Assembly (NCBI GenBank): GCA_028690155.1
Contig: JAQVBU010000005.1
Coordinates: 62,001 to 126,000, forward strand
Length of the DNA stretch: 64,000 nucleotides
DNA from: Alphaproteobacteria bacterium
GTDB taxonomy: Bacteria > Pseudomonadota > Alphaproteobacteria > UBA9219
Direction: 5' to 3'
The notes under the pieces were generated by a model. That model worked only from the letters and a program-made list of their open reading frames with translations, had not been told where the DNA came from and ran no database searches. Positions 1-64,000 of this stretch are shown piece after piece. Both the position numbers and the translations under genes were made by a program. The number at the start of each line of letters is the position of its first letter. Positions within the stretch are counted from its first letter, which is position 1.

Positions 1-662
1 CGTTGGCGTGCGTGAAAGAAATTCGAAGGGTTTCCATACCCCGCAACATACTCAACGTTGCCCAAGGGCCAAAGTTTCTGTGTAATTGAACGGACTAACT
101 CCTTTGTATTGCTGTCGGTTGCAAACGACCGTACCGTCGAGTTTTCCTTCAAAATATCGCCGATAGCGGCAAAATTGTTTGCCTTGTTATAAAACACGAC
201 ATGGCCCGGCGTATGGCCCGGACAATGAAGAACCTGCCACGTTGTCTCGCCGACGGTCACGGTATCACCGTCTTCCAGCCAGCGGTCTGGTTTGAAAGGC
301 GTCAAGTCCGGAAGGTTGTAGAGATAAGCGTGACGTAAGATATTATGCTTGATTTTCTTTTCATCCGCTTTATGGGGCCCTTCAATAATGGCGCCTGTTT
401 CCTCTTTCAGGGTTTGCGCGCCGCCACAGTGATCGAAGTGGCCGTGGGTGATCCATATTTTTTTAATCTCCAAATTATATTGCTGTGCCGCGCGCAAAAT
501 GTTTTCTACATCGCCGCCGGGATCGATAACCGCGCATTCATTCGTTTTTAAACATCCGATAAGGGTGCAATTTTGTTGAAGGCGCGTAACCGGGACAATA
601 AGGCATTGTATCGAGGGCTTAACGGATGGCTTTGAAAAATAATTTTTCGTTGAATTTTTCAT
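1..662 (-). CDS. MBL-fold metallo-hydrolase, YcbL/glyoxalase II-like (C-terminus cut by window edge)
   Basis: Metallo-beta-lactamase-fold hydrolase of the YcbL/glyoxalase II-like group, usually a small cytosolic thioesterase. The translation shows the metal motif THGHFDHCGG near residue 75, HCPGHTPGH near 145 and GDIL near 165, so most metal ligands are present. The later ligand motif, normally GHG in this family, reads GYG (codon TAT near base 37), so one expected histidine is a tyrosine. The usual FPRG(D/N)H stretch is also changed to FATDSN. The ATG at 662 follows AGGGACC at a workable distance. It lies 20 bases after the stop of the PhzE-like gene, so the two probably form an operon. The last residues lie beyond base 1. 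Family assignment is firm; activity is uncertain. Confidence 0.85.
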   Translation of the reverse strand, partial: MKNSTKNYFSKPSVKPSIQCLIVPVTRLQQNCTLIGCLKTNECAVIDPGGDVENILRAAQQYNLEIKKIWITHGHFDHCGGAQTLKEETGAIIEGPHKADEKKIKHNILRHAYLYNLPDLTPFKPDRWLEDGDTVTVGETTWQVLHCPGHTPGHVVFYNKANNFAAIGDILKENSTVRSFATDSNTKELVRSITQKLWPLGNVEYVAGYGNPSNFFHARQ

Positions 663-682
663 TGTAGGTCCCTTGGTAAAAA

Positions 683-2542
683 TTATGCATAGCGTAACTT
701 CATAATGGCCCGATGTAAAAGATCGGCGCCTTTTTCCGACATGATGGATTCCGGATGAAATTGAAAGCCGATGAAGCCGGCGCCTTCCATGGCGATAATG
801 CGTTTGTTTTCATCGAGATCAAAACGAATGTCCGTATGACGCGCGGCGGCATCGTTGAAGACGGGGGAAAACGAGTTATAGAAGCCAAGGCGATAGTCCT
901 TGCCCTGAACGGAGACAAGGCGTTGCATGCCCTGTGTGGAATGAGCCTGACGCTGAACGTCGATTTCCAAGCTCACCGCCAAAGCTTGATGCCCGAGGCA
1001 AATGCCCAGAACCGGCGTTCGTTCGGCTGACAAAACGGAAAGAATGTCCTGTAAGGCTTTCATGCGCGGATGGGTCATATCCGTCGGATCGCCGGGCCCC
1101 GGCCCCACAAGGACAAGATCGCTTGCATCTTGTTTCGGATCGAACGCAAGGCTGTCGATGACCCGGACGTCCGCGTGCATGGTTCGCAGCATATGCGCGA
1201 GCATGAACGCGAAATCGTCTTCGTTATTCAAAATCGTAACGGTTGTTCCCGCCAGAGACGGCAGAGCCTCGGCATGAGGATCCTGACGGTTCATCCAGAA
1301 CGACGAGAGACAGCGGTTGCGCGCGCGCAAAACCGGCTCTGTCTCTCGGCGCAATTCGTCGGTCATATAGGTTTGCTGAAGTTGTGCGGCGCCCGTCAGC
1401 ATGCCTAAAAGCCCCAAGGCCTTGGCGCGGGACTCCTTGGCTTCGTTCGCCGGTACGGAATCGCGGACAAGCCCGCCGCCCGCCTGAACGCGGAAAGCCC
1501 CTGTCCCGTCGATTTCGGCGCAGCGGATCAGGATGGCGCAATCCACGTCGCCGTTGGGGGAGTCGGTACGGGGATTGCGATAGATTCCTATTTCCCCGGC
1601 GTAATAACGGCGCGACCGGCCTTCGTATTTATGGATGATCCGCGCGGCGCTTTCCATCGGCGACCCGACGACGGTGGGGGCATGAAGCGTGCGGCGTAGC
1701 GCGGCCATGGTGTCGCGGCCCCGGCGGCCGACAAGACGGTATTCGGTATGGACGACCGCGCCGACTTCGCGCAGGAAGGGACCTTCAACCTCGCCCCCGT
1801 CGGGGCAGATCACGCCCATAATTTTCATTTCCTCATCGACAACCTGAAACAGTTCGTTGACTTCCTTGGGATCTTTCAAAAAAGCGTCCAGACGCGTTTC
1901 AAATGTTTCTCGGTCCTCTTTACGCAACGTTCCGGCGATCGGTGCCATAAGCGTCTCATTTCCTTGGATTTCAAGATGCCGTTCCGGCGTGGCGCCGAGG
2001 ATAAATTGTTTTTTGTTCGTTTGCCCTTCGCCAAGATTGGCAAAAAGCACGGCCATATATTGGCCTTTTTGCATTAGGATTTTTTTATAAAGTGAAAGCG
2101 CCGTTTTCGTATCGAAATCGTCGAGACAGCCGGAGAATAACCGAGCGAGCGTCACCTGCGACGCGTTGCCCTTTTCAATTTCGTTTTCCTGAAAACGCTT
2201 GACGAGCGCCGCGTAGTCCTCGTCGGACATTGAAGGCGTAATCGTGCCGTTCCATTTTAGAGGCACGTCGTCAAGCTCGCGGACCAGTGTTTCCGAAGGA
2301 ACGCTGAGCGCCGTTTCGATCTCGATGGCCAGAATAGGCTCGTCGCCGTGAGCCTCGAACCCGCGCTCCCGAATGGCGCGGTAAGGCAGGACAAAAGCGA
2401 CATCGCGTTCCGTCTTCCGCGCAAGGGTGTGAATCTCGTCGATGCTTTCGAGCGTATGGACGGGCCCCTGAACGCAAAGAACGCGTCCGTCTTTTTCAAA
2501 AAGGGCGAAAGAGCGCGCGAGATTGACCGCTTCAACAAACAT
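683..2542 (-). CDS. PhzE-like fused anthranilate synthase family protein (chorismate-binding domain + glutamine amidotransferase)
   Basis: A 619-residue fusion of a chorismate-binding aminase domain (about 1-400) and a class I glutamine amidotransferase (about 430-619). The first domain carries HTEYRLVGRR, a GSPMESAARII segment and NEAKESRAKA. These match PhzE (2-amino-2-deoxyisochorismate synthase) better than canonical TrpE. The amidotransferase has the nucleophile motif GICLGHQ and the FQFHPES histidine/glutamate pair, so ammonia channelling looks intact. The chosen ATG has GGGGGAAAC directly upstream and gives the length usual for PhzE; an upstream in-frame TTG at 2620 lacks such a site. 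No other phenazine genes are visible. It may make aminodeoxyisochorismate, or serve as the cell's anthranilate synthase. Confidence 0.85.
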   Translation of the reverse strand: MFVEAVNLARSFALFEKDGRVLCVQGPVHTLESIDEIHTLARKTERDVAFVLPYRAIRERGFEAHGDEPILAIEIETALSVPSETLVRELDDVPLKWNGTITPSMSDEDYAALVKRFQENEIEKGNASQVTLARLFSGCLDDFDTKTALSLYKKILMQKGQYMAVLFANLGEGQTNKKQFILGATPERHLEIQGNETLMAPIAGTLRKEDRETFETRLDAFLKDPKEVNELFQVVDEEMKIMGVICPDGGEVEGPFLREVGAVVHTEYRLVGRRGRDTMAALRRTLHAPTVVGSPMESAARIIHKYEGRSRRYYAGEIGIYRNPRTDSPNGDVDCAILIRCAEIDGTGAFRVQAGGGLVRDSVPANEAKESRAKALGLLGMLTGAAQLQQTYMTDELRRETEPVLRARNRCLSSFWMNRQDPHAEALPSLAGTTVTILNNEDDFAFMLAHMLRTMHADVRVIDSLAFDPKQDASDLVLVGPGPGDPTDMTHPRMKALQDILSVLSAERTPVLGICLGHQALAVSLEIDVQRQAHSTQGMQRLVSVQGKDYRLGFYNSFSPVFNDAAARHTDIRFDLDENKRIIAMEGAGFIGFQFHPESIMSEKGADLLHRAIMKLRYA

Positions 2543-2653
2543 GTTTCCCCCAACGATTCCGAAACAAAAGCCCTTCTTTTGTACAACGAAAAGATGGGCG
2601 ATAAAAGCGTTCTGCTTCAATAGGCTAATTGTTTATAATGAAGAGGATTCGTT

Positions 2654-4027
2654 TTGGGCTTTTTCATGACGTCGTCCCCATCTCTTTATCGTGAAACTCA
2701 CGCGGCCGAAGCGTTTAAACGTGGCGTCGAGGCCCAGCTTAAAGGCGATCTTGCGTTGGCCGTTAAGGAATGGCGGTATGCGTTAGCGTGCATGCCGAGG
2801 CACCTTCCCGCTCTTTATAATGTGGCGGTTGCCGAGGCGATGCAGGGCGAAACGGAAGCGGCAGCAGGGCATTATCAAGATCTTTTAGCCATCGACCCTG
2901 ATCACAAGGACGCTCTTTTCAATCTGGCTAATTTAAAAAAACGGCAAGGCCAAGACGACGCGGCACGGCTGCTTTTCAAGAGGCTTGTTGAAACGCACCC
3001 TTCGTTTGCGTCCGGTTTCGTGAATTTTGCCAAGCTTTGTTCCGATCAGGGAGAAATCGAGGAAGCCGAAACCCTTTTGTTGAGGGCCATCGAGATCGAC
3101 CCGACGCATGTTATTGCACACTGGAACTTTGCCCATCTCTTGCTTCGTTCCGGCCGATGGAAGGAAGGATGGCGCTGTTATGAATGGCGCCTTAAGATTC
3201 CGGGTTGGATGAAGCCTCCCTGCCCGGCGCCGGCATGGTCTCCTTCCGCCCAAAAAGGGCGCGTCCTTCTTTGGAACGATCAAGGACGAGGCGACGCAAT
3301 ACAGTTTCTTCGTTATCCGCGCCTTCTGGCCGCGCAGGGATGGGAGGTTTACCTTCTCCTTCAGGAAGAGCTTTGCGGTCTTGCGGCGTCTGCGCCAGGG
3401 GTAAGCCGGGTTTTCTCGCCCCGCGAAGCGCTGCCGGAAGTTGAGGCGCAGGCACCCCTTCTAAGCCTGCCTTACCGGCTTGGACTGGAAGGGCCGCAAG
3501 ACGGGGGCCGCGTTCCTTATCTTGCCTCCAACCGGATGGAAATCCCCCGCCGCAAGGCGTTGACCGTGGGCGTGGTTTGGGCGGGCAATCGGACGTTCAG
3601 CAACGACGCCTCGCGAAGCCTTCCCTTGTCCGCGCTTGCTCCCCTTTTTGATAGGGAAGAGATCGATTGGATAAGTCTTCAATACGGCGCGGACGCCAAG
3701 CAAATCGAAGAAAACAATCTTTCCCGAAAAATAGTCGATTTGTCTCCGCGTTTACGTACTTTTTCGGATACCGCCGCCGCTGTCGCCGCCGTAGATCTTG
3801 TGATCTGTGTCGATACGGCCGTAGCGCACGTGGCCGGAGCTTTGGGCCAGCCTTGCTGGGTCATGCTTCCCTCTCGGCCGGACTGGCGTTTTGCCGAGGA
3901 TGAAAAAGCGCGCCTTTGGTACCCTTCGTTACGTTTTTTCCGGCAGACGCAAGCGCACAACGGGTTAGACGTTGTGGAGCGCCTCGACGCGGCATTAAGG
4001 GAGTATCTAACAAATAGAGAACGTTGA
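2654..4027 (+). CDS. TPR-repeat protein with glycosyltransferase family 9-like C-terminal domain
   Basis: About 457 residues. The N-terminal half is a string of tetratricopeptide repeats (roughly residues 15-180, with repeated A-x-x-x-N-x-A/L-x-x-x-x-G patterns). The C-terminal half resembles the GT-B heptosyltransferase/O-GlcNAc-transferase-like domains often fused to bacterial TPRs: a VGVVWAGN strand start, DLVICVDTAVAHVAGAL, and a DWRF...WYPSLRFFRQ ending. It probably transfers a sugar to a protein or envelope component; the substrate cannot be read. The TTG at 2654 follows AAGAGG by seven bases; an in-frame ATG at 2666 is the alternative. It is divergent from the PhzE-like gene across a 111-base gap. 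Confidence 0.82.
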   Translation: MGFFMTSSPSLYRETHAAEAFKRGVEAQLKGDLALAVKEWRYALACMPRHLPALYNVAVAEAMQGETEAAAGHYQDLLAIDPDHKDALFNLANLKKRQGQDDAARLLFKRLVETHPSFASGFVNFAKLCSDQGEIEEAETLLLRAIEIDPTHVIAHWNFAHLLLRSGRWKEGWRCYEWRLKIPGWMKPPCPAPAWSPSAQKGRVLLWNDQGRGDAIQFLRYPRLLAAQGWEVYLLLQEELCGLAASAPGVSRVFSPREALPEVEAQAPLLSLPYRLGLEGPQDGGRVPYLASNRMEIPRRKALTVGVVWAGNRTFSNDASRSLPLSALAPLFDREEIDWISLQYGADAKQIEENNLSRKIVDLSPRLRTFSDTAAAVAAVDLVICVDTAVAHVAGALGQPCWVMLPSRPDWRFAEDEKARLWYPSLRFFRQTQAHNGLDVVERLDAALREYLTNRER

Positions 4028-4050
4028 GTTTTTTACCTGAAGATCTTAGG

Positions 4051-4569
4051 CTAGGCGCGTCTGCGCCGTTTCCGTTTTTGTGCCAAAACTTCTTTTTCCG
4101 ACGCGGGAGGAAGACTTTCGGGCGTTGGGTCCGTTTCCATAAACGCCTCCTGACCTAGGCTGCGCCCAAGCTCCCAAAGACGATCCGCCGTTTCGCTGGC
4201 CAATTTTTTCCAACGCTCGGCTTCAGTTTGCGCATTCTGAGAGGCGTGTTCAAGATCGAAGGCGCGCCGTCTCCAGAAATCAAGCTGAAAGTCCTGCGTT
4301 TGAAGTTCTGACTGAAGAGCACTAACCTGTTGATTTAGGTGACGAATTTTCGATTCCATGTGCTCGCGGCCGCCGGTTAAAAAGGCCAGTGTTTCCGGGG
4401 ACTTAATCTGCGTTTGGTTAAGAACGGCGCGCGCCAAATCGCCAAAACTTAGCCCATCGCGCAAGAGAATTTCACGCGCTTTGCGGACGGCTACAACCGC
4501 TTCGCCTTCATGATTCGAATCGGCTAAGGCTAAGATCTTGTCCAGTCGTTCGGTTGAGCTTTTATCCAT
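4051..4569 (-). CDS. Small coiled-coil protein with DUF2786-like N-terminus
   Basis: A 172-residue soluble protein. Residues 8-45 (RLDKILALADSNHEGEAV then KAREILLRDGLSFGDL) resemble the DUF2786 helix pair found at the N-terminus of some phage and bacterial proteins. Residues 70-135 are rich in charged and Gln residues in a heptad-like pattern, suggesting a coiled coil. The tail is very basic, ending KRKRRRRA, which could contact nucleic acid. There is no signal peptide. It lies convergent to the TPR gene and divergent from the nitronate monooxygenase gene. The function is unknown; the DUF2786 link is a weak pattern match. Confidence 0.72.
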   Translation of the reverse strand: MDKSSTERLDKILALADSNHEGEAVVAVRKAREILLRDGLSFGDLARAVLNQTQIKSPETLAFLTGGREHMESKIRHLNQQVSALQSELQTQDFQLDFWRRRAFDLEHASQNAQTEAERWKKLASETADRLWELGRSLGQEAFMETDPTPESLPPASEKEVLAQKRKRRRRA

Positions 4570-4747
4570 GGTGCGTTACCTGCATTTCCCTCTCATTTAT
4601 ACAAGTTTGCCTGATTCGTATAGACTTGCCCGAAAGACGCATCATCTTGCCCTGATTTTCCTTTTGGAGGGCGCTCTATTCTGTTTGCATAATTTAGACA
4701 GGCCTTTATAGTCTCGCCCGTTCCGTTCTCAAACCAAGGATTTTCTT

Positions 4748-6148
4748 TTGAAAGCGCTCAACAGTCTTATCATTTCCGGCCACGAGGCCTTGCCTATCAT
4801 CGAAGGCGGCAAAGGCGTTTCCATCTCGACGGGCATAACGTCAGGCGCATGGGCTGCGGCGGGCGGGGTTGGCACGTTTTCCGGCGTCAACGCCGACAGT
4901 TACGATGCCGACGGCAACATTATTATCCCCCAAGTTTACCGCGGAAAAACGCGTAAAGAACGGCATCAGGAACTTATTCATTTTGCCATCAAAGGCGGCA
5001 TTGCCCAAGCGCAGCGCGCGCGCGATCTTGCCGGAGACAAGGGCTGTATCCACATGAATGTCCTTTGGGAAATGGGCGGATGCGAGCAAATTTTGACGGG
5101 CATTCTTGAAGGAGCCAAGGGCCTTATTCACGGGGTCACATGCGGGGCCGGCATGCCTTATCGCGTGGCCGAGATCGCGGCCCGTTTTGGCATCTTTTAT
5201 TACCCGATTGTATCGTCAGCACGTGCTTTTCGTGCGTTATGGCTTCGGGCGTATAACAAATATCGTTCCGGACTGGGCGGCGTTGTCTATGAAGATCCGT
5301 GGCTGGCGGGCGGCCATAACGGCCTTTCCAACAGCGAGGATCCTGAAAGGCCTCAAGATCCTATGCCGCGTGTGATGGCGCTTCGTTCGCAAATGGCGGA
5401 ATACGGTCTTCAAGATGTTCCCATCATTATGGCCGGCGGTGTGTGGTGGATTTCGGATTGGGAACACTGGTTAGACAATAAAGATATCGGCCCTATTGCC
5501 TTCCAGTTCGGCACGCGTGCGCTTCTGACCAAGGAAAGCCCCATTTCAGACGCATGGAAGAAGCTTCTTCTGACTTTGAAAAAGGGCGATGTCTTTTTAA
5601 ACCGGTTTTCTCCGACGGGGTTTTATTCTTCGGCCGTGAACAACGCGTTTATCCGGGAACTTCGGGAACGTTCCGAACGGCAGGTTGCCTACACGCATGA
5701 GGTCGTAGGGGCCCATACGGAAAGCTTTCAAGTCGGCATCGTCGGCAACCCCGTCTTTTTGACCGCTCCCGATACGGCTCGCGTCAAGGCCTGGCAAGCT
5801 CAAGGCTTTACCAAGGCCATGCGGACTCCAAGTTCGACCCTGATCTTTGTGACTCCTGAAAAGGCTCAAGAGATCGTCCATGTCCAATCGAGCTGCATGG
5901 GTTGCTTGTCGGCTTGCCATTTCTCAAACTGGTCGCAAAACGAGAAAGGCACGACGGGGCGGATGCCCGACCCTCGTTCCTTCTGCATCCAAAAAACGTT
6001 GCAGGCCGTCAGCCACAGCGACGATATCGAGAACACGCTGGTCTTCTCCGGGCACAACGCGTACCGATTCAGCGAAGATCCCTTCTACGCCAACGGGTTT
6101 ATTCCCACCGTCAAGGAGTTGGTCGACCGGATCGCGACGGGGTATTGA
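4748..6148 (+). CDS. Nitronate monooxygenase / 2-nitropropane dioxygenase-like flavoprotein
   Basis: A 466-residue TIM-barrel FMN enzyme of the nitronate monooxygenase family, which oxidises alkyl nitronates (or serves as an enoyl reductase-like flavoprotein). Typical features are GITSGAWAAAGGVGTFSG near the N-terminus, GVTCGAGMP, the phosphate-binding PIIMAGGVWW near residue 225 and FQFGTRALLTKES. It is longer than the common ~320-residue form and ends in a Cys-rich segment, SSCMGCLSACHFSNW followed by RSFCIQK, that could hold an Fe-S cluster or disulphide. The start is a TTG preceded by AAGGA seven bases upstream. The lpxB fusion starts 4 bases after its stop, so they are probably co-transcribed. 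Confidence 0.85.
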   Translation: MKALNSLIISGHEALPIIEGGKGVSISTGITSGAWAAAGGVGTFSGVNADSYDADGNIIIPQVYRGKTRKERHQELIHFAIKGGIAQAQRARDLAGDKGCIHMNVLWEMGGCEQILTGILEGAKGLIHGVTCGAGMPYRVAEIAARFGIFYYPIVSSARAFRALWLRAYNKYRSGLGGVVYEDPWLAGGHNGLSNSEDPERPQDPMPRVMALRSQMAEYGLQDVPIIMAGGVWWISDWEHWLDNKDIGPIAFQFGTRALLTKESPISDAWKKLLLTLKKGDVFLNRFSPTGFYSSAVNNAFIRELRERSERQVAYTHEVVGAHTESFQVGIVGNPVFLTAPDTARVKAWQAQGFTKAMRTPSSTLIFVTPEKAQEIVHVQSSCMGCLSACHFSNWSQNEKGTTGRMPDPRSFCIQKTLQAVSHSDDIENTLVFSGHNAYRFSEDPFYANGFIPTVKELVDRIATGY

Positions 6149-6152
6149 TCCC

Positions 6153-8492
6153 ATGGCGGCGCCTGTCTTTTTTCTGATTGCAGGCGAAGCTTCGGGAGAC
6201 TTGCTCGGCGCGCGGTTGATGCGGTCTTTGCGCGACAAGATGAACGGCGATGTTCGGTTTATCGGAGTCGGCGGACCAAGGATGGTTGCCGAAGGCCTTG
6301 ATCTTTTGTTTCCCCATACCGAGTTGATGCATTTCGGCGTCGTCGAGGTGTTGTGTCATATTCCCCGATTGCTCGGTCGAATTCGTCAGGCTGTGGACGC
6401 AATTTTAGACCAAAAGCCCGCCGCTTTGATTACGATCGATGCGCCGGATTTTTGTTTTCGTGTGGCGGCTAAGGTTAAGGCTGGTTGCCGCAAAAAAGGG
6501 ATTGATATTCCGTTGATCCATTACGTCGCCCCGAGTGTGTGGGCCTGGCGTCCCGGCCGAGCCAGAACCGTGGCGCGTTTTTTGGATCATCTGATGACGC
6601 TTTTGCCTTTCGAGCCGCCTTATTTTGAACGCGAAGGCTTAGCCAGCACTTTTGTCGGCCATCCGGTCGTCGAAAGCGGTGCCGATAAGGGCGATGCCCT
6701 TCGGTTTCGCCGCGAGCACGGCGTCGCCGAAGACGAAACGCTTATAGCTGTGCTCTTGGGAAGCCGCGAAGGCGAAATCGCACGGCTTGCCCCCGTCTTC
6801 AAGGAAACGGTGCGGCGGTTGTTTGAAAAACATCCCCGGCTTCGTATCGTTCTTCCCGTCGTGCCGCATCTGAAGAACCGCATTGAAAAAGATGTATCGA
6901 CATGGGGCGTTCCCTTTTTGATCGTCGATACGGATCAAGAGAAATTCGATGCCTTCGCGGCGGCAACGGCGGCGTTGGCGTGTTCCGGAACCGTTTCCCT
7001 AGAGCTCGCTCTGGCGCGGCTTCCGACCGTGATCGTGTACAAGCTCAACCCTCTGACGGTCTTTCTTTTACGCCGTGTTGTTCGGGTGCCTTACGTGACT
7101 TTGGTCAACATCATGCACAACGCGCCGATCATGCCTGAATTCCTTCAGGATGACTGCACGCCGGACAAGCTGGTCCCGGCTGTCGAGGCGTTGCTTTCGA
7201 ACGGAAAGAGCCGGGCGGCGCAGCGCGATCGTCTCGCAAAGACGGCGCAGGAGCTTGGCGGCGGAGAGACGCCTCCTTCGGAAAGGGCCGCCGAGGTCGT
7301 TTTGCGTGTGGCAAGGCAAGCGGAAACTCGCCGTCAGAAAGGCGTCGGATCCCCCGTCGTTCTTCAGGTTCTTCCGGCACTCGTGACGGGAGGCGTCGAA
7401 CGGGGAACGGTCGAAACGGCAAAAGCGCTAACCCGCGCGGGAGCGATGGCGTTGGTCGCGTCCTCAGGAGGCCCTATGGTCCGTGATGTTCTTGCGGCGG
7501 GGGGCGTTCATATCACCTTGCCTCTGGAATCCAAGAATCCCTTTGTCATGTTGTTAAACGTTTGCCGCCTTGTCTCCCTCATAGGGCGGCACAACGTGGA
7601 TCTTATCCATGCGCGAAGCCGTGCGCCGGCGTGGAGCGCATGGCTTGCGGCCAAAATAACGAAAAAGCCTTTTGTCACGACCTTCCATAACGCCTATGGC
7701 GCGGCGTCGGCCTGTAAACGTTTCTATAATTCGGTCATGGCCAAAGGCGACCGCGTGATTGCCATTTCCGATTTTGTCGCCTCGTATGCAACTTCCGTTT
7801 ATGGCGTTGATCCACGCCGTTTGCGCGTCATTCCGCGCGGGGTCGATATCGAGTCGTTCGACCCTGAAAAGGTCTCTTCCGAAAGAATCGAAACCTTGCG
7901 TCGGTCGTGGGCGTTGCCCCAAGGACGGCCGCTTCTTCTTATGCCGGGGCGGTTGACGCGCTGGAAAGGGCAGTTGGTTCTTTTGGCCGCGTTGGCGCGA
8001 ATGACAAACAAGGATTGCCTGTGCGCGATTGTGGGCGGAGGAAAAGACTCTCCCTATGGCCGGGACGTTGAACGGGCTATCGGCGATTACGGTCTGGCCG
8101 ACCGTGTTTTCCTTTTCGATACGTGCGCCGATATGCCCGCGGCTTACGCGTTGGCCGATGCGGTTATCGTTCCTTCGACGCGTCCCGAAGGCTTTGGCCG
8201 TGTCATTGTTGAGGCTCAAGCTATGGGAAAACCCGTGATTGCCACAGCCCATGGAGGGGCCACGGAAAATATTCTTGCTGGAGAGACGGGGTGGCTTGTT
8301 CCTCCCGTCGATGCACGAGCCTTGGCCAAAACGATCGATAGTTTTCTGTCGGATCGGCCACGCCTTGAAAAGGAAATATATCTCAAGGCGATAAGCTATG
8401 TCCGTTCGAAATTTACAACCGATGCCATGACATCCAAGACCTTGAGAATTTATGAGGAATTGCTGAAAAGGCCTTTCTTGCATCAGGCCTAA
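6153..8492 (+). CDS. lpxB: Lipid-A-disaccharide synthase fused to a GT4 glycosyltransferase
   Basis: A 779-residue two-domain protein. Residues 1 to about 390 are LpxB, which joins UDP-2,3-diacylglucosamine and lipid X into the lipid A disaccharide at the inner membrane. Motifs include FLIAGEASGDLLGARLM, RFIGVGGPRM, YVAPSVWAWRPGRA, LLGSREGEI and CSGTVSLELAL. From about residue 400 a second enzyme begins with VLQVLPALVTGGVERG, a GT-B retaining glycosyltransferase of family 4. It has VIPRGVDIESF, LLLMPGRLTRWKGQ and the donor-binding PEGFGRVIVEAQAMGKPVIA. No stop or frameshift separates the halves. The second domain probably adds a sugar to lipid A or inner core. The start is the ATG just after the upstream stop; longer in-frame readings overlap the monooxygenase gene. 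Confidence 0.93.
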   Translation: MAAPVFFLIAGEASGDLLGARLMRSLRDKMNGDVRFIGVGGPRMVAEGLDLLFPHTELMHFGVVEVLCHIPRLLGRIRQAVDAILDQKPAALITIDAPDFCFRVAAKVKAGCRKKGIDIPLIHYVAPSVWAWRPGRARTVARFLDHLMTLLPFEPPYFEREGLASTFVGHPVVESGADKGDALRFRREHGVAEDETLIAVLLGSREGEIARLAPVFKETVRRLFEKHPRLRIVLPVVPHLKNRIEKDVSTWGVPFLIVDTDQEKFDAFAAATAALACSGTVSLELALARLPTVIVYKLNPLTVFLLRRVVRVPYVTLVNIMHNAPIMPEFLQDDCTPDKLVPAVEALLSNGKSRAAQRDRLAKTAQELGGGETPPSERAAEVVLRVARQAETRRQKGVGSPVVLQVLPALVTGGVERGTVETAKALTRAGAMALVASSGGPMVRDVLAAGGVHITLPLESKNPFVMLLNVCRLVSLIGRHNVDLIHARSRAPAWSAWLAAKITKKPFVTTFHNAYGAASACKRFYNSVMAKGDRVIAISDFVASYATSVYGVDPRRLRVIPRGVDIESFDPEKVSSERIETLRRSWALPQGRPLLLMPGRLTRWKGQLVLLAALARMTNKDCLCAIVGGGKDSPYGRDVERAIGDYGLADRVFLFDTCADMPAAYALADAVIVPSTRPEGFGRVIVEAQAMGKPVIATAHGGATENILAGETGWLVPPVDARALAKTIDSFLSDRPRLEKEIYLKAISYVRSKFTTDAMTSKTLRIYEELLKRPFLHQA

Positions 8493-8587
8493 TGTCTGTG
8501 GGGTGACGGATTGTGCTTTCCTTGGCGCGTGTCCTGTGACGTGATACCGTCTTTACTTCTTGTTGGCCCTTTTCTGTCGGAGGCCTT

Positions 8588-8926
8588 ATGCACGTTCGTG
8601 TTTTCAGGCTAACCAAGTCGGCGACGCAGTCCGGTTCGGCTCGCTCTTCTTCATGGCTTGTCGAGCCCGAATACGGAAGCGCTAGGAAACCGGCTCCGCC
8701 CATGGGCTGGATAAGCGCTCAAGACCCCTTCTCGTCCCTTCAGGGTGTTCTTTCTTTCCCGACCCAAAAAGCCGCTTTGGCTTTTGCAAAGGCTCAGGGA
8801 TGGACATGGACCATCAAAAATCCGCACGAACACAACAAAACACCCCACAATTATCTCCACAAATTCAAGGTTTGTCGGTCTATCGACGAGGAAAAAGGCG
8901 TTTATCTTGGCAATTCAAAGCCTTGA
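8588..8926 (+). CDS. NDUFS4-like ETC complex I accessory subunit
   Basis: A 112-residue homologue of the alphaproteobacterial and mitochondrial 18-kDa (NDUFS4) subunit of NADH:ubiquinone oxidoreductase. Family features are the opening VRVFRLTKSATQSGSAR, a WLVEPEYGS segment, MGWISAQDPFSSLQGVL, FPTQKAALAFAKAQGW, and the NYLHKFKV ending. It binds the peripheral arm of complex I and helps assembly or stability. The ATG follows GGAGGCC. The gene stands alone, as it often does in Alphaproteobacteria, away from the nuo operon. Just upstream, TTGGCG and TACCGT separated by 17 bases could be a promoter, but this is weak. Confidence 0.87.
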   Translation: MHVRVFRLTKSATQSGSARSSSWLVEPEYGSARKPAPPMGWISAQDPFSSLQGVLSFPTQKAALAFAKAQGWTWTIKNPHEHNKTPHNYLHKFKVCRSIDEEKGVYLGNSKP

Positions 8927-8992
8927 TTTACTCTTCAACGACAATGTGATATATTCCTCCCTCTTCGAGTGGCCTTTTCCTTGGGGGCTTTT

Positions 8993-10432
8993 ATGTCGTC
9001 GAACACCCTTGTCTCTTCTTCCGTCAGCGCGGCTGCCGTACCGGCAACGTATTCGTTTTCTACGACGCACACGAAGAACGAAACAGCCGATGAGGCCATC
9101 AGCATCGGTTCCTTGTATCAAGACAGCGTCATCATTTCGGTCAGCGATCAAGGGGCTGCCGCGACGGCTTCCCTTTCCAAAAGTTTTGTGTCCCAAGGCG
9201 GATGTGTTGATCTGGAAGAATCGTTCGAAAGCTATGTGGGACAGCTCTATACTCGATTTCAGCTTTTTGACAGCCAAGGGATCGTCATTGCCGATAACGA
9301 AGGTTCTGCCGAAGAGCAGGCGGCTTATTCCGAGTGGAAGGCTGGAACGCTGTTGCTTGACGTTGGAACGTATACGATCGTGGCAACGCCGAACACGGAA
9401 TATACAGGCGATCTGTCTTTGACCGTCGATGCGATCGAACAACAAGGAACGACTCTTCAGGTCAGCAGCTCGCTGACCGGCAACAATCAGGCCGGTTATT
9501 ACAATTTTTCGTTTTCAGGGACGAATATGAAACTGGATCTGGCCGCCGACGAAAAGGTGCGCGTCGTCCTTTATGATTCAGATGGTAAAGTCGTTGCCGA
9601 CAGCGATGGAAATTCTTATCAAAAATCGAAGTATGCCGAACTTGTTTCCGGCGTCGGTCTTGAAGCCGAATCCGGCGACTACATGGTCGCAGTCTCTTAT
9701 TCCGATAACGCCAACATTGAAAATGAGGTCGATTACACCTTTAAGCTTTATTCGGGAAATACGTATTCCGTTATTTACAAGTACGATGTCGAATCAAATC
9801 CTTATGACGGATCGGCCGCCGGTTCGGTTGAAGCAACGGATGATGCTCTTCTTTATGGCACGACGGATTACAACAAGATCGACGCTACGGCAGCAAGTGC
9901 CATCAATATCGGGTGGATGAAGGCGAACGAGTCCATGCTGGACGTTTACAGTATGCTGACAAACGCCGATCATACGGATTATTATTCGTTTACTTTCCAA
10001 GAAGGCGATCATCTGAAATTTGATTTCGACGACGGTACGACGCGTGATGAATCCTTGTTTCGAGTCCAGCTGTTCGATTCATCAGGAATTCTGGTTATCG
10101 CCGATAGCGAAGGGACGGAGGCTCAGCGCGCGGCTTACGAAGAGTTGATCAGCGCATCGGGTCTCGAAGCCGACCCGGGAAAGTTTGTTATCAAAATCAG
10201 TTATGCCGACGGCGTTACGAAGCGAGAGGACGCCGTTTATGAGTTCGGTCTTTATTCAGGAACAATCTTTTCCGTTCAATACAAAACCACGGCGACAGCG
10301 CAAACCTATGCGAATGCCCTACTGAACGGCAATCTTACAAGCGACTCCACAGGATTGATGCTGGCCTCAATCCTTGCGGGCGGCGACGATGGCGGCACGC
10401 TGTGGGACGCTTTGAAGTCCATGTATGGCTAG
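8993..10432 (+). CDS. Repeat-built acidic protein with three PPC-like beta modules, probably exported
   Basis: A 479-residue acidic, Ser/Thr/Asp/Tyr-rich protein with few Cys and no evident Sec signal. It contains three related modules at roughly residues 22-140, 160-265 and 322-430. Each has YYxFxF, then a strand ending in (L/V)xDSxGxxVxADSxG, then AxYxEL...GLExxxGxYxVxxSYxD. The layout resembles bacterial pre-peptidase C-terminal (PPC)-like beta-sandwich domains. The C-terminal LMLASILAGGDDGGTLWDAL could be a type I secretion signal, but that is a guess. The ATG at 8993 is preceded by GGGGGC; a GTG at 8969 is in frame. It has no functional neighbours. Surface or extracellular role is inference. 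Confidence 0.75.
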   Translation: MSSNTLVSSSVSAAAVPATYSFSTTHTKNETADEAISIGSLYQDSVIISVSDQGAAATASLSKSFVSQGGCVDLEESFESYVGQLYTRFQLFDSQGIVIADNEGSAEEQAAYSEWKAGTLLLDVGTYTIVATPNTEYTGDLSLTVDAIEQQGTTLQVSSSLTGNNQAGYYNFSFSGTNMKLDLAADEKVRVVLYDSDGKVVADSDGNSYQKSKYAELVSGVGLEAESGDYMVAVSYSDNANIENEVDYTFKLYSGNTYSVIYKYDVESNPYDGSAAGSVEATDDALLYGTTDYNKIDATAASAINIGWMKANESMLDVYSMLTNADHTDYYSFTFQEGDHLKFDFDDGTTRDESLFRVQLFDSSGILVIADSEGTEAQRAAYEELISASGLEADPGKFVIKISYADGVTKREDAVYEFGLYSGTIFSVQYKTTATAQTYANALLNGNLTSDSTGLMLASILAGGDDGGTLWDALKSMYG

Positions 10433-10471
10433 GGCGCTTACTGCACAGCATCCGACAACATTCTTGGTGTG

Positions 10472-10487
10472 TTCGAAAATTTTCGAA
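10472..10487. repeat. 16-base perfect palindrome between convergent genes
   Basis: TTCGAAAATTTTCGAA reads identically on both strands. It sits in the 75-base gap between the stops of the repeat-protein gene and the EAL-like gene. It has no loop and no following T-run, so it is a poor intrinsic terminator. It could be a protein-binding site or a transcription-end cruciform. Confidence 0.5.
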
Positions 10488-10507
10488 AACAAGCCCTTGC
10501 GTTGACG

Positions 10508-11710
10508 TCAGGTCCGTTTCTTTTGGGCCAAGTCGTCGATAAGCCATCCTTGGAAGATATTGACGCCGAGAGTTCGGCCCATATCCAAGGTCCGTTCGTT
10601 GTCACAACGGAAAAAGACAAGTTTCTCCTTCGGAAGAGATTCAAGAGCTTGGCGGATATCGGCATCTTTTAGCATGGCGATCTGATCTTTTGAGGCAAGG
10701 ATTTTGATCCTATCGACCTGAAATTTATTGAAATCTATAAAAGGAACGGCGCTTGGTGTGACGCCGTCGATGGCAACGCGAAATCCTTCGTGTTTCAAAA
10801 GGGCGATTGCGTCCAACGTCTGGACAAAATCCTGAAGAAGATCGCCGCAATGAAGTTCAAATCCGATCAGATTGCGCTGATCGTGCGGCACGACCCGAAC
10901 AAAATTGGCAAAAACGAGGCCCATAATCGAGGAAATAGACAGATTGAGGTTTATTCTTCTTTCGGCAATGGTGCCATAGGCGTTGGTGAGCGAACCGAGA
11001 AGTTTGGTGTCCAACAACGAACAAAGCGCCATAAAGAAATGTTCGGACCGCGCAACATCGAGCCGAGGAAAGTGTTCGCGGCGAAGATCCGCAAAACTGA
11101 TGAAATACTCCTCGGCAACGGGACTCCATCCCGCCTCGTCGTCGCGGTAAATGCTTTGAGTCCGTCCATAGCGACGAATATCAATTTCTCCTAAGAGTCG
11201 TTCGATTTGTTCGACATTCTTGGCTGTAAGGTGACCGCTCGATTCATCAACCCTGTCAATATCGCCAACGGTTGCTCGCGCGCGGGCCTCTTCGATATAA
11301 GAATTCGTACGCTCTCGAAGCTCGGTGTAATGCTCCGGCATTTTATACGTGAGCAAAAATTCCTGAGGGTTCTCTTTGTAGGCGCTTAACGCCGCTTCAA
11401 TGGCTTGGGCCGCGATGATCTTTTCATCGCCCGGCTTTTCCCAGACAAGGAAGGAATCTCCGTTTGACATTTCATAGTAAACCCCGTTCGTCAACGAGGC
11501 ATAAGCTTTTAAACGTTTTTGCACGTCTTCCAGCGCGGTTTTGCTTTTGCTTAAGGGTTTGATGGCAGCAAGAACGAAATTCAGGATGAGGCAAGGCATG
11601 CCCAAGCGTTGCATGCGACGCACGCGCAAAATGAAATCTTGTTCCAAGACAAGATCGGATGGTGTTTCCTTCTTTTCCTCGACTTCCCATACACGCATAG
11701 ACTGACCCAT
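10508..11710 (-). CDS. Degenerate EAL-domain protein (probable c-di-GMP effector or structural homologue)
   Basis: About 400 residues. The C-terminal third has the EAL fold order: IGFELHCGDLL in place of the glutamate strand, GFRVAIDGVTPSAVPFIDF in place of the DDFGTG loop, a VDRIKI strand, then FFRCDNERTLDMGRTLGV and NIFQGWLID, matching the usual final helix and FQGY strand. The EAL tripeptide and DDFG metal ligands are missing, so phosphodiesterase activity is unlikely. It may bind c-di-GMP or a protein partner. The N-terminal 200 residues are mostly helical and unassigned. It lies 35 bases after the trpF stop and may be the last gene of the murI-lapA-pyrF-trpF run. The ATG at 11710 lacks a clear ribosome site; the next ATG is at 11695. 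Confidence 0.75.
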   Translation of the reverse strand: MGQSMRVWEVEEKKETPSDLVLEQDFILRVRRMQRLGMPCLILNFVLAAIKPLSKSKTALEDVQKRLKAYASLTNGVYYEMSNGDSFLVWEKPGDEKIIAAQAIEAALSAYKENPQEFLLTYKMPEHYTELRERTNSYIEEARARATVGDIDRVDESSGHLTAKNVEQIERLLGEIDIRRYGRTQSIYRDDEAGWSPVAEEYFISFADLRREHFPRLDVARSEHFFMALCSLLDTKLLGSLTNAYGTIAERRINLNLSISSIMGLVFANFVRVVPHDQRNLIGFELHCGDLLQDFVQTLDAIALLKHEGFRVAIDGVTPSAVPFIDFNKFQVDRIKILASKDQIAMLKDADIRQALESLPKEKLVFFRCDNERTLDMGRTLGVNIFQGWLIDDLAQKKRT

Positions 11711-11745
11711 CAAAACAAAAGAAAGGGTATTTTTACGTGATTATA

Positions 11746-12396
11746 TTAACAACACGTTTCAATTTGGCGGGCTCTTTTCAAAAAAGTTCTTATTTTTTCA
11801 GGACTTTTTATCCCCAAGGCCTCTTCCACACCCGAAGAAACATCAACAATGGGAGCCTTGGTTTTTCGAACGGCTTCTTCAAGATTCGTCTCGCAAAGCC
11901 CCCCGGCGAGGATCCAATGTTTTGATAATGTTACCTTTGTTAGAAGGTTCCAGTCGAAAGATTGTCCTCGCCCGCCATAACCGGCCTCCCCCGGCCCCCC
12001 AGCATCCAGCAGAAGCATATCCGCAACATCTTCATAGGAAGGCACAACCGAAAGGTCGGCCTCGTTACAAAGGCCGAGGGCTTTGATGACGGGTCGTGCT
12101 GTTTTCTCTTTGATTTCTTGGATACGTTGAGGCGTCTCATGCCCGTGAAGTTGAATCATGTCGAGGGGCACGGTCTCTAGGACCTCGGAGAGCAACACAT
12201 CGGTGGGATCGACAAAAAGCCCTACAGAAAAGCGCGAGGACGGAATCCGGCGACATAGGTCTTGCGCCGTTTTCGTGTCAACGACACGCGGCGATCGGGG
12301 ACAAAAGACAAAACCAAAATAAAGCGCGCCGCCGTCGACAGCCGCCTCAACCGCCTCCGGGCTTTTCAGGCCACATATTTTGACATCGACACTCAA
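11746..12396 (-). CDS. trpF: Phosphoribosylanthranilate isomerase
   Basis: TrpF, a 216-residue TIM barrel that converts phosphoribosylanthranilate to the carboxyphenylamino-deoxyribulose phosphate in tryptophan synthesis. Motifs are VKICGLKSPEAVEAA (catalytic Cys), FGFVFCPRSPR, MIQLHGHETP, LLLDAG (catalytic Asp), WILAGGL, and VDVSSGVE with the phosphate-binding SSGVE. It starts with TTG in a TTGA overlap with the pyrF stop, so translation is probably coupled to pyrF. Placing trpF next to pyrF and lapA is common in Alphaproteobacteria. The usual downstream trpBA genes are absent here; a degenerate EAL gene follows. Confidence 0.95.
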   Translation of the reverse strand: MSVDVKICGLKSPEAVEAAVDGGALYFGFVFCPRSPRVVDTKTAQDLCRRIPSSRFSVGLFVDPTDVLLSEVLETVPLDMIQLHGHETPQRIQEIKEKTARPVIKALGLCNEADLSVVPSYEDVADMLLLDAGGPGEAGYGGRGQSFDWNLLTKVTLSKHWILAGGLCETNLEEAVRKTKAPIVDVSSGVEEALGIKSPEKIRTFLKRARQIETCC

Positions 12397-13082
12397 TTAA
12401 GCTCAGCGACAATCTGTTTCGCCGCTTCCACAGGGTCTTCGGCCTTTGTAATCGGACGGCCGATAACAAGGTACGATGCCCCCGCATCGCAGGCCTCACG
12501 CGGCGTCAAGGTGCGTTTTTGGTCGTTAGCCATAGCCCATGATGGACGAATGCCGGGAACCATAAGCACAGGACTGCGGCCAAGAGCCGCCCGCATGGCA
12601 AGAATTTCGCCGGGCGAACAAACGCATCCGTCCATGCCGCTTTCGATGGCAAGTTTGCCCAAACGCACAACTTGTGCTTCCGTATCAGAGCCCTGTCCGA
12701 TGGATTCAAGATCGTCTGAATCGAGACTTGTCAACACGGTGACAGCCAAAAGCTTAGGGCGCCTCTCTCCGGCTTCGGCGGCGGCTTCGGCCGCCGCGCG
12801 CATCATGGCGCTTCCGCCTGCCGCATGCACCGTAATGAAGGCAGGCTGCAAGGATAAAAGCGATGTCACGGCCCCGGCCACCGTATTGGGAATATCGTGA
12901 AGCTTGACGTCGAGAAAAACCGGCATGCCGTTCGGCACGACGGATTTATATCCCGCCGATCCTTGAGCCATAAAGAATTCAAGTCCAAGCTTGAACCCGC
13001 CTACGTCTCTTTTTAGAAGTTGTATAAGCCCCTTGGCTCCACGAATATCGGCGGTATCGACAGCACAAAATATAGGATTCAT
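12393..13082 (-). CDS. pyrF: Orotidine 5'-phosphate decarboxylase
   Basis: PyrF, 229 residues, makes UMP from OMP in the last step of de novo pyrimidine synthesis. It shows the opening IFCAVDTAD, GFKLGLEFFMAQG, the active-site FLDVKLHDIPNTV (Lys/Asp tetrad), ITVHAAGG, and the C-terminal VPGIRPSWA and YLVIGRPIT phosphate-binding segments. The ATG at 13082 lies in an ATGA overlap with the lapA stop and follows TGGAAA, giving the usual family length. In-frame codons further upstream would run through lapA and were not used. Its own stop overlaps the trpF start, so lapA-pyrF-trpF are tightly coupled. Confidence 0.95.
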   Translation of the reverse strand: MNPIFCAVDTADIRGAKGLIQLLKRDVGGFKLGLEFFMAQGSAGYKSVVPNGMPVFLDVKLHDIPNTVAGAVTSLLSLQPAFITVHAAGGSAMMRAAAEAAAEAGERRPKLLAVTVLTSLDSDDLESIGQGSDTEAQVVRLGKLAIESGMDGCVCSPGEILAMRAALGRSPVLMVPGIRPSWAMANDQKRTLTPREACDAGASYLVIGRPITKAEDPVEAAKQIVAELN

Positions 13083-13405
13083 AACCATTTCCAGAAGGAC
13101 CTTTTCGCTTGAGACGCTTGGGGGATGCCGTTTTTTTGAAGTTCGCCGATTCGTCCGTTCAGGGCAGCAAGTTCCTTGCTGATCTGGCGGGCATAAAGAC
13201 GATCCGGGATTGCCCTGATCCACGCCCAAAGCCAGCCGAGAAAAAGGCCGACGAAAAGGGGGACAAGGGCAACGGCATACAGGGGAACGAGCAACGTCTC
13301 ATCGAAAAACCATAAAGCAACGGATACGTCCTGTTTGTTCGACATCGCGAAAAACATGACGAGGACAAGAAGAACGATACCAAAGACGCCTGAAAAGATT
13401 CTCAT
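13079..13405 (-). CDS. lapA: LapA/DUF1049-family inner-membrane protein
   Basis: A 108-residue protein with two transmembrane helices (about 5-22 and 40-62) and a basic cytoplasmic tail containing a short coiled coil (RQISKELAALNGRIGELQ). This is the layout of LapA/YciS, which in Enterobacteria works with LapB to control LpxC turnover and lipopolysaccharide levels. The opening strand with AMSNKQDVSVALWFF is typical. Here it precedes pyrF, with an ATGA overlap, as in many Alphaproteobacteria. No lapB is visible nearby, so a role in LPS control is inferred from the family. Confidence 0.82.
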   Translation of the reverse strand: MRIFSGVFGIVLLVLVMFFAMSNKQDVSVALWFFDETLLVPLYAVALVPLFVGLFLGWLWAWIRAIPDRLYARQISKELAALNGRIGELQKNGIPQASQAKRSFWKWL

Positions 13406-13446
13406 GCCGACGAGTTTAGCTTATTTTCCTATTTTTCCAAGGGGGG

Positions 13447-14313
13447 TTAAGCGACGCTGCCCAGAAGAAAATCCTCGTCCTCGAAATCGAAAGGCGAGGT
13501 GATCAGCGACGTCAGGTGCACGCGATCCGCGATATCGCAGCCCAAGAAGTGTTTGCCGACGCGGGCAAAGCGTTCCGGAAGGTCGGTCGCCAAAAACGTT
13601 TCGGTTCCGGGCGTTTCTTGAGGGTTTTTAAGGTTCCGTGCCACCAAAAGATCTCTGACCGTCAAGGCTGTAACCGAGGCGCTGTCGACGATGTTCACGT
13701 CCGGCGAGCACAGCTTGCGGAAGGTTGGGATAAGAATGGGGAAATGCGTACAGCCCAAAAGGATGGTGTCGAATCCGGGCTCAAGCTCGTTTAAATAGCG
13801 CGAAATGATGGTTTCGGCCTCGACGCCGTCGCACCACCCCTCTTCGGCCAAAGCGACCAGCATTTGGCAGGCCTGCATTTGAACGTCGGCGTCGGCGCGT
13901 AATTTTTTGATAAAATTGATATAAGTTCCGGATCGAACGGTTCCTTCCGTTGCCAGAACGGCAATTTTGCCGTTTCGTGTCGTTTTGACGGACGCTTCGG
14001 CTCCGGCGGCAAGAACGCCGCAGTAGGACAGGTCCGGTAACGCGTTCTGGAGAGCGTCCAACGCATACGCCGACGCTGTGTTGCAAGCAACGACAAGAAA
14101 TTTTATTTCCTGTTTTTGAAGAAGGCGCGCGGCGTTGATTGTGTAACGCTCGACCGTTTCTTTGCTTTTCGTGCCGTAAGGCAGACGAGCCGTATCGCCG
14201 AGATAAATGAAATCTTCATGGGGCAATGCCTCGCGCAACGCGCGATACACGGTCAAGCCCCCTACCCCGGAATCGAAAATTCCAATGGGCTGTTTTCTTA
14301 AATCTTGTTTCAT
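13447..14313 (-). CDS. murI: Glutamate racemase
   Basis: MurI, 288 residues, makes D-glutamate for peptidoglycan. It contains IGIFDSGVGGLTVYRAL at the N-terminus (first catalytic region, Asp-Ser), FIYLGDTARLPYGTKS, VVACNTASAYAL with the first catalytic Cys, and TILLGCTHFPIL with the second Cys. The length is normal. The ATG at 14313 lies 28 bases after the stop of the upstream HNH-like gene, close enough for co-transcription with that pair. The lapA start is about 40 bases downstream of its stop. Confidence 0.96.
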   Translation of the reverse strand: MKQDLRKQPIGIFDSGVGGLTVYRALREALPHEDFIYLGDTARLPYGTKSKETVERYTINAARLLQKQEIKFLVVACNTASAYALDALQNALPDLSYCGVLAAGAEASVKTTRNGKIAVLATEGTVRSGTYINFIKKLRADADVQMQACQMLVALAEEGWCDGVEAETIISRYLNELEPGFDTILLGCTHFPILIPTFRKLCSPDVNIVDSASVTALTVRDLLVARNLKNPQETPGTETFLATDLPERFARVGKHFLGCDIADRVHLTSLITSPFDFEDEDFLLGSVA

Positions 14314-14341
14314 AAGAGTAGCGATGCCTTGTTTTTTTCCG

Positions 14342-15601
14342 CTAAAGGCTTAACTGAGGCAAACGCTCCTGACAACAGGAAAGCGCGGTTCGTGCCTGGT
14401 CGTTCGGACCATGATGGCCATTATACTGCGCTTTGAAGCGTTCAAGACCGGCATGGTAGCAAGAAGCTTTTGGCCAAAGCACATCAAGGCCGATTCCATG
14501 GTTATCCGAAACTGAGACGTGTCGAATCTTTTGAAGTTCGTCGATAAGCTCCGGCTTTTCATCCAGAATGGAACGGATCGAATCGGGATTATCGAGGAAA
14601 AACATATTAACGCCCAGAAGTTTATCAAGGCGCAGTTGAGTCCAATTGATTTCTCTATGAACATAGTCATGAAACTTTTTGTCCACGAGAACGCAGGTGG
14701 CGTTCGTCCCGCCCCATGAAATAGGGTATTTGTGATGGACTTCCATAAACGGAGAAACCTCGTCAAAATATTTTAGGATAAGACAAGGATCGATAGCGTC
14801 GCCCCATTCGTCGAGTGTTTGTCGGATGGCTTTTTGACGAATGGCTTTTTTATTTGTTTCCTTTCGATAAAGAGAAGCGACGTTTTCTTCCGGTGGGTTA
14901 AAATAAATAGTTTGTCTTCCTCCGGTCTGTCTTTCAAGCCACCATGCGGCAACTTCGGGTCTGACGTCATCGAAAAGCGCTTCCTCGGCGGATAAAGCCA
15001 ACGTTTTTTCACAAAGGGGGATTCGCGGATACTGATACCCGTTTTTTTGAGAAGGTGGGGGCGGTTTCAGATAGAACGACGTTTTTTTGGGCGACGAAAC
15101 GTACCACCGCCATTCGGACGAAAGCCCGGACGGCGAAGAAGAAAGAAACGCTTTGTTTATGTAAAAAATTTTGCGTCTTTTGTTGAAGGGAAGCGCGATA
15201 AAAGTTCCATCCAGAACAGCGATGTTGCCGTTCGACAAAAAACACGTCTCTAAAGAATCTAAAAGATAGATCGAACGCGGCGGTACTGTCTCTTCGGATA
15301 AGCCGAGGCCTTTCGGTCGGAAAAGGACGCGATCGCAGATATGGCCTTTTACGATGCGCGCCAACTCGGTTATCTGCACGTCCCTTTCTTCCATAGGCTC
15401 CTGACCGAGATCCTTCAGCCATAGACGTTGGGCGCAAGCCCTCGATTGGGTAACAAGGTCGTCCCGCGAAAATTTTTGTTTTTTATGGGGAGCGTTGACC
15501 TCTGGAATGTCTTTTCGCGGCGAGAAAGGAAGAAGAACAAACCGCATCTTTCGAAGCCGGGGCCGTGATGGGGATTTATCGATGGACGGTTCGCTCCGCA
15601 T
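14342..15601 (-). CDS. HNH-like protein A (paralogue of the upstream gene), function unknown
   Basis: A 419-residue, basic protein with no signal peptide. Near residue 290 it has MEVHHKYPISWGGT followed about 15 residues later by FHDYVHREI. This is the spacing of an HNH/beta-beta-alpha-metal nuclease core (His-His, Gly-Gly, then two His), although the central Asn is not obvious. It aligns with the upstream gene over NIAVLDGTFIALPFN, PEVAAWWLERQ, the HH...GGT...FH..H block and HVSVSDNHGIGLDVL. The ATG overlaps the upstream stop by one base (TAATG), so the two are translationally coupled. I do not recognise the family. It may be a nuclease or toxin-like effector; murI follows closely. Confidence 0.72.
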   Translation of the reverse strand: MRSEPSIDKSPSRPRLRKMRFVLLPFSPRKDIPEVNAPHKKQKFSRDDLVTQSRACAQRLWLKDLGQEPMEERDVQITELARIVKGHICDRVLFRPKGLGLSEETVPPRSIYLLDSLETCFLSNGNIAVLDGTFIALPFNKRRKIFYINKAFLSSSPSGLSSEWRWYVSSPKKTSFYLKPPPPSQKNGYQYPRIPLCEKTLALSAEEALFDDVRPEVAAWWLERQTGGRQTIYFNPPEENVASLYRKETNKKAIRQKAIRQTLDEWGDAIDPCLILKYFDEVSPFMEVHHKYPISWGGTNATCVLVDKKFHDYVHREINWTQLRLDKLLGVNMFFLDNPDSIRSILDEKPELIDELQKIRHVSVSDNHGIGLDVLWPKASCYHAGLERFKAQYNGHHGPNDQARTALSCCQERLPQLSL

Positions 15602-16773
15602 TAAACGTGTAACTTTTGTTGGAAGGTTGTTTTAGAAAAAAGCTCTAAAGGCTCAGCCCTATAAGGATCCATGGCGCCCTTTAACGCTTCTTGCTTTTCG
15701 AAAACCATAAGCCCCGGAATGAAATAGAGGTCTCCCGGAGGATTTAAAATGTCGATCCCGAGCTCGCCATTATCTCCCACGGAAACGTGGGGAAGCTCAA
15801 CAAGCTGTTCAACGGCGTCGGGTTGCCGATCCATAGCCTTCGCGATAGTTTTCGTTTTGATGGGCGAGGACGGCGAGAAGGGTAAATTAAGAATTTGATA
15901 GGCTTCAGAGAGCCGCGCGAAGAACATCTGATGAATAAAGCGGTGAAAATCGCTTGGAATATACATGCGCCATTCATCGGTTCCTCCGCAGAAAGTGGGG
16001 ACGACATGATGAATTTGCATCGTATGAGGCCCCCATTTTTTCAGATCGTAAACTTTTCTGACGGCAAGACTCTCCCCCCACTCTTTAAGAAAAGCGTGGG
16101 TTGCTGCTCTTCGAAAGTCCTTTTGGGAGAGACATCCGTTTCTTCTTTTTTCTTGTTTTTTGTTTTCAAGGAAAACGGTTCTGTTTCCATCCGGCTGCTT
16201 TTCAAGCCACCATGCAGCAACTTCGGAAGGTATGGGCGCTTTGAACGCTTCCGAGAACGAATGAATATTAAGACGCCTGTATTGTGGATCAGGGATCGTT
16301 TTGGAGTTTTGGATAATCCATTCAGAAGGATGTTGTTTTCCCCGTATTTCTGTAGAGCCATCGACGCGCCAATTCCAAAAGGATTTGGTACCGCCAAGTT
16401 TGATGTAGAATTGATCTCTTTCGGCATCATAGGGAAGAGCAATGCCCGTTCCGCGAACAACGGCTATCTCTTTTTGATTGCGAACGAGGCACGGCTCAAT
16501 ATTGCCATAGAACGGGGCGACAAAAAGGGGATCGTTTGTGTCCGTTAAAAAAACCGAAGGGATAAAGGATTCTTTTGCTAACAGTTTGGCAAAACTTTTC
16601 GGGTTTCCCCTGCTGTGGCAAAGCTCGGCAGCGCATCGACCGATGTCGCCGGAAACAGCGTTGGCAAGCGCGAGGTCTTTCGCCAAGAACCGTTCTTCAA
16701 TGGGCTCCGTCAAGGAGCGGTAACTAATGGATACGTCTGGAAATTCTTTCCGGAAAGACGAAAAAACCAGCAT
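15601..16773 (-). CDS. HNH-like protein B (paralogue of the downstream gene), function unknown
   Basis: About 390 residues. Matching regions with protein A are EIAVVRGTGIALPYD, SEVAAWWLEKQ, MQIHHVVPTFCGGT followed by FHRFIHQ, and HVSVGDNGELGIDIL. Similarity looks like roughly a quarter to a third of positions by eye, concentrated in these blocks. The HHxxPxxxGGT...FHxxxH pattern again suggests a metal-binding HNH-type core. There is no signal peptide or membrane segment. The ATG at 16773 follows AAGG; a TTG at 16794 is in frame. It is the promoter-proximal gene of the pair, and upstream lies a 240-base gap with nothing I can assign. Function unknown. Confidence 0.72.
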   Translation of the reverse strand: MLVFSSFRKEFPDVSISYRSLTEPIEERFLAKDLALANAVSGDIGRCAAELCHSRGNPKSFAKLLAKESFIPSVFLTDTNDPLFVAPFYGNIEPCLVRNQKEIAVVRGTGIALPYDAERDQFYIKLGGTKSFWNWRVDGSTEIRGKQHPSEWIIQNSKTIPDPQYRRLNIHSFSEAFKAPIPSEVAAWWLEKQPDGNRTVFLENKKQEKRRNGCLSQKDFRRAATHAFLKEWGESLAVRKVYDLKKWGPHTMQIHHVVPTFCGGTDEWRMYIPSDFHRFIHQMFFARLSEAYQILNLPFSPSSPIKTKTIAKAMDRQPDAVEQLVELPHVSVGDNGELGIDILNPPGDLYFIPGLMVFEKQEALKGAMDPYRAEPLELFSKTTFQQKLHV

Positions 16774-17013
16774 AACAACCTTGAAGACTATCAATGAACT
16801 GAATCTCTATGGGATGAAAGTATAAAGAGAAGGTATCCTCCAAACAAGGGCCTTAACGGCTCCCAACGCCTCGCCCCCTTTCGTATCGTTGAAAGCGCTT
16901 GCAGAAAGGCCTTTCCTTCAGCATTAACCAAACATCGGGCTGCACTCTTTGGGCTTGCCCACGCGCCGGATATTCGACCGTGACGAATTACATTCCCACT
17001 CATTCGTGCAAGA

Positions 17014-17655
17014 TTAGCCCGGACACTCCCCATTGATGACGACAACAGGCTCGCCTACAGCTGTGCCGCAGACTTTACGATTTAGTGAGGTCCTAATAAC
17101 AGTACACCTCCATGCGCCCTTTACACACGTAGCCATCACTGAAATATACCGCATAACATCAAAACCGAGACCATACCAACCGCACGTCGTGAACCCGACG
17201 ATGGGGAGAGCGCCGTTTTTTGTTTCAGGAACTTTAATGGTGATGGGCGACCCTGCCATTTCTTGATAGTGTACAACTATTCCAGGCCGCCCATAAGAGT
17301 TCTCGCAGTCAGAACCAAGATCTGTGGTTCGGGTATATACCGTTGCCGCCGGGCAGGTTCCGTCGCTTCCTTCCGACATGTCTTTCCAGACGAGGTTGGC
17401 CTTATCGCAGTTGGCCGTGTCCTTGCACAGACAGGCGACGATGTGTTGCTGGTCAAAATCCGTTCGAGTCTCGCCCAACTGGGAGCATCCCAAGGAGACC
17501 AGCGTGCACGGCTTGTTTGTGGGCTCTGTGCTATTGTTACATGTCACGGCGTTTGCTGACGAAAACGAAAGAACAGAACAGGCAAGGATACTGACGAGAA
17601 AAAGAAGAAATTTATTTATGGAAAAGCTTCTGAAGTGGGGATCAATACGATTCAT
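17014..17655 (-). CDS. Secreted Cys-rich protein, larger member of a paralogous pair
   Basis: A 213-residue protein with a Sec signal: basic start, hydrophobic KFLLFLVSILACSVLSF, then a SANA-type cleavage site near residue 36. The mature N-terminal part, CTLVSLGCSQLGETRTDFDQ then IVACLC and a Trp-Lys, repeats the whole mature part of the upstream small gene. This C...LG...D...I..C...W module resembles short modules in pilus-tip or shufflon-type proteins, a tentative link. The C-terminal 110 residues contain six or more further Cys and beta-rich sequence. The ATG at 17655 follows GGGAGA and overlaps the upstream stop (ATGA). It is likely periplasmic or surface-exposed; function unknown. Confidence 0.72.
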   Translation of the reverse strand: MNRIDPHFRSFSINKFLLFLVSILACSVLSFSSANAVTCNNSTEPTNKPCTLVSLGCSQLGETRTDFDQQHIVACLCKDTANCDKANLVWKDMSEGSDGTCPAATVYTRTTDLGSDCENSYGRPGIVVHYQEMAGSPITIKVPETKNGALPIVGFTTCGWYGLGFDVMRYISVMATCVKGAWRCTVIRTSLNRKVCGTAVGEPVVVINGECPG

Positions 17656-17906
17656 TTGTTGTCTCCCGTCAGGGACTTCCATTGCATGGAGGTACAATTT
17701 GTGGATGGAGCGGTACACAAGCAAGAGACAATGTTCTTCTGATCGTTGTCCAGTATTGTTTTCCCCAATGTATTGCACGCAAGGCCAACCACTGTGCAGC
17801 CCGGAGCGCTTTCGCTTGCGCACGTTGGAGAAGGAGTTGCCGTGGCCCGGGTGGCCGTTACCGCCAAGATAAAAGCGCAAAATACAAGAAAAAGCATCGG
17901 TTTCAT
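17652..17906 (-). CDS. Small secreted Cys-rich protein, paired with downstream paralogue
   Basis: An 84-residue protein that begins with a Sec signal (MLFLVFCAFILAVTATRATA) and has a mature part of about 60 residues with six Cys. CTVVGLACNTLGKTILDNDQ and IVSCLC followed by MQWKSL align closely with the start of the mature downstream protein. It may have arisen by duplication of that module. It ends in an ATGA overlap with the downstream gene, so the two are made together. The ATG at 17906 is chosen because the signal peptide starts there; a GTG at 17918 is in frame. No known family is recognised. Confidence 0.68.
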   Translation of the reverse strand: MKPMLFLVFCAFILAVTATRATATPSPTCASESAPGCTVVGLACNTLGKTILDNDQKNIVSCLCTAPSTNCTSMQWKSLTGDNK

Positions 17907-18037
17907 AACGGGATCCACGTGTTAGTCCGACTCAAAATCGTATCAAGTTAAGGGTAATAGTCTAGCTATTAATTTTTGAAACCGAAATATAACTTTTATT
18001 GTGGGTTTGCATTTCTCCGCCTTGCGGTTTGTGCACA

Positions 18038-18397
18038 TTATGGATGGGGTTTGGCGAATCCTCTCGGCAATAAAATTGGCGAGGTTCTGTCTGGGCCATT
18101 GTCACGGTCGAATGCCACAAGCTTTACGTCCTTTAAATCAATTCGTGGAGTATTTTCTTCAACAAATTTCTTCAATTCTGTTCTTGTATAATGAATTGCC
18201 TTGCGATCACTCCTTCTCATCTTCTCAAATATAGAGGTGAGTTTGTCCATCTCTTCTTCGATTTTCTTTGTTTCCGGGGAATCTTTGCCGTGTTCTTTAA
18301 CGGACTTAATGAGCGAACGAAAAACGACGCCTCTCGCCGCATTGGCGATGCCCATATCCATTTCTTTTCTTGTTTGTTGTTTCGTAATCCTGTCCAT
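18038..18397 (-). CDS. Hypothetical charged helical protein
   Basis: A 119-residue, highly charged, mostly helical protein, with MDMGIANAARGVVFRSL followed by KEHGKDSPETKKIEEEMDKL and a basic RRSDRKAIHYTRTEL helix. There is no signal peptide, no Cys and no recognised domain. The ATG at 18397 follows GGGGAT. It lies in AT-richer sequence than the flanking operons and is separated from its neighbours by non-coding gaps, which suits an acquired or orphan gene. It could be real or decayed; the continuous frame and ribosome site favour a real gene. Confidence 0.5.
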   Translation of the reverse strand: MDRITKQQTRKEMDMGIANAARGVVFRSLIKSVKEHGKDSPETKKIEEEMDKLTSIFEKMRRSDRKAIHYTRTELKKFVEENTPRIDLKDVKLVAFDRDNGPDRTSPILLPRGFAKPHP

Positions 18398-18844
18398 ATC
18401 GATCCCCGTTATGTTCCGTCGCAGATCCCAGAATAGCGCAAACCTGCTCTTTGGATAGCAGTCTATCAAACCAAACAATCAGTAATCATCGAACACGAAG
18501 GAAGCATACAAAATTCTGGCGCACTTGATAAATTGCATAATGCTTTCAATGGATTGATTATTATTCTGTTAACAAAAATGCGCGTTTTAAGCTGCCCGAT
18601 TAATCAAGAGGAAAGGCTAACTTCACGAAATAACAGCTCGTTAGTTTCCGCCCGATGCAATGGATTTTAATGCTGTTGATTAGCGGCATTTAGAAGGACT
18701 TGCTCTGGGCCGCACGCAGGCCAAGCCCTGTTGCTCCGAGAACACGACATGGCCTCACCAGCCCTGCTCGGCTAGACCATAATGAAAAATCTGTGGCACT
18801 TCTTGTTGCGACGTATGGGACAATCGGGCATAAACACACGCTAA
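18398..18844. other. AT-rich intergenic region upstream of tRNA-Arg
   Basis: About 450 bases without a convincing gene. It should hold the promoter of the minus-strand orphan and of the tRNA. Around 18,530-18,600 it is strongly AT-rich, with a TTAAC-containing run. An open frame on the minus strand here is only the antisense of the tRNA. No integrase, att repeat or insertion sequence was recognised. Confidence 0.6.
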
Positions 18845-18921
18845 GTCCCCGTAGCTCAGCTGGATAGAGCACAAGTTTCCTAAACTTGGGGCCACGTGTT
18901 CGAATCACGTCGGGGACGCCA
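18845..18921 (+). tRNA. tRNA-Arg (anticodon CCT)
   Basis: A full cloverleaf can be drawn. The acceptor stem is GTCCCCG paired with CGGGGAC; the D-arm is GCTC...GAGC; the anticodon stem is CAAGT/ACTTG around the loop TTCCTAA, giving anticodon CCT (reads AGG); the T-arm is ACGTG-TTCGAAT-CACGT. A discriminator G and an encoded CCA follow. An intrinsic terminator begins directly after the CCA. Such tRNA genes are common integration sites, but no integrase is visible beside it. Confidence 0.96.
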
Positions 18922-18961
18922 ATAAAAAAGCCCCCTTTTTTTTCAGGGGGCTTTTTTATTG
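18922..18961 (+). terminator. Intrinsic terminator after tRNA-Arg
   Basis: An inverted repeat starting just after the tRNA CCA: ATAAAAAAGCCCCC on one arm and GGGGGCTTTTTTAT on the other, with a short T-rich loop. The GC stem followed by a T-run is a strong Rho-independent terminator. Its symmetry lets it work in both directions. Confidence 0.92.
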
Positions 18962-19279
18962 GCCCCTCCTTAGGGAGTTGAAGGCACATAGGGTTCGACT
19001 TAGGAACGGCAAGCTGTAAGCGCAGCCGCGACTAAAATATTGCCACTTTGCGAGCGGCGAAACGCATTGTTTGCAACAAGAAGGCCGAAAGTCTTACCTA
19101 TCTTGTAATACAGGCCTATGTAAAATCATGCAAAGACTATTGATATAACATATTTAATTCTCCGACCAATTTTCTTTAGTTTCTCCAAGCGCATTATCCT
19201 GTAAATTCTTGAGAGCTCCCCATTTAGAAACCGAAGAGACGATGTGTATTCCTCGCTCACTTTCCAGAAGGAGAGAAAT
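18962..19279. other. Intergenic region between tRNA terminator and PepSY-like gene
   Basis: About 320 bases with no gene I can support. The last 20 bases hold a strong ribosome-binding site (AGAAGGAGAG) for the next gene. The promoter of that gene must lie here, but no clear -35/-10 pair stands out. A short minus-strand open frame at 19126-19320 has no coding character. Confidence 0.5.
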
Positions 19280-19714
19280 ATGAAGACAGCCAAATACACC
19301 GCAATACTGTTAGCAATCATGGTGATTGTTTTTTCAAATACCGGCTACGCTCAACAGCAAGGCTCTTCTGGACAGAGAGGTTGGTATGGAGGGCCTATGA
19401 TGATGGGATGGGGGCATCATATGGGGTGGCAATCCTCAGGCCCAGGTGGTTGGTACTGTCCTTGGTTTGGGGGTGGCCCTCGTTATGGATCAAATGGCCA
19501 GAACCCCTATAATGATAGGGGTGAAGCCTTGACCAAGAACCAAGCTCAACAGATGTTAAAAGATCGGATAAGGGGTAATTCAAATCTTAAAATTGGCGAA
19601 CTGGCAGATAAGGGGGACTTCTACGAAACCACTATTGTGACAAATAAGGAAGGCGCATTAGTGGAAAAAATTCAGATAGACAAGAAGACGGGTTGGTTCC
19701 GTAACGTTCAATAG
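19280..19714 (+). CDS. Exported Gly/Trp/Met-rich protein with PepSY-like C-terminus
   Basis: A 144-residue protein. It opens with a Sec signal (YTAILLAIMVIVFSNTGYA), followed by a Gly/Trp/Met/His-rich stretch (GWYGGPMMMGWGHHMGW) that could bind metal such as copper. The C-terminal half starts LTKNQAQQMLKDRI and continues with KIGELADKGDFYETTIV and VEKIQIDKKTGWFR, a PepSY-like layout. Similar small proteins are known beside respiratory or metal-handling genes in other phyla. The ATG at 19280 has a near-ideal AAGGAGAG site. Base composition is AT-richer than in the surrounding operons, suggesting transfer. It is likely periplasmic; function unknown. Confidence 0.75.
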   Translation: MKTAKYTAILLAIMVIVFSNTGYAQQQGSSGQRGWYGGPMMMGWGHHMGWQSSGPGGWYCPWFGGGPRYGSNGQNPYNDRGEALTKNQAQQMLKDRIRGNSNLKIGELADKGDFYETTIVTNKEGALVEKIQIDKKTGWFRNVQ

Positions 19715-19890
19715 AAAATTAAGCTCACGACGGATGTCTTCCGTTTGATAACGGAGGTTGAGCGTCGTCCGCTCGAATCTTATTTGCAAACATGTTTGAA
19801 TCTTTTCGCAAAGCGTTTGGTGTTGGCTGCGGCATTCCCAGTGCCCAGCTTTATCCCGTAGGGGGCGCCACACGCATAAGGCGTGAGCCT

Positions 19891-21279
19891 TTAGTCGATA
19901 TCAGAGGCCAAAACCATTTTTCCTTCGAAAAAACCCGCGGCATAGAAGGTCACGAGGTTGGCCAAGGCGCCTATAACCAATCCGTCGATGTGATAAGGAT
20001 TGTTCAATCCGACATTCCATATAAGCGTTGCAAGAATGCCTGCGCTTGCGCCCGCGAAGAACTGTCTTTTGCTGACGTTCGCTCCCAAGATGGCAAGAGC
20101 CAAAGGAACAAGAACGGTCGGCGCCCAGAAGTTGTAGGCGTAAAGCAGAATGTCCAGAACGCTTTCGATCGACACGGCGAACAGAACGGCCAACAGACCG
20201 ACGATGAGTGTGATGGCTTGGGCAAGATGCAGCTCTTTCTTTTTCGAAAGCGGCTTTTTCAAAAGAGGCCGTACGATGTCGTTGCTGAAGGCGACGGACG
20301 CGCTGTTCAGGAAGGAGTCCGCCGAGGACATGATGATGGAGATGATGCCGGCGATGACAAAACTTTGCGTCAAGGGCGGCAACGCGTTCTTGATGACATA
20401 GGGCATGGCAAGATTGGCGTTTAGCGTTGGCTCCATCGCGAGAGCGACAAGCCCGATCAGCCCCGTTACGGCGAAAAAGGGAATGGAAAAAATTCCGCTG
20501 AGAATGGTGCCCCGCATAACTTGCTTGGAGCTTTTTCCTATCAGCAACCTTTGGACGTAAGGGGGGACAAGCGTTTCGCCGAGAAAGAAAGCCATGAACA
20601 AAGCGCCCAACGTTATGTAGGCTGACGGAGAATTTCCCAGCGACAAATGAGACGCCGGAACCCGCTGCGTTATAGCCCCCCACCCCCCGGCGGCCTCAAT
20701 TCCAAAATACAGGGTAAGAGGCACCCCGACGGCAAGAACGACAAACTGGAAAAAATCGGTCCACACGACGGAACGCATGCCCCCAATCGTTGAATAAACG
20801 ATGACAATTCCACATCCTATAAGAATGCCCCAAAGTTGATCCATGCCCAAAAAGAGGTTGAAAACGTACCCCATGGCGCCGACTTGCGCGCCCAGAATGC
20901 CGGCGCACAGCAACACCCCAAAAATTCCGCTGAAAATGCGCGCCCCTTTCCCATAATGCGGCTCCATGATATCGCCGACGGAGATGGCGTGGGGATACCG
21001 TTCCATGCGCGGCGCAATGAAGCGGGCGACGAGAATTTCTTTCAGGCTGAACCCCCAAAGAGCGACGATATTTCCGATTCCGATAAGAAAGACTTTTTCC
21101 GCATTGCCGGTCGAGAAGCCTCCGCCGATAAACGACGCCGACAAGGTTGCAAAAATGGCAAGCGTTCCGAAAGATTTTCCGGCTGTGGCGTATTCTTCCA
21201 TGCTTTTTATGCCTCGACCGGCCCACAGCCCGATGACCAGAACGGCAAGAAGATACAGGCTCACGATTGTGATTTGCAT
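19891..21279 (-). CDS. Sodium:solute symporter (SSS family)
   Basis: A 462-residue, polytopic inner-membrane protein with about 12-13 transmembrane helices. Features of the SSS (SLC5) family are IKSMEEYATAGKSFGTLAIFA in helix 1-2, SASFIGGGFSTGNAEKVF, STIGGMRSVVWTDFFQFVV, and IISIIMSSADSFLNSASVAF near residue 320, the Na+-site helix. The substrate cannot be read; family members carry amino acids, sugars, vitamins or carboxylates. It is monocistronic by spacing. A strong inverted repeat at 21319-21352 lies 40-70 bases before the start and could be its operator. Confidence 0.88.
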   Translation of the reverse strand: MQITIVSLYLLAVLVIGLWAGRGIKSMEEYATAGKSFGTLAIFATLSASFIGGGFSTGNAEKVFLIGIGNIVALWGFSLKEILVARFIAPRMERYPHAISVGDIMEPHYGKGARIFSGIFGVLLCAGILGAQVGAMGYVFNLFLGMDQLWGILIGCGIVIVYSTIGGMRSVVWTDFFQFVVLAVGVPLTLYFGIEAAGGWGAITQRVPASHLSLGNSPSAYITLGALFMAFFLGETLVPPYVQRLLIGKSSKQVMRGTILSGIFSIPFFAVTGLIGLVALAMEPTLNANLAMPYVIKNALPPLTQSFVIAGIISIIMSSADSFLNSASVAFSNDIVRPLLKKPLSKKKELHLAQAITLIVGLLAVLFAVSIESVLDILLYAYNFWAPTVLVPLALAILGANVSKRQFFAGASAGILATLIWNVGLNNPYHIDGLVIGALANLVTFYAAGFFEGKMVLASDID

Positions 21280-21318
21280 GAATCACCCCTTTTCTTTTTC
21301 AAGGACGGCCGATTAAAG

Positions 21319-21352
21319 CGGTTTTTGAGAAGCGCTTCTAGAAAAAAAACCG
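21319..21352. promoter_or_regulatory. Inverted repeat upstream of the symporter gene
   Basis: The perfect 12-base palindrome AGAAGCGCTTCT (21328-21339) is nested inside a wider repeat with CGGTTTTT on one side and AAAAACCG on the other. It lies between the lipoprotein stop and the symporter start. The lack of a T-run after the stem favours an operator over a terminator, though it might do both. Confidence 0.45.
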
Positions 21353-21391
21353 AAAAGGCCTTGAATTTATTTCAGTTAGACACAAGTTGAA

Positions 21392-22711
21392 TCAATCCTT
21401 TAGCGCTGTCGTTTCAGACCACCGACAACGCTTTGCAATCAACGGCGAAAGGTTATCACGGCGAAGGCCCCGAGCAATAAGTTTGATAACACGATCATCG
21501 TCCATATAGCCGCTGTGGGCCGTAAGAGGATTGGCAAACGATGCCGTATCAAAAAGATCTTTTTGTTCGGCGATATTCAAGCTGACATTCGTGACCGAAG
21601 GGCAAATCCGACTGTCGATCTGCTTTTCCGTAAAGTCCGTGGGAATGGGGTACGAAAGAATATCGTTCGGATCGCTGATGGCGACAATGGTCATTTTTCG
21701 CATGACCCGCCGATCAAAAAATTTTCCTTGAGGCGAGCAGTAATCCCTACGCGCACCTGTTGCGTTGGGCCGATCGCGCCCCATTTGAAGCAAAGGCAAC
21801 TGATTGGCCATCATGAAAACCGTAAAATCCTTATCACGTATGATATCGCGAACTTTTCGTGCCAGAGGGCTTTCGGATTCCGGGTTCTTGTCGGTTGAAA
21901 AGTTTTGAATGGTGTCGATGGTAATGCGGCTGCCCAGACTGTGCGTCACAAAGAAATGATCGTTGGCCGCCAAGTTGGAAAAGACGGAATCAGGCCAGTC
22001 TTCGCATCGATGACGACCGTTCCCCGGCAAATCGTCCCACGTATTCGACAACATCCAACAGACGGATTGAAAAACGGATAACGTTATGTCTCGATAACCG
22101 TTTCCGTTATAAATCAGAAGGTCCGGCACCGTGGTGTTGATAAAATTTTTCAAGGAATCATTAAGAGACGCGCGTGCTAATCCATCATTATTGGTTGAAT
22201 CCGATTCCAACCCTTCTTTTTGCTGAGATGTGATGGGCGACCATGTAAGCTCGTAAAAAATAAGTTCATGCGTCTTCTTCGGATCGACATGCCGCGTTAC
22301 CCGCAACGTGCCTAAGGTAAGGCCGTTTTCCTTTGTAAAATCTTTACTGTCGAGCTGAATGGTTTTTACCGTGGAATCCATGACGGAAAGCCCCAGTTCC
22401 TCGTAAAGTTTCTTTTGGAAGCGATTGGAATAACCGGGAACATGATTGCTGATGCCGTGCACCATAAGAACTTTGGTTGTTTCAGGCGATTGAGGGGTTT
22501 GTTTATCAAGGCTTGCTGAAAGGCCGTCAAACGCCGGGCCGTCAATTTCACATTGTCGAAGATCTTTTTTGTCGGTTCCCTGCTCCAAAACGGCTTCGGT
22601 CACGCCGCGTGCAATGCTGGAACACCCCGCCAAAAGGACGGATCCAAGCAAGACCGCGAAAAGAAAAACGACTTTGTGGGAACAGGAGGGCATAAGGGAA
22701 ACCGTATTCAT
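21392..22711 (-). CDS. Lipoprotein with alpha/beta-hydrolase fold
   Basis: A 439-residue predicted lipoprotein. Its signal region, VVFLFAVLLGSVLLAGCSS, ends in a clear lipobox (LLAGC). The mature part has VLMVHGISNHVPGYSNRF, like the oxyanion strand of alpha/beta hydrolases, and FFVTHSLGSRITIDTI, a nucleophile elbow T-H-S-L-G in which the usual first Gly is Thr. An Asp and His to complete a triad are plausible (AISDPNDILSYP and TAHSGYMDDD) but unproved. It is probably an outer-membrane-anchored esterase, lipase or related hydrolase. The ATG at 22711 was chosen to give a compact signal peptide; the one at 22720 is an alternative. Confidence 0.8.
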   Translation of the reverse strand: MNTVSLMPSCSHKVVFLFAVLLGSVLLAGCSSIARGVTEAVLEQGTDKKDLRQCEIDGPAFDGLSASLDKQTPQSPETTKVLMVHGISNHVPGYSNRFQKKLYEELGLSVMDSTVKTIQLDSKDFTKENGLTLGTLRVTRHVDPKKTHELIFYELTWSPITSQQKEGLESDSTNNDGLARASLNDSLKNFINTTVPDLLIYNGNGYRDITLSVFQSVCWMLSNTWDDLPGNGRHRCEDWPDSVFSNLAANDHFFVTHSLGSRITIDTIQNFSTDKNPESESPLARKVRDIIRDKDFTVFMMANQLPLLQMGRDRPNATGARRDYCSPQGKFFDRRVMRKMTIVAISDPNDILSYPIPTDFTEKQIDSRICPSVTNVSLNIAEQKDLFDTASFANPLTAHSGYMDDDRVIKLIARGLRRDNLSPLIAKRCRWSETTALKD

Positions 22712-22805
22712 TTGCCACATTGGTTTATTCAAGATTAGGGTCAGGCTGTTAAGTATGTCAAATTTTTCCAAACATGCCTTGGCCTTTTAACGTTGTCGAT
22801 CTAAA

Positions 22806-22831
22806 CTCCTTTTTTTAAGAAAAAAGGGGAG
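22806..22831 (+). promoter_or_regulatory. Hairpin that could cover the dapB ribosome-binding site
   Basis: CTCCTTTTTT and AAAAAAGGGGAG face each other across a short loop. The second arm is the dapB Shine-Dalgarno sequence (AGGGGAG). In mRNA the SD could pair with the upstream CUCC. The stem is mostly A-U, so it would be weak. No riboswitch fold is recognised. Confidence 0.35.
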
Positions 22832-22836
22832 AAATC

Positions 22837-23580
22837 ATGATCCGCGTGCTTGTAAATGGAGCAAAAGGCCGAATGGGCAGCATGTCCTGCGCTTCCATCG
22901 AAGCCGATCCCGAACTGAATCTTGTGGGCCAAGCCGATCGCGACGACAATCTGGAACAAAGGATCCGGGATACCGGGGCTCAAGTCGTTGTCGATTTCAC
23001 AAACGCTTCGGTCGGCGCCGAGATGTTTAAAAAGATTGTCGAGGCTGGGGCTTATCCTGTATCCGGCACCAGCGGCTTCAATCAAGAACAGGTCGCCGCG
23101 CTTAAGAAGTTTTGTGCGGAAAAGAACCGGGGCGGACTTATCGCGCCGAACTTTTCTATCGGCGGCGTGTTGATGATGAAATTCGCCCAAGAGGCGGCCA
23201 AGTACATGCCGGATGTCGAGATCATCGAGGCGCACCATGAAAAGAAACTCGACGCGCCATCGGGCACAGCCGTGCGCACGGCCGAAATGATCGCCGAAGC
23301 GCGTGGGACCAACAAAACGTCTGTTCCGGCCGAAAGCAAGGAAATGATTGCGGGTGTACGCGGCGGCAAGGCAAAAGATATTCCCATCCATTCGATCCGT
23401 TTGCCGGGCTTTCTCGCCACGCAGCGAGTCATTTTTGGTTCTCTAGGTCAAACGCTGACAATTGAACATAATTCGATCAATCGCGAGTCGTTTATGATGG
23501 GCGTTTGCCTTGCGGCTAAGAAAATTGTCGGCACAACCGAGCTTTTCTATGGCCTTGAAGAACTGATTTTCCGCGACTAG
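22837..23580 (+). CDS. dapB: 4-hydroxy-tetrahydrodipicolinate reductase
   Basis: DapB, 247 residues, reduces hydroxytetrahydrodipicolinate with NAD(P)H in the diaminopimelate/lysine pathway. It has the nucleotide-binding VLVNGAKGRMGS, VVVDFTNAS, SGTSGFN, APNFSIGGVLMMKFA, the catalytic EIIEAHHEKKLDAPSGTA (His-His and Lys) and the C-terminal IEHNSINRESFMMGV. The ATG at 22837 follows AGGGGAG. The xseA gene begins 9 bases after its stop, so the two form an operon. dapA, the preceding enzyme, lies separately at 39.2 kb. Confidence 0.97.
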   Translation: MIRVLVNGAKGRMGSMSCASIEADPELNLVGQADRDDNLEQRIRDTGAQVVVDFTNASVGAEMFKKIVEAGAYPVSGTSGFNQEQVAALKKFCAEKNRGGLIAPNFSIGGVLMMKFAQEAAKYMPDVEIIEAHHEKKLDAPSGTAVRTAEMIAEARGTNKTSVPAESKEMIAGVRGGKAKDIPIHSIRLPGFLATQRVIFGSLGQTLTIEHNSINRESFMMGVCLAAKKIVGTTELFYGLEELIFRD

Positions 23581-23589
23581 GCTTAGGCA

Positions 23590-24939
23590 ATGGCGTCTTC
23601 CCTTCTTGATCAGCCTCAGCCCGGCAACAACGCTCCGGAATTTTCGGTCAGCGAGCTTTCGGCGCTCGTCAAAAAAACGATCGAAGGCGCGTTTGGTCGC
23701 GTGCGTGTGCGTGGCGAAATTTCCGAATGCAAACGGCATTCCAGCGGGCATCTCTATTTTACGCTTAAAGAAGGCACGTCCATTTTGGCGGGCGTGTGCT
23801 GGCGCGGCCAAGTCGGGCACCTTGCTTTACAGCCTGCCGTAGGTATGGAAGTCGTGTGCACGGGACGCCTGACAACTTACGGCGGCCAGTCCAAGTACCA
23901 GCTTGTCCTTGAAGGTATCGCCTTGGCCGGATTGGGCGCTCTCCTGAAAATGTTGGAGGAGCGCAAGAAAAAACTCGCGGCCGAAGGCTTGTTCGATCCC
24001 GCCCGCAAGCGGCCCTTGCCCTATCTTCCGCGCACAATCGGCGTTGTGACATCGCCCACAGGGGCTGTCATCCGCGATATCGTGCACAGGCTTTCCGAAC
24101 GCTTTCCCCGGCCCGTTCTTCTATGGCCGGTGGCTGTGCAAGGCGAAGGGGCGGCCGAGCAAATCGCACAAGCTATTCGCGGCTTCAACGCTCTGCCCGA
24201 TGAAGATCGACCGGATCTTCTGATTGTGGCGCGCGGCGGTGGCAGCGTCGAAGACTTGATGCCATTCAACGAAGAGTGCGTTGTTCGCGCTACGGCGGAA
24301 AGCCGTATTCCGATTATTTCGGCTGTGGGCCATGAAACGGACACCACCCTTATTGATTACGCTTCCGATTTGCGGGCGCCAACGCCGACCGCCGCGGCCG
24401 AAAAGGCCGTTCCGGTGCGCGCGGACCTTGCGGCTCAGGTTATGGATGATGGTGCTCGGCTCGTCCAAAGCGTGACGCGCCTGCTTCAAAGCAGCCGCGA
24501 AAGGCTAAGGCTTGTTGAACAGGCCATCGGCGATCCTCGACGAGCCTTGGAACCTCTTGAGCAACGGCTTGACGAACGGTCCGAGCGGCTTGATCTGTCG
24601 TGGCGGCGATTGATTGAACAGCGGCGCTTTCGTCTTGACGAAGCGGCCGGACGGCTTCGGCATCCTCGCGATCTTCTGGTTCTGGCGGCGCAGCGTCTGA
24701 CCAACATCGTACAAAAAGGAAGTTTTGCTTTTCATGCCCTTCTGACGCAAAAAACGCATCGCTTCGAGAGCATCGGCGCCGGATTGGAACATCTTTCGCC
24801 GCGCGCTGTTCTGGGCCGAGGCTATACGTTGGTTCAGGATGCAACCGGAGCCTTGGTGACGTCGAGCCGAACGATTGAGGGGGGGGATCACCTGAGCCTC
24901 GAATTCCACGACGGCACGAGAAGCGTTACCGCCGACTAA
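23590..24939 (+). CDS. xseA: Exodeoxyribonuclease VII large subunit
   Basis: XseA, 449 residues, the large subunit of exonuclease VII, which degrades single-stranded DNA. It opens with the OB-fold (FSVSELSALVKKTIEGAF, RVRGEISECKRHSSGHLYF). A catalytic region follows with IGVVTSPTGAVIRDIVHRL, LIVARGGGSVEDLMPFNEE and SAVGHETDTTLIDYASDLRAPTPTAA. The long Arg/Leu/Glu-rich helical part and the C-terminal LGRGYTLVQD strand are as usual. Its stop overlaps the end of greB by four bases, tail to tail. The small subunit xseB is not visible. Confidence 0.96.
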   Translation: MASSLLDQPQPGNNAPEFSVSELSALVKKTIEGAFGRVRVRGEISECKRHSSGHLYFTLKEGTSILAGVCWRGQVGHLALQPAVGMEVVCTGRLTTYGGQSKYQLVLEGIALAGLGALLKMLEERKKKLAAEGLFDPARKRPLPYLPRTIGVVTSPTGAVIRDIVHRLSERFPRPVLLWPVAVQGEGAAEQIAQAIRGFNALPDEDRPDLLIVARGGGSVEDLMPFNEECVVRATAESRIPIISAVGHETDTTLIDYASDLRAPTPTAAAEKAVPVRADLAAQVMDDGARLVQSVTRLLQSSRERLRLVEQAIGDPRRALEPLEQRLDERSERLDLSWRRLIEQRRFRLDEAAGRLRHPRDLLVLAAQRLTNIVQKGSFAFHALLTQKTHRFESIGAGLEHLSPRAVLGRGYTLVQDATGALVTSSRTIEGGDHLSLEFHDGTRSVTAD

Positions 24940-25415
24940 TCCCCATAATGAATATCCAAAATTTCGATGGTTTCGATACCGGAGGGCGTGTGCACTTCGC
25001 GTTGATCGCCTATTTTTGCCTTCAACAAGGCTTTGGCCATCGGCGATTGCCAGCTAATTTTTTTCTTCTTCATGTCCGCTTCGTCCACACTGACCAAGGT
25101 AACAACATGTTCGCTTTCGTCTTCGCGAACATAGGTAACCGTGGCGCCGAAGAAAATCTGTTTTAAGTTCTTTTGCTTTGTGGAATCAACGATGATCGCT
25201 GTTTCGATCCGTTTTGTCAGATAATGAACGCGACGGTCTATTTCTCGAAGCCTTTTCTTGCCGTAGATATAATCGCCGTTTTCCGAACGATCGCCATTGC
25301 CCGCAGCCCACGACACGACCTCGACGACCTTGGGCCGCTCGACATACATCAGCTGATGCAACTCGTCCTTAAGCGCCTCAAAACCTGAAGGCGTCATATA
25401 GTTTTCATCGCTCAT
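24936..25415 (-). CDS. greB: Transcription elongation factor GreB
   Basis: A 159-residue Gre factor that rescues backtracked RNA polymerase by stimulating transcript cleavage. The coiled-coil region reads VVSWAAGNGDRSENGDYIYG with the tip acids, then KKRLREIDRRVHYLTKRIE. The latter block marks GreB rather than GreA. The C-terminal FKBP-like half has IFFGATVTYVRED, ISWQSPMAKALLKAKIGD and VHTPSGIETIEIL. Its ATG overlaps the stop of the ELM1-family gene (ATGA), so it is probably translated from the same mRNA. Confidence 0.93.
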   Translation of the reverse strand: MSDENYMTPSGFEALKDELHQLMYVERPKVVEVVSWAAGNGDRSENGDYIYGKKRLREIDRRVHYLTKRIETAIIVDSTKQKNLKQIFFGATVTYVREDESEHVVTLVSVDEADMKKKKISWQSPMAKALLKAKIGDQREVHTPSGIETIEILDIHYGD

Positions 25416-26416
25416 GATCGTTTATTCATCATCTGCTTGACCCGCTCGGCAACGAGGCGCATTTCATCGAGGGGTTCATACGTCCACGATTCAATCGTGC
25501 CCCGAAAAGGTCTTGTCATGCCGCTCTCGCGGAGCGTTTTGTGGAAAAACTGGAATTTTTCCGACCCGCCCGGAAGGTCGATTATCATGACGGGTTTACC
25601 GGTCGAGCATGCTTCCGAAATCATGTTCACGCTGTCACATGTCACAAGGATCGCCTCGGCCAAGCCAAGCATGCCATAATAAGGATTATGTCCCTGCCCG
25701 TCCCAGATGAAGGATGGCGTTCCGCGCAAGGCGTTTTGAAGAATGGCAAGGTTTTCGGCTCCGGTTCTCCGTGATGTTGTAATCAATAAACTTTTTCCAT
25801 TTACAGCAAGCTTACGAAGTTGAGCCGCAATTTTTTCCATTTCCGGGGCATTCAAAGTATACGCTGAACTGCTCCCCCCAATGACGACAGCAATCCGCGG
25901 TTCTGGAAAGTCTTTCAGCTGAGGGAGGAGCCGGTTCGCTTCCTCGCTTAAAAGCTTGGATGTCACACGATGCAACCCACCACGCGTGGACATAACATTC
26001 GGTCCTTCGAGCCGATCATGATGCGGCGCAACAACAAGATCGAAGTATGAAGGATCGATAACAGGGTTTTGAATTTGGACCGTAAAAGTTCTTTTTTCCC
26101 CAGCAGATGCCGACATACGCCGGACAAAAAGCGACACAGGAACGCTGGCGCGACCCGAAGCGATTAGAAGATCGGGCCATGGGGGCGCAATGGGGTCTCC
26201 TTTCGAACTAACGGCATACGAAAGAAGGATTCGCAAAAAAGGACTTAACTGTTTCCACGGAGTGCGCAACACTATTCGCTTGACGGTAGGTGTTACACCT
26301 AAGGCTTCGGCCAGTCCAAGGCATTGGTTCTCCATACCGACGCGTCCGTCGGTGACGACCCAACAGGAGGGCGATGTGTTTTCGGAAGCAACTTTGGCAA
26401 AAGGATGTGTCATCAT
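25412..26416 (-). CDS. Mitochondrial fission ELM1 family protein
   Basis: A 334-residue member of the ELM1/DUF1022 family, shared by Alphaproteobacteria and plants; the plant protein acts in mitochondrial fission, while the bacterial role is unclear. Landmarks are CWVVTDGRVGMENQCLGLAE, PPWPDLLIASGRASVPVSL, QIQNPVIDPSYFDLVVAPHH, RIAVVIGGSS, ILVTCDSVNMISEACSTGKP and IIDLPGGSEKFQFFHKTL. The fold looks like a GT-B glycosyltransferase, and in bacteria it may act on envelope sugars. The gene starts with ATGATG and precedes greB with an ATGA overlap. Confidence 0.88.
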   Translation of the reverse strand: MMTHPFAKVASENTSPSCWVVTDGRVGMENQCLGLAEALGVTPTVKRIVLRTPWKQLSPFLRILLSYAVSSKGDPIAPPWPDLLIASGRASVPVSLFVRRMSASAGEKRTFTVQIQNPVIDPSYFDLVVAPHHDRLEGPNVMSTRGGLHRVTSKLLSEEANRLLPQLKDFPEPRIAVVIGGSSSAYTLNAPEMEKIAAQLRKLAVNGKSLLITTSRRTGAENLAILQNALRGTPSFIWDGQGHNPYYGMLGLAEAILVTCDSVNMISEACSTGKPVMIIDLPGGSEKFQFFHKTLRESGMTRPFRGTIESWTYEPLDEMRLVAERVKQMMNKRS

Positions 26417-26540
26417 TTGAGGATCGTAAGTTGAAAAAAGAGAAATAATCTTGCTATCAGTCTATAGTTTTTTCTCTCAGAATAGAAGTCGTCTGTGTTT
26501 TGTGGTAACCTTTTTTAATAACTTCAACCAATGGGTTCAC

Positions 26541-27032
26541 ATGAAATTCGTCAGACTTGACTCAACCGACCTTCGGATTTTGCGTGAGCTTCAGCAGGAT
26601 GGCGGGATGACTAATGTCGCTTTGTCCAAAAAAGTTGGCATTTCACCCCCACCTTGCCTGCGTCGGGTTCGCGCCTTGGAAGCGGCAGGTTATATCCGCG
26701 GCTATCATGCCGATGTTGCGGCGGAGAAGCTTGGCTTCGGCATAACGGTCTTTGCTCTCGTTTCTCTTGTCAACCACAGCGAAAATGACATTGAGCATTT
26801 TTCAAAACTCATCGAGAGTTGGCCACGCGTTCGCGAAAGTTATTTGATGACCGGCGATTCCGATTTTCTTCTGAAAATTGTCGCTGAGGACTGGGAAGCT
26901 TTCCAAAAATTTATCACGACTCAACTTAGCGCAACGCCGAATGTTGCTCATATCCGTTCTATGCCGGCCATGCGCCGGACAAAATACGCGCCGGGCGTTC
27001 CTTTGGAAGAAAAAGTCGGCGTTCGTTTCTGA
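26541..27032 (+). CDS. Lrp/AsnC family transcriptional regulator
   Basis: A 163-residue regulator. The N-terminal winged helix-turn-helix reads LDSTDLRILRELQQDGGMTN, then ISPPPCLRRVRALEAAGYI, the classic AsnC/Lrp recognition helix. The RAM ligand domain follows (ITVFALVSLVNHSENDIE, SYLMTGDSDFLLKIVAEDW, the GDSDF turn being typical). Such proteins sense amino acids and control their transport or metabolism. The ATG at 26541 gives the usual family length; longer in-frame readings add AT-rich leader sequence. It is divergent from the ELM1 gene. Its target cannot be assigned. Confidence 0.93.
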   Translation: MKFVRLDSTDLRILRELQQDGGMTNVALSKKVGISPPPCLRRVRALEAAGYIRGYHADVAAEKLGFGITVFALVSLVNHSENDIEHFSKLIESWPRVRESYLMTGDSDFLLKIVAEDWEAFQKFITTQLSATPNVAHIRSMPAMRRTKYAPGVPLEEKVGVRF

Positions 27033-27039
27033 TTTCTAA

Positions 27040-28368
27040 TCAAGCGATTGGCTCAATCGGCTTTTTTTCTGTCCCGGACGGCAGAATGACCATAACTTTA
27101 TCCACGCGTCGTCCGTCCATGTCCACGACTTCAAAGTGGATGTTGCGCCATAGGACAATGTCCCCTTCGCTCGGAATTTTTTTCAGTTTATCCAGCATAA
27201 AACCGGCCACCGTCTGAAAATCGCCGTGCCCTTTGATTGGAGGCGTTCCGATAACGGCCTCGACTTCGTCGAGAGGCATCATGCCGTCTAAAAGCCAGCT
27301 TCCATCTTTACGTTGTACGGGCTGGGCAACGATGTCCTGATCCCCTCCCGGAATCTCACCGGTTACACATTCCATGATGTCGGTGAGCGAAACCAAGCCT
27401 TCAACGCTCCCGTACTCGTCAACGACAACGGCGATATGTTGGCCTGCTTTTTTGAAGAGATCCAGCAATCTTAAGACGGGCGTTGTGTCCGGAACGATCA
27501 GCGGGGCACGCATAACGGCATTTAAAGACAAGGAAAAACCGTCGAAACTCGCGTTAAGCAAATCCTTGGCGTGAACAATCCCAAGAATTTCTTCCATGTC
27601 GCCACGCGCGACGGGAAAGCGGCTGTAACCGCTAGCGCGCATAATGGCTTTTTGTTCTTCCGGCGTATCGTCAATATTCAGCCAAACCATATCAACACGC
27701 GGCGTCATAATCGTTCGTGTCGTCCGATCGGCAAGGCGCATGACACCTTCCATCATATCTCGTTCGGCCGGTTTGAGGGCCCCGGATTCCATTCCCTCGG
27801 CAAGAATATTTTTGACTTCGTCCTCGGTCACGCCTTGGCGATGATCCTTGTGAAGTCTTAACATCCACAGCACAAGCTCCGTCGAGCGTGAAAGGAGCCA
27901 AACAATGGGTGCAATCAGCGTTTCAAAGCCGCGCATAAAAAAGGCCAAACGAACGGCGATCGTTTCCGCGTAAGCCAGCGCGATCCGTTTGGGAACCAGC
28001 TCGCCTATGATCAGGCTTATATAGGTTACGCCGATAACCGTAACGGCCATGGCAATTGCGTCAGCGTGTGCAGCCATACTGGGAAAGGTTTTTAAATAGT
28101 TCGCCAATTGATCCGACAAGGTTGCGCCGCTGAACGCGCCTACAAAAACGCTGTTCAAGGTAACGCCGATCTGAACGGTCGACAGGAAGGTCGAGGGGGA
28201 TTCGCACATACCAAGAGCTAGGCGCGTGCCAAGAGGGTTCTTTTCCGCCCAGGCTTTCAGCCGCGCACGACGCGCTGAAACGATGGCCATCTCGGCCATG
28301 GCGAAAAAACCGTTCAAAAGGATAAGGAGAACGACGATAAAAAGATCAACGCCAACAGACAAGGACAC
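27040..28368 (-). CDS. CorC/HlyC-family (CNNM-CBS) membrane protein
   Basis: A 442-residue protein with an N-terminal CNNM/DUF21 membrane domain of about four helices (LFIVVLLILLNGFFAMAEM, with STVQIGVTLNSVFVGAFSG). A CBS pair follows (TIMTPRVDMVWLNIDD and HIAVVVDEYGSVEGLVSLTDI), then a C-terminal CorC_HlyC domain (FQTVAGFMLDKLKKIPSEGD). The family is linked to Mg2+/Co2+ efflux and is often misnamed hemolysin. It starts with GTG at 28368. It lies between the Lrp regulator (convergent) and the outer-membrane protein gene upstream, from which it is separated by a terminator. Confidence 0.92.
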   Translation of the reverse strand: MSLSVGVDLFIVVLLILLNGFFAMAEMAIVSARRARLKAWAEKNPLGTRLALGMCESPSTFLSTVQIGVTLNSVFVGAFSGATLSDQLANYLKTFPSMAAHADAIAMAVTVIGVTYISLIIGELVPKRIALAYAETIAVRLAFFMRGFETLIAPIVWLLSRSTELVLWMLRLHKDHRQGVTEDEVKNILAEGMESGALKPAERDMMEGVMRLADRTTRTIMTPRVDMVWLNIDDTPEEQKAIMRASGYSRFPVARGDMEEILGIVHAKDLLNASFDGFSLSLNAVMRAPLIVPDTTPVLRLLDLFKKAGQHIAVVVDEYGSVEGLVSLTDIMECVTGEIPGGDQDIVAQPVQRKDGSWLLDGMMPLDEVEAVIGTPPIKGHGDFQTVAGFMLDKLKKIPSEGDIVLWRNIHFEVVDMDGRRVDKVMVILPSGTEKKPIEPIA

Positions 28369-28381
28369 ACCCCATGAAAAG

Positions 28382-28421
28382 AAAAAGCCTCCAACAGATT
28401 ACTCTGTCAGAGGTTTTTTGT
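28382..28421 (-). terminator. Intrinsic terminator of the outer-membrane protein gene
   Basis: Read on the minus strand, CCTCTGACAGA pairs imperfectly with TCTGTTGGAGG across GTAA, followed by CTTTTT. It lies 16 bases beyond the stop of the outer-membrane protein gene and just ahead of the CorC-like gene, so it probably ends the first transcript. Confidence 0.75.
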
Positions 28422-28436
28422 AAAAGATATCCTTGC

Positions 28437-29315
28437 CTAATCCAGCGGCACGACAAGGCGAACGTTCAGAAAATCCCCGCCGAAGTCATGATGGGTCGTA
28501 ATGTCGAAATTAAGAGTCGCGGTCAAACTAACCGACCCAAAATTGTATTCGACCAGAGGCCCCGCGGTGTAGGAAAAGCGGGTTCCCCCCGCTGAAGGCC
28601 CGCGATCATGTTGAATTTGGTGCTGATGCGCGGCCCCGGCCCCGACCGTCCATTTTCCGAAGGTTTTGGCGACGGTGTATTCGACGCTCAACATATTGCC
28701 CGAATTATAGTCGGTTGTTTCGTTTTTGAAGTTGTAATCGTAACGGATATCGGCGCTAAGATTCCATCCGTCCTTCAACCAACTGATACCCAATTCCGGT
28801 TCAAGAGTCCAAAAACCGTTGCCGGAGCCAACGCCCGCCGACGGCGCCCGCGTTCCCGATGCCGAACTCGCGTCGTCAACATAAACTGAAAGTCCTGTCT
28901 TGATATGGAAATTATTCGGCAGAGCCCACGACAACATGGCGGGGATCAAAACCGTGTTGTAGGTGCCTGTGTGCGCGCTTCCGGACGTGTTGTCCATGGA
29001 CGAATAGTCGAACGGCTGCGCGATGCCCAACGCATAATCGGCGCCAAGAACTTTAATGCCGGGATTCCAAAGAAGGATCGGAATATCGACAAGGGCATCC
29101 AATTTTGTTCCTGTCGGCTTGCCGTTTCCGTCATAAAGCTTCCACGAAGCAAAGTAAGTATTGTTGATAAAATAAAGTCCCTTGGGAGGAAGAGCCCCGG
29201 CGACAAGGCCTTCGTCAATTCCGCGCAAATGAGGAACCCAAAGCTCTTCGGCACAGGCCGGACTTATTCCAAGCAGCATGATGGCCACGACCGCGCCACA
29301 GAGGTGTCTTTTCAT
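28437..29315 (-). CDS. Outer-membrane transporter-like protein (phenol-degradation MetA family)
   Basis: A 292-residue protein with a Sec signal (GAVVAIMLLGISPACA) and a mature part of alternating amphipathic strands ending in VRLVVPLD, typical of an outer-membrane beta-barrel. The block LPPKGLYFINNTYFASWKLY and repeated strands such as WTLEPELGISWLKDGWNLSA are like the SphA/MetA-type family (Phenol_MetA_deg). Members are thought to be transporters for small aromatic compounds. The ATG at 29315 follows AAGGAAAG. It is probably monocistronic. Substrate unknown. Confidence 0.82.
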   Translation of the reverse strand: MKRHLCGAVVAIMLLGISPACAEELWVPHLRGIDEGLVAGALPPKGLYFINNTYFASWKLYDGNGKPTGTKLDALVDIPILLWNPGIKVLGADYALGIAQPFDYSSMDNTSGSAHTGTYNTVLIPAMLSWALPNNFHIKTGLSVYVDDASSASGTRAPSAGVGSGNGFWTLEPELGISWLKDGWNLSADIRYDYNFKNETTDYNSGNMLSVEYTVAKTFGKWTVGAGAAHQHQIQHDRGPSAGGTRFSYTAGPLVEYNFGSVSLTATLNFDITTHHDFGGDFLNVRLVVPLD

Positions 29316-29421
29316 ATTCTTTCCTTTTTTGATGGAAGGGATTTGATGGAATGGACGGCTTTTATTGTTTCCGAAGCGTGGGAAGATACGGGGGTTTTCT
29401 TTCAAGGAAAAGGAATTTTTC

Positions 29422-30252
29422 TTATTTTTTCCCAAGAAGGTCGGCTCGAAGAGCCGCAGGATCGACGCCTTTTTCCCGCAAAACACGCAAAGCAACCGCA
29501 TGATGGCGCTTGGCATAGCGGCGACCGCAGGGGTCAAGAAGAAGACGGTGGTGGCTATATTCAGGCGTTTGATAGCCCAAAAGTGCTTGAAGAAGCCGGT
29601 GAATATGGGTCGAGGCGAACAGGTCCTGTCCTCGCGTAACACGCGTAATCTCCTGAAGATGATCGTCCACGGTGACGCTTAAATGATAGCTCGTTGGAAC
29701 ATCTTTGCGCGCTAAAACAACATCGCCAAAAAGTTCCGGTTGAGCCTTAATTTTTCCTTGAAGACGGTCATGCCAAAAAAGCGCACCCGTTCGTTCAACG
29801 GCCTTGGCCATGTCAAGCCGCCATGCGACACTTTCGCCTCGGTCCAGCCGCAAGGTTCGTTCTTCTTTGCTCAAGTTTCGGCACGTTCCGGAATAAACCA
29901 CTGTGCCGTCGTCCGCGTGGGGCGCCAGTCCCGCTTTTTGCGCTTCGCGTTCAACGTCGCGGCGCGAACAGAAACAGGGATAAACCAGCCCCTCCTCGCG
30001 CAGGAAGGTCAAGGCATCTTGATAGTCTTTGATATGCTCGGACTGCCGCCTTATCGGTTGCTCCCAACGCAAGCCAAGCCAGGAAAGATCCTCTTTTATC
30101 GCGTCCTCGAATTCGGGTTTGCAGCGAACCGGATCGATGTTTTCGATCCGCAGAAGAAAAACGTCCGCCTCTTGCGCTGCCAGCAAGGCTGAAAAGGCAT
30201 GGCCGAGGTGCAAATAGCCCGTTGGGCTCGGGGCAAATCGGGTGACGATCAT
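29422..30252 (-). CDS. gluQ: Glutamyl-Q tRNA(Asp) synthetase
   Basis: A 276-residue truncated glutamyl-tRNA synthetase paralogue that attaches glutamate to the queuosine base of tRNA(Asp). The class I HIGH-type motif is FAPSPTGYLHLGHAFSA. The Zn site Cys residues appear in PCFCSRRD and YSGTCR. The second ATP motif is the divergent RYAKRHHAVAL in place of KMSKS, as is usual for this group. There is no anticodon-binding domain. The start is one base after the lepA stop (TAGGATG), so the two are coupled. Queuosine use in the cell is implied. Confidence 0.93.
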   Translation of the reverse strand: MIVTRFAPSPTGYLHLGHAFSALLAAQEADVFLLRIENIDPVRCKPEFEDAIKEDLSWLGLRWEQPIRRQSEHIKDYQDALTFLREEGLVYPCFCSRRDVEREAQKAGLAPHADDGTVVYSGTCRNLSKEERTLRLDRGESVAWRLDMAKAVERTGALFWHDRLQGKIKAQPELFGDVVLARKDVPTSYHLSVTVDDHLQEITRVTRGQDLFASTHIHRLLQALLGYQTPEYSHHRLLLDPCGRRYAKRHHAVALRVLREKGVDPAALRADLLGKK

Positions 30253-30253
30253 C

Positions 30254-32077
30254 CTAGCGTTTATCGTCCATTTTAAGCGCCGCAATGAAGGCCGATTGTG
30301 GAATCTCGACTTGGCCAAATTGGCGCATACGTTTTTTCCCTTCTTTTTGCTTGTCGAGCAGCTTGCGTTTGCGGCTGATGTCGCCGCCATAGCACTTGGC
30401 CGTCACGTCTTTGCGAAGGGCGGAAATGGTTTCGCGTGCGATAACTTTGCTTCCAATAGCCGCCTGAATGGCGATTTTGAAAAGATGCTTGGGAATAAGT
30501 TCTTTCAGGCGTTCGCATAACGCACGGCCCCGGTTTTCGGCATTGGCCCGATGCACGATGATGCCCAACGCGTCAACGGGCTCGCCATTAACCAAGATCG
30601 ACATGTTCACGAGGTCGCCTTCTCGGTAAGCGTCTAAAGTGTAATCGAAGCTGGCGTACCCGCGGCTGATGGATTTCAGGCGATCGTAAAAATCGAAGAC
30701 AACTTCGTTAAGCGGAAGCTTATAAACCAACATGGCCCGCGATCCGACATAAGTCAGATCCACCTGTTCGCCCCGGCGATCGTTGCACAGCGCCAGAATG
30801 TTCCCCAGATAGGTATCCGGTGTCAAAATCGTCGCTTTGATCCACGGCTCCTCAATATGCTCAATACGAACAGGATCCGGCATGTCGGCGGGATTGTGCA
30901 GTTCCGTCATGGATCCATCCGTCAGGTGAATCTTATAAATGACGGAGGGAGCCGTTGTAATCAGGTTTAGGTTGAACTCGCGTTCAAGGCGTTCCTGAAT
31001 GATCTCCAAATGCAGAAGCCCCAGAAAACCGCAGCGAAACCCGAACCCCAAAGCCACGGAACTTTCCGGCTCGAACTTGAAGCTGGCGTCGTTAAGGGCA
31101 AGCTTGCCGAGCGATTCCCTTAAGTGCTCGAAGTCAGCCGCGTCAACGGGAAAGAGGCCGCAGAACACGACCGGGATGGACGGTTTGAAGCCCGAAAGAG
31201 GCTCTGCGGCGGGCGCTTTATCGTCGGTGATCGTATCGCCGACCTTGGTGTCGCTGATTTGCTTGATCCCGGCCGTTATAAACCCGACTTCGCCGGGACC
31301 AAGGATATCCACCTCTTGTTTTTTGGGCGTAAAAATGCCGACCCGGTCGACGTCGCGCGCGGCTCCGGACGCCATAAAGCGAACCTTTTGACCTTTTCTT
31401 AGAACGCCGTCCATAACGCGAACGAGGACCACGACGCCGAGATAGGAATCGTACCAGCTATCAACCAAAAGAGCTTTTAGGGGCTTTTCGGCATCGCCTT
31501 TGGGCGGAGGAAGACGAGTCACAATCGCTTCTAAAACATCGTCAATCCCTACTCCCGTTTTGGCCGAAGTAAGAACGGCTTGCGAAGCATCAAGCCCAAT
31601 GACGTCTTCGATTTGTTCCTTGACCCGCTCCGGCTCGGCGGCAGGAAGGTCTATTTTATTTAAAATGGGTACGATTTCGTGATTATTGTCAAACGCCTGG
31701 TAAACATTGGCCAACGTTTGAGCTTCTACGCCTTGCGACGCATCGACGACAAGAATAGATCCTTCGCATGCGGCCAAGGATCGGCTGACTTCATACGAGA
31801 AATCGACATGCCCCGGCGTATCCATCAAGTTTAACTGATAGGTTTCGCCGTCTTTTGCCTTGTACATAAGGCGGACTGTTTGGGCTTTGATGGTAATGCC
31901 GCGTTCGCGCTCGATATCCATACTGTCGAGCATTTGGGCATGCATTTCCCGCGAATCGACGCCGCCGCAGCGTTGAATCAACCTGTCCGCCAGCGTTGAT
32001 TTGCCGTGGTCGATGTGGGCGATGATCGAAAAATTCCGTATATGAGCTAAATCATTCATAAGGCGAGGTTTGAGCAT
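30254..32077 (-). CDS. lepA: Elongation factor 4 (LepA)
   Basis: LepA/EF4, 607 residues, a ribosome-associated GTPase that acts in initiation or back-translocation. The G motifs are [17 protein letters not shown] (G1), the [10 protein letters not shown] switch (G2), [13 protein letters not shown] (G3) and LNKIDLPAA (G4). The rest matches LepA in length, including the C-terminal [20 protein letters not shown]. The ATG at 32077 follows AAGGAAGG with good spacing; a second ATG six codons in is less likely. gluQ follows with no gap. The gene upstream is divergent across 128 bases. Confidence 0.97.
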
Positions 32078-32205
32078 AGACCTTCCTTAAATTCAAGAGC
32101 GTACGCTATGGTTAACACGAAAGAAGCCCTAGACAGTTTTTCCAACAGCATGCTAGCAATATTCTCCATCTTTTCGCGTTTCTTTATTCGTTGAGGAATT
32201 TTCTT

Positions 32206-33402
32206 ATGTCTCTTTCTATGGCTCGGGATATTTTTAACGGGTGGCTTTTCAGAGCCGGAAATCCGGACAGGGCCTTGTTCCGCCTTGTAGACGAATTAAA
32301 CAAAATCGGCGCCGACTATGCGGTGTTAGATCCCCAGAACAAAAAAACCAACGAGGAGATGAAGCGGATTGTTTTCTGGCGATATCTCTCTCGTTGGCTG
32401 TCGGTCGCTTTGGAAATTGAGGGCAAGTTGCAGGAAGGAAGAAGACCGGGCGACAAAGAAAGCGCGTTGTCGGTTTCGTCTTTCAGGGGCCTTTCGAAAA
32501 AGGACTTGGGACTGTTTCTTTGCGCGATGAACGCCTTTTTTTTCCTCGACGACAAAGCGGGTGGACGAAGCGCTCTTTCCAAGGAAACTCTTAGACGTTG
32601 GGAAGCCATGCTTCAAAATCCCGAAGAGACTTTTTATAAGGTTTTATCGATATATCTTGATGACGTTGCGTTGTTGGAAAACGAAAAAAGACGCTGGAAC
32701 AAAAACGAAACGTGGCAAACGAAACAATATGTCTTTTCTGACGAAGCCTTAGGAGCGCTGCTGAAACAAAGATTGTTGTGGTCCCCATCAGAACAAGAAG
32801 AGCTTCTACAACGACAAGAGATTCCACAACGACAAGAGATTCCACAATGGGTTACGCCTGATCAGGCACTTAGCCCCGCTAACGCCTTCAAAAAGGGCGT
32901 TGATTCAATATGTTGTTCAACTTCTTTCTGTTGCCAAGAAGAAAACACGGAAGAAAATCCTTTATCGTCTCAGGACGAGGAAGCCGTTGCTTTGCCCGAA
33001 GAGCGAACATCGGAAGCGGTTGTGCCAGAAAACCAGACAGACGATTCAAGCCACCAAATTGCTGTCGAGGTTGTTCCTCAAAAAAGAGGGCGCGGTCGTC
33101 CGCTGGGCTCGAAAAACAAGCCCAAGGAGACGGGGGAGCAAGGTAAGGATTCTGAGCCTAAGAAGAAGCCCCGCGGTCGTCCGCCGGGCTCGAAAAACAA
33201 GCCCAAGGATGAGCCTAAACGACGCCGCGGTCGTCCGCTGGGCTCGAAAAACAAGTCCAAGAAGCTGGAGTCCCGCGAAGAGTCTTCGGTGTTGGATCAA
33301 AAGACCTTATTTCAAGAAATGAATGAGATAAGAGAAATATGCGGCGTTCCGACAAGAAGCGTTGTACTCCGCGAAAAACGACTGGGAGCTCCGTCGCTTT
33401 AA
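32206..33402 (+). CDS. AT-hook protein with three RGRP motifs, function unknown
   Basis: A 398-residue protein. Residues 20-75 (RLVDELNKIGADYAVLDP, then EEMKRIVFWRYLSRWLSVAL) and the following helices are related to the next gene downstream. A low-complexity acidic linker with a tandem QRQEIP repeat (near residue 202) follows. The C-terminal third has three near-identical AT-hooks at about 295, 322 and 340, each (K/R)xRGRPxGSKNKxK. These should grip the minor groove of AT-rich DNA. The ATG follows GAGGAA at seven bases. There is no signal or membrane segment. A nucleoid-associated or regulatory role is likely by motif, but no target is known. Confidence 0.85.
   Translation: MSLSMARDIFNGWLFRAGNPDRALFRLVDELNKIGADYAVLDPQNKKTNEEMKRIVFWRYLSRWLSVALEIEGKLQEGRRPGDKESALSVSSFRGLSKKDLGLFLCAMNAFFFLDDKAGGRSALSKETLRRWEAMLQNPEETFYKVLSIYLDDVALLENEKRRWNKNETWQTKQYVFSDEALGALLKQRLLWSPSEQEELLQRQEIPQRQEIPQWVTPDQALSPANAFKKGVDSICCSTSFCCQEENTEENPLSSQDEEAVALPEERTSEAVVPENQTDDSSHQIAVEVVPQKRGRGRPLGSKNKPKETGEQGKDSEPKKKPRGRPPGSKNKPKDEPKRRRGRPLGSKNKSKKLESREESSVLDQKTLFQEMNEIREICGVPTRSVVLREKRLGAPSL
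32808..32843 (+). repeat. Perfect 18-base tandem duplication
   Basis: Two identical copies of acaacgacaagagattcc stand head to tail (32808-32825, 32826-32843), followed by four bases of a third. They add six residues (QRQEIP) to the linker of the AT-hook protein and do not change frame, so copy number may vary between strains. Confidence 0.9.
33091..33262 (+). repeat. Three near-identical AT-hook coding repeats
   Basis: Near-identical units of about 37 bases begin at 33091, 33172 and 33226. They differ by a few bases and encode the hook RGRPxGSKNKxK. The near-identity at DNA level, not only in protein, points to recent duplication or gene conversion. Spacing is uneven (81 and 54 bases), so this is not a CRISPR-like array. 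Confidence 0.85.
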
Positions 33403-33430
33403 TAACACTCCGAAAGCCGTCCTTACGGCA

Positions 33431-33489
33431 AAAATGAATCATTTTTGACAACATTAGGCATAAAATGAATCATTTTTAGCAACATTAGA
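33431..33489. promoter_or_regulatory. Paired operator-like palindromes
   Basis: Two copies of a 28-base sequence start at 33431 and 33462, a 31-base period. Each begins with AAAATGA-A-TCATTTT, a perfect 15-base palindrome around one central base, and ends in CAACATTAG. The period is close to three helical turns, so two dimers would bind the same face of the DNA. They lie between the AT-hook gene and its paralogue, directly upstream of a promoter-like sequence. Confidence 0.75.
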
Positions 33490-33490
33490 A

Positions 33491-33517
33491 TTGTAACGGG
33501 ATAATTTTCTTTATACT
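33491..33517 (+). promoter_or_regulatory. Candidate promoter for the AT-hook paralogue gene
   Basis: TTGTAA (33491-33496) and TATACT (33512-33517) resemble -35 and -10 boxes, with a short 15-base spacer. The gene starts 37 bases later. The paired palindromes abut the upstream edge, so a protein bound there could contact or block RNA polymerase. The short spacer makes the call tentative. Confidence 0.4.
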
Positions 33518-33553
33518 CTCGAAAAGTTTTTTTTTAAAACAGGGGGTAACAAG

Positions 33554-34141
33554 ATGGAAACGTTAGGACCAACGTTAGTATCAATGGGGTGTGGAGAACA
33601 AGGACGTAGGTGTTTTGAAGAAGAATTAAGGGAAGGGGCAAGGAAAGAATATGGGCTTCTTTGTGATCCGGCCCATACCCATTCTATCGAAATCCATTAT
33701 TCAAATCTTACTCGTCTAGTAGATGAGTTAGGCGGCGATTACAGTTTCCTTTCTGAAGGCATTTTTCCTTCCGAAGCAACGAAACAAATTGTGGAAAGGC
33801 ATTATGTCCGTGGCCATCTTCGTGCTGCGGCGGAGCTTTACTGCAACAAGCTTCCCTGTTCACGCTATGAAAGCCCTAACACGGTTGCCGCCATTGATTG
33901 CCATCTGGGAATTGTACACGCAACTTATAATGACTTTGCAGCGTTCCTGAGGGAAGAGCCTTTTAGCATCCCTGGCCTTGGGGCCGAGGAAGTCAAAGCG
34001 AGGCTTGCACACTATCGCAAACCCGTCTTTCCCACGCCCCTCCAAGAAAGCGAAGGGCTAGACGCGGCTGTGCCCACGAACATAATAAGACCGCAAGACA
34101 TTGTCCACGCTTCTTTCTATAAAAATCTAATGCATGGATAA
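33554..34141 (+). CDS. Paralogue of the AT-hook protein N-terminal domain, lacking AT-hooks
   Basis: A 195-residue soluble protein. Residues 50-98 (TRLVDELGGDYSFLSEG, EATKQIVERHYVRGHLRAAAEL) align with residues 20-75 of the AT-hook protein encoded just upstream, and the following segments show weaker similarity (HATYNDFAAFL, GAEEVKARLAHYR). It has no AT-hooks or basic tail, so it might pair with the larger protein or antagonise it. The ATG follows AGGGGG. Its end overlaps the end of pgeF by 15 bases, tail to tail. I do not recognise the family; it may be a lineage-specific domain. Confidence 0.75.
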   Translation: METLGPTLVSMGCGEQGRRCFEEELREGARKEYGLLCDPAHTHSIEIHYSNLTRLVDELGGDYSFLSEGIFPSEATKQIVERHYVRGHLRAAAELYCNKLPCSRYESPNTVAAIDCHLGIVHATYNDFAAFLREEPFSIPGLGAEEVKARLAHYRKPVFPTPLQESEGLDAAVPTNIIRPQDIVHASFYKNLMHG

Positions 34142-34903
34142 GCCCGAAACAAGGCTGCCTTCCCGCGCCTTATGGCGTTGGGTTGCATAACGATGACTAA
34201 AGAAACGTTTGGGGTCGGCGTAGGTATCTCCCAAGCTTGGAAGAACGTTCCCGACCCCAAAAACGTTCAGTTGGCTTACAATATAACCAGACAAATCAAA
34301 TAGATATTTGTCTTTCTTTATAGATTGCTTAAAGAAAAGTTCGTTGCCCGAATTTTGAGCAAAAAACGGAACGGAAAAAGATTTATCCACTTCATAAGAC
34401 TCTTGGGCGATGCACGGCCCCAGCGCGGCAACGATATTCTTACGACGAGCACCTCGTTTCTCCATGGCTTCGAGAACATTGCCCAAAATACCACCCAAAG
34501 CGCCCCGCCAACCCGCATGTGCGGCACCGATTACACCGGCTTCGGCGTCGGCCAACAAAACAGGGGCGCAATCCGCTGTCATGATCCCCAAAACAAGTCC
34601 CGGCCTGTCGGTAACCATGCCGTCCGCCGCCGGAGCCTCGCGAAAAGACCACGGCTCGGATACATAAACGACCGTCGGCGAATGAACCTGCCGACAGCAT
34701 AAAACTTGGGGGGAAGGAACACCGAAAAAAGAGCCGATTCTTTCCCGCCAAGGAGCCGAATCCGGTTCGTCCTGTAAAGGCGACAACCCGGCTCTGCCCC
34801 AAGAACGACCGAAAAAAGCATGGCGCACGTTTTCTAACGCATTCAAATTGCTTGCAAAAAGAATATCGGTGGGATCGGCGTCGAGAAAGGACATGATGAA
34901 CAT
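34127..34903 (-). CDS. pgeF: Peptidoglycan editing factor PgeF (laccase-domain family)
   Basis: A 258-residue member of the YfiH/DUF152 family, which removes wrongly incorporated residues during peptidoglycan synthesis. Typical features are RQVHSPTVVYV, ADGMVTDRPGLVLGIMTADC with the Cys/His metal site, GVIGAAHAGWRGALGGIL, LGPCIAQESYEV, and the C-terminal SHRYATQRHKAREGSLVSG. The ATG at 34903 follows CGGAAG; an ATG at 34894 is also possible. The gene is divergent from hpnC. In many Alphaproteobacteria pgeF instead sits beside lgt, so this context is different. Confidence 0.92.
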   Translation of the reverse strand: MFIMSFLDADPTDILFASNLNALENVRHAFFGRSWGRAGLSPLQDEPDSAPWRERIGSFFGVPSPQVLCCRQVHSPTVVYVSEPWSFREAPAADGMVTDRPGLVLGIMTADCAPVLLADAEAGVIGAAHAGWRGALGGILGNVLEAMEKRGARRKNIVAALGPCIAQESYEVDKSFSVPFFAQNSGNELFFKQSIKKDKYLFDLSGYIVSQLNVFGVGNVLPSLGDTYADPKRFFSHRYATQRHKAREGSLVSGLSMH

Positions 34904-35045
34904 CTTGAAAAACTTCCGAAACAACAGGATAAGCGTAGTTTCCGTGCCGTTCAAAGGGTTTCGCAAAAGGCCGTTTGCCTTCCTTTGTCGCGTACAATGA
35001 AAAACAGAGAAAAAATCCGGCTAACGTCCTTTTGCAGGCAGAATA

Positions 35046-35882
35046 ATGACTCAAGATTTTATGGATACAGCCAGTGGGAAAAACGCTTCGACAGAAAATT
35101 TTCCGGTCGGGTCCCTTTTAATCCGCGCGGATCTTCGTCCTCATATTCACGTCTTGTATGACTTTGCCCGTGCCGCCGACGACGTCAGCGATCATCCCGG
35201 CCTGTCGCCCCAAGAAAAAGTATCCAAGCTGGAAGAGTTTGCCACGACTCTTCTGGAGGATAAAAGCGACGCCGTTCCCCAGGCCGTGGCCTTGCGGAAA
35301 AGCCTTCGACAGACGAACGTTTCTCCGCAGCACAGCTTGGACCTTCTGACGGCTTTTAAGCGCGACGCGACACAGCAACGTTACGTGGATTGGTTTGATC
35401 TTCTCGACTATTGTACTTTTTCGGCCGCCCCCGTAGGACGCCATGTGCTGGCGCTTCATGGAATCGGTAAAGAGGCTTGGTCGGCAAACGACGCTTTGTG
35501 CGACGCCCTTCAGATTATCAATCATATTCAGGACTGTGCGGACGACTATAAAAAGCTAAACCGTGTTTATATCCCTCAGGATATGTTGACGAAATACGGC
35601 GCGCGCACCGAGGATCTCGCCCTGCCCAAATCGTCCGCATCTCTTCGGGCGACCTTGAACGCCATGCTGGATCGTTTGGACCCCATGATGAAAGAAGCCC
35701 TCCTCTTGCCCCAGCATATTCCCGATTGGCGCCTGAAAACCGAAACCGCCGTCATCGGCGCGCTGGCCGACCGTCTTATCGCCCTTCTTTATAAACGCGA
35801 TCCGTTATGCGACAACGTCAAGCTGGGAAAAGCTTCTATTTTTTGCGCGACTCTTTCGGGCATGTTAAGAGCGTGGCTATGA
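35046..35882 (+). CDS. hpnC: Hydroxysqualene synthase HpnC
   Basis: HpnC, 278 residues, a trans-prenyltransferase-fold enzyme that turns presqualene diphosphate into hydroxysqualene. The Asp-rich motif FARAADDVSDHP lies near residue 40. ENFPVGSLLIRADLRPHIHV and the second Asp region, IINHIQDCADDYKKLNRVYI, are characteristic of HpnC rather than HpnD. It opens a three-gene cluster in which each start overlaps the previous stop by ATGA. Products feed hopanoid synthesis, although no squalene-hopene cyclase is in the window. Confidence 0.95.
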   Translation: MTQDFMDTASGKNASTENFPVGSLLIRADLRPHIHVLYDFARAADDVSDHPGLSPQEKVSKLEEFATTLLEDKSDAVPQAVALRKSLRQTNVSPQHSLDLLTAFKRDATQQRYVDWFDLLDYCTFSAAPVGRHVLALHGIGKEAWSANDALCDALQIINHIQDCADDYKKLNRVYIPQDMLTKYGARTEDLALPKSSASLRATLNAMLDRLDPMMKEALLLPQHIPDWRLKTETAVIGALADRLIALLYKRDPLCDNVKLGKASIFCATLSGMLRAWL

Positions 35883-36733
35883 CGGATTCGGCTCTCTCCT
35901 ACACCGATGCCCTTCGCTATGTGACCAAGACGGTCGCCGCCTCCGGCACGTCTTTTAGCGCCGGCATGGCCGTCCTTCCCAAAAACCGCCGCGAAGCGAT
36001 CTATGCCCTTTATGCTTTTTGTCGCGTTGTAGACGATATCGCCGATGACAGCCCCTCGCCCGAAATTGCCGCGCAAGGTTTGCAGACATGGCGAGAACGG
36101 CTTACCGATCTCTTTAAGGGCAAGCCAACCGATCCCATCACAACGGCGCTTCTTCCCGCCCTATCGCGATATAACCTCTGCGAAGATGATTTTGGGGCCA
36201 TTATCGACGGCATGACGATGGATTCGACCGCCATTGTCGCTCCGTCCCTTGAAACGCTGGACCTTTACTGCGACCGCGTAGCCAGTGCTGTCGGGCGTAT
36301 TTCCGTTCGAATTTTCGGCGATGCACACCCCGAAGCGTTTCAAACCGCCTATCATCTCGGCCGTGCGCTGCAGCTTACGAACATTCTGCGCGATTTACAT
36401 GAAGATGTTCAGCGCGGCCGCCTTTACCTTCCCAAGGAATTCCTCGATGCGGAAGGCTTGAAAGACTGTTCTCCAAAAGAAGTTCTGACATCGCCCAAAC
36501 TTCCTGCTGTATGCCGTCGCTTGGCGGCCATCGCCCATGACCACTATAAAGCGGCGGGGTTGGCCATGGCGCAATGTTCATCGTCTGCCATGCGTCCTGC
36601 GCGCATCATGCACGCTTATTATGGGGCCATTCTTGAAAAGTTGGAACGCGCCGGATGGAAGGATCCATCCAAGCGAATAAGCCTTTCCTCCGGGAAAAAA
36701 CTTTATCTTATTTTCAAGGGCTTCTTTTTATGA
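35879..36733 (+). CDS. hpnD: Presqualene diphosphate synthase HpnD
   Basis: HpnD, 284 residues, condenses two farnesyl diphosphates to presqualene diphosphate. It shows FCRVVDDIADD (first Asp-rich motif), YCDRVASAVGRISVRIFG, and LGRALQLTNILRDLHEDVQ (second Asp-rich motif) followed by RGRLYLPKEFL. The ATG at 35879 overlaps the hpnC stop. It supplies the substrate of HpnC, so the gene order is not the reaction order. hpnE follows with the same 4-base overlap. Confidence 0.96.
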   Translation: MTDSALSYTDALRYVTKTVAASGTSFSAGMAVLPKNRREAIYALYAFCRVVDDIADDSPSPEIAAQGLQTWRERLTDLFKGKPTDPITTALLPALSRYNLCEDDFGAIIDGMTMDSTAIVAPSLETLDLYCDRVASAVGRISVRIFGDAHPEAFQTAYHLGRALQLTNILRDLHEDVQRGRLYLPKEFLDAEGLKDCSPKEVLTSPKLPAVCRRLAAIAHDHYKAAGLAMAQCSSSAMRPARIMHAYYGAILEKLERAGWKDPSKRISLSSGKKLYLIFKGFFL

Positions 36734-37983
36734 CCGATCGCCACGTCCACATTGTCGGCGCCGGATTAGCCGGTCTTTCGGCCGCGTTGCAGCTTTCCTT
36801 GTCCGGGGAAAAGGTGATTGTTTACGAGGCCGCTCCTTTTGCCGGTGGGCGATGCCGTTCTTTTCTGGATCGCGAATTGGGCTGTCGCATCGATAACGGC
36901 AATCATCTTGTTTTATCGGGTAACGTCGCCGTGCGCGACTATCTTTATTTGACGAACGCGACGGAAACAATGGCCGGACCGGGATCCCCCGTGTTTCCGT
37001 TTTATGACATCACCGATGGCGCACAGTGGATCATACGGATGAATCGGGGATCGTTTCCCTGGTGGATTTTCGATAAAAAACGCCGAATTCCGGGAACGAC
37101 ACTCGCTCAATACCTCTCCGTCTTGCGCATTCTTTTGGCGCGCCGGAATGATACGACGAAAGGCTTAGCGAGTAATAAAAACATTCTTTATTCCCGTTTT
37201 TGGGAGCCCCTTATCATCGGGGCCTTAAACACCGAGCCTGATATCGCGTCAGCCAAGCTGTTGCGCAACGTGTTGTCCCAAAGCTTCGGCGCGGGAGGAA
37301 ACGCTTGTGTTCCGCTTATTCCCAAGCTCGGCTTGTCCGAAACGTTCGTGGCACCGTGCCTTAATGTGCTGCGCCAGAACGGCGTCGAAATGAAATACTA
37401 TCATCGGCTTCGCTCGATGCTATGGGAAGGCGACTGTGTGCGTGAACTGGCCTTCAACAACGGCAAGGTCGAATTGAATCCCAATGATTGGGTTATTTTG
37501 GCGCTTCCGGCGTGGTTCATGCGCGAGCTTTTGCCGGAAGTTCCCGCCCCAACCGACTTCCGCTCTATTTTGAACACGCATTTCCGCCTCGACGAGATGC
37601 CCGTCTCCAATGGTTTTACAGGAATTGTCAGCGGCTATTCAGAATGGCTGTTCGTAAGAGATAACATAGCCTCTGTAACGATCAGCTGCGCCGAGCGCTT
37701 CAAGAAAATTCCTTCCCGCGACATGGCTGCCTTTGTTTGGGCCGAAATCGCGACTGTTTTAGACCTTGATCCCAAGAAGATACCGCCGCACCGAATCTTT
37801 CTCGAAAAATATGCGACCCTTGCCGCAACGCCTCAACAGGACGCCCAACGCTCCTCGGCGTATACCGGATGGAAAAACATCTCGTTGGCTGGAGAATGGA
37901 CAGCAACCGGCCTTCCCTCGACAATCGAAGGGGCCTTGCGCTCGGGCGTCAAAGCCGCTCAGGTCGCGCTTCGTTGGAAATAG
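36730..37983 (+). CDS. hpnE: Hydroxysqualene dehydroxylase HpnE (FAD-dependent)
   Basis: HpnE, 417 residues, a flavin amine-oxidase/desaturase-like protein that reduces hydroxysqualene to squalene. The dinucleotide fold is VHIVGAGLAGLSAALQLSLS with the following EAAPFAGGRCRSF. Later blocks are NGNHLVLSGN and the C-terminal ISLAGEWTATGLPSTIEGAL, which closes the FAD site. The ATG overlaps the hpnD stop. Together HpnC, HpnD and HpnE give squalene from farnesyl diphosphate at the membrane. An intrinsic terminator follows the stop. Confidence 0.95.
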   Translation: MTDRHVHIVGAGLAGLSAALQLSLSGEKVIVYEAAPFAGGRCRSFLDRELGCRIDNGNHLVLSGNVAVRDYLYLTNATETMAGPGSPVFPFYDITDGAQWIIRMNRGSFPWWIFDKKRRIPGTTLAQYLSVLRILLARRNDTTKGLASNKNILYSRFWEPLIIGALNTEPDIASAKLLRNVLSQSFGAGGNACVPLIPKLGLSETFVAPCLNVLRQNGVEMKYYHRLRSMLWEGDCVRELAFNNGKVELNPNDWVILALPAWFMRELLPEVPAPTDFRSILNTHFRLDEMPVSNGFTGIVSGYSEWLFVRDNIASVTISCAERFKKIPSRDMAAFVWAEIATVLDLDPKKIPPHRIFLEKYATLAATPQQDAQRSSAYTGWKNISLAGEWTATGLPSTIEGALRSGVKAAQVALRWK

Positions 37984-37990
37984 CCTCCCT

Positions 37991-38030
37991 GCAAAAAAGC
38001 GCCCGGACAAATCCGGGCGCTTTTGCAAAA
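37991..38030. terminator. Bidirectional intrinsic terminator between hpnE and gcrA
   Basis: GCGCCCGG and CCGGGCGC form a strong GC stem with loop ACAAAT, flanked by A-run and T-run (GCAAAAAA on the left, TTTTGC on the right). It ends the hpnCDE transcript and, read the other way, the gcrA transcript. Confidence 0.9.
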
Positions 38031-38046
38031 AGAAAAAATCATTCTT

Positions 38047-38574
38047 TTATGACTTGTCGTCCTCGGTTCCCTTCGTACCGCGCGTACGCTTGGCCACATT
38101 CTGATAGGCAACGCGCGCATGATCCGCACAATAAGGAAGCCCTTCGACCGTTTCGCAACCGCAGAAGCGAAAATCGGGAGAACGAGGATCGCCGATCGGC
38201 CAGCGGCAATGACGATCGCCGGCTTTGGTCATAGCAATGCCTTCGCTGCGGACGGTCCCACCAATTCCTTCCAATGAGCGAAAAATGTCCCGCGCCGTAG
38301 GAAGCGCCCGATTTGAAGCAGGTACAGACGACGTTGGCGCAACAGGAATTGGACGAAGAATCCTTTTGCGACCGGATTTAATGGAGGTTATGGCGCTGGG
38401 CGTTCCCGGCATAGCCACTCTGACCGTGGATTTCTGCGTGGACAATTTAAGACGATGCGCCTTGCCGATCACAGCGTTCCGCGTCAGCCCGCCAATGTGT
38501 TCGGCAATTTCGCTGGCGCTATGATGCCCCCACATATCCTTGAGCATTTGGATTTTTTGCTCGGTCCATGTCAT
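38047..38574 (-). CDS. gcrA: Cell-cycle regulator GcrA
   Basis: GcrA, 175 residues, a transcription factor confined to Alphaproteobacteria that binds sigma-70 RNA polymerase and prefers promoters methylated at GANTC by CcrM. The N-terminal helix-turn-helix reads MTWTEQKIQMLKDMWGHHSA, then LTRNAVIGKAHRLKL. The C-terminal part has CRWPIGDPRSPDFRFCGCET and YCADHARVAY, the Cys/His segment typical of the family. Upstream is a 650-base region holding DnaA-box-like sites and at least nine GANTC sites. That fits known control of gcrA by DnaA in Caulobacter. Confidence 0.95.
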   Translation of the reverse strand: MTWTEQKIQMLKDMWGHHSASEIAEHIGGLTRNAVIGKAHRLKLSTQKSTVRVAMPGTPSAITSIKSGRKRILRPIPVAPTSSVPASNRALPTARDIFRSLEGIGGTVRSEGIAMTKAGDRHCRWPIGDPRSPDFRFCGCETVEGLPYCADHARVAYQNVAKRTRGTKGTEDDKS

Positions 38575-38742
38575 TGTTTGTTCTCTCCTGATGATTTGTT
38601 GGCGGGAAGAGATCTCCTTCGGAATCGAAAAAACCCCAAAACAAATCCCCGAAACGGCGAATCGTTAACCACTAGATTTTGTGGCTTACGAGATAAAGGT
38701 CATACCACGGAGGCCGAATCGATTCTATAGAACACAGTATTT

Positions 38743-38876
38743 TGTGGATAAATTGTGGGTATCGCCTATATGTTGTTTGTTAACAATCTGAATCGTTTAC
38801 CATTTATTAATTTATACACAGACCCTCTTCCTTCCTCTGAGGGCTTAAAGCGCTCTTTTTTGGAAAGATATCCACA
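38743..38876. promoter_or_regulatory. Cluster of DnaA-box-like sites
   Basis: 38743-38751 is TGTGGATAA, a perfect TTATCCACA box on the minus strand. 38812-38820 is TTATACACA, which fits the relaxed TTWTNCACA consensus. 38868-38876 is ATATCCACA, one mismatch. They flank the AT-rich core. A fourth, poorer match (TGTGGGTAT) lies just after the first. Confidence 0.65.
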
Positions 38877-38898
38877 ACTTTCTTGATCAATTTTTCAC

Positions 38899-38919
38899 GA
38901 ATCAGACTCGATTCGAGTC
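38899..38919. promoter_or_regulatory. Four GANTC (CcrM-type) sites in 21 bases
   Basis: GAATC, GACTC, GATTC and GAGTC follow each other at 38899, 38905, 38910 and 38915, the last three back to back. The last three also form the 15-base palindrome GACTCGATTCGAGTC around a central T. GANTC is the CcrM methylation site of Alphaproteobacteria. Confidence 0.85.
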
Positions 38920-39228
38920 GCCATGGCGTGTCACATGCCGATGTTGGCTAGCTTTGCGGCAACGTATAACAGCATCATTGTGGTGACGTTCAACGGACGT
39001 CAGGGCGGAAAAATTCAGAGCGACGCATCCCCTCTGATAGGGAAAATAGCAACGGCAAGCCTTTCAAAAAGGAAAAGCGCGCTGAAATCATAAAAAAAGG
39101 GACGCCATTAAAATAAGAAGTTGGCGATTTTATTCGCCCAAACGCTTTGTCTTTTTGAAATACCTTTGACAAGGTGCTTTTCCTGTCGAAAATGGCGGTA
39201 TTCTTCACGTTTTTCAGGGAGAGCTTTC

Positions 39229-40122
39229 ATGTTCAAGGGTGTCTATACCGCTATCGTCACGCCTTTCAAAGACGGAAAACTTGATGAAGATGCCTTGTGC
39301 CAATTCATCGAATGGCAAATTAACGAAGGCGTTCAGGGGCTCATTGTTGCAGGAACGACGGGTGAAGCGCCGACGCTCTCAACCGAGGAATACACGCGCC
39401 TGATCGAGCTTTCCATCAAAACAAACCGTGGACGCGTTGCCGTTATCGCGGGAACCGGGACGAATTCGACCCAAAAAACGATAGACACGACGCGCTTGGC
39501 CAAAGATCTCGGCGCCGACGGCGCGTTGGTCGTCATGCCCTACTACAACAAGCCGACGCAGGAAGGCATGCGCCGCCATTTCGAAGCCGTGGCCGATGCC
39601 GTCGATCTTCCCATCCTGATCTACAACGTGCCGAGCCGCTGCATCGTCGACATGAGCGTCGACACGATGGCCGCCTTGGCGACGCATAAAAACATCGTCG
39701 GCGTCAAAGATGCGACCGACGACCTGTCGCGACCCGTCCTGACTCGCCGCGCATGCGGTCCCGATTTTTGCCTGATGACGGGCGAAAACGGCACGTTCGG
39801 CGCCTTTCTCGCTCAAGGCGGCGACGGAGGCATTCTGGTTACCTCAAACGTCACCCCCAAAGCCTTGCGTATGATGTACGATGCTTGGCTCGCCAAGGAC
39901 ATGGACACGTTCTCGCGTATTAATTTGGCTTTGGCTCCCTTGCACAAGGCCCTTTTCTGCGAGTCCAATCCGTCGCCTGTTAAGTATGCCGTCTCCCGGC
40001 TCAATCTTTGTAAAAACGAGCTACGGCAACCCCTCGTCCAAGCTTCCAAAACGGCATGCGAAAAAATCGATGCCGCTCTTCAGATTGCAGCCGATGCCGG
40101 CTTTCTTAAGCTTGCCTCGTAA
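39229..40122 (+). CDS. dapA: 4-hydroxy-tetrahydrodipicolinate synthase
   Basis: DapA, 297 residues, a class I aldolase-fold enzyme that condenses pyruvate with aspartate semialdehyde to begin the diaminopimelate/lysine branch. It has GVYTAIVTPFKDGKLDEDAL, VAGTTGEAPTLSTEEY, VVMPYYNKPTQEGMRRHFEA, YNVPSRC with the catalytic Tyr, IVGVKDATDD with the Schiff-base Lys, and the C-terminal LCKNELRQPLV. The ATG at 39229 follows AGGGAGAG. It faces the DnaA/GANTC region. The next enzyme, dapB, is 16 kb away. smpB, often next to dapA in this class, is not here. Confidence 0.97.
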   Translation: MFKGVYTAIVTPFKDGKLDEDALCQFIEWQINEGVQGLIVAGTTGEAPTLSTEEYTRLIELSIKTNRGRVAVIAGTGTNSTQKTIDTTRLAKDLGADGALVVMPYYNKPTQEGMRRHFEAVADAVDLPILIYNVPSRCIVDMSVDTMAALATHKNIVGVKDATDDLSRPVLTRRACGPDFCLMTGENGTFGAFLAQGGDGGILVTSNVTPKALRMMYDAWLAKDMDTFSRINLALAPLHKALFCESNPSPVKYAVSRLNLCKNELRQPLVQASKTACEKIDAALQIAADAGFLKLAS

Positions 40123-40133
40123 CACGACGCGTA

Positions 40134-40195
40134 CTAGAGCCGATTCACGTGAACGGTTGTCGTTAAAAGACGCCAACTTCTGGAAAAGGCTCTAG
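40134..40195. repeat. 62-base inverted-repeat element between dapA and secD
   Basis: CTAGAGCC at 40134-40141 and GGCTCTAG at 40188-40195 are perfect 8-base arms around 46 bases. TTCACGTGAA, a perfect 10-base palindrome, lies at 40143-40152. It sits in the convergent gap of two genes. There is no T-run, so it is not an obvious terminator. Confidence 0.4.
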
Positions 40196-40228
40196 GAAGT
40201 TTTGCCAAGAAGAAAGGGCTTTTGTCGC

Positions 40229-41794
40229 CTAGAGGGGAATTGCTTTGGGCTTGGTCTGTCTCAACCAATAGACGATAATCACGCGCGTGATCATCAGGGC
40301 CGAGAAAATCGACGTCACGATGCCGATGCTGAGCGTCACGGCAAAACCTTTGACGGGACCGGAGCCGCAGAAAAACATCAAAATCGCCGCAATAAGAGTC
40401 GTCATATTGGCGTCGATAATAGCCGACAAGGCATTGCCATAGCCAAGATCGATGGAACTGATTACCGACCGGCCGGCGCAAGATTCTTCGCGAATACGCT
40501 CGAACACAAGGACGTTGGCATCCACGGCCGTCCCAATGGTCAAAATAATGCCCGCAATGCCGGGAAGAGTCAGAGTCGCTTGAAGAATAGAGAGAACGGC
40601 AAAAATCAGCGCGACGTTGAAAAACAAAGCAACCGTCGCAAAAACACCGAACAGACCGTAGGCAAGGATGAAAAACACGACAACCAAAACAAGACCCAAA
40701 AGGCAGGCCACAGCGCCGGCATGAATGGAATCCGCGCCCAATCCTGGTCCAACGGTACGTTCTTCAAGAACCTTAATCGGGGCAGGAAGCGCTCCTGCCC
40801 GGAGCAAAAGCGCCAAATCCTGTGCCGACTGGGTTGTGAAATTCCCTGAAATAACGCCGCTTCCGCCTAAAATCGGTTCACGAATGACCGGAGCGCTGAT
40901 AACCGTGTCGTCCAAGACAATCGCGAAAAGATGGCCTACGTTGGCGCGCGTGGCCGCACCGAAACGGCGCGCACCGATTGAATCGAATTTAAAGGAAACG
41001 ACAGGCATCCCCTCTTGAAACGAAGGTTGCGCATCAACAAGCGTATCGCCCGAAACCATGACGCGTTTCTGTACGACATAACGACGACCATCGTCCTGAG
41101 AGGACAGGATTTCCTCTCCTGGGGGGACGCGGCCGTCTACAGGATTGGCCGTTTCGTCAACGAGGCGAAACGTCAACTTGGCTGTTTGTCCGAGAAGTTT
41201 CTTAATACGTTCAGGATCGTCCAAACCGGGAAGCTGCACCAAAATCCGATTATCGCCTTGCCGCTGAATAGAGGGTTCGCGCGTTCCCGTTTCGTCAACG
41301 CGGCGTCGAACGATTTCGATTGATTGATCCATGGCAGCCTTTTTACGCTCGGCAATCATCGCTTCGCTCATGCGCAGCGTAACGGTTCCTTCGCTAAGCG
41401 AAAGTTCCAAGCTCGGATCCATGTTATAAAGAACGGAACGAACCTGTTTTTCCTGCTCGGCGTCCATCAACTTGAAATGGACAGCGTTATCCAAAAGGCC
41501 AAGATCGGTATAGCCAATACGGGGTTTCGAAGCGCGCAAGGCTGTGCGCACCTGATCGACCATCATTTGCATGCGCTCTTCGATAACATCATCGACTTCG
41601 ACTTCGAGCAAAAGGTGCGAACCGCCGCGAAGATCCAGTCCGAGGTTAACCGTCTGGTTCGGGAAAAAAGAGGGCGTATGCGTCTGAAGCCATACGACCT
41701 GTTTTTTATCCAGCAAATTGGGCGCGGAATATAAAAGAGCGATCGCACAAATGGCGGCAATCAGTACAATTTTCCAACGTTCCAGATAAACCAT
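40229..41794 (-). CDS. secD: Protein translocase subunit SecD
   Basis: SecD, 521 residues, part of the SecDF-YajC complex that uses the proton motive force to help preprotein export. It begins with a membrane helix (WKIVLIAAICAIALLYSAP), then LGLDLRGGSHLLLEVE, the large periplasmic domain with IQRQGDNRILVQLPG, and five C-terminal helices. GTAVDANVLVFERIREE and SIDLGYGNALSAIIDANMTT are the hallmark RND motifs. The yajC start lies upstream. SecF would normally follow immediately, but dapA is there instead, so secF must be elsewhere. Confidence 0.96.
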   Translation of the reverse strand: MVYLERWKIVLIAAICAIALLYSAPNLLDKKQVVWLQTHTPSFFPNQTVNLGLDLRGGSHLLLEVEVDDVIEERMQMMVDQVRTALRASKPRIGYTDLGLLDNAVHFKLMDAEQEKQVRSVLYNMDPSLELSLSEGTVTLRMSEAMIAERKKAAMDQSIEIVRRRVDETGTREPSIQRQGDNRILVQLPGLDDPERIKKLLGQTAKLTFRLVDETANPVDGRVPPGEEILSSQDDGRRYVVQKRVMVSGDTLVDAQPSFQEGMPVVSFKFDSIGARRFGAATRANVGHLFAIVLDDTVISAPVIREPILGGSGVISGNFTTQSAQDLALLLRAGALPAPIKVLEERTVGPGLGADSIHAGAVACLLGLVLVVVFFILAYGLFGVFATVALFFNVALIFAVLSILQATLTLPGIAGIILTIGTAVDANVLVFERIREESCAGRSVISSIDLGYGNALSAIIDANMTTLIAAILMFFCGSGPVKGFAVTLSIGIVTSIFSALMITRVIIVYWLRQTKPKAIPL

Positions 41795-41814
41795 GGCGTT
41801 CTTTCGATCCCTGC

Positions 41815-42186
41815 TTACGCCTGGGCGGCTTTGTCATCGTCTTTCTTTGTAGAAGAAGAATCCAAAAGCGTCACACTGTCGCGATTGACTTTGACTTTCA
41901 CGCCATCAGCGATTTGCAACAACATTGTTGCCGACGCTTCGTCAATCGAAACAATTGTCCCATGAAGGCCGCCGGACGTAACGACGCAATCACGAATTTT
42001 CAGGGCCTTGATCATTTTATCGTGTTCAATGATCTTTTTCTGTTGAGGGCGAATGACCAGAAAGTAAAAAACGGCAAAGATCAGGATAAACGGCACTAAA
42101 TTCATGAGTGCCGACGACGTTTCAGTCGATGGAGCGGCATTCTGAGCCCAAGCCGAGGAAACAAGAAGTGAAGAAAGATCGATCAT
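41815..42186 (-). CDS. yajC: Preprotein translocase subunit YajC
   Basis: YajC, 123 residues, a single-helix membrane subunit associated with SecDF. The helix LVPFILIFAVFYFLVIRPQQ and the following KKIIEHDKMIKALKI(R)DCVVTSGG block identify it, with IVSIDEASATMLLQIADGVK completing the conserved core. The ATG at 42186 follows GAGGG; a longer reading adds an unlikely leader. secD starts 20 bases after its stop, so they are an operon. Confidence 0.95.
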   Translation of the reverse strand: MIDLSSLLVSSAWAQNAAPSTETSSALMNLVPFILIFAVFYFLVIRPQQKKIIEHDKMIKALKIRDCVVTSGGLHGTIVSIDEASATMLLQIADGVKVKVNRDSVTLLDSSSTKKDDDKAAQA

Positions 42187-42261
42187 AGGAAACCCTCTGC
42201 CCTGAAATAAAAACAAACACATCTTAATTGTAGGGTGGTACGCTTTTTTCCTCAAGAGAAC

Positions 42262-42311
42262 AAGAGCCGAAAACCGGGAAGATAACTCTTCCGATTTTCG
42301 GCCCTTTTAAG
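42262..42311. terminator. Hairpin downstream of the OmpA-domain gene
   Basis: GCCGAAAA (42266) pairs with TTTTCGGC (42295), with an inner GGAAGA/TCTTCC stem and a TAAC-type loop. It lies between the OmpA-domain gene stop and the yajC start. The tract after the stem is only mildly T-rich on either strand, so it is a moderate intrinsic terminator. Confidence 0.55.
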
Positions 42312-42332
42312 ATTAAGGCGTGTAAGGAACCC

Positions 42333-42866
42333 TTACTCGACTTCAATCTCAACCCGACGATCGTTGCTCAAACAAGCAATCGCTTCGTCGCGCGAGAGAT
42401 TCGTCGGACAATTTGTCCGGGAAACCGATTTTCCAAGCGAACGAACCTCGATGGTTTTCGCCCGAACGCCGTTTCCAACCAAAAAGTCGCGAACGGCCTT
42501 GGCTCGACGCAAAGCCAGCCTTTCGTTGTATTCGGCGTGCCCCATACGATCAGCATAGCCAACGATGGTAACCGTCTTGTTTTTACCGAGGGTCGCAGCC
42601 AGATGACGAAGCTGGCTCTTTGCCGCTTGCGTCAGTACGCTACGGTTAAAGCCGAAGAAAACGACTTTATCGTCAAAAAGCGCGCGCGGCTTGGCGCTGG
42701 TGGTCACAAAACCATTGCCGCTCGTGAAAACAGGAGCGCCACCCTTCGTTAGGGCCGGAGCCCCTCCGGCTGTGCGCAGAACGCCAGCTTGGGCCGTGCC
42801 CGACAACAAAAAGCCCAACGCAAAAACTGCGGATAGAGCCACAAGTTTGGATGAAAAGGATTTCAT
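42333..42866 (-). CDS. OmpA-family peptidoglycan-associated protein
   Basis: A 177-residue exported protein with a Sec signal (ALSAVFALGFLLSGTAQA) and a C-terminal OmpA domain. The domain has VVFFGFNRSVLTQAAKSQLR, VTIVGYADRMGHAEYNERLA with LRRAKAVRDFLV, and SNDRRVEIEVE, where Asp and Arg bind the diaminopimelate of peptidoglycan. The middle is a short Gly/Ala/Pro-rich linker. It has no lipobox, so it is not classical Pal; it is a free periplasmic OmpA-like protein. It is divergent from mlaE. Confidence 0.9.
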   Translation of the reverse strand: MKSFSSKLVALSAVFALGFLLSGTAQAGVLRTAGGAPALTKGGAPVFTSGNGFVTTSAKPRALFDDKVVFFGFNRSVLTQAAKSQLRHLAATLGKNKTVTIVGYADRMGHAEYNERLALRRAKAVRDFLVGNGVRAKTIEVRSLGKSVSRTNCPTNLSRDEAIACLSNDRRVEIEVE

Positions 42867-43039
42867 TTGATCTCTCTCGTCTAGAGGTTAGGGAGGAAAG
42901 AATAGGGTACGGACCCGTACGAATTGGAGTGTAGCGATAAATCCAAGCTTCTTCAAGTCCCTATCAAATTCTTTGACTTGTTTCTCGGCCTTCGATACTT
43001 TTTCTCTCTCCGTTGTGCGCAACAAGGTCACACTATCGA

Positions 43040-43816
43040 ATGAACCCCCTTGCTATTATTGGCCGTGCTTTGCTGGATTTTTTGGCAATTGTCGGCCGTC
43101 TGACGCGTTTTTTGACGCGTAGCGTCAAAATGTGTTTTTTGCCGCCCTTTTACCCTCGCCAAATTTTACGCCAATTTATTGATATTGGTTACTTTTCTTT
43201 GCCTGTCGTTGGGTTGACAACGCTTTTCACCGGCATGGTGTTAGCGTTGCAAAGTCATACGGGTTTTTCTCGTTTCGACGCTGAAAGCGCCATCCCGACG
43301 GTTGTCGTCCTTTCAATCACACGCGAGCTTGGCCCGGTCATGGCGGGCCTTATGGTCGCGGGTCGAATCGGGGCCTCGATCGCAGCCGAACTTGGAACTA
43401 TGCGGGTAACCGAGCAGATCGACGCTCTTTCGACCCTTTCGACCAATCCTTTTAAATATTTGGTTGCTCCACGCCTTATTGCAGGAACGCTTATGCTGCC
43501 TCTTCTTGTTCTCGTTGGCGACATTATCGGCGTTTTCGGCGGATTCTTGGTCTGCGTCTATGATCTCCAATTCAACGCCGCCAATTATATCTCTCAAACA
43601 TGGGAATATCTGGAAATCAGCGACGTCACATCGGGCCTTTGGAAAGCTGCCGTTTTCGGCTTTATTATTGCACTGATGGGCGCTTACCAAGGATTCAATT
43701 CCAGAGGCGGCGCTCAAGGCGTCGGCACAGCCACGACCAATGCCGTTGTGTCCGCCTCGATCCTTATCCTCGTAACAAACTATTTGCTAACAGGGCTTTT
43801 CTTTGCCGGGCGATAA
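43040..43816 (+). CDS. mlaE: MlaE-family ABC transporter permease
   Basis: A 258-residue inner-membrane permease of the MlaE/YrbE family, which moves phospholipids between the inner and outer membranes to maintain lipid asymmetry. It has about five helices. FSLPVVGLTTLFTGMVLALQ, ITRELGPVMAGLMVAGRIG and ELGTMRVTEQIDALSTLSTN are the family blocks, with GVGTATTNAVVSASILILV near the end. The ATG at 43040 is the best fit to family length. The mlaF start is 1 base after its stop. MlaD/MlaC partners are not in the window. Confidence 0.93.
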   Translation: MNPLAIIGRALLDFLAIVGRLTRFLTRSVKMCFLPPFYPRQILRQFIDIGYFSLPVVGLTTLFTGMVLALQSHTGFSRFDAESAIPTVVVLSITRELGPVMAGLMVAGRIGASIAAELGTMRVTEQIDALSTLSTNPFKYLVAPRLIAGTLMLPLLVLVGDIIGVFGGFLVCVYDLQFNAANYISQTWEYLEISDVTSGLWKAAVFGFIIALMGAYQGFNSRGGAQGVGTATTNAVVSASILILVTNYLLTGLFFAGR

Positions 43817-43817
43817 C

Positions 43818-44594
43818 ATGACCTCTACACCTAAAATCGAACTTTCCGGAGTGACAAAGTCTTTTGGAAACAAGACCATTCTCCGTGGGTTTGATTTATC
43901 CATTAACAAGGGAGAATCCCTTGTCATTATCGGAGGCTCGGGATCGGGCAAATCGGTAACGTTGAAGTGTATTTTAGGCCTTTTGGATATTGATGAAGGC
44001 TCAATCAAAGTCGATGGCAAAGAGGCCGCTCATTTAAAACGGGGCGCCCTGGATGCCCATCAATCAAAGTTTGGCATGCTTTTTCAGGGATCGGCCTTAT
44101 TCGATTCCCTGCCTGTCTGGCGTAACGTCGCGTTTAAAATCATTCAATCGCCGCACATGTCAACAAAAGAGGCCAAGGAGCACGCCATCGAAACGCTGGC
44201 TTCGGTTGGCCTTACCGCGGATATCGGCGACCTCTACCCGGCCGAGCTTTCCGGAGGCATGCAAAAACGTGTGGCTTTGGCTCGCGCCATTGCCTCAAAG
44301 CCGGAAATCATCTTTTTCGATGAACCGACAACAGGCCTCGATCCAATTATGGCGGATGTCATTAACGAGTTGATCGTAAAGTCCGTACGCGAGGTTGGCG
44401 CGACGACCATGTCGATTACCCACGATATGGCCAGTGCCCGCAAAATCGCAGACCGCATTGCCATGCTGTACGAAGGCCGCATCATTTGGCATGGCCGGAA
44501 AGAAGAGATCGACAATTCGGGGAACCCCTATGTCGACCAATTTATCCACGGACGCGCCGAAGGCCCCATCAAGATGCAGGTCCGAAAAGCGTAA
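43818..44594 (+). CDS. mlaF: MlaF-family ABC transporter ATP-binding protein
   Basis: A 258-residue ATPase partner of MlaE. Walker A is IIGGSGSGKSVTLKCILGLL, the signature is LSGGMQKRVALARAIA, and Walker B is EIIFFDEPTTGLDPIMADVI, with SITHDMASARKIADR as the H-loop. All ATPase motifs are intact. The ATG at 43818 follows the mlaE stop by one base, and an earlier TTG is less likely. Its end faces the end of fhs across 15 bases. Confidence 0.94.
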   Translation: MTSTPKIELSGVTKSFGNKTILRGFDLSINKGESLVIIGGSGSGKSVTLKCILGLLDIDEGSIKVDGKEAAHLKRGALDAHQSKFGMLFQGSALFDSLPVWRNVAFKIIQSPHMSTKEAKEHAIETLASVGLTADIGDLYPAELSGGMQKRVALARAIASKPEIIFFDEPTTGLDPIMADVINELIVKSVREVGATTMSITHDMASARKIADRIAMLYEGRIIWHGRKEEIDNSGNPYVDQFIHGRAEGPIKMQVRKA

Positions 44595-44609
44595 CCTCAG
44601 CGCTTTTTC

Positions 44610-46340
44610 TTAAAACAGCCCAGTGATCTTTCCGTCCGACGTCACGGCGATGTTGTTTGCTGCGGGCACGCGGGGCAAACCCGGCATGGTCAAAATATCG
44701 CCGCACAGCGCGACAACAAATTCGGCTCCCGCCGACAAACGGACATCCCGGACCGGAATGATATGGCCCTCCGGAGCGCCTTTAATCGCCGGGTCCGTCG
44801 TAAAACTGTATTGCGTTTTGGCAATACACACAGGAAAGCGACCGAATCCATCCGCCTCAAAGGCCTTCAGTTTCTTCTCTGCGGCGGGATCCAACGCGAT
44901 ATCGGCTGCCCCATAAATCTCGCGCGCAACCGTACGGATCTTTTCGGCCAACGGCATCTCGTCCGGATAAAGGGGTTTGAATTTGGCCGGGGTTTCTTCG
45001 ATGGTCCGGACGACTTCGTGCGCCAAGTCTTTTGCGCCGCGTCCGCCTTGGCCCCAATGATCGGCAAGAACGCACGCCACGCCGCGCGCTTCGACCAAAC
45101 GGCGAAGCAGCGCCATTTCGGCTTTCGTATCGCTGCTGAACCTGTTGATGCACACCACGGCGGGCACGCCGAACTTTTGAACGTTCGCCACATGGCGAGC
45201 CAGATTGGCAAAGCCTTTTTCCAACGCATCGAGATTTTCTTTCCCCAGATTTTCCTTAGCGACGCCACCATGCATCTTTAAAGCCCGCACGGTTGCCACG
45301 ACAACCGTGCAATCGGGTTTAAGGCCGGCTTTGCGGCATTTAATGTCAAAGAATTTTTCGGCTCCCAAATCGGCACCGAATCCTGCCTCTAACACAACAT
45401 AGTCGGCCATCTTAAGCGCCGCCTTGGTCGCGATGACCGAATTACACCCGTGCGCGATATTGGCAAACGGCCCCCCATGAACAAAGGCGGGATTATTTTC
45501 TAAAGTCTGAACCAAGTTGGGCTGAAGGGCGTCTTTCAAAAGCGCCGTCATCGATCCGACCGCATTCAGCTCTCTGGCCCGAACGTACCGGTGATCCTTC
45601 GTTTCCCCGACAATGATGTTGCCCAGCCGCCGTTGCAGATCGTCCAAATCGGAAGCGAGACAAAAGATCGCCATGACTTCGGAAGCCACGGTGATGTCAA
45701 AACCGTCTTCGCGCGGATAGCCGTTGCCGGGACTGCCCAGAGATTGGACAATATGGCGTAACGCCCTGTCGTTCATATCGATCGCGCGGCGCCACGCGAC
45801 ACGGCGCAGATCAAGCCCCAAGGCGTTGCCCCAATAAATATGATTATCGAGCATGGCGGCCAAAAGGTTATTAGCCGTTCCAATAGCGTGGAAGTCGCCC
45901 GTAAAGTGCAGGTTGATGTCCTCCATGGGCGCAACTTGCGCGTACCCACCCCCTGTTGCGCCGCCTTTCAAGCCAAAGCACGGCCCCAAGCTTGGTTCGC
46001 GGATACAGATCAGAGATTTTTTACCGATGAGGTTCAACGCATCGTTCAGTCCGATGGTTGTCGTGGTTTTGCCCTCACCCGCTGGAGTCGGCGTAATCGC
46101 CGTGACAAGAATCATTTTGCCGTCGCGGCGTTTCTTGAGCGTTTTGACGTAATCCAGAGAAATCTTTGCTTTATAATGGCCGTAAGGAAAGATGTGCTTA
46201 AGTGGGATGCCGAGACGATCATGCGCAATATTGAGAACAGGCTTTAGCGATGCGGCCTGAGAAATTTCTATATCGGTTTTGGGTTTTTTATGTTGATCGA
46301 TTTTTCCCTTTGAAGCTTTTTTCTTCGCTTGTGCGCCCAT
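44610..46340 (-). CDS. fhs: Formate-tetrahydrofolate ligase
   Basis: Fhs, 576 residues, makes 10-formyl-tetrahydrofolate from formate with ATP, supplying one-carbon units for purines and fMet-tRNA. The P-loop is [19 protein letters not shown]. Further family blocks are [40 protein letters not shown] and [20 protein letters not shown]. The basic N-terminus (KKKASKGK) is variable. It is monocistronic, divergent from the kdp operon across about 220 bases. Confidence 0.97.
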
Positions 46341-46558
46341 AATTGGCCCCCCGGACTAAGGACTACGATCTTATATCGTGTCTGTGGTAGAACCTTGTAG
46401 GAATACGGTCAAGAGAGCGAATCTCTTAAAACGGTTTCTTGGACAAAAAACTTGACGAAAAATCGTCCCGCCTATCAAATCAGCCAAACCGTTCTAGGAC
46501 CGTCTAAAATGGTTAAGCCTTCCGTTAATCAATTTTTCTCTCATGCGCGAGGATTCCT

Positions 46559-46648
46559 ATGACGTTTGATCTTCTCCTTGGCGGGTTCGTGTCGCTGGGG
46601 CTTTCGTTTTACCTCGGCTATGCGCTTTTCCACCCCGAGAAATTTTAA
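46559..46648 (+). CDS. kdpF: K+-transporting ATPase small subunit KdpF
   Basis: A 29-residue single-helix peptide, MTFDLLLGGFVSLGLS and then FYLGYALFHPEKF, matching KdpF, which stabilises the KdpABC complex. The ATG follows GAGGA. It ends 10 bases before kdpA. It is easy to miss because of its length, but position, sequence and the ribosome site agree. Confidence 0.93.
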   Translation: MTFDLLLGGFVSLGLSFYLGYALFHPEKF

Positions 46649-46658
46649 GTAGGCTTTT

Positions 46659-48377
46659 ATGATGGGAAATTCCCTTCTTCAGTTTGCCTTTTTCGCTTTT
46701 GTGACGATGGTGTTGGCCATCCCCTGCGCCCACTACTTTACCCGTCTTTTCGCGCCCAAAGCAGCCGGAGGGGGCTTGGCCTTTGAGCCTTTGGAAAGGC
46801 TCCTCACGAAGGTTGTGGGGCCCAAAATTCTTCATCAGCAAAATTGGAAAGAGTATCTTCTTTCCCTGATCGTGTTTAACCTTGTCGGCGCGGTTTTCCT
46901 TTACCTTATGCTTCGCCTCCAAGGATATTTGCCTTGGAATCCCGAAGGCTTCGGCAACATTCCCCCGGCCCTTGCTCTTAATATCACCCTTTCATGGCTG
47001 ACCGATACGGGATGGCAGGCCTATGCCGGCGAAACGACCTTGAGTTTTTTTAGCCAGATGGTTGCCTTAACATCTCAAAACTTCTTGTCGTGCGCCACGG
47101 GTCTTGGCGTTTCTTTTGCCGTCGCCCGCGCTTTCATTCAGCGCGAAAATTCCGCGCTTGGAAATTTCTATGCCGATGTCGCCCGATCAACGTTCTATGT
47201 GCTTCTTCCCTTAACATTCTTTTTTGCCCTTTTTCTCATTGACCAAGGCATCCCCCAAAATCTCGATCCTTCCGTGCAGGCCACAACTCTGGAAGGCGCG
47301 AGTCAAACGATTTCCCAAGGCCCCATTGCGAGCCAAATCGCCGCCAAGATCATCGGCGCAAACGGGGGAGGCTTTTTTCATACTAATGCCGCCCATCCTT
47401 ATGAAAATCCGACGCCTCTGACCAATATGATGCAAATTGTCGCGATCTTGGTCATTCCCATCGCCCTCGTTCTTTTCTTCGGCCAAATCGTCGGCGACAA
47501 AAGGCAGGGATGGTCGCTGTTCGCCGGACTGACCATCCTGTTTCTGATTTTGGTCTTCCTGTGCGCTTACTTCGAACAAATGCATCATCCCGTTTTGTCG
47601 GCCCTTAATGTCGATCAGAAAATTACCTCGACAAATCCCGGCGGCAATATGGAAGGAAAAGAGGTCCGATGCGGCATCTTCACCTCGGCCCTTTGGACGG
47701 TTGCCACAACTTCGACGACGCAAGGATCGGTTAACTCGTCGCTCGACAGCTATATGCCCCTCGGTGCCGTCGTCCCTCTGCTCAATATGCTTTTCGGCGA
47801 AGTCGTTTACGGAGGCGTCGGCTATGGCCGCTATGGTGTTTTGATTTATGCCATGATTACGGTCTTTATCGCCGGTCTTAAAGTCGGACGAACACCCGAA
47901 TATCTCGGAAAGAAAATCGAGGCGCGGGAAATCAAATTGGCCGGCTTGGTCATGCTGATCACGCCCATATGCGTGTTAGGATTCAGCCTTGCCAGCCTGC
48001 TCCTGCCCCAAGGTGCGGCCTCAATCATGGCCGAAGGCCCCCATGGATTGACGCAAACCGTTTACGCCTACGCTTCTTCTGCCGCAAACAACGGAACGGC
48101 ATTCAACGGCTTCAATGCCGATACGGTCTATCAAAATCTTGTCCTTGGTTTGGTCATCCTTATCGGCCGCTTCGGCGTTATCATCCCGGCTTTAGCGATT
48201 GCGGGATCTTTAGCGGCAAAAAAAATCGTCCCGCAGTCTGTCGGCACTTTTTCGACGCAAGGACCTTTGTTCGTTCTTCTCTTGACGAGCACCATCATTC
48301 TCTTCGGCGGATTGGTCTATTTCCCTATGCTTGCGCTCGGCCCCGTGGCCGAGCATCTGGCCCTTTTCGCGCATTAG
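46659..48377 (+). CDS. kdpA: K+-transporting ATPase channel-like subunit KdpA
   Basis: KdpA, 572 residues, binds and conducts K+ in the high-affinity KdpFABC pump. It has about ten membrane segments and four pore-like loops. Visible selectivity-filter regions include LTSQNFLSCATGLGVSFAVA, IIGANGGGFFHTNAAHPYEN and YAYASSAANNGTAFNGF. The ATG at 46659 follows a TAGG-type site. kdpB starts 9 bases after its stop. Confidence 0.97.
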   Translation: MMGNSLLQFAFFAFVTMVLAIPCAHYFTRLFAPKAAGGGLAFEPLERLLTKVVGPKILHQQNWKEYLLSLIVFNLVGAVFLYLMLRLQGYLPWNPEGFGNIPPALALNITLSWLTDTGWQAYAGETTLSFFSQMVALTSQNFLSCATGLGVSFAVARAFIQRENSALGNFYADVARSTFYVLLPLTFFFALFLIDQGIPQNLDPSVQATTLEGASQTISQGPIASQIAAKIIGANGGGFFHTNAAHPYENPTPLTNMMQIVAILVIPIALVLFFGQIVGDKRQGWSLFAGLTILFLILVFLCAYFEQMHHPVLSALNVDQKITSTNPGGNMEGKEVRCGIFTSALWTVATTSTTQGSVNSSLDSYMPLGAVVPLLNMLFGEVVYGGVGYGRYGVLIYAMITVFIAGLKVGRTPEYLGKKIEAREIKLAGLVMLITPICVLGFSLASLLLPQGAASIMAEGPHGLTQTVYAYASSAANNGTAFNGFNADTVYQNLVLGLVILIGRFGVIIPALAIAGSLAAKKIVPQSVGTFSTQGPLFVLLLTSTIILFGGLVYFPMLALGPVAEHLALFAH

Positions 48378-48386
48378 GATTGTCTT

Positions 48387-50423
48387 ATGTCGAAAAAATA
48401 TAAACGTACCTCTCTTCTTGATCCAAAGCTCTTGCGCTCGTCAGCACGGCTTGCCTTTGTCAAACTGAAGCCGACCCTTCTGGCTCAAAATCCCATCATG
48501 TTCACCGTGGGGATTGCCAGTCTGTTGGCGACCGTTCTTATGATACGCGACCTTTCGAATGGAACGTTTTCGCCTATCGATGCGCAGATAACGGTTTGGC
48601 TGTGGATCACCGTCCTGTTCGGCAACTTTGCCGAAGCCGTCGCCGAGGGACGCGGCAAAGCTGAAGCTGACAGCCTGCGCCGGAAAAAAATCGAAACAAT
48701 GGCTAAGAAAGTTTCGAGCGTAGACGACAAGGCGTACAAGACCGTTCCGGCGACCCAGCTTGCCATAGGCGACTTGGTCCTCGTCGAAGCCGGCGATATC
48801 ATTCCGGGAGACGGCGACGTCGTTCATGGAATCGCCACGGTCGATGAATCGTCAATTACGGGGGAATCCGCCCCCGTCATTCGTGAATCGAACAGCGACC
48901 GTTCGGCGGTGACTGGCGGCACGCGTATCATTTCTGATAGCATCATCGTGCAAATCGGCACGAATCCGGGCGAGTCTTTTCTTGACCGAATGATCGGCCT
49001 TGTCGAAGGCGCGCGGCGTCAAAAGACTCCCAATGAAGTTGCTTTGAATATCTTTCTTGTCGGCCTCACGCTTATTTTTTTGATCGTCTGCGTAACACTG
49101 CAAGGTTTTGCCGCGTTCAGCGGCGGTTTGTTGCCGGTTATCTATCTGATCGCCTTGTTCATCGCGCTCATTCCAACGACCATCGGCGGTTTGCTGTCCG
49201 CGATCCGGATTGCGGGAATGGACCGGCTCGTGAGATTCAACGTCATCACGAAGTCCGGACGCGCCGTCGAAGCGGCGGGCGACATCGACACGCTTCTTTT
49301 GGATAAAACGGGCACAGTAACGCTGGGCAATCGCATGGCGAGCGCTTTTATTCCTGTGAACGGCATGCGCGAAAAAGACGTGGCCGAAGCGGCCTTTTTG
49401 TCGTCGCTTGCGGACGACACACCGGAAGGCAAATCGATTGTCCGTCTGGCGGAAAAGAAGTTCAATTTTCATGGCGAAAAGACGCGTACGGAAGGGATGC
49501 GCTTTCTGGCGTTCAGCGCGCAATCCCGCATGAGCGGCGTGGATACGGAAAACTATTCGATCCGCAAAGGCGCACCGGATTCCATCTTCTCACTCTGCGG
49601 CGGCGGGCGAAGCGCCGCTATCGAAGAGGCGATCGAGCGCGTTGCCAAGACCGGCGGCACGCCTTTGCTTGTGGCCAAAGACAAACGGATTTTGGGCATC
49701 ATCCATTTGAAGGACATTATCAAGCCCGGCATTCACGAGCGTTTCGCGACTCTTCGACGGATGGGCATCCGCACCGTCATGATTACGGGGGATAACCCTG
49801 TGACCGCCGCCGCGATTTCGGCCGAAGCCGGGGTGGACGACTTTTTGGCCGAAGCCACGCCCGAGATGAAGCTTAACTTGATCCGCAAGGAACAGGCCGA
49901 GGGCAAGTTGGTGGCCATGTGCGGCGACGGGTCGAACGACGCGCCAGCGTTGGCTCAAGCCGACGTAGGCCTTGCCATGAACACAGGCACCATGGCCGCG
50001 CGCGAAGCCGGAAACATGATCGACTTGGACAACGATCCCACCAAGCTGATCGAAGTCGTGATGATCGGCAAACAGCTTCTTATGAGCCGGGGCACGCTTA
50101 CGACTTTTTCCATCGCTAATGATATCGCCAAATATTTTGCTATTCTCCCGGCCCTTTTCATCGATATTTATCCGACCATGGGGACACTGAACATCATGCA
50201 TCTTCAAAGCCCCGAAAGCGCCATTCTCTCGGCTATCATTTTTAACGCCTTAATCTTGGTTGCCCTCATCCCTCTGGCGCTGCGCGGCGTCCGGTTTTCA
50301 CCGGGACCCGCCAACCTTGTCCTGCGCCGCAATCTTTTGATTTATGGCCTCGGAGGCATTCTTGTTCCCTTTATCGGAATCAAAATTATCGACATGATCG
50401 TTTCGGTTTTCATGGGAGGCTAG
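48387..50423 (+). CDS. kdpB: K+-transporting ATPase P-type subunit KdpB
   Basis: KdpB, 678 residues, the P-type ATPase subunit. The phosphorylated Asp is in [15 protein letters not shown] near residue 306. The A-domain motif is [13 protein letters not shown], the nucleotide region [13 protein letters not shown] precedes [19 protein letters not shown], and the hinge [20 protein letters not shown] follows. About seven membrane helices are visible. The length is normal. kdpC starts 3 bases after the stop. Confidence 0.97.
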
Positions 50424-50426
50424 ACT

Positions 50427-51020
50427 ATGTTTCAAGAACTACGCGCCAGTCTTGGCCTTTTCCTTTTTCTCTTTCTTGTAACGGGCGTAGCCTATCCGCT
50501 TTGCGTGACTTTTCTGGGGCAGGCCTTGTTCCCTTATCAGGCGCATGGAAGCCTCGTTGTCGATGCCGGAAAAATCGTCGGATCGGCTCTGATCGGCCAG
50601 GCTTTTTCCGGCGAGGCCTACTTTCATTCACGACCGTCCTACGCCGGAAACGGCTACGATGCCGCGAACTCTTCCGGAAGCAACTTGGCGCCGACCTCCT
50701 CGAATTTTATCGCGGCCGTCACGGAGCGCGTTGAGAAGCTTCGCCTCGATGACGCCGTCCGATCCATTCCCGTCGATCTTGTCACCGCATCGGGAAGCGG
50801 GCTTGACCCCGATATTTCCGTCGATGCCGCACGCTTTCAAGCGGCTCGGATTGCGAAGGTTCGCAGCCTTCCCCTCGCCGAGGTCGAACGCCTGATTGTC
50901 GCTCATATCACGCCGAGAACATTCGGTTTTCTTGGCGAAAAACGCATCAATGTGCTAGCCCTTAACCAAGCCTTGGATACCCTGTCTTCCCCTTCTTCCC
51001 CAGCGGCTGAAACGCCATGA
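50427..51020 (+). CDS. kdpC: K+-transporting ATPase subunit KdpC
   Basis: KdpC, 197 residues, a bitopic subunit that supports ATP binding by KdpB. It has one N-terminal helix (LGLFLFLFLVTGVAYPLCV), GSALIGQAFSGEAYFHSRPS, ANSSGSNLAPTS, and the C-terminal SGSGLDPDISVDAARFQAAR, all typical. Its stop overlaps the kdpD start by four bases, so the sensor kinase is coupled to the pump. Confidence 0.97.
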   Translation: MFQELRASLGLFLFLFLVTGVAYPLCVTFLGQALFPYQAHGSLVVDAGKIVGSALIGQAFSGEAYFHSRPSYAGNGYDAANSSGSNLAPTSSNFIAAVTERVEKLRLDDAVRSIPVDLVTASGSGLDPDISVDAARFQAARIAKVRSLPLAEVERLIVAHITPRTFGFLGEKRINVLALNQALDTLSSPSSPAAETP

Positions 51021-53710
51021 CCGATAATGAAAAGCGCCCTTCCCCCGACCTTCTCTTGAAGGAAGCGAAAAACGAGCAAGTCGGAAAGCTCAAAATCTTC
51101 TTGGGGGCCGCGCCGGGCGTCGGGAAGACGTACGCCATGCTCAATGCGGCTAGGGGCCGCCTAAACGACGGTGCCGATGTTGTCGTCGGGGTCGTGGAAA
51201 CCCATCAGCGCAGCGAAACGCAGGCTCTGGCCGACGGCCTTGATGCCGTTCCCAAACAAAAATTGGATTATCGTGGATTGCCCTTTGAAGAGATGGATCT
51301 GGACGCCATTCTCAAACGCCGCCCCAAACTTGTCCTTGTCGACGAGTTGGCGCACACGAACATTCCCGGAGCTCGTCATACGAAGCGTTATCAGGATGTT
51401 CAGGAAATTCTCGAAGCTGGCATTGATGTTTTTACGACGCTGAACGTCCAGCATATCGAAAGCCTGAACGATATTGTCGCGCGCATCACGGGCGTGAAGG
51501 TTCGCGAGACCGTACCGGACAATATCGTTCAAAACGCCAACGCCATCGAATTAATCGACCTGCCCCCCGACGAGCTTTTGCAGCGTCTAAAGGAAGGCAA
51601 GGTCTATATTCCCGAACAAGCCCGCTTGGCTATTAACCGGTTTTTCACGCCGGGCAATTTGACGGCCTTGCGCGAATTGGCGCTACGCCAAGCGGCGGAG
51701 CGCGTCGACGAACAAATGGCTAACCTTATGCGACGGTACGCGATCGCCGGACCGTGGCCAACCAGCAACCGCGTCATGGTCTGCATCGTCGACGACCATC
51801 AAGGGGCCCTTCTCGTTCGTACCGCACGGCGCAGCGCCGAGAGGCGGCAAGCTTCATGGATTGTCCTTCACGTCGAGACAAGCCGCCATCGACACATGTC
51901 CGAAAAAGCACGCGAAGAAATTACCCAAGCTATGGCGCTCGGAGAAAGCATGGGCGCCGAGACCATGACGGTAACGGGCGAAGACGTTCCGACCGAAATC
52001 CTACGCGTTGCCCGCGAACGCAACGTCAGCACCATCATCGTCGGCAAGTCCCGACGCTCGTTATGGTCGAAGCTTACCCGTCCGTCAGTCGCCACAGGAC
52101 TTATCAAAAAAGGCGACGGCTTCGATATCCTTCTTGTCAACAACGCGGACAACGGAATTCGGAATCCGGCTTCGCAGAGGCTTTGGGATGACTCCGAAAA
52201 ACAAGAAAAAACTTTTGACATCCGGGCCGTGCTTAAAACAGGCTTTATTCTCGGGCTGGCGTCTGTTCTTGCCGTGACCTTGAGTCCGGTTGTTCCGTTG
52301 TTCTTGCTTTCCTCGATCTTCCTTTTGGCCGTTCTGCTGGTTGCGTTGGATATTGATTTCCTTTTAGGCCTCGCAGCCACGGCTTTTTCTGCGGGCATGC
52401 TCGCCCTTCTTGGCTCTCCTTCCGAGCTTTCGTTAAGCGGCTTGGGCGAAAATGGCGTGGAAACGCTTTTGTTCGTTCTTGTCTTTGGGGGAATCGTCAG
52501 TTTTGTGGCCGACCATGTTCATCGACAGTTTAAAATTACCCGCCACCACGCCGAACGGACGCAATCGCTTTACGACTTTACAAAGAGCATCGCGGCCGCC
52601 GCAACAATCGACGACGTCACGCAGGTCACGGTCCGTCGTGTAGCGATTACGCTTGGAGCCCATGTCGCCGTTCTTCTTCCCAAAAACGAACGCTTGGACA
52701 TCGCCGCGGCCATTCCCGCCGATTTAACGCTTGATACGGCATCAAGTGCGGCCATGGATTGGGTTTGGCGGCATAAAAAGCCGGCAGGCTTTCGTTCGGA
52801 CACCCTTCCGGGCACACCCTTCTATGGTTTGCCTTTGCAGGCCGGGCCGAACACGTTGGGCGTCTTGGCCATCCGGATTAAAGACGGCAAGGCGTTGACG
52901 CCCGCGCAGAACAATTTCCTTCTCAGCTTGACCTATCAAGCCGCCTCGGCCATCGAACGCGCAACGCTTGTTTCCGACGTCACGCAAGCCCGCCTTCAAA
53001 CGGAAGTCGAACGTCTGCGCACAAGCCTTCTGTCCTCCGTCAGCCATGATATGCGCATTCCTTTGGACAACATCATTCTTACGTCACGCAACCTGACGAG
53101 CGACTGGAAAAATATTCCGCCGGACCAACAATACGTTCTGGTTTCCCATATTGGGCAGGAATCCGACCGTTTGGACCGATTTATCGAGAACTTTCTCGAT
53201 ATGACCGAATTGGTAACCGGCAACATGCGCTATGTGCGCACGCCTACGAACCTTCGAAGCATCATCGAGCTGGCCTTGGCTCGCCTGAGCCGATGTCTTA
53301 AGGGGCGCCAAGTCATCTTCGACTGTCCCGACAAGCTTCCCCTGATTCCGGCCGACGCCAACGCCTTAAGGCGCGTTTTTGTGAACCTCATTGAAAACGC
53401 GTGTTCCTATTCAATGCCGGACCAACCGATCAGCATTCTTTTGCGCGTCGAGAGCGACGGCCTAACCGTTGCCGTTAACGATCGGGGAATCGGTATTCCC
53501 GAAAACCAAAGGCTGCGTGTTTTTGATATGTTCTACCGTATTAAAAAGAATACGGCGGTTATGGGCGCCATTGCCGGAGCGGGATTGGGCCTATCCATCT
53601 GCCGCGGCTTTGTCGAAGCGCATGGCGGCACCATCAGCGCACAACCGGGCGTTGACGGCGTAGGAACGACCATTCTCGTCACGCTTCCGATTGAGATTGC
53701 AAGCTCGTAA
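51017..53710 (+). CDS. kdpD: Osmosensitive K+ channel sensor kinase KdpD
   Basis: KdpD, 897 residues, senses low K+ or turgor and phosphorylates KdpE. The N-terminal KdpD domain has IFLGAAPGVGKTYAMLNAAR (Walker A) and LVLVDELAHTNIPGARH. A USP-like domain follows (about 255-375), then four closely spaced membrane helices (395-490), a GAF-like region and the histidine kinase core with SSVSHDMRIPLDNII (H-box), FVNLIENACSYS (N-box) and GAGLGLSICRGFVEAHGG. All kinase boxes are present. The partner kdpE normally follows, but a prepilin peptidase gene lies there, 76 bases on. Confidence 0.96.
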   Translation: MTDNEKRPSPDLLLKEAKNEQVGKLKIFLGAAPGVGKTYAMLNAARGRLNDGADVVVGVVETHQRSETQALADGLDAVPKQKLDYRGLPFEEMDLDAILKRRPKLVLVDELAHTNIPGARHTKRYQDVQEILEAGIDVFTTLNVQHIESLNDIVARITGVKVRETVPDNIVQNANAIELIDLPPDELLQRLKEGKVYIPEQARLAINRFFTPGNLTALRELALRQAAERVDEQMANLMRRYAIAGPWPTSNRVMVCIVDDHQGALLVRTARRSAERRQASWIVLHVETSRHRHMSEKAREEITQAMALGESMGAETMTVTGEDVPTEILRVARERNVSTIIVGKSRRSLWSKLTRPSVATGLIKKGDGFDILLVNNADNGIRNPASQRLWDDSEKQEKTFDIRAVLKTGFILGLASVLAVTLSPVVPLFLLSSIFLLAVLLVALDIDFLLGLAATAFSAGMLALLGSPSELSLSGLGENGVETLLFVLVFGGIVSFVADHVHRQFKITRHHAERTQSLYDFTKSIAAAATIDDVTQVTVRRVAITLGAHVAVLLPKNERLDIAAAIPADLTLDTASSAAMDWVWRHKKPAGFRSDTLPGTPFYGLPLQAGPNTLGVLAIRIKDGKALTPAQNNFLLSLTYQAASAIERATLVSDVTQARLQTEVERLRTSLLSSVSHDMRIPLDNIILTSRNLTSDWKNIPPDQQYVLVSHIGQESDRLDRFIENFLDMTELVTGNMRYVRTPTNLRSIIELALARLSRCLKGRQVIFDCPDKLPLIPADANALRRVFVNLIENACSYSMPDQPISILLRVESDGLTVAVNDRGIGIPENQRLRVFDMFYRIKKNTAVMGAIAGAGLGLSICRGFVEAHGGTISAQPGVDGVGTTILVTLPIEIASS

Positions 53711-53786
53711 GGTTTCGGGATAAATTGGTTGGGACCGGGGAGCGGTCCTTTGTCGTTGTCCTATTGTTTTCCTTGACGTTTTTTCC

Positions 53787-54563
53787 ATGCACGAACAAAC
53801 CCACGGCTTTTTTACCCTTCTTCTCCATTTTCTGGCGGCAGGCACATTGGGGCTCGTTGCGTCAAGCTTGGCTATGTCTTTCGGCTCCCGGTTTGCCGAC
53901 AGGCTTCCGGGCGAAAGCCGAAGGCCTTTGTGCCTTTATTGTTCCCGACCTCTGACCTGGCAAGAAGCCTCGCCGCTTATCGGGTGGCTTCTCAGACCGG
54001 ATACCTTTTCTTTCCCCTGCCCCTGCGGGTTGAGAACCGGCCTTTGGCAGCAACCTTTTTGCGAGCTTTTGGGCTTTTCTCTCGGCCTGTTATCCGTCGC
54101 GCTTCAAGGATGGTCTTGGCCGCTTATTCCGCTTTGTATCGGGATGGGCCTTCTTCCGGCCATGGCGCTGATCGATTTTCACTTTGGCATTATTCCCGAC
54201 GAGCTGAACCTCCTTCTCGGCGTGTGCGGAGCCTTTTTCACCATTCTAAGCGGTGGCGATTTCTTTATGGGGCTTATTGTGGCGTCAGCGCTTCTGTGCC
54301 TTGGGCTTTTCTTTGCGCTTGTGTACAGCCGGTGGCGCGGCAAAGAAATGCTGGGCCTTGGCGATGTAAAATTCTTCGCAGCCGCCGGTTTTTGGATGCA
54401 CGCACACACGGCGCCGACCTTCTTGATGTTAAGCGGCCTCTTGGGTTTTTTGTTTACGCTTGTCTGGCGGCGCATCAGCCATGAGAAGGAATTTCCCTTC
54501 GCGCCGGCCTTAAGCCTGTCGCTCGCTCTGTGCGTTTTTGCCCGTTTTGTGATGGCGCCATGA
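53787..54563 (+). CDS. Type IV prepilin peptidase (A24 family)
   Basis: A 258-residue polytopic protein that cleaves and may methylate type IV pilin or pseudopilin precursors. The catalytic Asp pair appears as LIDFHFGIIPDELN and LGLGDVKFFAAAG. The N-terminal cytoplasmic loop has two Cys pairs (CLYC and CPCG) that bind Zn in the methylating form, with SPLIGWLL between them. The length is usual. No pilin genes are in the window. Its stop overlaps the murJ start by four bases. Confidence 0.88.
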   Translation: MHEQTHGFFTLLLHFLAAGTLGLVASSLAMSFGSRFADRLPGESRRPLCLYCSRPLTWQEASPLIGWLLRPDTFSFPCPCGLRTGLWQQPFCELLGFSLGLLSVALQGWSWPLIPLCIGMGLLPAMALIDFHFGIIPDELNLLLGVCGAFFTILSGGDFFMGLIVASALLCLGLFFALVYSRWRGKEMLGLGDVKFFAAAGFWMHAHTAPTFLMLSGLLGFLFTLVWRRISHEKEFPFAPALSLSLALCVFARFVMAP

Positions 54564-56107
54564 AAGGCGGTTTCGCCCATTCCCTTTTCACGGTCAGTGG
54601 GTTGACCGTCCTCAGCCGTGTGGGCGGGTTTGTTCGGGACTTCCTGACGGCGATTTTTTTAGGCGCAGGCCCCGTTGCGGATGCTTTTTTTGTCGCGCAG
54701 CGCTTACCAAACCTCTTTCGAAGTCTTTTCGCCGAAGGCGCTTTTTCAGCAGCCTTTGTGCCATTGTACACGTCCGAAAACAAACGTCATGGCCAAGAAG
54801 CCGCTCAACGGTTCGCGGGCAACGCGCTTATGCTTCTTTTGGGCGCATTAATCCCGTTTTCCGTCCTTATCATGGCCTTTATGCCTTACGTTGTCCGGCT
54901 GATGGCTCCGGGATTTGAGCCGGGAACGGAAAAATACGACTTAGCGGTTCAGTTTTGTACCATCACCTTTCCCTACCTTATCCTTATTTCCGTCACAGCG
55001 CTTCAAACGAGCGTCTTAAATGCTCACGATCGCTTTGCTCCCGGCGCCGCCGCGCCGATCGCCTTCAATCTCGTTCTTATTGCAGGGCTTTTGTTGGCGC
55101 ATGTTTTTGGTTGGCACACGGGCTATACATTGGCTTGGGCTGTGTCGATTTCCGGCGTGATTCAGTGCGCATGGCTGGCCTTAAGCTGCTATCGGGCCCG
55201 GTTAACCCTTCCTTTTGTCCAGCCTTACTTTGATCAAGCCGCCAAAGATCTTTTTCACCGCATTGGCCCCGGCGCCATAGGCGCTGGCGCGGCACAAATC
55301 AATCTTCTCGTTTCAACCGTTCTTGCCTCAACCCTGTCGACCGGCGCGGTGTCATGGCTTTTTTATGCTGACCGACTGAACCAGCTTCCGTTGGGTATCG
55401 TAGGCATCGCCGTGGCGACGACGCTTTTGCCTCTTTTGTCGCGTCATATCGAAGCTGGAGAAGAAGATAGAGCCCGGCACCACAGCAGCCGCGCCATCGA
55501 GTTTTGTGTCCTTTTGGGGCTTCCGGCAACGCTGGGCCTGATTATTTTGGCCGAACCCATTATCGGCACCCTTTTTCAGCACGGCGCTTTCACGGCATCC
55601 GATACTCAAAAAACGGCCGAAGCTTTGCAAGCCTATGCCTTGGGAGTCCCTGCCTTTCTTTTGGTCAAAGTCTTCGCGTCCATCTTCTTCGCGCGGCACG
55701 ATACAAAAACACCTGTTAAGGTGGCAATCAAAGCGATGTTGGTCAACGTGGTCTTCTCTATTGCCCTTCTGGGGCTCTTACAGCACGTTGGCATAGCCTT
55801 GGCGAACAGTCTCGCCGTCAGTGTGAATGCCCTGCTTCTTTACCGCGCCATACGGCAAAAAAAGTTTCCGTTGGCCGAACCCGGCTTGCCTCTAAAAATT
55901 GCTAAAATTGCCGTCAGTTCGGCTTTGATGGGCCTGATAGCCTATGGGCTGATGGGCCTTTTGTGGAGCCCCGCGTCCCCGCTTTCGCATCGGATAGGAA
56001 TCCTTACCCTTTTAATAGGTGTATCAGGCCTTTCCTATTTTGGAGCCCTTTTTATGGGCGGGTCTTTAAAAGATGCGCGGCTGAAAGAATTTTTCTTAAA
56101 GAAATAA
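54560..56107 (+). CDS. murJ: Lipid II flippase MurJ
   Basis: MurJ, 515 residues, a MOP-superfamily flippase that moves lipid II across the inner membrane for peptidoglycan synthesis. It has about 14 helices. VSGLTVLSRVGGFVRDFLTA, DAFFVAQRLPNLFRSLFAEG and AFVPLYTSEN are hallmarks of the N-terminal lobe, and DRLNQLPLGIVGIAVATTLL of the central region. The ATG overlaps the prepilin peptidase stop. trpS lies 64 bases downstream, a neighbour pair often seen in Alphaproteobacteria. Confidence 0.96.
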   Translation: MKGGFAHSLFTVSGLTVLSRVGGFVRDFLTAIFLGAGPVADAFFVAQRLPNLFRSLFAEGAFSAAFVPLYTSENKRHGQEAAQRFAGNALMLLLGALIPFSVLIMAFMPYVVRLMAPGFEPGTEKYDLAVQFCTITFPYLILISVTALQTSVLNAHDRFAPGAAAPIAFNLVLIAGLLLAHVFGWHTGYTLAWAVSISGVIQCAWLALSCYRARLTLPFVQPYFDQAAKDLFHRIGPGAIGAGAAQINLLVSTVLASTLSTGAVSWLFYADRLNQLPLGIVGIAVATTLLPLLSRHIEAGEEDRARHHSSRAIEFCVLLGLPATLGLIILAEPIIGTLFQHGAFTASDTQKTAEALQAYALGVPAFLLVKVFASIFFARHDTKTPVKVAIKAMLVNVVFSIALLGLLQHVGIALANSLAVSVNALLLYRAIRQKKFPLAEPGLPLKIAKIAVSSALMGLIAYGLMGLLWSPASPLSHRIGILTLLIGVSGLSYFGALFMGGSLKDARLKEFFLKK

Positions 56108-56171
56108 CCTTGGAAGATCGGTCCCGCGTACGCTAAACCTTATGCCTTAAGACGGCAAGGAGACAACGTTT

Positions 56172-57266
56172 ATGACAACATCCGATAATTCAGAATCCCT
56201 TTCTTATGATACCTTTTCGGCCTCTTTACAGCGAAGCAAAGAGCTGGAGGCGGACCTTCAAAAAAACCCACAGAATCACAGGGTGTTAACCGGGGACCGC
56301 CCCACGGGAGACCTGCATATCGGACACTTTTTTGGCTCGCTTCAAAACCGGGTCCGCCTTGCCAATATGGGTGTGGAAACTTTTATCGTCATCGCCGACT
56401 ATCAGGTTCTGACCGACCGCGAAGTCTTCGATCAGATTGCTGAATACACCTTGAACCTTGCCGTGGACTATATCGCGGCAGGACTGAACCCCGACAGCGG
56501 CAACGTCTTTATCTTTCCGCACAGCGCGGTGCCCGAGCTGAACCAGCTTTTGCTCCCGTTCCTGAACCTCGTCAGCATTGCCGAGCTGGAACGCAACCCG
56601 ACGGTCAAGGAAGAGATCGAAGCCTCGAAAATGACCCGCATCAACGCGGGTATGTTCACCTATCCTGTGCATCAGGCCGCCGACATTTTGTTCTGCAAAG
56701 CCACCGCCGTCCCCGTGGGCAAAGACCAGCTTCCGCATATCGAGATGACGCGCACCGTGGCCCGGCGCTTTAACGCCAAATACAGCTCGGACAAGCCCGT
56801 CTTCCCCGAACCCCAAGGCTTGCTCAGCAAGGCCCCGACCATTTTGGGCCTCGACGGCAGCAAGAAGATGAGCAAAAGCCGCAACAACACCATTCCCTTA
56901 AAGGCCACCGAGGACGAAACGGCCAAGATCATCAAGAAAGCCGTCACCGACCCCGAACGCCTGATTACCTATGAACCCGAACGGCGCCCACAGGTGGCAA
57001 ACCTTCTGGAGATCGCCTCCTACGCCACAGGCCGCACCCCGGAAGAAATCGCCCAAGAGATCGGCGACGGCGGCGCAGGCAAGCTGAAAGCCTATCTGAC
57101 GGACAGCATCAATACCTACCTAAAGCCCCTGCGCACCAAACGCGCCGAGCTTACCGGCAACATGGACTACGTCCGCGCCTCTTTGGACAAGGGCATCCAG
57201 CGCGCCCGCGAAGTCGGGGAGAAAACCCTGCTCGAAGTCCGCGAAGCCATGAATATGTATCGGTAA
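56172..57266 (+). CDS. trpS: Tryptophanyl-tRNA synthetase
   Basis: TrpRS, 364 residues, charges tRNA(Trp). Class I motifs are LTGDRPTGDLHIGHFFGSLQ and SKKMSKSRNN. ETFIVIADYQVLTDRE and MFTYPVHQAADILFCKA shape the tryptophan and adenylate pockets. The sequence looks closer to the GDRPTG type seen in Actinobacteria than to the SGxQPSGxLHxGN type common in Proteobacteria, which may mean an old replacement. After the first 100 bases its codons are GC-rich, as in highly expressed genes. A strong terminator follows the stop. Confidence 0.95.
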   Translation: MTTSDNSESLSYDTFSASLQRSKELEADLQKNPQNHRVLTGDRPTGDLHIGHFFGSLQNRVRLANMGVETFIVIADYQVLTDREVFDQIAEYTLNLAVDYIAAGLNPDSGNVFIFPHSAVPELNQLLLPFLNLVSIAELERNPTVKEEIEASKMTRINAGMFTYPVHQAADILFCKATAVPVGKDQLPHIEMTRTVARRFNAKYSSDKPVFPEPQGLLSKAPTILGLDGSKKMSKSRNNTIPLKATEDETAKIIKKAVTDPERLITYEPERRPQVANLLEIASYATGRTPEEIAQEIGDGGAGKLKAYLTDSINTYLKPLRTKRAELTGNMDYVRASLDKGIQRAREVGEKTLLEVREAMNMYR

Positions 57267-57284
57267 TTTCTTATAACAGCACAA

Positions 57285-57322
57285 AAAAACGCCCCTGATT
57301 TCTCAGGGGCGTTTTTTTTTAT
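57285..57322. terminator. Bidirectional terminator between trpS and rpoC
   Basis: ACGCCCCTGA and TCAGGGGCGT form a strong stem with loop TTTC, flanked by an A-run on the left and a T-run of about nine on the right. It ends trpS on the plus strand and rpoC on the minus strand. Confidence 0.95.
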
Positions 57323-57339
57323 CCAAACAATTTCACTTC

Positions 57340-61611
<4,272 letters not shown>

Positions 61612-61616
61612 TCATT

Positions 61617-64000
<2,384 letters not shown>

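Follow-up and report, generated by a model that had tools for sequence, protein, structure and literature searches.

In Caulobacter, DnaA is described as an activator of gcrA and CtrA as its repressor (PMC2877005, PMC8959179). In the first of these reports, the gcrA gene of Caulobacter shows no significant DnaA motif, and the DnaA-GcrA-CtrA system is described as not conserved throughout the alphaproteobacteria (PMC2877005). In Agrobacterium tumefaciens, the gcrA promoter is dense in GANTC sites and is less active when methylated, and no NrdR input is described there in the available part of the report (PMC11514494). Promoters of nrd genes controlled by NrdR carry palindromes in helical phase around the promoter, and DnaA also acts on E. 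coli nrdA (PMC12051234, PMC9110341, PMC12176259); the NrdR boxes are 15-16 bp apart in most bacteria (PMC12051234), and the dATP/ATP-loaded NrdR tetramer spans about three helix turns (PMC9110341). An NrdR box outside the ribonucleotide reductase (RNR) genes is described at topA of Pseudomonas aeruginosa (PMC4409342).

The locus described here can be set beside each of these. Like the Agrobacterium promoter, the DNA before its gcrA gene is dense in GANTC sites, and unlike what is described for that promoter, it carries NrdR-like boxes. In contrast to Caulobacter gcrA, its DnaA boxes hold fixed places throughout the family. Like the nrd promoters, it has palindromes in helical phase around the presumed promoter, but the target is a cell-cycle regulator and the palindromes are mainly spaced by 61-63 bp instead of the classical 31 bp. 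The likeness to topA lies in an NrdR box outside the RNR genes, although at topA there is a single box, NrdR activates, and no cell-cycle gene is involved. We consider it probable that positions 38600-38960 of the window (the whole stretch of 64,000 bases that was analyzed) are the control region of gcrA, with a promoter flanked by two putative NrdR boxes, N2 and N3, and with DnaA boxes upstream, because the geometry is fixed in 19 family loci and because N3 and N2 lead the ranking by an NrdR matrix. Judged by its motifs, this control region appears to combine DnaA, GANTC, and NrdR signals; the earlier note on this DNA did not include the NrdR-like palindromes.

The window is part of contig C27 of a 2.1-Mb draft genome in 43 contigs. 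The features of the gcrA locus are listed in Table 1. The gcrA product also matches the NCBIfam GcrA model NF050816 with an E value of 1e-34, at a score below the curated cut-off (120 of 280 bits), and GcrA is present in 35 of 40 genomes, this one included. An Rfam search of the window had a tRNA at 18845 as its sole match, so a known RNA element upstream of gcrA was dropped as an explanation. For comparison, the order comprised 34 genomes (25 of the family, counting our own, and 9 others). The first counts of gcrA loci used 19 family loci and 7 other order loci; G040, G012, and G009 of the family and G024 and G028 from the rest of the order were added later as held-back loci, the last two having gcrA upstream regions that look alike, with identical positions and scores. 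Left out of the order set were G006, which has only the end of gcrA at a contig edge, and G018 and G022, which gave no match, and the class-level loci L031 and L032 were excluded from the gcrA counts. The 76 other alphaproteobacterial loci are 80 named loci minus four order duplicates (L069, L070, L075, L120). Because the loci are related, none of the locus counts given below are independent.

Table 1. Features at the gcrA locus, in window coordinates.
Feature	Position	Strand	Remarks
gcrA, cell-cycle sigma-70 cofactor, 175 aa	38047..38574	-	PF07750 at 127 bits
N3, NrdR-like 16-bp palindrome	38669..38684	-	top matrix score of the window, 20.6 bits
TGGTATG, extended -10-like motif, presumed gcrA promoter	38701..38707	-	TGGTAT in 16/19 family loci
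GAATCGATTC, two abutting GANTC, presumed -35 region	38716..38725	-	GAATCGATTC in 10/19 family loci
N2, NrdR-like 16-bp palindrome, overlaps perfect DnaA box C	38732..38747	-	second matrix score, 15.8 bits
DnaA box C, perfect, TTATCCACA	38743..38751	-	five bases common with N2
N1, third palindrome (weak), 31 bp from N2	38763..38778	-	tentative
CtrA-like site, TTAA-N7-TAAAC	38795..38810	-	tentative
DnaA box B, one mismatch, TTATACACA	38812..38820	+	several relatives have no box here at one mismatch
DnaA box A, one mismatch, ATATCCACA	38868..38876	+	a perfect box in most of the family
GANTC cluster, four sites in 21 bp, upstream of box A	38899..38919	.	similar cluster in G009; not family-wide
dapA-like gene (DHDPS-family), divergent neighbor of gcrA	39229-40122	+	

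The earlier note had seen DnaA boxes around an AT-rich stretch upstream of gcrA, and this was borne out, with one perfect box and two boxes of one mismatch in a region whose G+C is 0.43 over 38600-38960 and 0.28 over 38740-38820. As in a DnaA-regulated promoter, the boxes, which are predicted by sequence, hold fixed places. At one mismatch or fewer, a DnaA box is found at the place of box C in 19/19 family loci and at the place of box A in all 18 family loci with enough sequence. Both box A and the N2 arm were found in 17 family loci, and they are 129-130 bp apart in 14 of these (119, 131 or 118, and 132 bp in the remaining three). A perfect DnaA box occurs within 300 bp of gcrA in 23 of the 76 other alphaproteobacterial loci, as against 0/216 downstream stretches and 6/3040 shuffles of the 76 upstream regions. 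The site at 38795..38810 was named by what we take to be the CtrA consensus; a check for the CtrA-type TTAA-N7-TTAA at gcrA found only a degenerate form, in 9/19 family loci.

Three DnaA boxes, an AT-rich core, GANTC sites, and a CtrA-like site within 300 bp could also make up a chromosomal origin, the alternative raised in the earlier note, where DnaA would bind boxes A-C and melt the core. The grouping of DnaA boxes next to AT-rich DNA in 38600-38960 is indeed what an oriC would have, but the GC skew flips the wrong way: in the window it is weakly positive up to ~34 kb and negative beyond, which is the sign of a terminus, and the DnaA boxes hold their places relative to the gcrA start. In a skew survey that sampled part of the draft genome, the minimum was not at gcrA but at C32 near 104 kb, where all 9 of the 5-kb bins sampled between 5 and 105 kb are negative and 9 of 10 between 105 and 240 kb are positive. 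This place, near 104.4 kb, is a better oriC candidate, with two abutting perfect DnaA boxes (C32:104419 and 104428) in a 1-kb stretch of 36% G+C, between a kinase-pyrophosphorylase gene (PF03618) and rho, and with gidA ~4 kb further. On the skew, sampled over part of the genome, and on the C32 candidate we rejected an origin upstream of gcrA, which we regard as highly improbable; the DNA before gcrA is most likely a strongly conserved control region rather than a replication origin.

The likely true oriC is L057 9290-9870 (G000:C32, ~104.3-104.9 kb), which is AT-rich and has the tandem perfect DnaA boxes and a local skew minimum. The change from positive to negative skew at ~33000-35000 of the window is terminus-like, as near gcrA in G003, where the flip is ~20 kb from gcrA; in G029, gcrA is inside a positive skew arm (18 readable sampled stretches). 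We suggest that gcrA may be close to the terminus in this genus.

Nine GANTC sites within about 300 bases, against about one expected, had also been claimed for this region, and the site list, placement trials, and shuffles all confirmed it. The sites (38622, 38659, 38716, 38721, 38790, 38899, 38905, 38910, 38915) span 38622-38919 and form the densest 300-bp stretch of the window, the expectation for 361 bp being ~1.1 (193 sites in 64,000 bases). Random placement of 193 sites gave at least nine in 302 bp in 3/5000 trials, and dinucleotide shuffles of 38600-38960 gave nine in 0/2000 cases (mean 1.97, largest 8). Over the whole window GANTC is depleted, with 193 sites versus a shuffle mean of 300.6. 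A second GANTC cluster, seven sites in ~200 bp, is located at 48829-49029, inside an ORF at 48387-50423.

It is conceivable that the GANTC cluster is itself the functional hub, serving CcrM/GcrA feedback as suggested in the earlier note, which would be compatible with the gcrA control region that we propose. Within the family, GANTC sites average 3.8 per 400 bp before gcrA (18 loci) and 0.9 in the flank (17 loci), and the Agrobacterium promoter is a precedent (PMC11514494). However, the number per 400 bp varies from 1 to 9 between relatives, so we rejected GANTC density as a conserved feature, and the 76 other alphaproteobacterial loci have a mean of 0.80 per 300 bp versus 0.61 in 216 control stretches; a hub of this kind seems doubtful to us. 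By sequence comparison, the stable site of the cluster is the GANTC at the presumed -35, which is found 18 bp before the TGGTAT -10-like motif in 14/19 family loci, and TAGAATC is present in 15/19. The earlier proposal that DnaA and GANTC act on gcrA is thus partly supported: there is conservation in the places of boxes A and C and in the -35 GANTC, but not in the number of GANTC sites. The genome encodes an adenine methylase of CcrM build (N6_N4_Mtase and RAMA), and together with a fixed GANTC at the -10/-35 elements, whose position we infer from the motifs, this would fit methylation control, for which Agrobacterium again offers a precedent.

We place the promoter at the extended -10-like motif, which is found 21-23 bp before N3 in 16/16 of the family loci having TGGTAT; a sigma-70 consensus scan made no call at this position. 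Counted from start to start, N3 follows the motif by 23 bp, and the gcrA ATG is 110 bp further on. The family alignment consensus is CCACAAnATnTwGTGG for N3 and CACAAnATnnnGTGT for N2, the latter having bases in common with box C. From the CCACAA arm of N2 to N3 the distance is 61-63 bp in 16/16 loci where both were found, giving a spacer of 45-47 bp between N2 and N3; the spacer between the weak N1 and N2 is 15 bp, and the NrdR norm is 15-16 bp. N1 is tentative because it scores ~3 bits by the matrix and reaches at least 8 bits in only 2/19 family loci; N3 reaches this score in 17/19, N2 in 15/19, and both do in 13/19. In the 2.1-Mb genome, CACNANATNTNGTG occurs exactly at N3 only, and at one mismatch or fewer it occurs at 24 places, versus 20 for the reversed control.

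The first scan for palindromes used an assumed NrdR consensus, and the later matrix was trained on data. This palindromic matrix was made from 30 sites in nrdJ-like promoters of other genomes, with our own genome excluded; in each training pair, box 1 was taken at a constant offset of 31 bp. Since one training box in two overlaps a DnaA box, the matrix favors the TTGTGG arm. In the window, N3 and N2 are followed by a site of 10.2 bits, and the 63-bp pair of N2 and N3 scores 36.4 versus 7.1 for the next place. N3 outscores all other sites in 287,411 bases of its own genome, including the nrdJ-like box (17.9). The background count of the matrix was 11 in 753,903 positions, the window's own sites included. 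In three 12-kb stretches of E. coli, the best 31/32-bp pair was upstream of nrdA, nrdH, and nrdD; its start is at a distance of 125 bp for nrdA and 120 bp for nrdH, and for nrdD it occupies 162-208 bp before the gene. Among the pairs listed, those at other places scored 6.8 bits or less; the best single matrix site of the nrdA stretch (12.7) was elsewhere than the nrdA promoter pair. Of the 30 RNR-type loci from our own genome and relatives (L201-L230), 21 were scanned, and a 31-bp pair of at least 11 bits was found upstream of 16, the pairless ones being L201, L202, L203, L206, and L215.

Counting matches of at least 12 bits within 300 bp of gcrA, we found one upstream in 19/19 family loci, 7/7 other order loci, and 17/76 other alphaproteobacterial loci, and in 1/216 downstream and 0/72 far-upstream control stretches. 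The difference between 17/76 and 1/216 has a Fisher value of 4e-10; when seven Azospirillum rows are collapsed into one, the value is 1e-6. Dinucleotide shuffles gave matches in 16/3040 cases for the 76 other alphaproteobacterial regions and in 6/760 for the family. The held-back order loci had a match in 5/5 cases, with N2 and N3 both at 8 bits or more in 1/5, which brings the order to 31/31 regions. Outside the order, matches occur in 8/8 loci titled Azospirillum, in some other Rhodospirillales, and in 3/9 Pelagibacteraceae loci, and 59/76 loci had no match, including all but one of L071-L094, many of which are titled Micavibrio. By sequence, the sites at gcrA agree with the specificity of NrdR boxes.

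These matches could also be explained without NrdR, if the gcrA promoter were under DnaA, CtrA, and GANTC methylation only and the palindromes bound some other factor or were related to DnaA. In favor of this, N2 overlaps a DnaA box, as N3 does in several relatives (TTAGCCACA), and in Agrobacterium methylation lowers the activity of a gcrA promoter region that has 6 GANTC in 250 bp (PMC11514494). However, N3 is conserved as a full 16-bp palindrome, unlike a DnaA box, and the same palindrome marks nrd promoters in these genomes, the matrix derived from them recovering the E. coli nrd operons. We find this alternative rather unlikely, and lean slightly toward the view that NrdR directly gates gcrA, in competition with DnaA at overlapping sites, throughout this order of alphaproteobacteria and in some members of other groups.

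At the nrdJ-like gene of this genome, on C31, two NrdR-like sites are spaced by 31 bp, and a DnaA box overlaps the second one. We listed 22 nrdJ-like loci in the family and used 20, L237 and L239 being excluded as split. A DnaA box is over the second NrdR-like site in 16/20 of these promoters, as at N2, and the other four are without the TTGTGGATAA anchor: L238, L240 (a 32-bp pair and no DnaA box), L244 (box 2 outside the trimmed stretch), and L251. A free palindrome scan of 17 of these promoters (without L233, L238, and L241) found the 31-bp pair in 13, our own included, and a 32-bp pair in one more. Compared with the long B12-dependent NrdJ, to which it is related, the gene is shortened. Its product (L170 1042-3129, G000:C31) is a NrdJ-like protein of ~700 aa that is widespread in the family and matches only parts of the long NrdJ, and it is possibly a non-catalytic relative of RNR.

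An intact nrdR is present in the genome, and its product retains D15, R17, and the RRRR motif; nrdR was found in 36/40 genomes, our own included. Upstream of our own nrdR, the matrix found no NrdR-like site (best 1.5 bits), and one of 17 family-level nrdR loci has a site above 12 bits (L181, 16.2), so we rejected NrdR autoregulation as a conserved circuit. A perfect DnaA box is located 18-19 bp before the nrdR start in three of the 17 loci (L068, L192, L195). The RNR encoded on C35 (L149 1321-3150) is only ~30% identical to those found in the genus, and no NrdR pair was found upstream of its gene (best 1.3 bits), unlike most of the relatives' genes; it is possible that this RNR was acquired as a replacement by transfer. 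On C23 at ~91.2-91.8 kb (L152 1166-1785), a stretch between two convergent ORFs has repeated GANTC sites, no Rfam match, and an NrdR-like palindrome of 17.3 bits overlapping a perfect DnaA box, and is perhaps the promoter of an unannotated small RNA.

If the gcrA control region works as its layout suggests, the promoter would consist of TGGTAT as an extended -10 element and of a GANTC at the -35. The presumed start would lie between N2, just upstream, and N3, just downstream, which are six helix turns from each other. All three DnaA boxes would be upstream, with box C and N2 having bases in common. DnaA would activate gcrA at replication start. When DNA synthesis is slow, dATP would accumulate, and NrdR loaded with dATP/ATP would occupy N2 and N3, displace DnaA from box C, and block the promoter, thereby lowering GcrA; the fall of dATP during replication would release NrdR, and DnaA could then act. 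Since NrdR can also activate, as at Pseudomonas topA, we infer the sign of its effect only from this arrangement. N1, though weak, may supply a 31-bp partner for N2, and the fixed GANTC would let CcrM methylation, and possibly GcrA itself, tune gcrA.

To our knowledge, the coupling of bacterial nucleotide supply to the cell-cycle program is little understood. NrdR is known mainly as a regulator of RNR genes. Our literature search, which covered papers under open licenses, found no NrdR input to gcrA in print and nothing related by title on the overlap of NrdR and DnaA boxes or on NrdR in the alphaproteobacterial cell cycle. The idea is testable because Azospirillum strains with such a box can be cultured. 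The conservation of the DnaA boxes also puts a qualification on the published picture of poorly conserved DnaA control at gcrA. A conserved NrdR box at gcrA would link the dATP sensor directly to a master regulator, for which the overlap of N2 with a DnaA box offers a simple switch. If this is true, synthesis of GcrA would depend on both the dATP level and replication start, amounting to a nucleotide-pool checkpoint in the cell cycle that would be shared with the nrdJ-like gene, which bears the same composite NrdR/DnaA site.
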